Source: Rhodobacteraceae bacterium Water-Bin34
GTDB lineage: Bacteria > Pseudomonadota > Alphaproteobacteria > Rhodobacterales > Rhodobacteraceae
NCBI GenBank assembly: GCA_900197625.1
Contig: FZLS01000018.1
Location: forward strand, 1-44,575
Length of the DNA: 44,575 nucleotides
Direction: 5' to 3'
Shown: one piece after another, positions 1 to 44,575 of the stretch
Position numbering within the stretch: position 1 is the stretch's first letter
Layout: each line of letters begins with the position of its first letter
Notes under the pieces: model-generated
Databases searched by the model: none
Told to the model about the DNA's origin: nothing
Seen by the model: only the letters and a program-made list of their open reading frames with translations
Made by a program: the position numbers and the translations under genes

Positions 1-823
1 TTTCATCTAATAAATTACTTAACGGAAGGCGAACGTCTTCATTACATTTACCTAACAGTGAAACAGCATATTTTGCGCCTACTAAACCTGGCTCGGTAAA
101 AATTGCTTCATGTAATGGCATCAATTTATCTTGTAAGTCTAATGCAGATTTAAAGTCGCCCTTTGCCAATGAATTTTGAAATTCAGCACATAATTTAGGA
201 GCGACGTTAGCCGTTACAGAAATAGCACCTACACCACCATGTGCATAAAATCCTAATGCGCTAGCATCTTCTGCAGACATTTGGATGAAATTTTTACCAC
301 ACTCTCGCCTTTGTTGTGTTACCCTGTCCATTGACCCAGTTGCATCTTTTACCCCAACAATAAATTCAAGCTTGGCGAGTTCACCCATTGTTTCGGCGGT
401 CATGTCAATTACAGATCGCCCTGGAATATTATAAACAAATATAGGCAATCCAATATCATTTAATGCTGCAAAATGAGCGTATAAACCTCTTTGTGTAGGT
501 TTGTTATAATACGGGGTCACTACAAGTGCAGCGTCTGCACCAACATCTTTTGCAAATTGCATTAGGCGAAGAGCTTCAATAGTATTATTTGAGCCGGCAC
601 CTGCAATAACAGGTAACCTTTTTGCATTGTGCTCTACAACAACGCGAATTACTTCTTCATGTTCAGAATGAGAGAGTGTTGGGCTTTCACCAGTCGTGCC
701 TACTGGCACAAGCCCGTGGCTACCTTCAGAAATATGCCAATCAACCAAATGTTTAAGTGCATCAACATCTACTTTTCCATTTTTAAATGGTGTGATTAGT
801 GCTGGCATTGAACCTTTAAACAT
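1..823 (-). CDS. dapA: 4-hydroxy-tetrahydrodipicolinate synthase (partial, C-terminus off the window)
   Basis: DapA condenses pyruvate with aspartate semialdehyde, the first committed step of lysine and diaminopimelate synthesis, in the cytosol. About 274 codons are visible; the family is usually near 292 residues, so roughly the last 18 lie beyond base 1. Seen in the translation: the N-terminal MPALITPF stretch, the GTTGES motif, the YYNKP motif and the VGVKDATG segment carrying the Schiff-base lysine. The ATG at 821-823 is preceded by AGGAG with good spacing. It is divergent from slt, a common alphaproteobacterial arrangement. dapB lies 24 kb away, so the dap genes are scattered. Confidence 0.95.
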
Positions 824-911
824 AACATTTCTCCTAAAAGTAAGTGATTCAAAATTTCTATAACCCTAAAATAGCATTATGTGTACCATGAAATTCAACT
901 TCAATAATAGG

Positions 912-939
912 TTGCTTTGAGAATAAACATTTTTATCAT
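912..939 (+). promoter_or_regulatory. candidate housekeeping promoter for slt
   Basis: TTGCTT at 912-917 and TATCAT at 934-939 are separated by 16 bases in the 145-bp region between the divergent dapA and slt starts. The -10 matches the TATAAT consensus at five of six positions and the predicted transcript start is about 25 bases before the slt ATG. In DNA this AT-rich such matches arise easily by chance, so this is only a candidate. Confidence 0.3.
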
Positions 940-968
940 AAGAATATGTAAAATTTTCTGAGATCTAG

Positions 969-2909
969 ATGTTTCGAATATTAAAAATTTGTATGATATT
1001 CATATTTCTGTGCACATCACCGACTTATGCACAATCAAACCCTGATGATGTTTTAAAATTATCTAAGGGATTGGATGCAATTGAACGTGAAAATTATACT
1101 GAAACTAACGTTCATCTGAAAGAATTAAAAAACCCAATTGCTAAAACAATTTTAAAATGGGCGATGCTACGATCAGGACATGGAGATTGGAGAGAATATC
1201 AAAATTTTTTAAATGATAATCCACAATGGCCTGGTTTAAAGAAGTTAAAAGAATACGCAGAGTTAAAAATACCAGAAAATGGGAATCCCCAAGACATATT
1301 GGATTTTTTTGGCAAGCAAAATCCACAAACTGGTTTTGGGGCATTGAAGCTAATTAATGCTTTGATTGCCACAAATAAAAGCAATAGAGCCAACAAAATT
1401 TTGTATTATTCATGGGGTAATCTTTCATTATCTTTAAACGAGCAGAAAGATTTTTTAAATTATGAATTATTAACTGAATTTGATCACGAAGATAGAATCA
1501 ATAATCTTTTGTGGCGTGGTGATGTGAAAGGAGCAAAAAGTATTTTGCACCTTTCATCTTCAAAAATGCAAAAGCTTATAAAAGCAAGAATTGGATTACA
1601 GTTAGGAGCTTCTAATGTTGATCAATTAATTGCAAGCGTACCAAATATATATAAAGATGAACCAGGATTAGCATTTGACAGGTTTCAATGGCGTATTCGA
1701 AAAAACCGTTGGGATGATGCGGAAAATTTATTGATAGATAGAACGCAAATATCATCTAGTCTTGGTAGGCCGGAAAAATGGGCAAAACGCCGCCGAGGAT
1801 TTGCAAGGCGAGCTATGCGAGCAAACCAACCAAAATTAGCATATTATTTAGCTAGCAACCATCAATTAACTGCAGGTGCAAATTATGCAGATTTAGAATG
1901 GTTATCTGGATATATTTCTATGGTTTACTTAGATGCTCCTGATCAATCGCGAAAACATTTTGAAAATTTCAATCTGGCAGTTTCATCACCAATTAGTAAG
2001 GCTCGTGCAGGATATTGGCTCGGCAAAGTAAATGAAAAATATGGTCAATTGGAGCAGGCGGCAAAAGATTATAAAGTTTCAGCTAATTTTCAAATGACTT
2101 ACTACGGACAATTATCTTCAGAACGGTTAAAGTTAAATAACAATCAGTCTTTTTTTAATGATGAAAGTATATTTAGTTGGAGAACTGCTAGTTTTGTTGA
2201 TGATTCAGTTTTTCAAGCTGCGGTGTTATTACATAAAGCAGAAAAGTTTGTAATGATGCGATGGTTTATGACGCATATGGCTGAAACGTTAGATCGCGAT
2301 GGATTATTGAGGTTATCAAATTATGCGCATGAGAAAAATGTGCATTTTGTAGAAATTGGGATTGCAAAAGAGGCAGCTAAAAGAGGAATTATTTTACCTA
2401 AGGCATATTTCCCTATAAATGAAATACCTACATACTCAAATAATATACCACCAGAAGTTATTCTATCTATTGCTAGGCGAGAAAGTGAATTGAATATGAA
2501 CGCTATTAGTCCAGCGGGTGCTATAGGACTGATGCAGATATTGCCGTCAACAGCAAAGCAAATGTCAAAGGAGCTGGGTATTAAATTTTCTTATAAAAAG
2601 CTAAAATCTGATGCAAAGTACAATGTAAAGCTTGGGTCTGCTTATTTAAGCAAACTTATTGATATGTACGAAGGTTCGTATCTATTAGCTTTTGCAGCAT
2701 ATAATGCTGGACCAAGAAAAGTTAATGAATGGATTAAGCTTTACGGAGATCCCAGAGATTCACTAGTATCTGTAATAAATTGGGTTGAACATATTCCATA
2801 TAAAGAAACGCGAAATTACGTTATGAGAGTATCAGAAAGTCTACATGTGTACCGCATTAGAATTAATGGAAGTACCCCTTCAGTAAGTTTAACAAAAGAT
2901 TTAAAGTAA
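969..2909 (+). CDS. slt: soluble lytic murein transglycosylase
   Basis: Periplasmic peptidoglycan-cleaving enzyme of the Slt70 family (GH23), which cuts the MurNAc-GlcNAc bond to give 1,6-anhydro ends. The 646-residue length fits the family. A signal peptide occupies about residues 1-22 (charged start, hydrophobic run, TYAQS cleavage region). A long helical superhelix follows. The catalytic SLT domain spans about residues 490-615, with the catalytic glutamate in ARRESELN (about E505), then GLMQI near 521 and AAYNAGP near 577. The gene is divergent from dapA and its stop lies only 2 bp from the stop of the convergent EamA transporter gene. Confidence 0.95.
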   Translation: MFRILKICMIFIFLCTSPTYAQSNPDDVLKLSKGLDAIERENYTETNVHLKELKNPIAKTILKWAMLRSGHGDWREYQNFLNDNPQWPGLKKLKEYAELKIPENGNPQDILDFFGKQNPQTGFGALKLINALIATNKSNRANKILYYSWGNLSLSLNEQKDFLNYELLTEFDHEDRINNLLWRGDVKGAKSILHLSSSKMQKLIKARIGLQLGASNVDQLIASVPNIYKDEPGLAFDRFQWRIRKNRWDDAENLLIDRTQISSSLGRPEKWAKRRRGFARRAMRANQPKLAYYLASNHQLTAGANYADLEWLSGYISMVYLDAPDQSRKHFENFNLAVSSPISKARAGYWLGKVNEKYGQLEQAAKDYKVSANFQMTYYGQLSSERLKLNNNQSFFNDESIFSWRTASFVDDSVFQAAVLLHKAEKFVMMRWFMTHMAETLDRDGLLRLSNYAHEKNVHFVEIGIAKEAAKRGIILPKAYFPINEIPTYSNNIPPEVILSIARRESELNMNAISPAGAIGLMQILPSTAKQMSKELGIKFSYKKLKSDAKYNVKLGSAYLSKLIDMYEGSYLLAFAAYNAGPRKVNEWIKLYGDPRDSLVSVINWVEHIPYKETRNYVMRVSESLHVYRIRINGSTPSVSLTKDLK

Positions 2910-2911
2910 AG

Positions 2912-3796
2912 TCAGTTTTGTTTGATTATTCTCTCACGCCAAAGAGTATATAATCCTGCTAAAATAACAATACTCGAACCAATTGCTGTAGTAAGCTTTA
3001 AACTTTCTCCAAATACTATCATGGCTAAAGCGGATCCAAAAACTAGTTGTAAATAAGCAAATGGTTGTACCCCGCTTGCCTCGGCTACTTCATAACATTT
3101 TATTAATAAGTAGTGGCCAAATGCACCTGTAACACAAAGTAAACACATCCACATCCAATCAATGGAACTCATGGATTCCCAAAAAAATACACCAACCAAA
3201 GTCGTAACAATTAGTCCTGTAACTCCAGTCCAGAAAAAGCTGGTTGCAGCACTATCTTGTCTAGAAACATATCTGGTTAGAAGTCCATATAATGCAAATA
3301 AAATTGCAGAGCATAATGGAAAAATTGCGTATATACTGAACACTGAATATCCTGGTTGGAGAATTATTATAATTCCAAAAAAACCTATAAGAATTGCAAA
3401 GGATCTGCGCCATCCAACACTTTCACCCAATATAGGTCCTGATAATGCAGCAATGATTAATGGATAAATTGTAAATATAGCTAAACTTTCAATCAGTCCA
3501 ATTAAAACAAAACCAAGTACCATAATGCAAATTTCAACAGCAAGTATTATACCTCTTAGACATTGTATTATAGGCTGGTTTGTTGATGCAGCTTTCCTAA
3601 TTGAACCAACATTTGCCTTAGCCCAAAAGATTACAAATGCCGCAAAAAACCAATATCTAATCATTACTATCATAAATACATTGTATTCACCTGCTAAATA
3701 ACGTGAAATACCATCCTGCATTGCAAACACAAATGTAGTCGCTATCATTAATATTACGCCAAGACGAAGATTTGTTTGTTCCATTGTTAATTCCAA
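2912..3796 (-). CDS. EamA-family DMT-superfamily transporter
   Basis: A 294-residue integral membrane protein with about ten hydrophobic segments arranged as two EamA repeats, typical of the drug/metabolite transporter superfamily (inner membrane; metabolite or drug efflux). The substrate cannot be read from sequence. The annotated start gives MELTMEQTN; the second ATG, four codons in, has GGAA just upstream and may be the true start. It is the last gene of a minus-strand run mnmD-MFS-EamA, 17 bp after the MFS gene, so the three are probably cotranscribed. A second EamA paralogue lies at 21875-22738. Confidence 0.85.
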   Translation of the reverse strand: MELTMEQTNLRLGVILMIATTFVFAMQDGISRYLAGEYNVFMIVMIRYWFFAAFVIFWAKANVGSIRKAASTNQPIIQCLRGIILAVEICIMVLGFVLIGLIESLAIFTIYPLIIAALSGPILGESVGWRRSFAILIGFFGIIIILQPGYSVFSIYAIFPLCSAILFALYGLLTRYVSRQDSAATSFFWTGVTGLIVTTLVGVFFWESMSSIDWMWMCLLCVTGAFGHYLLIKCYEVAEASGVQPFAYLQLVFGSALAMIVFGESLKLTTAIGSSIVILAGLYTLWRERIIKQN

Positions 3797-3813
3797 AGAT
3801 ACGATTGAAATAC

Positions 3814-5019
3814 TTATTTTTTAATTTTATGAGATGAGGCTTCTATTATATGTACATAATACGCAGCAATAAGACTGATTAATTTAGTAATCAATAATAT
3901 AAATAAAAAACTATACGCTCCATTTTCTTCAGTCAACATTATCCCCATTAAAGTAGCGACTATAGCGCCAAAAGCGACAGCCATTGCTCCAGATAATCCT
4001 GATGCACTACCTGCTAAATCTGAACGGACATTCATAATGCCAACATGGCTGCTTGGTAGAGAAAAACCATTCCCAAGCCCTATGAAAACCATAGATCCAA
4101 AGATTGTAAATGTTGAGATATATCCCTTTAAAACTAAAATAAGGCCCAGTGATATTCCAAAAACTGCTATAACCCGTCCAACCAAAATCATTTGAGTTAA
4201 GCCCAAATATTTACTGAACTTTGTTGAAAAAAAACTACCAATAAAAAACCCTAGAGATGTTGTCCCAATTAAAAGGCCTAATTCTGTTGGGGGTAAATTT
4301 AATACTTTTGTTGCCACGAGTGGAGCACCACTTAAAAAACCATAAAAACATGCAACAGATGAAGACATACATATAGAATACCCCCAGAACTTGCCTGATT
4401 TAAATAATTTTGGATAAGTAGAAAATTGTTTATGAAATGTATCACTTTTTTGTGTATTTGTTTCACCTAAATCAAGCCATATCAAAACAAGTAGAGAAAC
4501 ACCCATAATTAGATATACCCAAAAGTTTGTCCGCCATCCATAAAGTTCATCAAGGAAGCCTCCAATCAAAGGTGCTATCATTGGAACAATGGCCATAGCC
4601 ATAGCAATGATTGATAAGATTTTTACTGCATCTTTTGAATCCATCATATCGCGCACAATGGCTCTTGAAAGCGCAGTTCCTGAAATCATTGCCCCTTGTA
4701 AAATTCTAAAAAATAAAAACCACCAAATGTTTGAGGAATAAATGCAGCCAATTGTTGAGAAACAAAATATTATAACACTAAACAAAAGAATTATACGCCT
4801 TCCATATCTATCAGAAAGGGGTCCTATAATAATTTGTAGAAATGCAGTAACTGCCAAGTAACCAGCTACTGATATATTCATGACACGATAAGATACATCA
4901 AACTCTGTTGCCATGTTTGCTAAAGAGGGCAAAAACATATTTAGCGATACTATAGAAGCGGCTGTAATAACAATTAATGTTATCAAATGTGGGTTTGATT
5001 TGGCTGCTAAAAATTTCAT
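3814..5019 (-). CDS. Bcr/CflA-like MFS drug-resistance transporter
   Basis: A 401-residue protein with about 12 membrane segments. The loop after the second helix carries a GPLSDRYGRR-like motif, the MFS signature A, and the overall layout resembles Bcr/CflA multidrug efflux permeases (proton antiport, inner membrane). The substrate is unknown. Its ATG overlaps the mnmD stop by 4 bp (ATGA), which suggests translational coupling, and the EamA gene follows after 17 bp. The function linking a tRNA-modification gene to two exporters is not apparent; the arrangement may simply be shared transcription. Confidence 0.85.
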   Translation of the reverse strand: MKFLAAKSNPHLITLIVITAASIVSLNMFLPSLANMATEFDVSYRVMNISVAGYLAVTAFLQIIIGPLSDRYGRRIILLFSVIIFCFSTIGCIYSSNIWWFLFFRILQGAMISGTALSRAIVRDMMDSKDAVKILSIIAMAMAIVPMIAPLIGGFLDELYGWRTNFWVYLIMGVSLLVLIWLDLGETNTQKSDTFHKQFSTYPKLFKSGKFWGYSICMSSSVACFYGFLSGAPLVATKVLNLPPTELGLLIGTTSLGFFIGSFFSTKFSKYLGLTQMILVGRVIAVFGISLGLILVLKGYISTFTIFGSMVFIGLGNGFSLPSSHVGIMNVRSDLAGSASGLSGAMAVAFGAIVATLMGIMLTEENGAYSFLFILLITKLISLIAAYYVHIIEASSHKIKK

Positions 5020-5690
5020 TCTTTGCGGCCAATGCTCATGTGACGCTTCTTTTTAAATCCCTTTGTACGTTTAACATTGAAGCCTGAATTAGATAAGCTT
5101 CTACGCACAAATCCTGCTGCTGTGTATGTTGAAAATGTACCATATTGTGTGGTATGATTTGCTACAGAATTTAGTAAATTAGCTCCCCATAATTCAGGGT
5201 TTTTTGCAGGACTAAAGCCATCCAAAAACCAAGCATCAGCATAGTGATCCCATGTTTTCAGCGTTTTTCTTGCATCACCTACTATTATGTTAGCATCTAA
5301 AGTAGGGGTTTTGATAGTCCAGCCATTTTCAAGTTGATGAATTAACTCATTTGTCAATTGAGTTAATTCTGGCCAATTTTTTAATGCTTGCGACATATCA
5401 TTTAAAGTCATGGGGAATGCTTCGAAGCTAGTATACTTAAGAGGTGTAGTGTGGCCTAATTCTATCCACAATTGCCAGGTAGATAAAAGATTTAGGCCAG
5501 TTCCAAAACCTAATTCTGCTACATGAAATCCATCTTTGAAGCGTTGATGTAAGTTATTTCCTGACAAAAAAACATGTCTTGTTTCTTCCAGGCCATCAAA
5601 AACTGAGAAATAGGGATCATCAAATTTTTTTGATATGGGGGTTCTTTCATCTTGCCATTCAATTGATGCATTTTTTATCTGGTCGCACAT
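5016..5690 (-). CDS. mnmD: tRNA 5-methylaminomethyl-2-thiouridine methyltransferase, monofunctional MnmD
   Basis: SAM-dependent methyltransferase acting on the wobble uridine of tRNAs (nm5s2U to mnm5s2U), homologous to the N-terminal half of E. coli MnmC. Visible motifs are KKFDDPYFS and GLEETRHVFL near the start, the SAM-binding AELGFGTGLNL at about residues 57-67, and DAWFLDGFSPAKNPELW near 150. The ORF is open to an ATG at 5729, but the ATG at 5690 is preferred: it aligns with the usual MnmD N-terminus and has AAGG about 9 bases upstream. It is divergent from an FAD oxidoreductase, so this is a split MnmC arrangement. Confidence 0.88.
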   Translation of the reverse strand: MCDQIKNASIEWQDERTPISKKFDDPYFSVFDGLEETRHVFLSGNNLHQRFKDGFHVAELGFGTGLNLLSTWQLWIELGHTTPLKYTSFEAFPMTLNDMSQALKNWPELTQLTNELIHQLENGWTIKTPTLDANIIVGDARKTLKTWDHYADAWFLDGFSPAKNPELWGANLLNSVANHTTQYGTFSTYTAAGFVRRSLSNSGFNVKRTKGFKKKRHMSIGRKE

Positions 5691-5738
5691 ATGATTTTGC
5701 CTTAAATAAAAACAAAGTTTAACGCTCATGGCTCTAAA

Positions 5739-6830
5739 ATGACAACTACTAAATCATATGATGTAATAATTATTGGCGCTGGTATTTTTGGCCTTTCTTG
5801 TGCTTATGAGTGCTCAAAACGGAATTTATCTGTTTTAGTTGTGGATGCTAAAAAAATTGGGTCAGGTGCATCAGGTGGAATTTTGGGTGCAATGGCTCCA
5901 TATACTCCTGATCAATGGCATGAAAAAAAAGAATATCAGTTTCAAGCCTTATGTTCGGCAGAAAAACATTGGAAAGATGTTGAAAAATTATCATCAATCT
6001 CATCTGGATATGGACGAATTGGTAGAATTTGCCCAATTATTCACGAACGTGTTTACAAATTAGCACTTAGTAGGCGTAAAGATGCAAAGAAGAATTGGGG
6101 AAAATTCAAATGGGATGTAATAAAAAAGCATGAATTAGTTTCATTAGATGCAGCACCATATGGACTTATTTATGATAATTTTTCAGCACGGATTTATCCC
6201 TCAAAAGCTTGCCACTCATTGGCTCAAGCATGTAGTTTAAATCACGTAGAATTCCGTGAGAATACTAAAGTTACAGACTTTGACTCGAACACAATTTATG
6301 GTGAATGGGGTAAAGAAACAGCGTCATCCATAATTATTGCTAGTGGATATGAAGGCTTTGATTTTATAAAAAGTTATTTTCCGATTACTATAGGGTCTGG
6401 AGTTAAGGGGCAGGCAGCACTTATTGATATCGACCTAAGAGATATGCCTCAGATCTATGCAAATGGAATTTATATAGTTCCTCACAGTGATGGAACAACC
6501 ACTATTGGCTCTACTTCAGAAAGAAATTGGTTGGAGCCATATAATACAGATTTCCAACTTCATGAACTCATCAAGAGAGCAGAAGATATTTGTCCTACAA
6601 TTGAAAATGCAAAATTAATTAAAAAATGGGCAGGCATAAGGCCTAAAGCACGCCGTAGAGAACCTTTAATTGGTAAAATACCAAGATCTGATAGCATTTA
6701 TTTAGCAATGGGAGGTTTCAAAATTGGATTTGGTATTGCTCATGAAATTGGAATATCAGTTGCAGATTTAATTGAAAATAAACCGAACCGATTACCTAAA
6801 AGTTATACAATTGAACATCATTTAGAGTAA
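5739..6830 (+). CDS. FAD-dependent oxidoreductase of the DAO family, possible partner of MnmD
   Basis: A 363-residue D-amino-acid-oxidase-fold flavoprotein. The dinucleotide motif GAGIFG lies at residues 13-18, followed by a GSGASGG segment near 42-48, and the C-terminal half has the KKWAGIRPKARRREPLIG and GGFKIGFGIA segments typical of this fold. In MnmC fusions the C-terminal DAO domain removes the carboxymethyl group of cmnm5s2U to give nm5s2U, the substrate of MnmD. Position beside mnmD makes that role plausible, but a ThiO-like glycine/amine oxidase cannot be excluded. It starts 48 bp from the preferred mnmD start in the opposite direction, and ends 5 bp from the convergent cobO stop. 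Confidence 0.75.
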   Translation: MTTTKSYDVIIIGAGIFGLSCAYECSKRNLSVLVVDAKKIGSGASGGILGAMAPYTPDQWHEKKEYQFQALCSAEKHWKDVEKLSSISSGYGRIGRICPIIHERVYKLALSRRKDAKKNWGKFKWDVIKKHELVSLDAAPYGLIYDNFSARIYPSKACHSLAQACSLNHVEFRENTKVTDFDSNTIYGEWGKETASSIIIASGYEGFDFIKSYFPITIGSGVKGQAALIDIDLRDMPQIYANGIYIVPHSDGTTTIGSTSERNWLEPYNTDFQLHELIKRAEDICPTIENAKLIKKWAGIRPKARRREPLIGKIPRSDSIYLAMGGFKIGFGIAHEIGISVADLIENKPNRLPKSYTIEHHLE

Positions 6831-6835
6831 AAGAA

Positions 6836-7444
6836 TTAATACTCTACCCCAATCTGGGCTTTTATTCCCGCTCGAAATGGATGTTTTAATAATTCCATTT
6901 CAGTAACTAAATCAGCAATTTCTATTAAATCGTCTTTTGCATTGCGCCCTGTAATTACTACATGGGTCATCTCAGGTTTTTCTTCTACTAGAAATGTAAC
7001 AACCTCGTTTATGTCGACATAATCATATCTTATTGCAATATTTAATTCATCAAGAAGAACCATTGAGTTCGAGGGGTCGCGGATTAGATCCTTTGCTTTT
7101 GACCAAGCTGCTTGTGCCATTTCAGTATCGCGGGTTTTATCTTGTGTTTCCCATGTGAAACCTTCTCCCATAGTATGAAAAGAGCAGATGTCAGTAAAAC
7201 GATCAAGTATCATATCTCTCTCACCAGTTGACATGCCACCTTTTATGAATTGCACAACTGCAGATTGCATTCCATGAGCAATATGCCGAAATATCATACC
7301 AAAAGCTGCTGTTGATTTACCTTTACCTTTGCCAGTGTGAACAATAATCAGACCTTTTTTATCAGTCTTTGTTGCCATGATTTTATCACGGGCAGCTTTT
7401 TTTTTGGCCATTTTCATCGCGTGTCGTTCAGTATCTTCTGACAT
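6836..7444 (-). CDS. cobO: corrinoid adenosyltransferase (CobO/BtuR family)
   Basis: Transfers the adenosyl group of ATP to cob(I)yrinic acid a,c-diamide or cobalamin, forming the Co-C bond of coenzyme B12 in the cytosol. The 202-residue length fits the family. The ATP-binding P-loop GKGKGKST lies at residues 38-45, followed by a VVQFIKGG segment and the LLDELNIAI acidic motif. It is the last gene of the minus-strand hupE-cobW-cobN-cobO operon, 69 bp after cobN, and so is probably under the cobalamin riboswitch at 13155-13350. Confidence 0.93.
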   Translation of the reverse strand: MSEDTERHAMKMAKKKAARDKIMATKTDKKGLIIVHTGKGKGKSTAAFGMIFRHIAHGMQSAVVQFIKGGMSTGERDMILDRFTDICSFHTMGEGFTWETQDKTRDTEMAQAAWSKAKDLIRDPSNSMVLLDELNIAIRYDYVDINEVVTFLVEEKPEMTHVVITGRNAKDDLIEIADLVTEMELLKHPFRAGIKAQIGVEY

Positions 7445-7513
7445 TTTATCACCTTTTAAATTAATAATAATTCCTATTTTGGCAGATCGTGCTACATATG
7501 CAACACCGCAAAT

Positions 7514-10500
7514 CTAGCGTATTTTTTTAGTTTTAGATTCTAAAATATTATCGATTCTTAAATATGCTGAGTTTGATTTGGGTACCCACATTTTACGATT
7601 TATAGCTTCCTTAAACCGTTCTGCCATTTCCAACAGAGCTGAAGGGTTATGTTCATTAATAAATGTTTTTGTTTCTTCGTCACCTATAAAAGCAGCCTCT
7701 ATCATATCAAAATGATGATTTTGTACTGCGCCCGTGGTTGCGGAAAATGCAAATAAATAGTCAAGTGTTGCAGCCATTTCAAAAGCGCCTTTGTACCCGT
7801 GTCGTTTTACACCTTCGATCCATTTTGGGTTGACCACTCTGCTGCGCATTACCCGGCTAATTTCTTCATCTAAAGTCCTTATTATCGGACGTTCCGGTCT
7901 GGAATGGTCATTATGATATATTGGTCGATCACGGCCTTGAATTGTTGATATTGCCGCTGCTGCACCACCTTCAAATTGATAATAATCATCACTATCTAAA
8001 ATATCATGTTCACGATTATCTTGATTTTGAACGACTGCATCCACTTGGCTCAATCTTGTTTCTAGTGCTTTTCTTGCTGACTTACCCTGCGAGTTTTTTC
8101 CATATGCATAAGATCCCCATTCAAGATAGCTTTCTGCAAGGTCAGCTTTTTTAGACCAAAGCTTCTCATCAATCATGGCCTGTAATCCAGCACCATATGA
8201 TCCAGGTTTAGAGCCAAATACACGATATGCACTATCTTCATTGCTTTCGGTTCTAAATTTATGAGCAGCTGGATTTAACTCTAAGGGTTCATCTAGCTCC
8301 ATAATTGCTCTTGCTGCACTGTCAACTAAGGCCATTTGTTGTGGAAATGCATCTCGAAAGAATCCAGATACACGTAATGTAACATCAACCCGCGGTCTAT
8401 CTAAAACACTGACTGGTATTATTTCAAAGCCTATAACTCTTCGGTTAGATGTGTCCCATTTTGGTTTAACACCCATTAGTGCCAATGCTTGAGCGATGTC
8501 GTCACCACCAGTTCGCATGTTTGCTGTTCCCCAAGCAGTCAACAATATTGTTTTGGGCCAATCTCCATGATCTTGAAGATGTTTTTCAATTAATAAATTG
8601 GCTGATTTCCAACCTAAAGCCCATGCAGTAGGGGTAGGTATTGCACGACTATCTACTGAAAAGAAATTACGCCCTGTTGGTAATACATCAAGCCTACCTC
8701 TAGTAGGAGCACCTGAAGGGGCAGGATCTATAAAAAGACCATTCAATGTATCAATCAAACCTTTTTTTTCGTTTGTGCCACAGCTTGCCACAATTGGTTT
8801 TATGACATTTTGTATCATTTCCAATACGATTTTTGTTTTGGGCCAGTTTCCGGGACTTAGCCCATCTAGTAATTTAATGGCAAGTAGTTCTATACGTTCA
8901 ACAGCATCTCCATTTGTGCGCCATACGTCCTGGCAAATATCTTGTAAAATTTTCGGTTTGCATCCTTTATATGCTTTTCCCATCAAACAGTCTAAAGGAT
9001 CAAAATCCATTTTGAGATCAGTCGCTAAAGCTCTTTGTAAACTTGCATTTTCTTCTTTTCCATTCCCTCTGGGAACACGAGCTAATGCAATGGATAAATC
9101 TCTTTCTAATCGACCAGTTGGAGAAGTTCCAAAGATGTGCAACCCATCACGTATTTGTGCTTCTTTTAGCTCACAAAGGTACTCATCAAGTTTTGCCAGA
9201 TCGTTATCTTGATCTTCACCAACCATACCAGCATCTATATCTATACTAGTTGCTGATGTAAGGGATAAAATTTTATCTTTTAAAAGATTAAGCCTTCTTG
9301 GATCGACGCCGGCTGCTTCATAATATTCATCTACTAGTGCTTCAAGCTCCCTTAAAGGCCCATATGTTTCTGCACGAGTAAGTGGTGGCGTTAAATGATC
9401 AATAATTACTGCAGATATTCGTCGCTTAGCTTGGGTACCTTCTCCTGGATCGTTAACTATGAAAGGATATGCATTAGGCGTTGGTCCAATTACAACCTCA
9501 GGCCAACATTCATTTGAAAGTGCAATTGCTTTGCCAGGCAACCATTCAAGGTTTCCGTGTTTACCCATATGGACTAATGCATTGGTTTTAAATGAAAAAC
9601 GCAGCCAAAAATAAAAAGCCAAATAATTATGGGGTGGTATTAAATCAGGTGAATGATATGTTTCTTTTGGATTAATATTATACCCACGTGCGGGTTGTAT
9701 ACCGACGCAAATATTACCAAATTCAAATATAGATAAAGCAAAACCATCATCATGAAAGAATGGATCATCTTCCACTTTTCCCCACCGAGATTCAATTTTA
9801 TCACGAACATTAAGGGGCAGTTTTTTATAATGAATTAAATAATCTTCATGAGGCATTATTTTACCTCCAGACCTAATGGCGCGGTCAGTAAGCCAATTTG
9901 TTGGCCCATTCATAATCTTTTTCATTAATTCGTCTGATGTACTTGGCAAGTCTTTAGTCTGATACCCTTCATCTTTTAACAATTTCATCATATCGACTGT
10001 GGCTTGAGGGGTATCCAAACCTACTCCATTTGCTAATCGACCGTCTTTATTAGGATAATTTGCGAGAATAAATGATACTTTTTTAGTATTTGCTTTTGTA
10101 CATCGAAGATTTACCCAATTTTTAGTTAAATCTGCCACATAATCAATGCGATCACCACGAGCGCGATAACTTGCAATTGGGCATTGAGTTTTTTCATCAA
10201 AAAAAGCTTCTCCTTTAAAAGATATAGCCCGAGTAAGTACTCTGCCATCAACTTCTGGAAGAGCGACATTCATTGCAATATCTCGCGCGTTTAATCCATT
10301 TAACCCAGCTTCCCAAACTGCTTCAGTAGAGCTTGATAATACAACTTGGAATACAGGTGCGCGTTGAGCTGCTTTAATAATCAAAGGGTTGTAGGCGCCA
10401 GACTTTTCTACATTTTGATCTGGGGAACCTACAGCAAAGCTAGTGCAGTTTAAAATAACATCAGGAGGGGTTGTGTTAAACAAGCTTTCTATAGTTGCTA

Positions 10501-11236
10501 TTGATAAAGGATCCTTAAGTGATGCAACAAAAATTGGCATAGGATTCAATCCGCGTTTAAGAAGCGCTTTAATCATTCTATTTATTGGATGTAAGCCAGC
10601 ACCCTGTACCAAGGCCCTATAGAATATAATTGGCACAACACCTGCATTTAAAAACCATTTTTTTTGGATTTCTTGCATATCTGTTATGCCTAGTGCAGGC
10701 CAATAAAGACCAGCTTTTAATAGAGGTTTTGCGGGCTCTGGTATGTCACTATTTTTTAAGATGGATTCAATATATAGTAAAAAATTTTGAGAATTTTCTA
10801 GGCCTCCTTCTACCATGTATGCCCATAAAGTTTCCCAGTCTTTTCTAGAAACTGTGGAAAATTTCCAAAGCTCCTCATCAGGTTTATCATCGCCTGGAAG
10901 AGCTATAAATTTAATACCAAGCGCACCTAATCTTGCTGCGTATTGTTCGATTCCATACTTCCAATACCCAGTTCCACCTAAAATTCTTGCAATAACAATT
11001 TTTGATTTTGAAGCACAATCATCTATATGTAAGTCAACCGACATAGGATGTGACAGGTGTGTTAAATTTGCTAGCCGTAAACTAGTATTATACTTTAGAT
11101 CAGAATGCGCTTCTGAAAGTGCTGCTAATTCTGTATCTGCAGCTGAAATATATATAATATCAGCAGGCGTCTGACCTAAATCAATAGCTTCTGACCCATC
11201 ATCGATTTGACCGGGAGTTGCTGATAACAAATGCAT
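7514..11236 (-). CDS. cobN: cobaltochelatase subunit CobN
   Basis: Large subunit of the ATP-dependent aerobic cobaltochelatase CobNST, which inserts Co2+ into hydrogenobyrinic acid a,c-diamide. The 1240-residue length is close to characterised CobN proteins (about 1275). Recognisable blocks include ARILGGTGYWKYG near residue 90, the HMGKHGNLEWLPGK motif in the middle third, GPTPNAYPFIVNDPGEG, and AWGTANMRTGGDDIAQAL in the C-terminal half. AGGT precedes the ATG. It follows cobW by 33 bp. The AAA+ partner subunits CobS and CobT are not in this window. Confidence 0.96.
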   Translation of the reverse strand: MHLLSATPGQIDDGSEAIDLGQTPADIIYISAADTELAALSEAHSDLKYNTSLRLANLTHLSHPMSVDLHIDDCASKSKIVIARILGGTGYWKYGIEQYAARLGALGIKFIALPGDDKPDEELWKFSTVSRKDWETLWAYMVEGGLENSQNFLLYIESILKNSDIPEPAKPLLKAGLYWPALGITDMQEIQKKWFLNAGVVPIIFYRALVQGAGLHPINRMIKALLKRGLNPMPIFVASLKDPLSIATIESLFNTTPPDVILNCTSFAVGSPDQNVEKSGAYNPLIIKAAQRAPVFQVVLSSSTEAVWEAGLNGLNARDIAMNVALPEVDGRVLTRAISFKGEAFFDEKTQCPIASYRARGDRIDYVADLTKNWVNLRCTKANTKKVSFILANYPNKDGRLANGVGLDTPQATVDMMKLLKDEGYQTKDLPSTSDELMKKIMNGPTNWLTDRAIRSGGKIMPHEDYLIHYKKLPLNVRDKIESRWGKVEDDPFFHDDGFALSIFEFGNICVGIQPARGYNINPKETYHSPDLIPPHNYLAFYFWLRFSFKTNALVHMGKHGNLEWLPGKAIALSNECWPEVVIGPTPNAYPFIVNDPGEGTQAKRRISAVIIDHLTPPLTRAETYGPLRELEALVDEYYEAAGVDPRRLNLLKDKILSLTSATSIDIDAGMVGEDQDNDLAKLDEYLCELKEAQIRDGLHIFGTSPTGRLERDLSIALARVPRGNGKEENASLQRALATDLKMDFDPLDCLMGKAYKGCKPKILQDICQDVWRTNGDAVERIELLAIKLLDGLSPGNWPKTKIVLEMIQNVIKPIVASCGTNEKKGLIDTLNGLFIDPAPSGAPTRGRLDVLPTGRNFFSVDSRAIPTPTAWALGWKSANLLIEKHLQDHGDWPKTILLTAWGTANMRTGGDDIAQALALMGVKPKWDTSNRRVIGFEIIPVSVLDRPRVDVTLRVSGFFRDAFPQQMALVDSAARAIMELDEPLELNPAAHKFRTESNEDSAYRVFGSKPGSYGAGLQAMIDEKLWSKKADLAESYLEWGSYAYGKNSQGKSARKALETRLSQVDAVVQNQDNREHDILDSDDYYQFEGGAAAAISTIQGRDRPIYHNDHSRPERPIIRTLDEEISRVMRSRVVNPKWIEGVKRHGYKGAFEMAATLDYLFAFSATTGAVQNHHFDMIEAAFIGDEETKTFINEHNPSALLEMAERFKEAINRKMWVPKSNSAYLRIDNILESKTKKIR

Positions 11237-11269
11237 AAATTTACCTGTTATATTGTGTTTTCTGTCGGC

Positions 11270-12331
11270 TTAGTGGTATTCTCTGAGAGCTGATTTAATT
11301 GCATTTTGATCTAGATCAGATTGCCCAATCACAACTAATTTAGTTGCGCGTATTTCACTTCCAAATGGTTGATCATAGTAAGTGTCAATACGCGGCCCAA
11401 CGGCTTGGATGGTCATTCTCATTGGTTTGCCTTTAACAGCAATGAAGCCTTTAAGGCGTAAAATGTCATGCTCTTTTATTATTGACGATATTTTATCAAT
11501 GAATATTTTTTCATGAACTATATCCCCAAGATTCAAAACGAAACTCTCAAAGTCATCGTGGTCATGCTCATGATGTATATGATCACCATTTTCATTATGT
11601 TCGTGATGATGATGCAATTCATGACGTGATTTCATGTCACTTTCAGCGGCAATATTTTGTCCTAAAAGCACATCAATTGGTAAAGCTCCTTTCGTGGATT
11701 TAATTACCTGTACACCTTCTCGACTATTTTCTCTTAATTTTTGGGTAAGTTCTGCGGTTTCATTGTTTGATAATAAATCAGCCTTGTTAACTATAATCAT
11801 ATCTGCACAGGCAATTTGGTCTTCATATAGTTCTGATAGTGGTGTTTCGTGATCAAGATTATCATCTAATTTTCGTTGATTATCTACAGCACCTATATCA
11901 TGAGCAAATCTACCTTCTTTTACAGCTTTTCCATCAATTACAGTGATAACTCCGTCTACGGTTACTTTTGTTGATATTTCAGGCCAATTAAATGCGCGAA
12001 TTAATGGTTGAGGTAATGCCAATCCAGATGTTTCAATGACGATATGGTCAGGTTTGTACTCGCGCTCTAATAAAGATTTTATTGTTGGAATAAAGTCATC
12101 TGCTACAGTGCAGCAAATACATCCATTTGAAAGCTCCATGATGTCGTCAGGTGTGCAAGTATCGTCACCACATCCTTTCAGAATATCTCCATCTACGCCT
12201 AAATCACCGAATTCATTTATTATAAGTGCAATACGCTTGCCTTGAGCGTTCTGAAGGATGTGACGTATTAAAGTTGTTTTGCCTGCACCTAGAAAACCTG
12301 TGACTACAGTAGCTGGAATTTTTTGTACCAT
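11270..12331 (-). CDS. cobW: CobW, G3E-family GTPase of cobalamin synthesis
   Basis: Zn/Co-handling G3E GTPase thought to deliver cobalt to the CobNST chelatase. The 353-residue protein has the Walker A GFLGAGKT at residues 12-19, the metal-binding CICC motif at about 71-75, and the NKAD guanine-specificity motif near residue 182. A strongly histidine-rich loop at about residues 234-259 (at least ten His with interspersed Asp/Glu) precedes the C-terminal CobW_C domain and looks like a metal-storage or capture loop. AAGG lies upstream of the ATG. It sits between hupE and cobN in the riboswitch-led operon. Confidence 0.95.
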   Translation of the reverse strand: MVQKIPATVVTGFLGAGKTTLIRHILQNAQGKRIALIINEFGDLGVDGDILKGCGDDTCTPDDIMELSNGCICCTVADDFIPTIKSLLEREYKPDHIVIETSGLALPQPLIRAFNWPEISTKVTVDGVITVIDGKAVKEGRFAHDIGAVDNQRKLDDNLDHETPLSELYEDQIACADMIIVNKADLLSNNETAELTQKLRENSREGVQVIKSTKGALPIDVLLGQNIAAESDMKSRHELHHHHEHNENGDHIHHEHDHDDFESFVLNLGDIVHEKIFIDKISSIIKEHDILRLKGFIAVKGKPMRMTIQAVGPRIDTYYDQPFGSEIRATKLVVIGQSDLDQNAIKSALREYH

Positions 12332-12356
12332 TATTAAATGTGCCTTTTTATATTTA

Positions 12357-12381
12357 AACGGCCGAGCATAGCCCGGCCGTT
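12357..12381 (-). terminator. GC-rich hairpin between hupE and cobW (attenuator or processing site)
   Basis: An 8-bp perfect inverted repeat, AACGGCCG at 12357-12364 and CGGCCGTT at 12374-12381, with a 9-base loop, lies in the 70-bp gap between the hupE stop and the cobW start. On the transcribed minus strand it is followed by an AU-rich run but not a clean U tract. It could be a partial terminator that lowers expression of cobW-cobN-cobO relative to hupE, or an mRNA-stabilising 3' hairpin. Which of these applies is not decidable from sequence. Confidence 0.55.
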
Positions 12382-12401
12382 ATGAATATTATTTTCTGTA
12401 A

Positions 12402-13049
12402 TTAATTTAAGCCTAATGAACTGAAGACTGCTCCCTCAATGCCTTCAAGGGCAAGGAATACACCCATACCAGCAACAAAAGCACCAGAAATACGAGTAGG
12501 AATTGCAGATGCTTTGGTAGCTTTCCAGGATTTAGTGGCTAAGAATCCGGTACCTACAGCAATTAAGTATTGAGAAACCCCAAGTCCAATTAAATAACCA
12601 ACAAGTACTAAAGTTCCAACTGACATTTCTTGTCCAGCAATAGATGCCCCAAATGCAGAGCCATGGAATATTCCAGTAATTGCAAATAAAAACAATGTAT
12701 TGAAATTTGAGAGGCTACGACCAGTTGCAACAATGCCGCCTAGTAGAATTAATGAAATCACAATCATGCTTTCCGTGGCTGGAATAGCTAGGCCAAAAGA
12801 TGATGATAAAGTTCCAATCAACATTGCAGCAATAAAAGTTAATGGTGCTGAAAGGCGATGACCTGTAAATACTGCAGATATACCGACCAAAGCTATAAAA
12901 AATAAATGATCAAAACCTAAAATTGGATGACCCACTCCAGATAGTAAGCCGTGTGTAAATGTTTCCATTGGCGCGCCTGCTAATGGATGGTGCGCAAAAG
13001 CCGGTCCGGCCAATGTAAGTGCTGTAAAGCTTGATATAATTTTTTTCAT
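12402..13049 (-). CDS. hupE: HupE/UreJ-family cobalt (or nickel) permease
   Basis: A 215-residue membrane protein of the HupE/UreJ family. It begins with a signal peptide (residues 1-19, ending FAHHPLAG) followed by about six membrane helices. The HHPLAG N-terminus and the GHPILGFDHLFF motif are the metal-binding hallmarks of HupE-type transporters. The family includes nickel and cobalt importers; the cobalamin riboswitch immediately upstream and the cob genes downstream argue for cobalt. The start at 13049 is chosen over a longer ORF from 13115 because it yields the signal peptide and has GGGGAC upstream; the extra 22 codons lie in the riboswitch expression platform. Confidence 0.9.
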   Translation of the reverse strand: MKKIISSFTALTLAGPAFAHHPLAGAPMETFTHGLLSGVGHPILGFDHLFFIALVGISAVFTGHRLSAPLTFIAAMLIGTLSSSFGLAIPATESMIVISLILLGGIVATGRSLSNFNTLFLFAITGIFHGSAFGASIAGQEMSVGTLVLVGYLIGLGVSQYLIAVGTGFLATKSWKATKASAIPTRISGAFVAGMGVFLALEGIEGAVFSSLGLN

Positions 13050-13055
13050 TTGTGT

Positions 13056-13078
13056 CCCCAAAAGATTAAATATTGGGG
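13056..13078 (-). promoter_or_regulatory. RBS-sequestering hairpin of the hupE leader (riboswitch expression platform)
   Basis: In the minus-strand transcript a perfect 6-bp stem, CCCCAA pairing with UUGGGG across an 11-base loop, ends six bases before the hupE ATG and buries the purine-rich GGGG of the ribosome binding site. There is no U-tract terminator between the aptamer and hupE. Both facts fit a riboswitch acting on translation initiation. Known cobalamin riboswitches use this mode often in Gram-negative bacteria; the assignment here is inference. Confidence 0.65.
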
Positions 13079-13154
13079 GTGCGAATGCGATGGAGCCAGT
13101 GGCCTTTACCATCACGGAACACCCCGTCCGTTATTGTGGTCGGCGATGACGCCG

Positions 13155-13350
13155 TTGCAAGGCTGGTTTCCTGACTCACGGATAGATCGCTTCGCCCGCC
13201 TTCCCAGCTTTCACCAGTGGCTTTGGGCTTCGCTCTCCGCATACAGTCGCGGGGGCGGTTGCAGCTTTAGGCCCCATTTGGGTAGTCCCTATCTACATTC
13301 CCATTTGATCCCCAGTCGTTTAGTACGACTTCAGTGGGGAACCATGCAAT
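13155..13350 (-). ncRNA. cobalamin (adenosylcobalamin) riboswitch
   Basis: Reading the minus strand, all main landmarks of the cobalamin aptamer occur in order: GGTTCCCC pairing with GGGGATC, then ATGGGAA; GCAACCGCCCCCGCGACTGT; GCCACTGG; TGGGAAGGCGGGC; and the B12 box GAGTCAGGAAACCAGCC. A P1-like closing stem (TTGCA at 13349-13345 and TGCAA at 13159-13155) delimits the aptamer. It lies upstream of hupE-cobW-cobN-cobO, so cobalamin should repress cobalt uptake and insertion. A second hairpin (13141-13154) follows directly. Confidence 0.95.
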
Positions 13351-13454
13351 TACTTAGTGCCTTTAAGTTGAAGATTAAGCAAGTGTAATTCCGACAAGTC
13401 AGTAAGTTATCACGCCATAGTTTATTCATTGTGCAGTTATATTATGCAATATAT

Positions 13455-13463
13455 TGTGGATAA
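13455..13463 (-). other. single perfect DnaA-box match upstream of smc
   Basis: The minus strand reads TTATCCACA, identical to the E. coli DnaA box, in the AT-rich region between the riboswitch leader and smc. Only one copy is present here, and the same nonamer also occurs inside the transporter gene near 22555, so chance is a serious alternative. An origin is not supported. Confidence 0.25.
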
Positions 13464-13497
13464 CTTAGTTATAACCGCTAAATAAAGGGTTTTTGTG

Positions 13498-13525
13498 TTG
13501 ACACATCAGCCTGGAAATAGAGAAT
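13498..13525 (+). promoter_or_regulatory. candidate promoter for smc
   Basis: A perfect -35 hexamer TTGACA at 13498-13503 is followed after 16 bases by GAGAAT (four of six matches to TATAAT). The inferred transcript start is about 20 bases before the GTG start of smc. The -35 is convincing and the -10 weak. Confidence 0.35.
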
Positions 13526-13553
13526 TAATTAAATAAGAATCAAGGGCAGCTTT

Positions 13554-16500
13554 GTGCAGTTTAGTAAGCTAAGATTAACAGGTTTCAAAAGCTTTGTTGA
13601 TCCTACAGAATTAATTATAGCAGATGGTTTGACCGGTGTGGTTGGACCAAATGGTTGTGGAAAATCTAATCTTTTAGAAGCGTTGAGATGGGTGATGGGT
13701 GAGAATCGGCCCAAAGCTATGCGAGGCGGGGGTATGGAGGATGTGATTTTTGCGGGTGCATCTTCGCGACCTGCAAGGAATTATGCTGAAGTGTCTTTAT
13801 TAATTGACAATACGCAGCGTCTTGCACCAGCTGCTTTTAATACTCATGATGTTTTAGAGATTATTCGTAGGATAACGCGCGACGTAGGTTCTGCATATAA
13901 GACTAATGGTAAGGATTCTCGAGCAAAAGATGTCCAAATGCTTTTTGCTGATGCATCTACAGGTGCGCATTCACCCGCGTTAGTACGACAGGGCCAAATT
14001 TCTGAGCTTATTAATGCTAAGCCTAAAGCACGAAGAAGAGTCTTGGAAGAAGCTGCTGGCATCTCGGGGCTATATCAACGAAGACACGAAGCAGAGCTTA
14101 AGTTAAGGGGATCAGAAAATAATTTAAGCCGAGTAAATGATGTTGTTGAGCAACTTGACAGTCAATTAGGATCTCTTGCGCGCCAAGCTAGGCAAGCTAA
14201 GCGTTATAGAGAAATAGGTAATGAATTACGACAGTCAGAGGGTTTATTGCTCTATAGACGTTGGCGTGAAGCTGATATTGCAAGACAAAAAGCTTCTGAA
14301 GAATTGGCGGATGCTACAAAATTAGCCGCTAATGCTCAAACAGAAGCCTTACAATTACTGAAAAATCGGCAAATACATGAAAGTGAGGTGCCTCCCTTGC
14401 GAGAAGAAGAGGCAATTTCATCTGCAGTGGTTCAAAGGCTAAATGTTCAACGTGATACATTGGCTGATGAGGAGAGTCGTGCTCGTGGTCAAATTGAAAC
14501 ATTAAAATCTCGAATTGAACAGCTTGGCAATGATATTGACCGTGAAACAGGATTGAACAAAGACGCGGAAGAAACAATTTCTCGTTTAGACTGGGAGCAC
14601 AAGCAAATTGAAAAAGCTTCATTAGGACATCAAGAAAAACTTAATGATGCAAACGTAGCTGCTCGTGAAGCTGCATCTGTTCTCCAGGATAAAGAAAGTG
14701 GACTAGACAAGCATACAGAAGATGCCGCAAGATTGTCAGCACGACATCAGTCTGCTCATCGTCTTTTAGATGAAACAAAAGCTCTATTAAATAAACGCCA
14801 AGCAGACTCCGATTCTGCTGTAAGCAATCTGTTATCGGCTGAACAAAGTTTAGAAGAAGCGCAAGATCGATTAAAGCAGGCAATTGCAACTCGTGCCCTA
14901 ACACAAGAAGCAATGTTAAAATCTGAAGCTAAATTATTGGAAATTGAAGAAAATAGAATTATTACTCAAACTAAAGATAGTGACTCAAGATCTGAACTTT
15001 CTGAAGCAGAAGGTGAAGCAAACGCATTAAGAGCTGAGTTCTCTGCATTAGAGAGAGTAATCGCGCGCGATAGCGCAGATGGTGAACAACTAATAGACTC
15101 TATAGTAGCTAAAAAAGGTTATGAAGCTGCCTTAGGGGCTGCTTTAGCAGATGATCTGAAAATGCCAATAATTGACGTTACGGGTATTTCAGGCTGGTCT
15201 CAAATGCCTGATTATCCTAAAATAGAAAAGCTTCCTAATGACAGTGAATCATTATCATTTTATGTTAATGCGCCAACTATACTCTCACGTCGATTAAGCC
15301 AAATAGGCATAGTTTCCCAGAAAGATGGACCAAGTTTACAAGCAGATTTAATGCCCGGACAAAGATTAGTTTCTGTTGAAGGCGACTTATGGAGATGGGA
15401 TGGATTTAGGCAGAGTGGAAACGATGCTCCATCAGCCGCGGCATTACGCCTTCAGCAACAAAATCGCTTAGAAGAATTACGAGTAGGGCTTGAATCTGCT
15501 GAGTTAAGATTGGACAAATCTAGATCAATTTTTGAAAAAATTCACCAAGAGTTGAAAGATATAATACAAGCTGATCAGGATGCGCGTATAGAACGAAAAT
15601 CTTCAGATGAGATGGCTACAAATGCGAGTAGGCAAATGTCTAGATCTGAGGCTGATTGTGATATGCTTGCAGGTAAAGTTGAGGCATTAAAATTAGCAAA
15701 AACAAGATTAGAAGAAGAAACATATTCTGCATCAGACGATTATAGAGATGCTACTACTGCTATATCAAGTCTTGACGACCTTGAAGCAGCCCGTGATTTA
15801 CTGGAAACAATTAAAGTAGCTGTTGAAGCAGCTCGAATGACAATGATGACGAAAAGATCAATGTTTGATGAAATTCGCAGAGAGGGTGAATTACGAACAA
15901 AAAGACGCCAAGAAATAATACAAGAGGCATCTGGATGGCGACATAGATTAGCGACTGCGGAAAAACGTATCTCTGAGCTTGATGATCGTAAAAATGCCTC
16001 CAAATTAGAACTTGAATTAGCATTATCAGCTCCAGAAGAAATACTAGCTAAACGTGATGAGTTATCAAAATCAATCGAAGCAGCAAATGAACGTTTGAAA
16101 ATTGCCTCAGATACTCTGGCAGTTGGTGAAAGTGAATTACGTAAAGCAGAGCAAGCAGAACGTGACGCAGAAAAACGTGCTTCTGAAAGTAGAGAGAAAC
16201 GTGCTAGAGCAGATGCAGTTTCGGAAGCTTCAGTAATTCAAGTTGCTACTGCATCAGATAGAATACGTGAAGATTTGAATATAGATCCTGAAAAACTACT
16301 TGAAACATTGGATGTGGACCCTGAAAAGATTCCATTGGCTGATCGAATTGAAGCTGACGTACTTCGTTTAAGACGACAAAGGGATGCGTTGGGAGCCGTG
16401 AATCTTCGAGCTGAAGAAGACGCAAAAGAAGTTAATGAAGAAAGAGATACCCTAGTTAAAGAAAAAAATGACCTTGAAGAAGCAATAAAAGAACTTCGTA

Positions 16501-17009
16501 TTGGAATTTCTAGTTTAAATAAAGAAGGTAGAGAGCGATTATTAGCTGCATTTGATGAAGTAAATATTAATTTTTCACGGCTGTTTAAAACATTATTTGG
16601 TGGAGGAGAAGCAAACTTAGTTCTCGTTGAAAGTGATGATCCACTTGAGGCAGGTCTTGAGATAATGTGCCAGCCTCCAGGAAAAAAACTTTCTACACTT
16701 TCATTACTGTCTGGAGGTGAGCAAACCCTTACAGCGTTAGCATTAATTTTTGCTGTATTTCTGGCAAACCCTGCACCAATTTGTGTTCTTGATGAAGTAG
16801 ATGCACCTCTTGATGATGCTAATGTAAACCGATTTTGTGACATGTTGGATGACATGACAAGTCAAACTGACACTCGATTTCTAATTATTACACATCATGC
16901 AGTAACAATGGCCCGCATGGATAGATTATTTGGTGTAACTATGGCTGAGCAAGGTGTTAGCCAATTGGTTTCAGTAGATCTTTCGGCTGCAGAAAAGTTG
17001 ATTGATTAA
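13554..17009 (+). CDS. smc: chromosome segregation and condensation protein SMC
   Basis: The 1151-residue ATPase of the bacterial condensin SMC-ScpAB, which extrudes DNA loops and aids segregation. Layout is canonical: Walker A GPNGCGKS at residues 31-38, a long coiled coil, a hinge around residues 500-640, a second coiled coil, then the C-terminal head with the LSGGEQ signature near 1052 and Walker B VLDEVDAPLDD near 1077. Translation starts at GTG (13554-13556), with AAGGG about 8 bases upstream; no in-frame ATG fits the conserved N-terminus. It is divergent from the riboswitch/hupE leader and convergent with the aldehyde dehydrogenase gene. Confidence 0.97.
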   Translation: MQFSKLRLTGFKSFVDPTELIIADGLTGVVGPNGCGKSNLLEALRWVMGENRPKAMRGGGMEDVIFAGASSRPARNYAEVSLLIDNTQRLAPAAFNTHDVLEIIRRITRDVGSAYKTNGKDSRAKDVQMLFADASTGAHSPALVRQGQISELINAKPKARRRVLEEAAGISGLYQRRHEAELKLRGSENNLSRVNDVVEQLDSQLGSLARQARQAKRYREIGNELRQSEGLLLYRRWREADIARQKASEELADATKLAANAQTEALQLLKNRQIHESEVPPLREEEAISSAVVQRLNVQRDTLADEESRARGQIETLKSRIEQLGNDIDRETGLNKDAEETISRLDWEHKQIEKASLGHQEKLNDANVAAREAASVLQDKESGLDKHTEDAARLSARHQSAHRLLDETKALLNKRQADSDSAVSNLLSAEQSLEEAQDRLKQAIATRALTQEAMLKSEAKLLEIEENRIITQTKDSDSRSELSEAEGEANALRAEFSALERVIARDSADGEQLIDSIVAKKGYEAALGAALADDLKMPIIDVTGISGWSQMPDYPKIEKLPNDSESLSFYVNAPTILSRRLSQIGIVSQKDGPSLQADLMPGQRLVSVEGDLWRWDGFRQSGNDAPSAAALRLQQQNRLEELRVGLESAELRLDKSRSIFEKIHQELKDIIQADQDARIERKSSDEMATNASRQMSRSEADCDMLAGKVEALKLAKTRLEEETYSASDDYRDATTAISSLDDLEAARDLLETIKVAVEAARMTMMTKRSMFDEIRREGELRTKRRQEIIQEASGWRHRLATAEKRISELDDRKNASKLELELALSAPEEILAKRDELSKSIEAANERLKIASDTLAVGESELRKAEQAERDAEKRASESREKRARADAVSEASVIQVATASDRIREDLNIDPEKLLETLDVDPEKIPLADRIEADVLRLRRQRDALGAVNLRAEEDAKEVNEERDTLVKEKNDLEEAIKELRIGISSLNKEGRERLLAAFDEVNINFSRLFKTLFGGGEANLVLVESDDPLEAGLEIMCQPPGKKLSTLSLLSGGEQTLTALALIFAVFLANPAPICVLDEVDAPLDDANVNRFCDMLDDMTSQTDTRFLIITHHAVTMARMDRLFGVTMAEQGVSQLVSVDLSAAEKLID

Positions 17010-17027
17010 TTATTTGATTTTAAGCTC

Positions 17028-17069
17028 AATGGCTTCTAAATTTTTTTTAAGTACAATTTAGAAGCCATT
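17028..17069. terminator. bidirectional hairpin terminator between smc and the aldehyde dehydrogenase gene
   Basis: A perfect 15-bp inverted repeat, AATGGCTTCTAAATT at 17028-17042 and its complement at 17055-17069, encloses a T-rich 12-base loop. It fills the 69-bp gap between the convergent stops of smc and the aldehyde dehydrogenase gene, where a shared terminator is expected. The flanking T tracts are imperfect. Confidence 0.75.
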
Positions 17070-17078
17070 TACTATTAA

Positions 17079-18512
17079 TTAAGGTGTCCATCCAGTGATA
17101 TGTTTAATTTCACAAAAATCTTCAATACCCCACTTACCACCTTCACGGCCATTACCTGATTGTTTGTATCCACCAAATGGTGAAGGACCTGCACCACCAT
17201 CTCCATTAATTCTTATCATACCTGCTCTCATTGCACATGCAGCACGTTTTGCTTTTTCTTGATCTTGTGTTTGTACGTAATTGGTTAATCCATAATCTGT
17301 ATCATTAGCCAGCTCATATGCTTGAGCCTCATTATCAAATGGCATCATTACAAGGACCGGTCCAAAAATCTCTTCTCTTCCAACTGTCATTTCATTAGTG
17401 ACGTCAGCAAAAACTGTAGGACGTACAAAGAAGCCTTTGTTTATTCCTTCAGGCCGGCCTAAGCCACCAGCTACCAACCGTGCACCTTCTTTAATACCTG
17501 CATCAATCATATTTTGAACTTTTTCGTAATGAAGGCCTGAAGACATTGCGCCCATATGCGGACCCTCAGTTGCTGGATCGCCAACGGTATGATTTTGAGC
17601 AACTGTAGTAGCAATCTCAACAGCTTCGTCATAATATGAGCGCTCTACTAACATCCTTGTAGGTGCATTACAGCTTTGTCCGGAATTATTAAAAACATGC
17701 ATTGTTCCACGCTTTACAGCTTTCTCATCGGCATCAGCAAATACTATGTTTGCACCTTTACCACCTAATTCTAATGTTACCCGTTTTACAGTGTCTGAAG
17801 CAGCTTTAGAAATAAGCGCTCCTGCTCGTGTAGAACCTGTAAATGATATCATATCTATGTCTTTGTGTGATGACATTTGTGAGCCAACTCCAACCCCGTC
17901 ACCATTTATCATGTTGTAAACGCCAGCAGGAACACCAGCATCATGCATAATTTCTGAAAAAACATAAGCTGAAAGGGGAGAAATCTCTGAAGGTTTTAAT
18001 ACACAAGTAGAGCCGGCTGCTATCGCAGGAATTACCTTCAAAAAAATCTGATTCATTGGCCAGTTCCATGGAGTGATAAGACCGGCTACCCCAATTGGTT
18101 CCTTAATAATTTTTTCAGATGGAAAGCCTTGGATGCTTTCTTCAAAATCGAATGCTTCCAATGAGTCGATAAATTTTTGAATATGGCCTGTTCCACATCC
18201 AACTTGTTGAGTGCGAGATAGTGTTATAGGAGCACCCATTTCCATAGTAGTTGCCTGAGCAATATCTTCTTCGCGCTTAGCATATTCTGTTTGAATAGAT
18301 TTCAATAATGCTATTCTTTCAGATTTTGATGAATGTTGCCAAGATTGAAAAGCATTACGCGCTGCAGTAACAGCAGCATCTGTATCTGCTTGATCGCCTA
18401 ACGAAATAATTGCAAAAGCTTCTTCTGTGGCAGGGTTAATTACCTCAAAGTCATTTGCTTTAGCTGGATTAACCCATTTACCATTTATGTAAAATTGGCG
18501 TCTGTCTAACAT
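17079..18512 (-). CDS. NAD(P)-dependent aldehyde dehydrogenase family protein
   Basis: A 477-residue cytosolic aldehyde dehydrogenase. Visible are the TPWNWPMNQ motif near residue 150, the nucleotide-binding FTGSTRAG, the general-base motif LELGGKGANIVF and the catalytic cysteine in NSGQSCNAPTRM (C281). The C-terminal PFGGYKQSGNGREGG segment is typical of the superfamily. The exact aldehyde substrate cannot be assigned. AGGTGAAAC directly precedes the ATG. A RidA-family gene lies 125 bp upstream on the same strand; the pair may act in amine or imine catabolism, but that is inference. Confidence 0.9.
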   Translation of the reverse strand: MLDRRQFYINGKWVNPAKANDFEVINPATEEAFAIISLGDQADTDAAVTAARNAFQSWQHSSKSERIALLKSIQTEYAKREEDIAQATTMEMGAPITLSRTQQVGCGTGHIQKFIDSLEAFDFEESIQGFPSEKIIKEPIGVAGLITPWNWPMNQIFLKVIPAIAAGSTCVLKPSEISPLSAYVFSEIMHDAGVPAGVYNMINGDGVGVGSQMSSHKDIDMISFTGSTRAGALISKAASDTVKRVTLELGGKGANIVFADADEKAVKRGTMHVFNNSGQSCNAPTRMLVERSYYDEAVEIATTVAQNHTVGDPATEGPHMGAMSSGLHYEKVQNMIDAGIKEGARLVAGGLGRPEGINKGFFVRPTVFADVTNEMTVGREEIFGPVLVMMPFDNEAQAYELANDTDYGLTNYVQTQDQEKAKRAACAMRAGMIRINGDGGAGPSPFGGYKQSGNGREGGKWGIEDFCEIKHITGWTP

Positions 18513-18637
18513 GTTTCACCTGTTTGATTGTTACACAACTTAAATGGCACTGCTAAATCTAAATGGCAAGTTTGAAGACGACCTAAAAATATAACTATTT
18601 CGACATTTAATGACTCAATTGTGTGTTATTTTCTTAG

Positions 18638-18994
18638 TTATATTTTTTTAACAGCTGCAATCATACAAATTTCTACTAAAATTTGCTCACGAGCCATATT
18701 TGCCTCAACACATGCTCTTGCAGGCTTTTCATGTGGTCCTATCCATTCATTCCATGCCTCATTCATTAATGCGAAATCTTCCATTGTGCGAATAAATATT
18801 GTTGTTGATAATATATTATCACGATCTGATCCTGCTTCCAAAAGTAATGCATCAATCTTTTTAAGACAGTCTTGAGTTTGATCTTTGACACCAACTGTTA
18901 CATCATTCGCGACCTGGCCAGAGAAGTATATTGTACCATTATGGATGTTGATCTTACTCATTCTTTCGCTGGAATGTTTGCGAATTATAGTCAT
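18638..18994 (-). CDS. RidA/YjgF/UK114-family protein
   Basis: A 118-residue trimeric-fold protein. RidA members hydrolyse reactive enamine/imine intermediates and protect PLP enzymes. Segments typical of the family are GTIYFSGQVAND, the middle LLLEAGSDRDNILSTTIFI, and the C-terminal KPARACVEANMA, in which the arginine before the alanine-cysteine corresponds to the substrate-binding Arg. It sits between pnp (terminated at 19057-19080) and the aldehyde dehydrogenase gene, all on the minus strand, and is probably transcribed separately from pnp. It may belong to a RidA subfamily other than the archetype. Confidence 0.88.
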   Translation of the reverse strand: MTIIRKHSSERMSKINIHNGTIYFSGQVANDVTVGVKDQTQDCLKKIDALLLEAGSDRDNILSTTIFIRTMEDFALMNEAWNEWIGPHEKPARACVEANMAREQILVEICMIAAVKKI

Positions 18995-19050
18995 TGATAT
19001 TCTCCGATATATATCTAGTTTCGATTTTTATTTTATATTTAGTTTTAAAA

Positions 19051-19080
19051 AAGAAAAAGGCCTCGTTTTTACGAGGCCTT
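19051..19080 (-). terminator. rho-independent terminator of pnp
   Basis: A 10-bp perfect stem, AAGGCCTCGT at 19057-19066 and ACGAGGCCTT at 19071-19080, with a 4-base loop. On the minus strand it is followed immediately by TTTTTCTTTTTT. This is a textbook intrinsic terminator, about 40 bases after the pnp stop codon. Confidence 0.9.
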
Positions 19081-19116
19081 AGTATTCTTATTAAATTAAG
19101 GGTAATATTTAGAAAT

Positions 19117-21246
19117 TTATTTATCTTTTTCTACAATGATTTCTTCACCAGTTTCTTGGTCAATTACTTTCATTGATAGACGAACTTTACCTCGATCATC
19201 AAAACCCATTAGTTTAACTTTAACTTTTTGACCTTCTTTTACCAAGTCACTTGGGTGATTTACGCGCTCATTAGCCATTTGAGATACATGAACTAAACCA
19301 TCACGTTTACCAAAGAAATTCACAAATGCTCCAAAGTCCATAACTTTTACAACTGTACCTGTGTATATAACGCCAACTTCAGGCTCTGCAGCAATTTCCA
19401 TAATCATTTCTTTTGCTTTTTCAATTTGCTCACCGTTGCTGGATGCAATTTTGATAACACCTTCATCATCAATATTAACTTTTGCACCAGAAACTTCACA
19501 AATTTCACGTATAACTTTACCACCTGAACCAATAACTTCACGAATTTTTTCAGGGTTTATTTTTATGGTTTCTATACGTGGGGCATGTTCGCTAAATGAA
19601 CCAGCTTCAGTTAACGCATTAGCCATTTCTCCTAGGATGTGTAAGCGACCATCTTTGGCTTGCGCCATAGCTTTTTCCATGATTTCTGGAGTAATTCCCG
19701 CTACTTTGATATCCATTTGTAATGACGTTATACCATTTTCCGTGCCAGCTACTTTAAAGTCCATATCCCCTAAATGATCCTCATCTCCTAAGATATCAGT
19801 TAAAACAGCATATTCACCACTATCTTGTAGTATCAAGCCCATAGCAACGCCTGCAACAGGGGCGCGCAGTGGAACACCAGCATCCATCATTGATAATGAT
19901 CCACCGCAAACAGATGCCATAGATGACGAGCCATTTGATTCTGTGATTTCTGATACCATTCTAATTGTATAAGGAAATTCAGTTGCTGGAGGTAATACTG
20001 CTTGAAGTGCACGCCATGCTAACTTTCCGTGCCCTATTTCTCTACGTCCTGGCCCCATCATTCTTCCACATTCACCAACTGAATATGGTGGGAAGTTATA
20101 ATGTAATAAGAAATTTGAACGATATGTTCCGCTAAGAGCATCAATCATCTGTTCGTCATCACCAGTGCCTAATGTTGTAACTGCTAATGCTTGAGTTTCG
20201 CCGCGAGTAAATAGTGCTGATCCATGTGTTCGGGGAAGAACTGCTGTTTCAGAAATAATTGGACGAACTGTTGATAAATCTCTTCCATCAATACGTTTGC
20301 CAGTTTTTACAATGTCACCACGCACAACTTCTGACTCAAGTTTTTTCAAACAAGTTCCAAAGTTTGGATCAGATACTTGATCTTCTGATAATGCATCAAT
20401 TATTGAATCTTTTGCTGCAGAAACTGCACTTGTACGTTCTTGTTTGTCAGTTAGTGCATAAGCTGAGCGAATATTATCTTCACCTTCAGCTTTTACAGCT
20501 GAATAAAGTTCAGAATAGTCAGGTGATTGATAATCGAAAGGTTCATTTGCTGCTTCTTCAGCCATATCAATTATCATGTCGATAACTGGTTGAATTTGTT
20601 CATGAGCAAAATTAATTGCTCCGAGCATTTCTTCTTCTGTCAATTCATATGCCTCTGACTCAACCATCATAACTGCATCTTTTGTACCAGCTACAACTAG
20701 ATCAAGGCGTTGATCAGGATTATTTTTTAACTCATGCATATCATCGCAAGTTGGGTTTAGTACGTATTGGCCACCTTCAAAGCCAACACGACAGTTCCCA
20801 ATAGGCCCCATAAATGGTGCACCAGACAAAGTTAAAGCTGCTGATGCTGCAATCATTGCAACCATATCAGGATCATTAACTAAATCATGTGATAAAACAG
20901 TTAATGTAATTTGAACTTCATGTTTGAATCCTGGAATGAATAAAGGTCGTATTGGACGATCAATCAAACGTGCTGTTAATGTCTCTTTTTCAGTAGGTCG
21001 TGCTTCTCTTTTGAAAAAGCCACCTGGAATTTTACCTGCAGCATAATATTTTTCTTGATAATTTACTGTAAGTGGGAAGAAGGATTGGCCTTCTTTTTCT
21101 TTTTTTGCAAAACAGACTGCAGCTAATACAGAGGTTTCTCCATAAGTTGCAATAACTGTGCTATCTGCTTGGCGCGCAATTTTACCAGTTTCTAATGTAA
21201 GCGTTTCTTCGCCCCATTTGATGGATTTTTTTACTTCATTAAACAT
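19117..21246 (-). CDS. pnp: polyribonucleotide nucleotidyltransferase (PNPase)
   Basis: The 709-residue phosphate-dependent 3'-5' exoribonuclease of the degradosome. Two RNase PH domains (about residues 1-220 and 315-550) flank a helical linker. The second carries the [13 protein letters not shown] stretch and the catalytic acidic cluster in [21 protein letters not shown] domain follows ([15 protein letters not shown] near 567-582), then an S1 domain at about 620-690 ([15 protein letters not shown]). AGGAAAA precedes the ATG. It lies downstream of rpsO, as in most proteobacteria, separated by a terminator-like hairpin and a structured leader. Confidence 0.97.
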
Positions 21247-21269
21247 TTATTTTCCTATCGTGGAGTAAT

Positions 21270-21316
21270 CTTCGGCCCTCCGAAGTCTCCTTTAAAAAGG
21301 TAGCCCCATTGCTACC
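21270..21316 (-). promoter_or_regulatory. paired hairpins in the pnp mRNA leader
   Basis: Two compact perfect stems lie just upstream of pnp: GGTAGC at 21299-21304 with GCTACC at 21311-21316 (6-base loop), and CTTCGG at 21270-21275 with CCGAAG at 21280-21285 (4-base loop). In E. coli the rpsO-pnp leader forms a stem cut by RNase III, through which PNPase autoregulates. Similar control here is inference from position only; the sequences are not compared. Confidence 0.5.
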
Positions 21317-21428
21317 GACCTGTATCCTTTTGTTATATGCTCAGGTCAGTGCATAATTTCTCAGATACGCGGGCGTATATACTTTAAATATGGATATGTG
21401 AAGGGGGATAAGGGGTATTAACATTTAT

Positions 21429-21462
21429 TAAAAAGCCCACAAATATACGAGCGGGCTTTTTA
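21429..21462 (-). terminator. intrinsic terminator after rpsO
   Basis: TAAAAAGCCC at 21429-21438 pairs with GGGCTTTTTA at 21453-21462 (10 bp, 14-base loop). On the minus strand the stem ends in a T-rich run. It starts about 20 bases after the rpsO stop and separates rpsO from pnp, so pnp transcription depends on readthrough or on a promoter within 21320-21428. Confidence 0.8.
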
Positions 21463-21480
21463 GTGATTTTAAAATCAACC

Positions 21481-21750
21481 TTATCGGCGAATTTCTAATC
21501 TTTTAATTAAATCTTGATAACGGGCTTCGTTTTTGCCACGTGTGTAATCTAACAATTTACGACGCAAAGCTACCATTTTTAAAAGGCCACGACGTGAGTG
21601 GTTATCTTTTTTATTAGTTTTGAAGTGTTCTGTAAGAGTTTTAATACGTGAAGTTAAAATTGCCACTTGCACTTCTGGTGAACCAGTATCGCCCTCTTTA
21701 ACCGCGTATTCTTTGATCAAACGGGCTTTTTCTTCAGCAGTAATCGACAT
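21481..21750 (-). CDS. rpsO: 30S ribosomal protein S15
   Basis: The 89-residue primary-binding protein of the 30S platform, which contacts the 16S rRNA three-way junction. The sequence carries the classic family blocks [17 protein letters not shown], the [16 protein letters not shown] region and [12 protein letters not shown]-like C-terminal segment. The length is exactly typical. A strong AAAGGAG lies before the ATG. A GC-rich, structured leader sits upstream (see the entry at 21768-21830). It is followed by its own terminator and then pnp. Confidence 0.98.
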
Positions 21751-21767
21751 CGGGGTCTCCTTTGTTT

Positions 21768-21830
21768 AAAGTTGATGGCTCACGCCGGGATATCGTCCAG
21801 CAAGGCCCATGGAGTATCTGTTTTGCAGAT
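21768..21830 (-). promoter_or_regulatory. structured rpsO leader, possible S15 autoregulatory site
   Basis: The 124-bp gap upstream of rpsO contains a patch of clearly higher GC than its surroundings (about 21775-21812) and a small perfect hairpin (ATCTG at 21816-21820 with CAGAT at 21826-21830). A CUCC segment in the leader could pair with the GGAG of the ribosome binding site. S15 is known to bind and repress its own mRNA leader in several bacteria, with different structures in different lineages. I could not fold it, so this is tentative. Confidence 0.35.
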
Positions 21831-21874
21831 AAGATGCTACATAAAGCTGATTCTCATAAAAATAAAGTGAAAAA

Positions 21875-22738
21875 TCATTTTGATTTTTGGTGTAGTAAAG
21901 CAATGAAATTAGATATGAATAATGTCATCAGTACAACAAAACCGCCTGCCAATGCCCAAGTGCCTGGATATTCACCTATCACTAGCCAAATTAGAATTGG
22001 TGCAAGAATACTTTCACCTAAGATTAGAAGGGCAACCTCTGCACTAGGGATATACCTTGGCCCTAATACAAGTAAACATGTTGATGCAGCAATTAGAAGA
22101 TTATGAAATAATGCATATTGAGCATCCAAACCATCAAAAATAAATGGACTTGCCCAAGGTAAAAATACAACTCCACTCATAAATAAAGCAAATGGTGTAA
22201 CTGGAATCATTGATTTAGCTTTTGATTTGCGTGCAAATGTTAGAGCTATACCATAACTCGCGGCGCAACCAACTGCACACAAATCCCCGTAAATCGATGT
22301 AGATTGGTCTTGGGAGGAGCCGTATGAAATTAAAAGCACTCCAGTTAATGCAAATATAATAGTCCAAAGCATACGTTTTGATATTTTTTCATTTAAAATA
22401 ATCCAACTAGAAATAGCAGAAAATATTGGCATTGATGCAAGTATAAATACAGTATTTGAAACTGCTGTCATGCTGACAGATAAAGCAAATAGAGGGCCAC
22501 TTAGAGCTAGCAAACATGCAAAAATGATAGAATTTTTCCCTATATTGCGGTATATGTGGATAATTTTTAAGCCATGATAAATGCATAATCCGAGCAATAT
22601 AAAAAAACCAGATATGAAGCTACGCCAAACAATAATTGTATAAATGTCTGCGCTAAGTAAACGAATAAAAAGGCTATCTGGAATAATGAATAAAACAGCA
22701 AGAATAGTTATTATTAAACCCTTAGAATGGTCTGTCAT
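21875..22738 (-). CDS. EamA-family DMT-superfamily transporter
   Basis: A 287-residue protein with about ten membrane helices forming two EamA repeats, the second including SAEVALLILGESILAPI and the terminal GEYPGTWALAGGFVVL block seen in many permeases of this family. The substrate is unknown. Its ATG overlaps the stop of the DUF1643 gene by 4 bp, so the two are likely translationally coupled. It lies between truB and rpsO, where related alphaproteobacteria usually have nothing. Confidence 0.86.
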   Translation of the reverse strand: MTDHSKGLIITILAVLFIIPDSLFIRLLSADIYTIIVWRSFISGFFILLGLCIYHGLKIIHIYRNIGKNSIIFACLLALSGPLFALSVSMTAVSNTVFILASMPIFSAISSWIILNEKISKRMLWTIIFALTGVLLISYGSSQDQSTSIYGDLCAVGCAASYGIALTFARKSKAKSMIPVTPFALFMSGVVFLPWASPFIFDGLDAQYALFHNLLIAASTCLLVLGPRYIPSAEVALLILGESILAPILIWLVIGEYPGTWALAGGFVVLMTLFISNFIALLHQKSK

Positions 22739-23247
22739 CGTTCAATCCAATTTTCAGGACTTACTTTGTAACTAATGTATAATGGATGTTTTGGATGACC
22801 ATCTTTGGATAAACCAAGGTGTGTTAAGGTAAAGTTTTTAGCCCTCAAAAGTGCTTCAATTTTTTTACCACGATTAAGATGACTGCCGTTGGTACCCCAT
22901 GCACATATAATATTATTACTCCAATTAGCGCTTTTGATAATGATTTTGTCATTTTCTGGACCAATAGGATCTTTTTGCAATCGCATAATCTTAGGATCAG
23001 TAGATCTGTAAGCAAAGATATTGCATACTTTAAACGCGCCATAACCTAGGGCTTTAGCTCGTCTTTCGCATCGCTCGACTGTTGGATCATTTTGGATTTC
23101 TGTTGCAGTTGATGGATTCAGCATAATAAATAAAACTTTTTTTGCGCTACTATCCCATGAGCGGGTCAATGAGTATCGATATAACTCACAATTAGAATAA
23201 ACTGCAGTTGATTTTGTAAGTTCTTTTTTGTGATTTCTAGTTATCAT
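22735..23247 (-). CDS. DUF1643 domain-containing protein
   Basis: A 170-residue cytosolic protein of uncharacterised family DUF1643. Recognisable segments are LFIMLNPSTATEIQNDPTV, RRAKALGYGAFKVCNIFAYRSTDP and the ICAWGTNG block, with a C-terminal SKDGHPKHPLY stretch. The conserved asparagine, aspartate and histidine residues look like an active site, but no reaction is known to me. It overlaps the truB stop by 4 bp and the following transporter start by 4 bp, which binds the three into one coupled unit. Confidence 0.85.
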   Translation of the reverse strand: MITRNHKKELTKSTAVYSNCELYRYSLTRSWDSSAKKVLFIMLNPSTATEIQNDPTVERCERRAKALGYGAFKVCNIFAYRSTDPKIMRLQKDPIGPENDKIIIKSANWSNNIICAWGTNGSHLNRGKKIEALLRAKNFTLTHLGLSKDGHPKHPLYISYKVSPENWIER

Positions 23248-24152
23248 TTTTCAACGAATACACGACTTGGATGAATAGTCCCTGCTTTATAAATTCCTAT
23301 TGCTAAGGGTTCTCCATTGCATGAGACCCATGCTTGATCGCCATAATCTAAATCAGATGCTAAAACCATGGCAGGATTTCCATTCCTTAATTTTGTTATT
23401 TCTTCAGGCCTACACTTAAGCTCTGGTAATTCGGAGAGACCTAATTCAATTGGGTGTAAGTAATCTTCTAATTCTGGCTTTTTAGCTAATTGTTCTACTA
23501 ACTTAAAATCAATTGCATCATTTACGTCTAGTGAACATGACCAAATACGGCGAAGGGATCTTACATATGCAAAGCAATCTAATAATTCACCTAAATCACG
23601 AGCAATAGAACGAACATAACCACCTTTGCCACAAATTAACTTTAACTCGACATGATCGATATCAATTCGTTTTTCAAACTGTAAGTTTTCAACAAATAAA
23701 TCTCTGGGAGCTAAATCTAAGTCTTCTCCATCCCGAGCTAGCTTGTAAGCACGAAGGCCATTAACTTTAACAGCTGAAAATTGAGGAGGAATTTGTTTAA
23801 TATTTCCAATAAAAGCTTTTAAACCTTTTTTGATTGCCTGATCGGTGGGTCTGTTGGTGCTTTGGGCGATGACTTTGCCTTCACTATCATCTGTATTTGT
23901 AGCTTCTCCCAGCTTTATTATAAATGTATATGCTTTTAAACCAGAAGTTACATATGGCACGGTTTTTGTAGCTTCGCCTATTGCTATGGCTAATAATCCA
24001 GTAGCTTCAGGATCGAGAGTTCCCGCATGGCCGGCTTTTTTTGCATTTAAAGCCCATTTAACTTTGTTAACAACAGCACTTGAAGTTATTCCAGCTGGTT
24101 TATCTATTAATAGCCAACCATCGATGCGGCGTTTACTTGATGCTTTCCCCAT
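23244..24152 (-). CDS. truB: tRNA pseudouridine(55) synthase
   Basis: Isomerises U55 in the T-loop of nearly all tRNAs to pseudouridine. The 302-residue length fits. The N-terminal GWLLIDKPAGITSS motif is followed by the catalytic aspartate in HAGTLDPEATG (D47), then KAYTFIIKLGEATNTDD-type and CGKGGYVRSIARDLG motifs. A PUA-like C-terminal region is short. It is 60 bp downstream of rbfA and overlaps the DUF1643 gene by 4 bp. Confidence 0.96.
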   Translation of the reverse strand: MGKASSKRRIDGWLLIDKPAGITSSAVVNKVKWALNAKKAGHAGTLDPEATGLLAIAIGEATKTVPYVTSGLKAYTFIIKLGEATNTDDSEGKVIAQSTNRPTDQAIKKGLKAFIGNIKQIPPQFSAVKVNGLRAYKLARDGEDLDLAPRDLFVENLQFEKRIDIDHVELKLICGKGGYVRSIARDLGELLDCFAYVRSLRRIWSCSLDVNDAIDFKLVEQLAKKPELEDYLHPIELGLSELPELKCRPEEITKLRNGNPAMVLASDLDYGDQAWVSCNGEPLAIGIYKAGTIHPSRVFVEK

Positions 24153-24212
24153 CTTTTTGGTCCTTGTAAGATCAGTTTTAGAATATATTTTTATATTTCA
24201 ATTATTGTTGAC

Positions 24213-24620
24213 TTATAAATCATTGTCAGAAGCGACATCTCTTTTAACAACATCTTGTTCAAGTAATCGTCGAGTTTCATCAAGTTGATCAAAAGTTCTA
24301 TCTAGTACAAATTTAAGATCTGGTGAATATTTTAAGGAAACTAGTTTATTCACTGACCTTCTTATTTCATATTTATTTTTGTTTAGGGCATTTATTACAA
24401 TTTCTGCATTTTGGCCGCCTAAAGGTAATACATAAACTAGAGCTAATTTTAGGTCTGGTGTAGACCTTACTTCACCTACTGTTATTGATACGTGCGCCAA
24501 ATCTGCATCATGAATATCACCACGTAAAAGAACATCAGATACTGCACGTCTAAGCATTTCGCCAACTCGAAGTTGTCGTTGTGATGGCCCTTTGGCTGAG
24601 AGGTCGTTTTGCTTTACCAT
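24213..24620 (-). CDS. rbfA: 30S ribosome-binding factor A
   Basis: A 135-residue late-stage 30S maturation factor with a KH-like fold that binds near helix 1 of 16S rRNA. Family blocks are SQRQLRVGEMLRRAVSDVL near the N-terminus, the central VSITVGEVRSTPDLKLALVYVLPLGG and SLKYSPDLKFVLDRTFDQ. It heads the minus-strand rbfA-truB block and is divergent from dapB with 98 bp between the starts. The usual upstream rimP-nusA-infB genes are absent here, replaced by dapB. Confidence 0.95.
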   Translation of the reverse strand: MVKQNDLSAKGPSQRQLRVGEMLRRAVSDVLLRGDIHDADLAHVSITVGEVRSTPDLKLALVYVLPLGGQNAEIVINALNKNKYEIRRSVNKLVSLKYSPDLKFVLDRTFDQLDETRRLLEQDVVKRDVASDNDL

Positions 24621-24718
24621 TTGTTGCTCATTTAATCGTTTTTGAAACTAGTCGCAAGCGGGGGTTTGCAAGCGGAGCAATGCGAGGTAAATGGGTATTG
24701 TATTAAAAGGATATAATT

Positions 24719-25528
24719 ATGAAAAATCTTCCTAAAGTTGCTATTGTTGGTGCATCTGGACGCATGGGGCAAATGTTAATTAAGGCATCTTTAGCCTCTG
24801 ATAAGGTAAAATTAGTTGGTGTGACTGAACGAAACAGTCACGAGTGGATTGGTCGTGACTTAGGGGTTTGTATGGGAACTTCAGAAAACGGAATAACCGT
24901 TAGTGATGATCCATTAGGAATTTTCAAAGGTGCAGATGCTGTAATAGATTTTACTACACCCAAAGCAACAATTGAACATGCTAGATTAGCAGTAGAATCA
25001 AAAATTGTGCATGTTATTGGTACAACAGGAATGGATGACAGTCACCTAAACCTATTAGAAACATTTGCAAAAGAAATTCCAATCATAAGAGCTGGAAATA
25101 TGAGTTTAGGTGTAAATTTGTTAACTTTATTAACAAAAAAAATATCAGCTGTTCTTGATGAAGATTTTGATATTGAAATTGTTGAGAGTCATCATCGACA
25201 TAAAGTCGATGCACCATCAGGAACAGCTTTGATGTTAGGACATGCAGCTGCGGAAGGACGTGGAGTTAAATTATTAAATGTAGAAGATCGTGGGCGCGAT
25301 GGTATCACCGGTGCTCGTACTCGTGGAGATATTGGATTTCATGCTATACGTGGTGGTGATGTAGTAGGTGAACACGATGTAATATTTGCCGCAGATGGTG
25401 AAAGAATAGTTTTGCGCCATTTAGCGACTGATCGACAGATATTTGTTAGGGGTGCACTCCGTGCAGCTATTTGGGCGCAAGATAAAGATGCAGGTGAATA
25501 TGACATGATGGACGTACTAGGGCTATAA
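24719..25528 (+). CDS. dapB: 4-hydroxy-tetrahydrodipicolinate reductase
   Basis: Second dedicated step of lysine/diaminopimelate synthesis, NAD(P)H-dependent and cytosolic. The 269-residue protein shows the dinucleotide motif VGASGRMGQ at residues 10-18, the GTTGM segment near 100, and the active-site block [16 protein letters not shown] at about 157-172. The C-terminal [18 protein letters not shown] is also typical. AAAAGGA precedes the ATG. It is divergent from rbfA; its stop is 18 bp from the stop of the convergent DUF1674 gene. Confidence 0.97.
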
Positions 25529-25546
25529 GTAGAGCTAGATTTATTT

Positions 25547-25726
25547 TTAAAAATCAGATGCTATACCTTTTCGCTCCCAGTCTCCATAACGTGTAGGTTC
25601 AAGACCTTTGGGGCCGCCTAGTTCTAGTTCTTGGTTGGCTTTTTTCACATCTATTTTGCGATCTTTGGCTTCTTCAAGTGCGCGAATTGCAGCGGCTTTA
25701 ATTCGATCTGATTTAGAAATTTTCAT
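25547..25726 (-). CDS. DUF1674 protein, succinate dehydrogenase assembly factor 4-like
   Basis: A 59-residue protein ending in the hallmark GGPKGLEPTRYGDWERKGIASDF region of DUF1674. The eukaryotic homologue Sdh8/SDHAF4 helps assemble the flavinylated SdhA subunit of succinate dehydrogenase, and a matching bacterial role is plausible. The ORF is open much farther upstream (to 26077), but that part lies antisense to rsmB; the ATG at 25726 matches the family N-terminus. It lies alone between dapB and rsmB on the opposite strand. Confidence 0.85.
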   Translation of the reverse strand: MKISKSDRIKAAAIRALEEAKDRKIDVKKANQELELGGPKGLEPTRYGDWERKGIASDF

Positions 25727-25796
25727 ACTCTTTGCTCTGTTGCTGAACGTATCCATGTAGTAGTAGCATTCTAAACTACAAAAGAAAGAGACGCAA

Positions 25797-27089
25797 ATGG
25801 CCAAACCGGGATTATTTGCTCGCGAAGCGGCAGTGCGATTGTTGCATGCAGTTTTATTAGAGCATCGCTTGTTAATTGATATTGTTAATGGTGAAGATAG
25901 TTTGCTTATTGACTTAGAGCCAAGTGAAAGGGCTAGAGCGCAATCATTGGCTATGACGACGCTAAGAAATTTAGGGCCAATAGACATTGTTCTCAAAAAA
26001 TATTTAACTAAAAAAACACCATTTGCATTGTTAAATATTTTGCGCGTTTCTGCTGCTGAAATGTTAGTTGATGGCATAGCTGCTCACGCTGCTGTTGATA
26101 GCGCTGTTACAATGGCTAAACGTAAACACAAAACAGCTCATTTAAAAGATTTAACAAATGCAGTTTTGCGAAAGGTCGCTTCTGAAGGAATAGAGGTTTT
26201 TAAAAAGCTAGAGCCACAGGAATTACCAAAAGCATTTAGATCTCAAATGGCTAAAATTGCGACAAAAGAAGAAATAATTAGAATTGAGCGATCGCATCAA
26301 ATAGGAGCACCTGTAGACATAAGTTTTAAAGATATAAAAAAAGCTAAAACATTTTTGGAAAGTTATAATGGAATTATGATGCCCAACGGATCTGTTAGAT
26401 TGAAGCGTGCAGGACAGATTACTGAAATGAATGGTTTTTCGGATGGAGATTGGTGGGTGCAAGATTTAGCTGCTTCTATTCCTGCTAAATGTTTCAATGA
26501 TTTAAATGGTAAAAAAGTTTTAGATCTTTGTGCTGCACCAGGAGGCAAGACCATGCAACTTGCGTCGATGGGTGCGATTGTTACTGCGCTAGACATATCT
26601 TCAAAACGTCTTGAACGTGTAAAACAAAATTTGGATCGTACAAAATTAAAGGCACATTGTATTGCAGCAGATGCATTGAAATGGAAACCTGCTGAACGTT
26701 TTGATGCAATTTTACTAGACGCACCTTGCTCTGCCTCAGGTACAATTAGACGTCACCCAGACTTGCCTTTTGCAAAAGAAAATTTTGATTTAGGTGAATT
26801 ATTAAAGCTACAAAGAGCGTTACTTCTTAAAGCATCAGGTTGGTTGGTACCGGGAGGAGAGCTTATATATTCTACTTGTTCAATTTTCTCCGCTGAGGGT
26901 GAAGGTCAAGTACAATGGTTATCTAAACAAAATAATAATTTAGCGCCTCAAAAAATAGATCCTACTTTATTGGGCTTGTATGAATTTATGGCTAATAATG
27001 ATGGACAAATTAGATTGCGTCCAGATTACTTTGCTGATCAAGGCGGAATGGATGGATTTTTTGTAGCAAAATTTTCTAATAAAAACTAA
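25797..27089 (+). CDS. rsmB: 16S rRNA (cytosine(967)-C5)-methyltransferase
   Basis: A 430-residue rRNA methyltransferase. An N-terminal NusB-like RNA-binding domain (about residues 1-130) precedes the Rossmann methyltransferase domain. There the SAM motif LDLCAAPGGKT lies at about 241-251, motif IV DAPCSASG near 307 and the catalytic-cysteine motif YSTCS near 357, all intact. It begins a plus-strand run rsmB-heparinase-purH-lspA that is conserved in alphaproteobacteria. Confidence 0.95.
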   Translation: MAKPGLFAREAAVRLLHAVLLEHRLLIDIVNGEDSLLIDLEPSERARAQSLAMTTLRNLGPIDIVLKKYLTKKTPFALLNILRVSAAEMLVDGIAAHAAVDSAVTMAKRKHKTAHLKDLTNAVLRKVASEGIEVFKKLEPQELPKAFRSQMAKIATKEEIIRIERSHQIGAPVDISFKDIKKAKTFLESYNGIMMPNGSVRLKRAGQITEMNGFSDGDWWVQDLAASIPAKCFNDLNGKKVLDLCAAPGGKTMQLASMGAIVTALDISSKRLERVKQNLDRTKLKAHCIAADALKWKPAERFDAILLDAPCSASGTIRRHPDLPFAKENFDLGELLKLQRALLLKASGWLVPGGELIYSTCSIFSAEGEGQVQWLSKQNNNLAPQKIDPTLLGLYEFMANNDGQIRLRPDYFADQGGMDGFFVAKFSNKN

Positions 27090-27116
27090 ATAGATAAAAA
27101 AGGTTAACTTCTTATA

Positions 27117-28724
27117 ATGAGTATATCTGGTTATAATATTAGAAATACTATTGCGTTAGGGCGTAGTAAAATTTCTTTGCCTACAAAATCATTTGTCTAT
27201 TTACCTGAGCCTTATACAATAGGATCTTATGAGCGAGGTGTGCAACTTAAGAATGGGCTGTTCTTGTTTATGGGGCATCTAATCGAAAGCCCCAAAACAT
27301 CGATTTGGGATATAAATGTCCCAAGTGCAATATATGAAGACGAACTGCATGGTTTTGCTTGGTTAGATGATTTAGCTGCAGAAGGGAGTAAATTTACTCG
27401 AGATTTAGCAAGGCAATGGTTATGGGAATGGATTGATAGATATGGAAATGGAAATAACTGGAAGCCTCAATTAACTGGCAGACGAGTAGTGCGTTTTATC
27501 AACCATTCTCAAATGTTATTATCTAAAGCGACAACAAAGCAAAAAAAAATATTTTTTAAGTTATTGGGTCAGCAAACAAATTTTTTATTTTCGGGATATA
27601 AATCAGAGACATCAAATCTCAAGAGACTGGAAGCACTATCTGGTTTAATTTATTGTAGTGCAATTCTGAAAGGAAAAAAGTTTTTTTTAAAATCAGCATT
27701 GAGAAAAATAGCTAGAGAAGCGTCACGTTGTGTTGACGCAAATGGAAATATTAGAACTAGAAATCCTGAAGAATTATTTAGTATTTTAATGATGTTAAGT
27801 TGGAGTAATTCTGCAGCAATTAAAGCAAATAAGTTTGTATTAAAAAAACATAAAAAAATAATGGAAGTTCTGGCTGTTGATATACGATCACTTCGATTAG
27901 GAAATGGATGCTTAGTTCATTTTCATGGCGGTGGTCGAGGCGATGTGGGGTGCATAGATCAAATATTATCTAGTATTAAATTGCCAAATATAAAAATTAA
28001 AACAAACACAATGGATTATTATAGAGTTGTTAAAAATAAAACTGTTTTGATATTAGATGGTGGAGAACAGTTAATGAATTCTAATTCAAGTTTTAGTGCA
28101 CTATCGTTCGAGTTATCCTCAGGTTTTGAAGAACTTATTGTAAATATTGGTCCTGGAAATATTTTTGGAGATGAATGGCTTGATTTCAGTCAAAAGTTGT
28201 ATGCACATAGTGGAGTTTGTGTGGCTAATTCTTCTCCAGCTAATAAACGCACTAAGATTGTTCCAGTTGTAGAGCATAGTAATGATTTAAATAACGATAT
28301 AATTGTATCAAGTCATGATGGATACAATGATACTCATGGTGTAATTCATCATCGTAAAATAAAAATGTCCTCAAATGGAAATTTAGTTTCTGGTTTGGAT
28401 ACCATTAAATCTGAGAGTATCAACCAGAGAAAAGTATTTGATAACTGGATAAAATCAAAAAATGAAAAATTTATACCATTTTCAGCGCAATTCCATATTG
28501 CACCAAATATAGAAATTAATCTGAGTGATGATAATAAAAAAGTTACCTTAAAAACATTAAGAGGAGTCATTTGGACCTTTGAAGCTTTAAATGGAGAAAT
28601 TAGTATTCAAGATAGTGCTTTTATGCAGTTTGGTGAATTAAACCCACGTGCGGCAAAACAGATTGTGGTAACCAGTGCCGCTATCGACTATGAGGGCGCT
28701 ATTGAATGGACTCTCTCAAAGTAA
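27117..28724 (+). CDS. heparinase II/III-like protein
   Basis: A 535-residue protein of the heparinase II/III family, found between rsmB and purH in many alphaproteobacteria. The N-terminal half is helical (toroid-like), with LARQWLWEWIDRYGNGNNWKP near residue 95; the C-terminal half is a beta-rich domain beginning around residue 290, with HDGYNDTHGVIHHRKIKMS near 402. No clear signal peptide is visible. The natural substrate of this branch is unknown; uronic-acid polysaccharide cleavage is only suggested by the family name. The start has no strong ribosome binding site. Confidence 0.88.
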   Translation: MSISGYNIRNTIALGRSKISLPTKSFVYLPEPYTIGSYERGVQLKNGLFLFMGHLIESPKTSIWDINVPSAIYEDELHGFAWLDDLAAEGSKFTRDLARQWLWEWIDRYGNGNNWKPQLTGRRVVRFINHSQMLLSKATTKQKKIFFKLLGQQTNFLFSGYKSETSNLKRLEALSGLIYCSAILKGKKFFLKSALRKIAREASRCVDANGNIRTRNPEELFSILMMLSWSNSAAIKANKFVLKKHKKIMEVLAVDIRSLRLGNGCLVHFHGGGRGDVGCIDQILSSIKLPNIKIKTNTMDYYRVVKNKTVLILDGGEQLMNSNSSFSALSFELSSGFEELIVNIGPGNIFGDEWLDFSQKLYAHSGVCVANSSPANKRTKIVPVVEHSNDLNNDIIVSSHDGYNDTHGVIHHRKIKMSSNGNLVSGLDTIKSESINQRKVFDNWIKSKNEKFIPFSAQFHIAPNIEINLSDDNKKVTLKTLRGVIWTFEALNGEISIQDSAFMQFGELNPRAAKQIVVTSAAIDYEGAIEWTLSK

Positions 28725-28765
28725 AGTGTTCCAGAATATTGTTAATAAATTTTAAAGGAAAATAA

Positions 28766-30358
28766 ATGTCTAATGATTGTGTAAAAATTCGTCGTGCTCT
28801 TTTGTCTGTTTCTGATAAAACTGGGCTGATTGAATTAGCAACTGCTTTAGATTCCAAAGGTATCGAATTACTTTCAACAGGTGGAACGGCTAGATCAATT
28901 CGTGATGCAGGGTTACCTGTTAAAGATGTATCAGATATAACAGGATTCCCTGAAATGATGGATGGTAGAGTTAAAACTTTACATCCTATGGTTCATGGCG
29001 GTCTATTAGCTCTGCGCGATAATAAAGATCATCTTGCTGCAATGAGGGAACATGGCATTATCGAAATAGACCTTCTAGTGGTTAACTTATATCCTTTCGA
29101 GGAAACGGTTTCTAAGGGTGGTAATTATGAGGCTTGTGTAGAAAATATAGATATAGGTGGTCCTGCCATGATACGTGCTGCAGCAAAAAATCATGGATTT
29201 GTTTCTGTAGTTGTTGATGTAGAAGATTATGATTTTTTACTACAAGAATTAAACTTAAATAATGGTTCCACAACATTAAAATTTAGACAAAAGTTAGCCC
29301 AAAATGCATACGCATTAACAGGAGCTTACGATGCAGCAGTATCCACTTGGATGGCAGAAGCTATTAATGAAATTACGCCACGACGCAAAGTAGTATCAGG
29401 CAAGTTTATTCAGGAGATGCGATATGGAGAAAACCCTCACCAATCTGCAAGTTTCTATTTAAATGGACATAAAAGATACGGTGTAGCTTCAGCGGAGCAG
29501 CACCAAGGTAAGGAATTATCATATAACAATATAAATGATACTGATGCGGCTTTTGAATTAGTATCAGAATTCAATCCTAAAGACGGTCCTGCAGTTGCGA
29601 TCATTAAGCATGCAAACCCTTGTGGAGTGGCTCAAGGGTTTTCATTAGTTGATGCGTATAATAAGGCGTTAAATTGTGATCAAACGTCAGCTTTTGGTGG
29701 GATTATTGCTTTAAATGACACTTTAGATAAGGAAACTGCTGAACAGATTTCTCAAATTTTTACTGAAGTAGTGATAGCTCCAAATGCAACAGATGAAGCA
29801 AAAGCTATTTTTGCAAACAAAAAAAATTTACGCCTGCTTACAACCCAAGGTTTGCCTGATATGAACGATAGTGGTGAAATATGGCGCCAAGTATCTGGCG
29901 GATACTTGATCCAAGATCGTGATAATGGGTCAATTAATCGTAATAACCTTGAGGTAGTAACTAAACGCAATCCAACTGAAAATGAAATATCTGACATGCT
30001 CTTTGCATGGAAGGTTGCAAAACATGTTAAATCTAATGCAATTGTTTATGTAAAAGATAATGCAACAGTAGGAATTGGAGCTGGTCAGATGAATAGACTT
30101 GATAGTACTAGAATAGCTGCAAGAAAATCTAAAGATATGTCTAATAATATTGGTTTAAGTGACCCGTTAACTATTGGATCGGTCGTTGCCTCTGATGCAT
30201 TTTTCCCATTTTCAGATGGCTTGCTTGCTGCAGCAGAAGCTGGGGCAACTGCGATAATACAACCTGGCGGCTCTATGCGTGATGATGATGTGATTTCTGC
30301 GGCAAATGATGCTGGTTTAGCAATGGTATTTACCAATATGCGTCACTTTAAACATTAA
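28766..30358 (+). CDS. purH: bifunctional AICAR formyltransferase / IMP cyclohydrolase
   Basis: Catalyses the last two steps of de novo purine synthesis, AICAR to FAICAR to IMP. The 530-residue protein has the N-terminal MGS-like cyclohydrolase domain ([36 protein letters not shown]) and the C-terminal formyltransferase domain with the catalytic Lys-His in [11 protein letters not shown] near residue 281. RYGENPHQ and the C-terminal [11 protein letters not shown] are also conserved. AAAGGA precedes the ATG. lspA starts one base after its stop. Confidence 0.97.
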
Positions 30359-30359
30359 T

Positions 30360-30824
30360 ATGCTTAAATCTCTGATATATGGCATTTTTTTTGTACTGAT
30401 AGATCAGCTAAGTAAGTGGTTTATTATAGAAAAAATTGATCTGGATAATATAGGTATCTATGATGTTTATAGTCCATTTCTAACATTGAAAATGGGTTGG
30501 AATACTGGAATAAACTTTGGCTTATTTTCAGGCAGCCATGATTATATGCGGTGGATTTTAGTATTAATATCTATAGCTATTTGTTTACTTCTATTATTCT
30601 GGGCTCGAAACCTTAAAGGAAATGTCGTTCCAATTCTAATAGGCTTGGTTATTGGTGGAGCAATTGGAAATGTTATCGATCGTATTAGATTTGGTGCAGT
30701 TGTTGATTTTTTAAATATGTCGTGTTGTGGTATCCAAAACCCATATATATTTAATTTAGCTGATATATTTGTTTTTATAGGGCTTATACTTTTGGTTGTA
30801 TTTTTAGAAAGATTCCAGAAATAA
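30360..30824 (+). CDS. lspA: lipoprotein signal peptidase (signal peptidase II)
   Basis: An inner-membrane aspartyl peptidase that removes signal peptides from diacylated prolipoproteins. The 154-residue protein has four membrane helices and all conserved motifs: DQLSKW near residue 15, NTGINFG at 48-54, GNVIDR (D107), VVDF (D116) and FNLAD (D135). It follows purH by a single base. Fittingly, the next gene encodes a lipoprotein that should be its substrate. Confidence 0.95.
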   Translation: MLKSLIYGIFFVLIDQLSKWFIIEKIDLDNIGIYDVYSPFLTLKMGWNTGINFGLFSGSHDYMRWILVLISIAICLLLLFWARNLKGNVVPILIGLVIGGAIGNVIDRIRFGAVVDFLNMSCCGIQNPYIFNLADIFVFIGLILLVVFLERFQK

Positions 30825-30872
30825 GCGTGACGACATAGAATAATTACGTTAAAAAAGAGATAAATTGTATGA

Positions 30873-31370
30873 GTGTCTTTGCAAATGATTAATAATATTA
30901 AAATTTATTTAATTCTAATTGGTGTTTCATTGACAGCTTGTGCAGGTGGCAGTCAAGGACCTGATGAATTTGGTGTTCTGCCAACAACACCATTGCAATA
31001 CCCAAAAAATTTATCTGAATTACCTGAGCCAAATTTGTCAGGACAAAATCTAGCAGATAAACGTCCGATTGATGATGTGATAAATGCGTTAGGTGGTAAT
31101 GCAGATTTACAAAAGAAATCTAAAATTCAAAAAAATGAAAAACCCCTGTTAAAAGCGGTAAGTCGATTTGGTATTACTCCTGATATTCGCATGATTACAG
31201 CATCCGAAGATGCAGATTTTAGAGAGAAAAATAAAGCTAAAGTTTTGGAAAGGCTTGTTGGAGTAAATACGTATAAAATTCGTTATAGAAGTCAACGTTT
31301 AGATGCTGAAAGAGAATTAGAGCGGTTAAACAAATTAGGAATAAGAACGCCAATTGCCCCATCTAGTTAA
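30873..31370 (+). CDS. DUF3035 lipoprotein, BamF-like
   Basis: A 165-residue predicted outer-membrane lipoprotein. A hydrophobic stretch ends in the lipobox LTAC, with the cysteine at about residue 23, followed by DEFGVLPTTPLQYP, the hallmark of DUF3035. Homologues in Caulobacter were described as BamF, an alphaproteobacterial subunit of the outer-membrane beta-barrel assembly complex (from memory). The ORF uses GTG at 30873; an ATG four codons later is an equally possible start. It follows lspA and precedes mutL; the two M16 peptidase genes often found between it and mutL are missing. Confidence 0.85.
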   Translation: MSLQMINNIKIYLILIGVSLTACAGGSQGPDEFGVLPTTPLQYPKNLSELPEPNLSGQNLADKRPIDDVINALGGNADLQKKSKIQKNEKPLLKAVSRFGITPDIRMITASEDADFREKNKAKVLERLVGVNTYKIRYRSQRLDAERELERLNKLGIRTPIAPSS

Positions 31371-31427
31371 TCTATAAATTAATGTAGTTATAAAAGAAGC
31401 AATGTAACATATGCTGTTTGGTAAAAA

Positions 31428-33263
31428 ATGGATGTGAAAAATCCAATAATAAATGATAGTCGGCGTTTAATAAGGCAATTAAGTGACGCTGCTGCAAACC
31501 GTATTGCAGCTGGAGAGGTTGTTGAGAGACCAAGTTCTGCAATAAAAGAACTGGTTGAAAATTCCATTGATGCGGGAGCATCCCGTATTGATATATCTTA
31601 TAGCGATGGTGGAAAAACTCTTATTCGCGTTAAAGATGATGGGCATGGTATTGCTGAAAATCAATTACTTCTGGCATTATCCAGACATGCTACGAGTAAG
31701 ATTGATGGTACTGATTTATTAAACATACATACATTTGGTTTTCGAGGTGAAGCTTTACCCTCCATGGGTGCAGTTGGACGTCTCACAATCACCAGTCGAA
31801 TACAAGATGTTGCTATGGGTGCAACAATTACAGTTGATGGTGGTTTAATAGGAAGGGTTCGCCCTGCGCCTTCAACAATTGGAACGGTTGTTGAATTAAG
31901 AGATTTATTTCATGCAACACCTGCTAGATTAAAGTTTCTACGTACTGACCGGGCTGAGGCAGGAGCAATATCTGATGTAATAAAGCGTCTAGCAATGTCA
32001 GAGCCCTTTAAAGCTTTTACACTTAGAGATGTAACTGGTGGGGGTGATGGGAGAATAATATTTCGTGCTGACCCAGAGACTGGAGATTTATTTGATGCGA
32101 TGTATGGTCGTTTAAGTAAAGTACTAGGCGTTGATTTTGCTAAAAATAGTTTTCGGGTAGATGCTGATAGAGATGGAATGACTTTAACCGGATACGCTAG
32201 TTTGCCTACTTATTCAAAAGGATCATCTATATCGCAATTTATTTTTGTAAATGGGCGATCAGTAAAAGATAAAAATTTATTATCTGCTTTACGTGCAGCA
32301 TATTCTGACTTTTTACATAGTGGTCGATATCCTGTTGTAGCACTTTTTATTGAATGTGATTTTGAACGAGTTGATGTTAATGTCCACCCTGCGAAGGCTG
32401 AGGTGCGCTTTAGAGAACCTGGCACTGCAAGAGGATTGGTTATATCAGGTTTGAGGCACGCATTAGCAGAAGAAGGCCACCGAGCATCTTCGACAATTGC
32501 TGACGCAACTTTAGGTGCATTTAAGAAATCTGGTGATATAAATAATTCTTCAAATTTAAGAATGAGCCAATCATGGTCTATGGAAGTGCCAAGACATCAT
32601 CCTGATCAGGTCGGTTTTTCGGAAATACAAAATGACTTTTCTTCACGGCAACACGATAACGAAAATATTATTGAACAAATTTCTAATAAGCTGGGTGCTG
32701 CAAGAGCACAAATTCACGAAAATTATATCCTTTCTCAGACTGTTGATGGACTTGTGATAGTTGATCAACACGCTGCTCATGAACGATTGGTATATGAGAA
32801 ATTAAAAAACCAAATGGCAATGAATGGAGTTTCTGCTCAAACACTTTTAATACCTGAAATTATAGAACTATCAGAACAAGACGCAGCAGAGCTAATGGAA
32901 ATTTCGGGTGAATTAAATGGATTTGGACTAAACATAGAAAATTTTGGTGGTAACAGTATTATAGTACGCGAAACGCCTGCAATATTGGGAGAGGTCAATG
33001 CAAAAAACCTAATTCTTGATATATTAGATGAATTAAAAGATTGGTCGCAATCAAATATTGTTAAAGAAAAGCTTGATGCAATATTAAGTCGTGTGGCATG
33101 TCATGGCTCTATTCGTTCTGGGCGTATCATGAAAGTTGAAGAAATGAATGCATTGTTACGTGAGATGGAAGCGACACCTCACTCAGGTCAATGTAATCAT
33201 GGAAGACCAACCTATGTCGAATTAAAATTAAATGATATTGAAAAGTTATTTGGGCGTACTTAG
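31428..33263 (+). CDS. mutL: DNA mismatch repair protein MutL (endonuclease type)
   Basis: The 611-residue mismatch repair ATPase/nickase. The N-terminal GHKL ATPase domain shows RIAAGEVVERP, ELVENSIDAG, DDGHGI, SRHATSKI and GFRGEALPS. The C-terminal dimerisation/nuclease domain carries the endonuclease motif DQHAAHERLVYE (about residues 446-457) plus ACHGSIR and CNHGRPT near 588, where the usual CPHGRP has Asn for Pro. It is therefore expected to nick DNA itself, as in bacteria without MutH. Confidence 0.96.
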   Translation: MDVKNPIINDSRRLIRQLSDAAANRIAAGEVVERPSSAIKELVENSIDAGASRIDISYSDGGKTLIRVKDDGHGIAENQLLLALSRHATSKIDGTDLLNIHTFGFRGEALPSMGAVGRLTITSRIQDVAMGATITVDGGLIGRVRPAPSTIGTVVELRDLFHATPARLKFLRTDRAEAGAISDVIKRLAMSEPFKAFTLRDVTGGGDGRIIFRADPETGDLFDAMYGRLSKVLGVDFAKNSFRVDADRDGMTLTGYASLPTYSKGSSISQFIFVNGRSVKDKNLLSALRAAYSDFLHSGRYPVVALFIECDFERVDVNVHPAKAEVRFREPGTARGLVISGLRHALAEEGHRASSTIADATLGAFKKSGDINNSSNLRMSQSWSMEVPRHHPDQVGFSEIQNDFSSRQHDNENIIEQISNKLGAARAQIHENYILSQTVDGLVIVDQHAAHERLVYEKLKNQMAMNGVSAQTLLIPEIIELSEQDAAELMEISGELNGFGLNIENFGGNSIIVRETPAILGEVNAKNLILDILDELKDWSQSNIVKEKLDAILSRVACHGSIRSGRIMKVEEMNALLREMEATPHSGQCNHGRPTYVELKLNDIEKLFGRT

Positions 33264-33345
33264 CTGTTATTATTAATTTGATAAGCCAATTACGTTACAT
33301 TAGCCTTTTTGTAATTGGTATATGAACATATAGGTAAGAAATCTC

Positions 33346-33654
33346 ATGGCAGTAATTAAAAGATTAAACATCAATAAATTTTCAACAGAATCTGACAATA
33401 ACGCTTTTATAGAAGAACTTAAACAAGTTTGGCTTTCTTGGAGTCACCCATCTGCATTAGGTAAGGTAACAGTTGATATCAACAAAGACCGTAAAGACCC
33501 AAAACAAATGACAGCATTTGTTACTTCCTTAGATGAAGACGCTATGAAAGCTGTGGATGAATTTGCTAAAAGTGTTGTCATCCCAATGAGAGATAAATAT
33601 CAGCATGAAAACATTAAGATTGATGCTGATTTGATAGAAACAATTTATAAGTAA
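33346..33654 (+). CDS. conserved-looking small protein of unknown function
   Basis: A 102-residue soluble protein that I do not recognise. It is rich in Lys, Asp and Glu, without a signal peptide, membrane segment or cysteine. The predicted pattern is mixed: an N-terminal helix with EELKQVWLSW, a beta-like KVTVDIN stretch, then helices. Base composition and codon use look like neighbours. It lies 82 bp after mutL and 93 bp before the DUF3422 gene, with an 8-bp inverted repeat (33286-33293 and 33311-33318) in its leader and AGGT upstream. No function is suggested. Confidence 0.65.
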   Translation: MAVIKRLNINKFSTESDNNAFIEELKQVWLSWSHPSALGKVTVDINKDRKDPKQMTAFVTSLDEDAMKAVDEFAKSVVIPMRDKYQHENIKIDADLIETIYK

Positions 33655-33747
33655 TTGATATATATTTTAATTTATAGGAGACAAACCTCAACTTATGGCC
33701 GTATAATAAATTTAATTAAGTTTACTTTGTTATGAAATGATACTGAA

Positions 33748-35022
33748 ATGTTAAATATCAAAAGCCATCCTTTACGTGAGAGTTTATCTAAAGAATTGCA
33801 TGCGAGACCTTTCCCTGTATTGGACGCACCTAGCCAAGTTGTGTTCTTAGCACTTACATCCAATGAAAATGATGAAAAATACATTCAAAGTTTAGCCCAA
33901 CAATTAGGTGGAAGAGATTACGTGCTTGGTTCAGGTCATTATTATCAAGATTTGGGTAGCTATTCATTAAAATGGGAACGACACAGTGAATTTGTAACAT
34001 ATACAATTTTACTGGATGGCGAAGAAGAGACACCATTTTCTGATCTTGCATTAAATCATTTCCCTGAAATATGGTTAGACTCATTAACTAGCCAAGTTAT
34101 AACTGCTGTAAAATTGCGCGTTGTTGCACCTGCTTCATCTAAACAAGTAGAACATGATATATTGACAAATTTTCATACGGCTTTTCAGTCAGAAAGTTTA
34201 GCAATTTCATACGTCTTAGATAAAAATGCTATTGTTGCTAGTGATTTTAAAATGGATGAAAATGGGTACATTCGTTTTGGGGTTTTACCAATTGGGCAGT
34301 TAGGAAGACATAGACTTGGACGAATTGTACAAAGGTTGCTAGAAATTGAAACTTACCGTGCTATGTCCATGTTAACTTTACCAATAGCAAAAAAAGTTTT
34401 TACCCGATTAACTGAATTAGAAAAAGATTTGGCCACTACGGTCCAAGAAATCTCAGGACGAGCAGGAACTTATAAAGAAAATCTTGATACACTGATGACT
34501 ATTGCGTCAGAAATAGAATATTTAAATGCAGAAAATGCATTCCGTTTTGGTGCTGGTGATGCTTATTCAGCATTGGTCGACCAAAGGATATTTGTTTTGC
34601 GTGAAGAGAGATTCTTAGGCAGGCAAACTTTTTCTGAATTTATGATGAGGAGATTCAGCCCAACAGTTCGTACTTGTCAAGCAGCACAAAAACGCTTGCA
34701 GGATATTTCTGATCGTGCGGCAAGAGCATCAGATTTATTGAGCACAAGAGTAAATGTTCGAACCGCTGCGCAAAATAGGACTCTTTTGGAGCAAATGGAT
34801 AAACGATCTGAATTACAGCTAAGATTACAAGAAACAGTCGAAGGTTTGTCTGTTGTTGCTATAAGCTACTATTGTGTGAACTTATTTTCATATTTACTAT
34901 TTCCTTTAGCAGTATTCCAAGGATGGGAAAAGTATAACCTAACTGCATTTTTAGTTATACCTGTAGCTTTGTCCGTATTTTATATGGTGCGAAGAGTGAG
35001 GCGCCATTTAACTAAATCTTGA
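33748..35022 (+). CDS. DUF3422 family membrane-anchored protein
   Basis: A 424-residue protein of the DUF3422 family. The N-terminal HPLRESLSKELHARPFP motif is the family hallmark. A largely helical middle contains a coiled-coil-like stretch (about residues 210-365), and two membrane helices lie near the C-terminus (about residues 375-415), leaving most of the protein cytoplasmic. Function is unknown. The gene is plus-strand and its 3' end overlaps the 3' end of the convergent chrR gene by 11 bp. Confidence 0.88.
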   Translation: MLNIKSHPLRESLSKELHARPFPVLDAPSQVVFLALTSNENDEKYIQSLAQQLGGRDYVLGSGHYYQDLGSYSLKWERHSEFVTYTILLDGEEETPFSDLALNHFPEIWLDSLTSQVITAVKLRVVAPASSKQVEHDILTNFHTAFQSESLAISYVLDKNAIVASDFKMDENGYIRFGVLPIGQLGRHRLGRIVQRLLEIETYRAMSMLTLPIAKKVFTRLTELEKDLATTVQEISGRAGTYKENLDTLMTIASEIEYLNAENAFRFGAGDAYSALVDQRIFVLREERFLGRQTFSEFMMRRFSPTVRTCQAAQKRLQDISDRAARASDLLSTRVNVRTAAQNRTLLEQMDKRSELQLRLQETVEGLSVVAISYYCVNLFSYLLFPLAVFQGWEKYNLTAFLVIPVALSVFYMVRRVRRHLTKS

Positions 35023-35671
35023 AGAATGGCTGTAACAATCTTGGTATAATTGATTTAAATTTCAACGAGGCATCAGATGCCACAAGGCAAATGCAGGGCC
35101 CGTCATCACTAGCAGTTGGTTTATGATGTAGATTTTGATCTGCTATTTCAATATCACCACGTTTGAATTGGTCTTTTTCATCGTGAAATGAGCCCTTTAG
35201 AACCAAGGTCATCTCTAAACCGTTATGACTATGATTTGGCATAGCTGTACCTGCTGGTATATATAATAATCTAGCACTTGCTTTATTATCAGTTTTTAGA
35301 ATTGCTTGCTTTACGCCGCGACCAATACTCTTCCATTTGACGGTTTCTAGTTCATCTCCAGCATATTTCTTGAGAGGTTCTGGGAAAACACCTTCAACCA
35401 TTGTTGATGCAGAATATTTTTTTACTGGCTTTGTTTTATTTATTTTTAGCAGTACATCTTGAAAAGCGGTTGGGCTCATTTGCTCTTTATTGGTGTCTTC
35501 TAAGATTCCACCCCCAATTGCCTCAAAGCTAGCTAATCGAGCTCGAGCCTCATCGCTCATAGACATTTGTGTTGCCACAACAAGATTAAAGGCTTCTGGA
35601 AGTATTCCAGCTGCATAACTCATAAGAAGCTTTTCATTTAGATGATGTTTTATTGTCATATTTTTAGTCAT
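35012..35671 (-). CDS. chrR: ChrR-family cupin anti-sigma factor with degenerate zinc site
   Basis: Homologue of ChrR, which holds ECF sigma factor RpoE inactive until singlet oxygen or related stress. Of 219 residues, the N-terminal anti-sigma domain (about 5-90) aligns with Rhodobacter ChrR at a constant offset of 4. The zinc ligands known there as His6, His31, Cys35 and Cys38 are here His10, Gln35, Ser39 and Ala42, so three of four are lost. The C-terminal cupin keeps its ligands (H147, H149, E153, H183). The ATG overlaps the rpoE stop by 4 bp; the second Met (residue 5) matches the usual start. Stop codons overlap the convergent DUF3422 gene by 11 bp. Confidence 0.92.
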   Translation of the reverse strand: MTKNMTIKHHLNEKLLMSYAAGILPEAFNLVVATQMSMSDEARARLASFEAIGGGILEDTNKEQMSPTAFQDVLLKINKTKPVKKYSASTMVEGVFPEPLKKYAGDELETVKWKSIGRGVKQAILKTDNKASARLLYIPAGTAMPNHSHNGLEMTLVLKGSFHDEKDQFKRGDIEIADQNLHHKPTASDDGPCICLVASDASLKFKSIIPRLLQPFFKI

Positions 35672-36219
35672 TTCATATTATGTCTCAAGCGTTGTAAGGC
35701 TAATCTAATTCGAGATTTAATTGTGCCAAGGGGTAAGCCAGTCTCTTCGGCAATTTCTTGGTGCGACAAATCTGCATAAAATGCTCTTTCAACTATAGAA
35801 CGTTGTTTTAATGGTAAGTTTTTCACAGCTTCAGCTAATAATGTTGTTTCTTGTTGCATCATGATTACATCAGAAGCATCTGGTTCTGGGTCACTACCCC
35901 AGGGTAAGTCTTCTGGTTCGGGGCGATTATTGCGTCTAGCTAAATCTATTCGTTTATTTCTGGCAATTGTAAAAATCCAAGTTGATGCTGCTGCTCTAGT
36001 TGGATCAAATAAGTATGCTTTATGCCATACTGCGACCATAGTGTCTTGAGCACATTCTTCAGCAGTCGTAGCGTCAGCTCCACTTTTCATTAAAAAAGAT
36101 TTTATACGTGGTGCAAAATGAGAAAATAAATTTGAGAATGCCTCTTCATCTTTTTTTGTTGATATTAAAATAATACAATTTGCCCAGTGGTTTGTAGAAT
36201 TTATCTTATCTTTGCTCAT
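35668..36219 (-). CDS. rpoE: ECF sigma factor RpoE (ECF11, ChrR-controlled)
   Basis: Group 4 sigma factor that directs the singlet-oxygen/photo-oxidative stress response in alphaproteobacteria. Region 2 includes HFAPRIKSFLMKSGA and EECAQDTMVAVWHKAYLFDP; region 4 includes the DNA-binding SHQEIAEETGLPLGTIKSRIRLALQRLR. The ORF is open to 36315, but the ATG at 36219 gives 183 residues, matching the 181-residue Rhodobacter protein, and the longer start would coincide with the predicted transcript start. It is cotranscribed with chrR (4-bp overlap) and divergent from the putative regulon operon. Confidence 0.93.
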   Translation of the reverse strand: MSKDKINSTNHWANCIILISTKKDEEAFSNLFSHFAPRIKSFLMKSGADATTAEECAQDTMVAVWHKAYLFDPTRAAASTWIFTIARNKRIDLARRNNRPEPEDLPWGSDPEPDASDVIMMQQETTLLAEAVKNLPLKQRSIVERAFYADLSHQEIAEETGLPLGTIKSRIRLALQRLRHNMK

Positions 36220-36321
36220 CACTTTAGCCAGTATCCTGTCTGAGGTTACTGGTAGCTTAGAGGATCGTTCAAGTACTTCAAAGTCCTGATTGATATATTC
36301 TGATAAATCTAACATATATTA

Positions 36322-36349
36322 TATACGTAGTTAGATTTTATTTAGATCA
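36322..36349 (-). promoter_or_regulatory. putative sigma-E (ECF11) promoter of rpoE-chrR
   Basis: On the minus strand, TGATCT (36349-36344) and CGTATA (36327-36322) are separated by exactly 16 bases. The same arrangement occurs on the plus strand 18 bp away. It resembles, from memory, the ECF11 consensus (TGATC at -35, CGTA at -10) and implies that rpoE is autoregulated. The inferred start of transcription, near 36315, lies about 95 bases before the preferred rpoE ATG. Confidence 0.75.
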
Positions 36350-36366
36350 TTTTTTTATCCCATTAA

Positions 36367-36394
36367 TGATCTATATCCAATAGAAGTGCGTAGT
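36367..36394 (+). promoter_or_regulatory. putative sigma-E (ECF11) promoter of the six-gene stress operon
   Basis: TGATCT at 36367-36372 and CGTAGT at 36389-36394 with a 16-base spacer, identical in layout to the divergent element before rpoE. The predicted transcript would start near 36401, about 20 bases before the ATG of the first operon gene. The pairing of two such elements in one 105-bp region makes coincidence unlikely. Confidence 0.75.
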
Positions 36395-36420
36395 AATAAT
36401 AACTTTTTGTTGGATTTTTT

Positions 36421-37704
36421 ATGCCTTTTGAATTCCCCCACACACAATCAAAGAAAAATATTGCAGTTATAGGTGCTGGTATATCAGGTATGGGGGCAGC
36501 ACATTTATTGGCAAAATATCACAATGTCACACTTTATGAAGCTGAAAACCGAATTGGTGGGCATGCAAGGACTGTTATGGTGGGCTCAAACAATGATAAA
36601 CCTGTAGACACTGGTTTTATAGTTTTTAATTACGCTAACTATCCAAGAATGGCACAGTTATTTAAATCTCTGAATGTACCAGTTATAAAAAGTGATATGA
36701 GTTTTGGTGTTTCTGCTCAATCAGGTAATTTTGAGTATGCTCTAAGGACATTAAATTCGTTATATGGCCAACGAATGAATTTAATACGCCCTAAATATCA
36801 TAAAATGATATTGGATATTATAAAATTTAACAAAAATGCGGAAAATGCTCTTGAGGGTCCAGATATGACATTAGGGGATTTGCTTGCTAAAATTGGAACT
36901 GGCGACTGGTTTCGAGATTATTATATTTTACCATTTAGTGGCGCAATTTGGTCGGCTTCACTTGGGCAAATGCTAAATTTTCCGGCTGAAGCACTGATAC
37001 GATTTTTTAAAAATCATAATTTGTTGGCAAAATCTGGCCATCATCAGTGGTATACTGTCAAAGGGGGATCAATCGAGTACGTTAATCTTCTAGAGAAAGA
37101 CATGATAAAGCGTGGTGTAAAAATTTATACTGGGTCAACTGCAAAGGGCGTTAGAAGGACTCCGGCTGGAGTTGAAGTGCGAACTTTTGGAAATGAATGG
37201 CAAAAATTTGACAGTATTGTTATGGCTTGTCATTCTGATCAATCTTTGAAAATGCTCGAGAAACCATCTGATGATGAGTTAAAATTACTTTCAGCTATTA
37301 AATATCAAAAGAATCAAGCATTTTTGCATTCAGATAATGTTGTAATGCCAAAACGAAAACGCTGTTGGTCATCTTGGGTGTATGCCTCAGATGAAATTCA
37401 TAATACAAATCCTGTTGGGGTAAGTTACTGGATGAATCGTTTACAACCGATACCAGGTAACCAATATTTTTTTCAGTCTTTAAATCCTACCAGGGAAATT
37501 AAACAGGAATTAATCCATGATCAAAAAACATTTATGCATCCAGTTTTTGATCGAGAGGCACTTATTGCTCAAAAAAAATTCAGCACAATTCAAGGGAAAA
37601 ATAATACATGGTATTGTGGTGCTTGGCTTCGAAATGGATTCCATGAAGATGGATATTCTAGTGCTGTAGATATTCTTGAGAATATTGGGATGGTTTCTGC
37701 ATGA
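36421..37704 (+). CDS. FAD-dependent amine-oxidase-like protein, UfaD-like fatty acid desaturase
   Basis: A 427-residue flavoprotein of the NAD(P)-binding Rossmann/amine-oxidase type. The FAD motif GAGISGMG lies at residues 18-25, followed by YEAENRIGGHARTV. Homologues are found beside rpoE-chrR in many proteobacteria. In Rhodobacter/Rhodopseudomonas the corresponding protein was named UfaD, acting on membrane methylated fatty acids during furan fatty acid synthesis (from memory). First gene of a tight plus-strand operon; the next gene overlaps it by 4 bp. Transcription probably starts at the adjacent sigma-E element. Confidence 0.82.
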   Translation: MPFEFPHTQSKKNIAVIGAGISGMGAAHLLAKYHNVTLYEAENRIGGHARTVMVGSNNDKPVDTGFIVFNYANYPRMAQLFKSLNVPVIKSDMSFGVSAQSGNFEYALRTLNSLYGQRMNLIRPKYHKMILDIIKFNKNAENALEGPDMTLGDLLAKIGTGDWFRDYYILPFSGAIWSASLGQMLNFPAEALIRFFKNHNLLAKSGHHQWYTVKGGSIEYVNLLEKDMIKRGVKIYTGSTAKGVRRTPAGVEVRTFGNEWQKFDSIVMACHSDQSLKMLEKPSDDELKLLSAIKYQKNQAFLHSDNVVMPKRKRCWSSWVYASDEIHNTNPVGVSYWMNRLQPIPGNQYFFQSLNPTREIKQELIHDQKTFMHPVFDREALIAQKKFSTIQGKNNTWYCGAWLRNGFHEDGYSSAVDILENIGMVSA

Positions 37705-38462
37705 GTGCGGTTTTGGATCATATTCATGGTCAAACATTTCATGGAAGACATGGTAATATAAAAAATAATTTCTCTTATGGTGTAGATTATATTTTAACTG
37801 ACTTAAAAAAAACTACTGTACCATTTCTTTTTTCTAGAAATAAAAAAAATATAGTATCACTATTTGACAACGATTATGGAAATCTGTCTTCCTCTGAATG
37901 TGCTTTGGATTGGGTTCATAAGGTTTTATCTGAATTTGGTTTTAATAATCTAATCAAAGGTAAGATATTGCTATTAGCTCAACCTAGAATATTAAATCAT
38001 GTGTTTAATCCAGTAAGTTTTTGGATGATACATGATGAATATAACAATTTGAAGTTAGTCATAGCTGAAGTAAGCAATACATTTGGCGATAGACATAGCT
38101 ATTTATGTTACAAAGATGATTTGTCTGTAATAAGAAAAGACGATATCATAACGGCTAAAAAAATCTTTCATGTTTCGCCATTTCAGGACATTTCAGGAGA
38201 ATATAAATTTCGATTTGAATTGACAGAGAACTTTGTGAGTATTTGGATTGATTTTAGAGATAATGACAAAGGAGTATTAGCTACTTTCACTGGGTTTAGG
38301 CAGAAATTAACTAATAAATCTATTTTAAAAACAATTTTATTTAGGCCCTTTGGATCTTTTAGAGTTCTGACACTTATTCATTGGCAAGCTGTAAAGTTAA
38401 AATATAAAGGAGCGACATTTCGAAAGCGTCCAGTGCCAAACCCTAAGGATGTATCGCGATGA
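37701..38462 (+). CDS. DUF1365 family protein, UfaO-like
   Basis: A 253-residue DUF1365 protein. Features are the N-terminal GRHGNIKNNFSYGVDYILTDL, the central LLAQPRILNHVFNPVSFWMIHD block and the FRPFGSFRVLTLIHWQAVKL segment near the C-terminus. In furan fatty acid synthesis the DUF1365 protein UfaO is reported to be needed for furan-ring formation (from memory); the chemistry is not visible in sequence. It overlaps the upstream flavoprotein gene by 4 bp (ATGA) and the downstream chalcone-isomerase-like gene by 4 bp. Confidence 0.87.
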   Translation: MSAVLDHIHGQTFHGRHGNIKNNFSYGVDYILTDLKKTTVPFLFSRNKKNIVSLFDNDYGNLSSSECALDWVHKVLSEFGFNNLIKGKILLLAQPRILNHVFNPVSFWMIHDEYNNLKLVIAEVSNTFGDRHSYLCYKDDLSVIRKDDIITAKKIFHVSPFQDISGEYKFRFELTENFVSIWIDFRDNDKGVLATFTGFRQKLTNKSILKTILFRPFGSFRVLTLIHWQAVKLKYKGATFRKRPVPNPKDVSR

Positions 38463-38977
38463 AAAGATATATTTTTATATTATCTATTTTTCTTCTATTC
38501 TTCAGCGTAGATAGTTCATATTCGCAAAATTTGTCAGAAATACCAAAAGTATGGCACAAAAAAGGTGAAACACTAACTTCTTTTTTTGGTGTTTCTTTAT
38601 ATAATGGAACTTTGTTTGCTCCAGTAGATAAACCATTTAATATTGATGGAAATTATGCATTAAGCCTTTCATACTTGAGGAGCTTTAAGGCAAAAACTTT
38701 AATAAAATCTACAATCAAAGAAATTGATAGAATTCAAGGGATGACCATTGAAGAACAAAAAAATCTATCAAATTTATTATTTGATTGTTTTGTTAATGTA
38801 TCAAAAGGTGACAGAATAACTGCAATAGCAATCCATAAAAATGAGATTAGTTTTTTCTATAATGGAAAAAAACAATGTGATCTTGAGATGGCTAACATCA
38901 GAAGAAAATTTTTCAGTATTTGGCTTGGAAATAATACTCGTGATTTTGAAGGCTCACTTCGTTTGCAAGGTTTGTAA
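38459..38977 (+). CDS. secreted chalcone isomerase-like protein
   Basis: A 172-residue protein with an N-terminal signal peptide (about residues 1-22: charged start, hydrophobic core, SSYSQ end). The mature part ends with FSIWLGNNTRDFEGSLRLQGL, the hallmark of the chalcone isomerase-like (Chalcone_3) family, whose fold also binds fatty acids in plants. It may handle lipids in the periplasm, which would fit the neighbours. No catalytic residues are recognised. It overlaps DUF1365 by 4 bp, and the MFS gene follows after 2 bp. Confidence 0.8.
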   Translation: MKRYIFILSIFLLFFSVDSSYSQNLSEIPKVWHKKGETLTSFFGVSLYNGTLFAPVDKPFNIDGNYALSLSYLRSFKAKTLIKSTIKEIDRIQGMTIEEQKNLSNLLFDCFVNVSKGDRITAIAIHKNEISFFYNGKKQCDLEMANIRRKFFSIWLGNNTRDFEGSLRLQGL

Positions 38978-38979
38978 AT

Positions 38980-40200
38980 ATGAAGTTTGGCTTAATTAAA
39001 TATAGTTTTTTTTCGGGTATGTTAGCTTTCGCTGGTTTGCCTATATATTTGCACGCTCCAAAATACTTTTTAGATAATTATGAAATTTCCTTAACTGTAA
39101 TTGGATTTACCCTCCTAGGACTAAGATGTTTTGATTTTATTCAAGATCCTTTAATTGGCTGGGTATTAGATATCATGAAGTTGTGGCATAGATTATTAGT
39201 GTCAATAATGGGTGCGATAATTGCTTTTTCAATGATTTTTTTATTTGCAGTTCCTGCTATTGGAAACCCTTTGATTTGGTTTATTTTCTGTATGGTATTT
39301 TTATTTTCTAGTTTTTCAGTTTTATCAATATTATTTTATTCGCAAGGTGTTCATAAAGCAAAAATCTTAGGCAAAAAAGGTCATATTAGATTGGCAGTTT
39401 GGAGAGAGACTGGGGGTTTGGTTGGAGTTTGCTTGGCCGCTATTCTTCCTACATTATTTACAGGTTTTGGTTTACTGGAGAACATGACATGGTTTTCAAT
39501 ATTTTTTACATTAATTGTATTAATTTCTGTAATTTTAATGACAAAAGAATGGCATATAAGTTCATTACCAAACAGTAATTTAAAAGTTATTTTTCAAGAC
39601 CAGATATTAAGGCGTTTGCTAATTATTGCCTTGTTGAATGCAGCGCCACTTGCAGTCACAACAACCTTATTTTTATTTTTTGTAGAGTATTGTTTGGGGA
39701 CTGATTTTTCAGCTGGAATATTTCTTGTAATATTTTTTGTTTCAGCTGCATTATCCGTTCCTGTTTGGGGTAAATTAGGAAAATATTTTGCAGCAAAAAA
39801 CATATTAGTGTTCGCGATGATATCATCAATATTTATTTTTGCTTATGTCCTTACTTTAAATTCAGGTGAATATTTAGCATTTGCAATAATTTGTTCACTT
39901 TCTGGCTTTACTCTAGGCGCTGACATGACAATTTTACCTGCTGTTTTTTCGCGAAGGATAGCTTACCTTGGAATTAATGCTGGTCAAGCTTTTGGCATTT
40001 GGAGTTTTTGCGCTAAGTTTACATTAGCGTTTGCAGCAGCTTTTGTTTTGCCGGTTTTAGATTGGGTAGGTTTCTCAACTATTGAAACAAACTCGGCAAA
40101 AGCACTTTGGACGTTAACAATACTTTATGCAGGACTTCCTTGTGTTTTAAAGCTGGGAGCTGTGATTATGCTTTCGTCAAATTATTTGAAGGAGATTTAA
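38980..40200 (+). CDS. MFS permease of the sigma-E-linked operon (GPH-like)
   Basis: A 406-residue membrane protein with about 12 helices. RCFDFIQDPLIGWVLD in the first half resembles the cation-symporter (GPH/MelB-like) MFS branch. The substrate is unknown; its conserved neighbourhood suggests export or flipping of a lipid-related compound, which is inference. It starts 2 bp after the chalcone-isomerase-like gene and the DUF3833 gene starts directly at the next base after its stop. Confidence 0.83.
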   Translation: MKFGLIKYSFFSGMLAFAGLPIYLHAPKYFLDNYEISLTVIGFTLLGLRCFDFIQDPLIGWVLDIMKLWHRLLVSIMGAIIAFSMIFLFAVPAIGNPLIWFIFCMVFLFSSFSVLSILFYSQGVHKAKILGKKGHIRLAVWRETGGLVGVCLAAILPTLFTGFGLLENMTWFSIFFTLIVLISVILMTKEWHISSLPNSNLKVIFQDQILRRLLIIALLNAAPLAVTTTLFLFFVEYCLGTDFSAGIFLVIFFVSAALSVPVWGKLGKYFAAKNILVFAMISSIFIFAYVLTLNSGEYLAFAIICSLSGFTLGADMTILPAVFSRRIAYLGINAGQAFGIWSFCAKFTLAFAAAFVLPVLDWVGFSTIETNSAKALWTLTILYAGLPCVLKLGAVIMLSSNYLKEI

Positions 40201-40767
40201 ATGACTTTGTTTTTTTCAACCCTGCTGTTTGGAACACTTTTAGCATTATTTATAATTTGGTTTTGTAGCGTTAAATTTGGCTTTCTATCACAAAACCCTG
40301 ATCATTATGAGGATCAAGGAACTGAATTCGATATACGAGAAAGACTTAATGGGAATATGATCTGTGAGGGGGTAATTTATGGCCCATTTGGTAGAGTAAA
40401 TACAAGGTTTGTTGCTCATATGCATGCTAAATGGAAAGGTAATGTCGGTCACATGACAGAATCATTTGCTTACGATAATGGTGATACCTTAGAGCGTGTT
40501 TGGGATTTAAAAGTAAACAGCGATGATGGTTTAATTGAAGCAACGGCCCCTGATATTATTGGAACTGGTAGAGGTAAACAATCCGGTAGCGGAGTTAGAT
40601 TATGTTATAACATTAAACTTCCAAAATCTGCAGGGAGTTATGTTTTGAATACGGTTGATTGGTTATATCTCATGGAAAATGGGACTATAATAAATAGATC
40701 ACAATTTAGAAAATTTGGCCTTAAAGTTGGTGAATTAGTAGCTAACATGCGTAAAATTGATTTATGA
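40201..40767 (+). CDS. DUF3833 family protein
   Basis: A 188-residue protein with an N-terminal membrane helix (about residues 4-21) and a soluble domain of DUF3833 type, including RLNGNMICEGVIYGPFGRV, a VAHMHAKW stretch and ERVWDLKV. It is probably anchored in the membrane with a beta-rich lipocalin-like domain outside, as often predicted for this family. Function is unknown. It abuts the MFS gene with zero gap, and the SDR gene overlaps it by 4 bp. Confidence 0.87.
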   Translation: MTLFFSTLLFGTLLALFIIWFCSVKFGFLSQNPDHYEDQGTEFDIRERLNGNMICEGVIYGPFGRVNTRFVAHMHAKWKGNVGHMTESFAYDNGDTLERVWDLKVNSDDGLIEATAPDIIGTGRGKQSGSGVRLCYNIKLPKSAGSYVLNTVDWLYLMENGTIINRSQFRKFGLKVGELVANMRKIDL

Positions 40768-41501
40768 AATTGAAAGGAAAAAAATACTGGATAATAGGGG
40801 CTTCTGAAGGTCTGGGGCGTGAGCTTTCAATACAGCTCTCTAATTTAGGCGTTAAGCTTATTATAAGTGCAAGAAATGAAACAAGATTAAATGAATTATC
40901 ATCTTTGACGAAAGCCAAAGTATTAGCTCTTGATGTTCTAAACATTGACGCAATTAATCAAGCTTCTAAATCAGTCGGAATAATTGATGGGATTATTTAT
41001 GTTGCTGGGGATTATACTCCATTAAATTCTACAACATGGAATGTAGAGGAAGTTGATAAGATGATTGCTGTTAATTTTACAGGTGCAGCAAAAGTCTTAG
41101 GATTTATAGTGCCAAAATTTTTGAAACAAAATAATGGGCATATAGTTATGATCGGTAGTCTCTCTGGTTTTCGCGGATTGCCAAATGCAATCGGATATGG
41201 GGCATCTAAAGCAGCGATGATGCACTTGGCGGAAAATATAAAAGCTGATTTATATAAAACACCTATAAAGATTCAACTTATAAACCCTGGCTTTATAAAA
41301 ACTCGCTTAACAGAAAAAAATAATTTTAAAATGCCATTTATAATGTCAGTAGAAGATGCAGCTAAGCGTGTAATATTCGCAATGAATAGTAATCGATTTC
41401 AAACAAATTTTCCGTTAATATTTTCTCTATTATTCAGGGCTTCAAATTTACTACCTGCTTTTATTTATTTTTGGTTATTTTCATCAAACATGAAAAAATA
41501 A
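40764..41501 (+). CDS. short-chain dehydrogenase/reductase of the sigma-E-linked operon
   Basis: A 245-residue SDR oxidoreductase. The cofactor motif GASEGLG lies at residues 12-18, and the catalytic YGASK at 145-149 with a preceding IGSLSG serine near 133. The final 25 residues are hydrophobic and may associate with the membrane. Substrate unknown; a lipid-derived carbonyl would fit the operon. Overlaps DUF3833 by 4 bp and ends the operon. No clear terminator was found in the 106 bp before fdhA. Confidence 0.9.
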   Translation: MKLKGKKYWIIGASEGLGRELSIQLSNLGVKLIISARNETRLNELSSLTKAKVLALDVLNIDAINQASKSVGIIDGIIYVAGDYTPLNSTTWNVEEVDKMIAVNFTGAAKVLGFIVPKFLKQNNGHIVMIGSLSGFRGLPNAIGYGASKAAMMHLAENIKADLYKTPIKIQLINPGFIKTRLTEKNNFKMPFIMSVEDAAKRVIFAMNSNRFQTNFPLIFSLLFRASNLLPAFIYFWLFSSNMKK

Positions 41502-41520
41502 TTTTTGAAATACTATAAGG

Positions 41521-41533
41521 CGTAAAATTTACG
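41521..41533. repeat. perfect inverted repeat upstream of the formate dehydrogenase gene
   Basis: CGTAAA and TTTACG flank one central A, giving a perfect 6-bp palindrome about 75 bp before the formate dehydrogenase start. It could be an operator half-site pair, but it is short and AT-rich and I cannot name a regulator. Confidence 0.3.
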
Positions 41534-41607
41534 TTTGATGTCGGTTCTTTCAGTGGATTTTATGCTATTTCATGATAAAAAAAGCTAATTGTTTTTTAGG
41601 AATCCAA

Positions 41608-44367
41608 ATGGCTGATAAAATTATATTCAATTTAGACGGAAACTCTGTAGAAGCAGAGCCAGGTGAAACAATTTGGGAAGTGGCTAAAAAACAAGGTACT
41701 ACTATTCCTCATTTATGCCATTCTGGCAAAAAAGGTTATCGGTCAGATGGCAATTGTAGGGCGTGTATGGTTGAAATTGATGGTGAGCGAACATTAGCTG
41801 CTTCGTGTATCAGAACACCCACTAAAGATATGGTTGTAAAAACGGAAAGCCATCGTGCAAAAACAGCTCGTAAAATGGTGATGGAGCTATTGGTTACTGA
41901 CCAACCACCAAACGACAAAGCGCATGATAAATCTTCCCATTTATGGGATATGGCAAAGTTAGAGAATGTTTCTGAAAGTAGATTTCCAGAATTAGAAATT
42001 GAAAGAATTCCATTATTAGATGACAGTCATGTTGCTATGAGTGTAAATCTCGATGCATGTATCCAATGTAACTTATGCGTTAGGGCATGCAGAGAAGTTC
42101 AGGTTAATGATGTCATTGGCTTGGCTGGACGCGGGCATGATGCGAAAATTGTATTTGATATGGATGATCCAATGGGAGAGTCATCATGTGTTGCATGTGG
42201 TGAGTGTGTTCAAGCCTGCCCAACTGGAGCGTTGATGCCTTCAACTAGCGTTGATGACAAACAGATTGGTGACAGCATGGACTTCGACCGAGAGGTTAAA
42301 TCAGTTTGTCCATTTTGTGGTGTAGGTTGCCAGATAAGTTTGAAAATAAAAGATGATAAAGTGAAGTGGGTGGATGGAATTGATGGGCCTGCAAACGAAA
42401 ATCGTTTGTGTGTAAAAGGCAGATTTGGATTCGATTACATAGACCATAATCATCGCCTAACAAAGCCACTAATTAGGCGCGAGGGTGTAGCTAAAGGTTT
42501 GAATGTTAACCCAGCAGATCCGTCGAGTCATTTTCGGGAAGCATCTTGGGAAGAAGCATTAAATTTTGCTGCAAATGGACTTAAAGGACGTGGGCGAGAA
42601 GTGGCTGGATTTGGCTCAGCAAAGTGTACAAATGAGGAAGCTTATTTATTCCAAAAATTTATCCGACAAGGTTTTGGCCACAACAATGTTGATCACTGTA
42701 CGAGACTATGTCACGCATCCTCTGTTGCTGCATTAATGGAAAATGTTGGATCTGCAGCGGTTACTGCAACCTTTAACGAAATAGAAAATGCAGACGTAGC
42801 AATTGTAATTGGAGCAAACCCTACAGAAAATCATCCAGTTGCTGCTACATATTTTAAACAATTTAGTAAACGTGGTGGACAGTTAATAGTTATGGATCCA
42901 AGGGGGCAAGCTCTGAAGCGCCACTCTTCTCATATGCTGCAATTCAAGCCAGGTGCTGATGTTTCAATGTTAAACGCCATAATGCATGTCATTGTTGAAG
43001 AGGGCCTGCATGATGATGATTATGTTGCTAAATATACAGAAAATTGGGAAGCGCAAAAAGAGCATTTAAAAGATTTTAGCCCAGAAAAAATGGCACCAAT
43101 TTGTGGAATCGAAGCTGAAATGCTTCGTGATGTTGCTCGTACCTTTGCTGCTGCAAAAGCTGGTATGATTTTTTGGGGCATGGGTGTATCACAACATATA
43201 CACGGAACGGATAACTCGCGCTGTTTAATTTCACTTGCATTTATGACTGGAAATGTTGGTAAACCTGGAGCAGGATTACATCCCCTTCGAGGACAAAATA
43301 ATGTACAAGGCGCATCAGACGCTGGTATGATACCGATGTTCTTGCCAGATTATCAACCAGTATCTGATGATGGTGTTAGGTCAGCTTTTACTGAAGTATG
43401 GCAATCTGAGGATTTTAGTTCTGAACGTGGGCTAACCGTAGTTGAAATTATGAATGCAATTCATAATGATAATATTAAAGCGATGTATATTCTTGGAGAA
43501 AATCCAGCTATGTCTGACCCAGATGTTGAACATGCCCGGGATGCACTTGCAAAACTAGATCATTTGGTTGTTCAAGATATTTTCTTAACAGAAACTGCAA
43601 ACTACGCAGATGTCATATTTCCTGCATCAGCATTTGCAGAAAAAAATGGAACTGTAACAAACACCAATCGTCAAGTTCAAATGGGTCGAGCAGCTGTGAC
43701 TGCTCCAGGAGAGGCTCGTGAAGATTGGGAAATTACAGTAGAGCTTGCCAAACGGTGTGGTTTAGATTGGGATTATACACACCCAAGACAAGTATTTGAC
43801 GAAATGAAACTCAATATGGAGTCACTGAATAATATTACCTGGGATCGTTTAGAGGAAGAAAGTGTCGTGACTTACCCTAGTTTATCCCCCTCAGATCCGG
43901 GTCAGTCAATTGTATTTGGTGATGGTTTTCCTCGTCCAGAGGGAAGGGGAAAATTTACGCCAGCTTCGATTATCGCCCCAGATGATGTTCCTGATTCTGA
44001 ATATCCAATGATATTAACAACGGGGCGACAACTAGAGCATTGGCATACTGGCTCAATGACAAGGAGAGCAACGGTTCTAGATGCTGTTGAACCTGAAGCA
44101 AATTGTTCATTGCATCCTAGAACTTTAAGAAAACTTGGAGTAGTTGCAGGCGATATGTTAACCTTGACCACAAAACGTGGATCAATTGATGTTATGGCGA
44201 GAGCTGATAGGGCAGTATCTGAAGATATGGTTTTCCTTCCTTTTGCATATGTTGAAGCTGCAGCAAATATTTTAACAAACTCAGCCTTAGATCCATATGG
44301 AAAGATTCCAGAATTTAAGTTTTCTGCAGTTAAAGTCGAAAAAACGACTCAGGTAGCGGCAGAGTAA
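41608..44367 (+). CDS. fdhA: formate dehydrogenase alpha subunit, molybdopterin (FdsA/FdhF-like)
   Basis: Oxidises formate to CO2 in the cytosol. From the preferred start (919 residues) the domains are: N-terminal [2Fe-2S] ferredoxin with CNCRACMVEI-type cysteines, a His/Cys-containing linker, two [4Fe-4S] motifs (CIQCNLCVRAC and CVACGECVQACP), then the bis-MGD catalytic part with CPFCGVGC and the molybdenum-ligand Cys in CTRLCHASSV. The ATG at 41608 has TAGGAA upstream and yields the clean ferredoxin start, in preference to an ATG at 41572. No FdsB/FdsG, FdhD or chaperone gene is in the window. After the stop, 208 bases hold no convincing gene. Confidence 0.94.
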   Translation: MADKIIFNLDGNSVEAEPGETIWEVAKKQGTTIPHLCHSGKKGYRSDGNCRACMVEIDGERTLAASCIRTPTKDMVVKTESHRAKTARKMVMELLVTDQPPNDKAHDKSSHLWDMAKLENVSESRFPELEIERIPLLDDSHVAMSVNLDACIQCNLCVRACREVQVNDVIGLAGRGHDAKIVFDMDDPMGESSCVACGECVQACPTGALMPSTSVDDKQIGDSMDFDREVKSVCPFCGVGCQISLKIKDDKVKWVDGIDGPANENRLCVKGRFGFDYIDHNHRLTKPLIRREGVAKGLNVNPADPSSHFREASWEEALNFAANGLKGRGREVAGFGSAKCTNEEAYLFQKFIRQGFGHNNVDHCTRLCHASSVAALMENVGSAAVTATFNEIENADVAIVIGANPTENHPVAATYFKQFSKRGGQLIVMDPRGQALKRHSSHMLQFKPGADVSMLNAIMHVIVEEGLHDDDYVAKYTENWEAQKEHLKDFSPEKMAPICGIEAEMLRDVARTFAAAKAGMIFWGMGVSQHIHGTDNSRCLISLAFMTGNVGKPGAGLHPLRGQNNVQGASDAGMIPMFLPDYQPVSDDGVRSAFTEVWQSEDFSSERGLTVVEIMNAIHNDNIKAMYILGENPAMSDPDVEHARDALAKLDHLVVQDIFLTETANYADVIFPASAFAEKNGTVTNTNRQVQMGRAAVTAPGEAREDWEITVELAKRCGLDWDYTHPRQVFDEMKLNMESLNNITWDRLEEESVVTYPSLSPSDPGQSIVFGDGFPRPEGRGKFTPASIIAPDDVPDSEYPMILTTGRQLEHWHTGSMTRRATVLDAVEPEANCSLHPRTLRKLGVVAGDMLTLTTKRGSIDVMARADRAVSEDMVFLPFAYVEAAANILTNSALDPYGKIPEFKFSAVKVEKTTQVAAE

Positions 44368-44575
44368 TCGCCATCTGATAAATACTTTTTGATTATTGAT
44401 TTGTAGATAGTTTTTAAGTTTTGGTTAGGGCAACTGCTATTTGAGTTATTGAATATCAGCAATGAATTCAATTTTCATATTCCTTAAACTTAAAATTATT
44501 TAAGTAATTAAGGATAGAAAGTAGATTGAGGCTGTAAAAAAGTATAAGCACTAACGTTGTTTTCAATAGAAAAAA

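Follow-up and report, generated by a model that had tools for sequence, protein, structure and literature searches.

Recurrent loss of zinc ligands from the anti-sigma domain of ChrR in the Rhodobacteraceae

Loss of zinc ligands from the anti-sigma factor ChrR is real, clade-wide and recurrent among the Rhodobacteraceae. The case from which the analysis sets out is the ChrR encoded in the window, a stretch of 44,575 nucleotides from Rhodobacteraceae bacterium Water-Bin34 (contig FZLS01000018.1), in which three of the four residues that hold zinc in the Rhodobacter sphaeroides protein are replaced. In R. sphaeroides, zinc in the anti-sigma domain is required for sigma inhibition (PMC6852236), and for this reason a ChrR deprived of three ligands, with nothing to make up for them, would be expected to fail. 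From the sequence comparisons laid out below it seems probable that the ChrR-family anti-sigma domain found here no longer binds zinc and yet folds and holds RpoE.

The window ChrR and its zinc ligands

Judged by its profile matches, the window protein is plainly a ChrR-family anti-sigma factor. It scores 213.5 bits against the TIGR02451 profile (cut-off 124.5), covering that profile from 1 to 216 of 216, and it matches Cupin_7 with 58.9 bits. A phmmer comparison aligns its residues 5-208 with R. sphaeroides ChrR (PDB 2z2s_B) at 201 bits, and the best Foldseek matches of its AF2 model are 2q1z and 2z2s, as the sequence already predicts. The score with the equivalog model NF051881 (StressantisigmaChrR) is 157.2 bits, under the threshold of 300, and a search of the same genome at E <= 0.001 found no further copies of the protein. 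The two domains, the family model, the place behind rpoE and the cupin ligands are all the same as in R. sphaeroides ChrR (2Q1Z, 2Z2S; an ECF11 system with an HHCC ZAS). What sets the window protein apart from its R. sphaeroides counterpart is the set of substitutions H31Q, C35S and C38A.

The ligands of the R. sphaeroides anti-sigma domain are H6, H31, C35 and C38, and those of the cupin metal are H141, H143, E147 and H177 (PMC6852236). In the region of the anti-sigma ligands the phmmer alignment is ungapped, with residue 5 of the query at residue 1 of ChrR (2z2s), giving a constant offset of 4. The choice of start codon alone may account for this offset: taking Met5 as an alternative start of chrR restores the Rhodobacter numbering, and in one relative (L004) an in-frame TGA lies directly before the codon that matches Met5. 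The gene and its metal-site residues are as follows.

35012-35671, minus strand: chrR, 219 amino acids, with the anti-sigma domain N-terminal and the cupin C-terminal
35642-35644, minus strand: His10, at ChrR His6 by the alignment, a zinc ligand that is kept
35567-35569, minus strand: Gln35, at ChrR His31; codon CAA; common to the window and its three closest relatives
35555-35557, minus strand: Ser39, at ChrR Cys35; codon AGC; immediately precedes helix 3 in the model
35546-35548, minus strand: Ala42, at ChrR Cys38; codon GCT
35123-35233, minus strand: span of the cupin ligands H147, H149, E153 and H183, all kept by the alignment

Read on the minus strand, 35546-35569 runs CAA ATG TCT ATG AGC GAT GAG GCT, that is, Q35 M S M S39 D E A42. 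The preliminary description of this DNA had reported three of the four ligands as lost, with His10 kept, at an offset of 4, and the alignment and the codons CAA, AGC and GCT agree with it. It had also described the cupin metal site as retained, and H147, H149, E153 and H183 are indeed all present. It had further stated that the substitutions are no sequencing frameshift. The same three residues, Q-S-A, recur in three other genomes, and because of this recurrence sequencing error or chance is ruled out as their cause.

The anti-sigma domain of the window protein contains no cysteine at all, and its only histidines are the adjacent pair H9 and H10. The ZAS motif is defined as H/C-X24/25-H-X3-C-X2-C (PMC6432622). 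The window ChrR departs from it after H10, having Q35, S39 and A42 at the following positions. A Zn(Cys)2(His)2 site cannot form in this protein because three of its four ligands are replaced, and zinc in the domain appears unlikely.

Ligand loss in the genus and the family

The proteins closest to the window ChrR share its ligand state, H-Q-S-A, at 85% identity (L002, the same as L060), 76% (L003) and 72% (L004, the same as L061). L060 is alpha proteobacterium HTCC2255, the nearest named relative, which belongs to the NAC11-7 lineage of surface-ocean Rhodobacteraceae (PMC10203303), and the window organism would seem to belong to that lineage too. The preliminary description had named a lone variant among canonical relatives as the outcome that would speak against it; the three closest relatives instead share H-Q-S-A. 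Both a lone variant and a sequencing error are ruled out, this state being common to HTCC2255 and to two further genomes (G022 and G007).

The genus was sampled with 33 genomes, 23 of which carry chrR, in 22 cases with readable ligand positions. Four of these 22 are H-Q-S-A, 11 show some other loss of one or both cysteines, and 7 have HHCC. In most proteins of Amylibacter/Neptunicoccus type H31 is still present and H6 is replaced by Leu, Val, Ile or Thr, which is the opposite of the window. On this comparison the loss of the zinc site is wider than the preliminary description supposed, and related lineages have dropped different histidines.

For the family, 214 distinct Rhodobacteraceae ChrRs were compared, with identical proteins collapsed and the fragment L026, which has no anti-sigma domain, excluded throughout. 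All four ligands are present in 183, both cysteines are missing from 28, and C38 alone is missing from 3; loss of Cys35 alone was found in none of the 214. Histidine loss was likewise absent where both cysteines are kept (0 of 183). Among the 31 cysteine-lost ChrRs, H6 is gone in 14 and H31 in 4, the latter being the H-Q-S-A clade, so that the loss of the cysteines can be followed by that of either histidine. The cupin ligands HHEH are intact in all 183 canonical proteins and in 28 of the 31 cysteine-lost ones. Members without both cysteines include the ChrRs of HTCC2255, Amylibacter cionae, Neptunicoccus sediminis, Roseicyclus marinus, Roseibacterium persicicum and Meridianimarinicoccus roseus.

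The family sample is tilted toward proteins resembling that of the window, and the frequency of cysteine loss in it is therefore biased. Moreover, 59 rows came from a scan with two patterns that were derived from an alignment containing cysteine-less members; one pattern admitted Ser or Cys at the Cys35 position and Ala, Cys or Ser at the Cys38 position, and the named loci may over-represent loss. When these 59 rows are set aside (n = 155), there remain 131 HHCC proteins, 21 with both cysteines lost and 3 with C38 alone lost. Histidine loss is then found in 0 of 131 canonical proteins, and the cysteine-lost set has lost H6 in 12 of 24 cases and H31 in 4 of 24. The all-or-none ligand pattern is thus independent of the pattern-based scan.

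Cysteines elsewhere in the domain vary among the 31 cysteine-lost ChrRs: 17 have none anywhere in it, and 14 have one to six, this count including the three ChrRs that keep Cys35. Those three, L009, L233 and L244, are the only single-Cys ChrRs in the family, and each has lost Cys38 and H6 while keeping Cys35, a pattern that suggests an order of loss in which C38 goes before C35. Outside the family, L273 reads AFNC, with its cysteine only at the Cys38 position, the reverse of the family order. At L016 (G010), L017 (G011) and L025 (G029) the cupin ligands are also broken (HRES, HLEH and FQQE, respectively), with four to six cysteines in the anti-sigma domain and rpoE still adjacent; L014 (G019) has six cysteines in the domain and an intact cupin site.

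Beyond the Rhodobacteraceae, 17 distinct proteins that join an anti-sigma domain to a cupin lack both cysteines; all 17 have HHEH and 8 adjoin an RpoE match, in a set that was hand-picked toward small genomes and weaker matches and that yields no frequency. ChrR-like genes of this architecture at L267-L269, L281, L284, L288, L289, L304 and L305, mostly from other alphaproteobacterial families, have lost the zinc motif and kept HHEH, with no RpoE match within the stretch taken.

The number of losses was estimated from trees. A quick tree of ChrR plus RpoE (218 rows, with the ligand columns removed) requires a minimum of 5 changes by parsimony, one of them the C38-only loss in L244. In a careful tree of 66 rows, from which L025 was left out, the H-Q-S-A clade is supported at 100/100, a Roseicyclus-Yoonia group of 11 rows at 100/99, Meridianimarinicoccus with G180 and G396 at 98/97, and G221 with the canonical L035 at 100/99. 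The same tree unites H-Q-S-A, the Amylibacter-type rows, L012/L013 and outgroup rows that join on long branches at 98/96. H-Q-S-A and the Amylibacter group are separated there, with weak support, by the canonical L012/L013 and the long outgroup branches. Another tree, which omitted L022, L023, L187, L024 and most canonical rows, puts the two groups on one side of a branch with support of 75/37, and the trees thus differ on whether these groups had one shared loss or two. For the loss of both cysteines, about three events are firm and the best tree has four or five changes. The firm ones are those of the genus group, of the Roseicyclus/Yoonia/Meridianimarinicoccus rows (one or two events) and of G221, whose sister L035 is canonical (support 99-100). 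The preliminary description had raised the possibility that cysteine-poor ChrRs form a clade; the four H-Q-S-A rows do so, and at least two further lineages lack the ligand cysteines.

Indirect signs of retained function

The ratio dN/dS in the anti-sigma domain, a rough measure here with dS > 1 in many pairs, is 0.03-0.23 in 14 of 18 cysteine-lost pairs, the other 4 being saturated, and has a median of 0.25 in the canonical control (values from 55 of 61 pairs). The gap in identity between the anti-sigma domain and the cupin is 0.04-0.14 in five H-Q-S-A pairs, compared with a mean of 0.13 (sd 0.07) in 61 canonical pairs. The cysteine-lost domain is under purifying selection and is decaying no faster than the canonical one.

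The surroundings of chrR in the window are as follows.

35668-36315, minus strand: rpoE, ECF sigma factor (Sigma70_r2, Sigma70_r4_2), with an ATGA overlap with chrR
36324-36349, minus strand: ECF11-type promoter motif TGATCT-N16-CGTA, before rpoE-chrR, from the motif search
36367-36392, plus strand: ECF11-type promoter motif TGATCT-N16-CGTA, before the divergent operon, from the motif search
36421-41501, plus strand: divergent genes by profile matches, for an FAD oxidoreductase, a DUF1365 protein, a chalcone-isomerase-like protein, an MFS protein, a DUF3833 protein and a short-chain dehydrogenase

The RpoE of the window would fall in the ECF11 group. At all 31 cysteine-lost loci rpoE lies immediately upstream of chrR. 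Of the 23 chrR-bearing genomes of the genus, 22 also have an rpoE match (E <= 1e-25), the 23rd having its chrR cut at a contig edge, and at the same threshold rpoE is absent from all 10 genomes without chrR. The rpoE reading frame of the window begins about 9 bases past the -10 element, and in most relatives the alignment starts no earlier than residue 22-48. Translation may in truth begin at Met33 (36219), preceded by a leader; the extension at 36219-36315 is still alignable in the H-Q-S-A genomes.

The promoter motif TGATCY-N16-CGTA has been described for Shewanella rpoE2-chrR and likened to that of R. sphaeroides (PMC4336711). It has 2 matches in the window where 0.13 are expected, both of them between rpoE and the FAD oxidoreductase gene, and two matches were reached in 2 of 100 shuffles. 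When 17 loci were compared (two of them duplicates), TGATC...GTA preceded both transcripts in 16, including all four H-Q-S-A genomes; at L130 no match was found within the 330 bases examined. The divergent genes stand where R. sphaeroides has RSP_1091-1087, and are matched with these by position and promoter, not by sequence. In R. sphaeroides, RSP_1090 is needed for the breakdown of ChrR under singlet oxygen (PMC3818230). The divergent genes of the window include the chalcone-isomerase-like gene at 38459-38977 and the DUF3833 gene at 40201-40767.

What may take the place of zinc

The AF2 model of the window protein has a mean pLDDT of 82, with helix 2 at residues 26-38 and helix 3 at 40-52. 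Over residues 11-50 the pLDDT of successive blocks is 88, 92, 92 and 85, compared with 94, 96, 94 and 89 for a canonical relative, L100 (offset 3), which was modelled on the same sequences as a control. Helix 3 of the L100 model likewise begins right after the Cys35 position, and helix 2 stops two residues earlier. In the RsiW crystal structure the counterpart of this residue, Cys34, sits in the loop ahead of helix 3, and Cys37 is within the helix (PMC5358783). The residue at the Cys35 position is Ser in 31, Asn in 8 and Asp in 2 of the 46 distinct proteins that lack Cys there; for the family only, the count is 26 Ser and 2 Asn out of 28. Ser, Asn and Asp are good helix N-cap residues, and, judged by the secondary structure of the model, Ser39 would cap the start of helix 3.

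A column scan of ChrR plus RpoE drew attention to one more residue.

35603-35605, minus strand: Ile23, at ChrR Thr19

Position 23 is mostly polar in canonical ChrRs. Counted over the full set, an aliphatic residue stands there in 28 of 31 cysteine-lost proteins versus 13 of 183 canonical ones; this count includes the 59 biased rows of the scan, one pattern of which allowed only I, Q or V at the position. With these rows left out, the residue is aliphatic in 21 of 24 cysteine-lost proteins versus 11 of 131 with both cysteines. Clade-drawing controls on all rows gave 0 of 400 with five groups, 7 of 400 with three and 56 of 400 with two; relaxing the threshold on the full set brings up RpoE residue 8 as well. 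With the scan rows removed and three groups required, position 23 is the sole column, and null draws yield a column of any kind in 4 of 400 cases. Under the strict five-group rule with the same rows removed, position 23 falls out (group C has 1 of 2), and when two groups suffice a shift is seen at RpoE residue 131 as well. L244, which has Asn at 23, is outside the groups used. A correlated-evolution test gave p 0.009 on all rows, including the biased ones and after the position had been picked, and independent-pairs tests, with few pairs, were not significant. The canonical L012/L013, of the same genus, and L254 already have Ile or Val at position 23, which fits a permissive change, and L034 and L264 are still polar there, which fits a later one. 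These alignments suggest that cysteine loss goes with an aliphatic shift at position 23. By secondary structure this position is in the helix 1-helix 2 loop, probably at the end of the bundle far from the zinc site, and compensation through the packing of Ile23 would be a guess.

The best way to bring these observations together is to suppose that the Zn-Cys35/Cys38 knuckle, which holds the start of helix 3 in R. sphaeroides, has given way here to a cap at Ser39. Further packing may come from the aliphatic residue 23, in the loop that joins helices 1 and 2, and the three-helix bundle would be kept together by protein contacts, as in RseA. Stress sensing would be left to the intact cupin metal site and to the triggered proteolysis known from R. 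sphaeroides. The hold on RpoE is argued from the sequences, the release from earlier knowledge of ChrR. Thiolate oxidation is impossible in the window domain because it has no cysteine, and this would put sensing elsewhere; the absence of any thiolate is true of the window protein and of the 17 cysteine-free ChrRs among the 31, not of all of them. A broader account can be offered tentatively, as one that may well prove wrong. The family would repeatedly have turned ChrR metal-free, losing C38, then C35 and then either histidine, with a Ser or Asn cap and often an aliphatic residue at position 19 (ChrR numbering). The singlet-oxygen response would have been kept, and the sensor would be the cupin with its proteolytic relay and not the Zn(Cys)2(His)2 site.

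Alternative explanations

The preliminary description had allowed either that the protein inhibits RpoE without zinc or that its anti-sigma function is weakened and rpoE more constitutive. The second branch, taken to its end, would have a weak or dead anti-sigma domain, a largely constitutive RpoE and a cupin kept for some other reason. It draws on the need for zinc in the R. sphaeroides domain (PMC6852236), and the broken cupin sites of the Amylibacter-group L016, L017 and L025 argue that decay can occur nearby. Such an outcome is nevertheless unlikely, and this branch is disfavoured, since the cysteine-lost domain is conserved as strongly as the canonical one, the genus retains or drops chrR and rpoE as a pair, the promoter motifs persist, the cupin is intact in nearly all cysteine-lost members, and the state recurs in several lineages. 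The branch of inhibition without zinc is favoured by the conserved domain, the full support of the H-Q-S-A clade and the further lineages. Zinc might still be held by other residues, for example H9/H10 together with carboxylates, or be shared with the cupin. H9, H10 and the conserved D40/E41 are present, and Chabert et al. speculated that oxidation might be followed by a mixed coordination that draws in cupin ligands (PMC6432622). However, the window domain offers no cysteine and no histidine beyond one adjacent pair, canonical proteins have H9 and D40 about as often, and sister lineages lost H6 and kept H31, as expected if neither is needed, so that binding by other residues is the least probable of the readings considered here.

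Thiolate loss could also be an adaptation, providing an oxidation-proof switch in phototrophs under chronic singlet oxygen. Photo_RC (pufL/M) is above the cut-off in 165 of 394 family genomes and in 11 of the 20 genomes with deviant or neighbouring chrR loci. In the family outside the genus it occurs in 9 of 9 cysteine-lost versus 78 of 124 canonical genomes (Fisher p 0.027, kinship ignored), these 133 genomes having been drawn from the more similar matches and not as a random sample of the 394 searched. When kinship is allowed for, however, independent pairs are not significant and the correlated-evolution test gives p 0.17, and within the window's genus Photo_RC was found in 1 of 15 cysteine-lost genomes (G005). 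The link to phototrophy was dropped, as the kinship correction removes it and it fails in the genus, and an oxidation-proof switch is highly improbable as the cause of the loss. Since cysteine-less ChrRs occur in genomes with and without reaction-centre genes, they are not simply a sign of a life free of singlet oxygen.

A rhodopsin gene (PF01036, above the cut-off) is present among the 33 genus genomes in the four H-Q-S-A members (G000, G030, G022 and G007) and in G002. Neither chrR nor rpoE was found in G002, and G029 has a rhodopsin match only under the cut-off.

Relation to known systems and significance

RseA of E. coli and RskA of M. tuberculosis are zinc-free class I anti-sigma domains, and their likeness to the window protein would lie in a bundle held by protein contacts. 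RseA is membrane-bound and has no cupin. It is also without significant sequence similarity to ChrR (PMC6852236). Zinc-free anti-sigma domains are known from RseA, RskA and zinc-less RsiW (PMC7406223, PMC5358783). The last of these, from B. subtilis, combines a ZAS-type fold with zinc-independent binding of its sigma factor and is thus a precedent for the window protein (PMC5358783). Unlike the window protein, RsiW retains a CHCC motif, and it is controlled by membrane proteolysis. Class I anti-sigma domains that lack zinc are common, at about 44%, and the groups AS19-1, AS27 and AS33 mix zinc and non-zinc members (PMC7406223), the motif coming and going there as it does in the ChrR family. 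In the parts of that text that were available, no description of AS11, the ChrR group, as mixed was found. Searches of the open-access literature brought up no title or abstract opening that reports a cysteine-less ChrR in ECF11 systems, and an earlier mention in the key papers is possible. Zinc-lacking anti-sigma domains are known in general, and the instance in ChrR/ECF11 would be the new part.

The role of the zinc site in the response to stress has been under debate. Donohue (2019) described its precise role in ChrR as unknown (PMC6852236), and Chabert et al. (2019) described it as debated and reported that the zinc-bound thiolates of a model peptide react fast with singlet oxygen (PMC6432622). 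Rajasekar et al. (2016) stated that ChrR senses singlet oxygen through its cupin and not through the HHCC site (PMC4960319), and a ChrR without its cupin still inhibits and fails to respond (PMC6852236).

Natural ChrRs that lack the ligand thiolates make the question of sensor or scaffold testable, whereas engineered mutants may simply unfold. Three named strains with such ChrRs, Roseicyclus marinus, Roseibacterium persicicum and Meridianimarinicoccus roseus, carry photosynthetic reaction-centre genes. For genome annotation, the zinc motif is unfit for recognizing a ChrR or for excluding one. If the reading favoured here is true, the known view of the cupin as the sensor would be confirmed by a new route.
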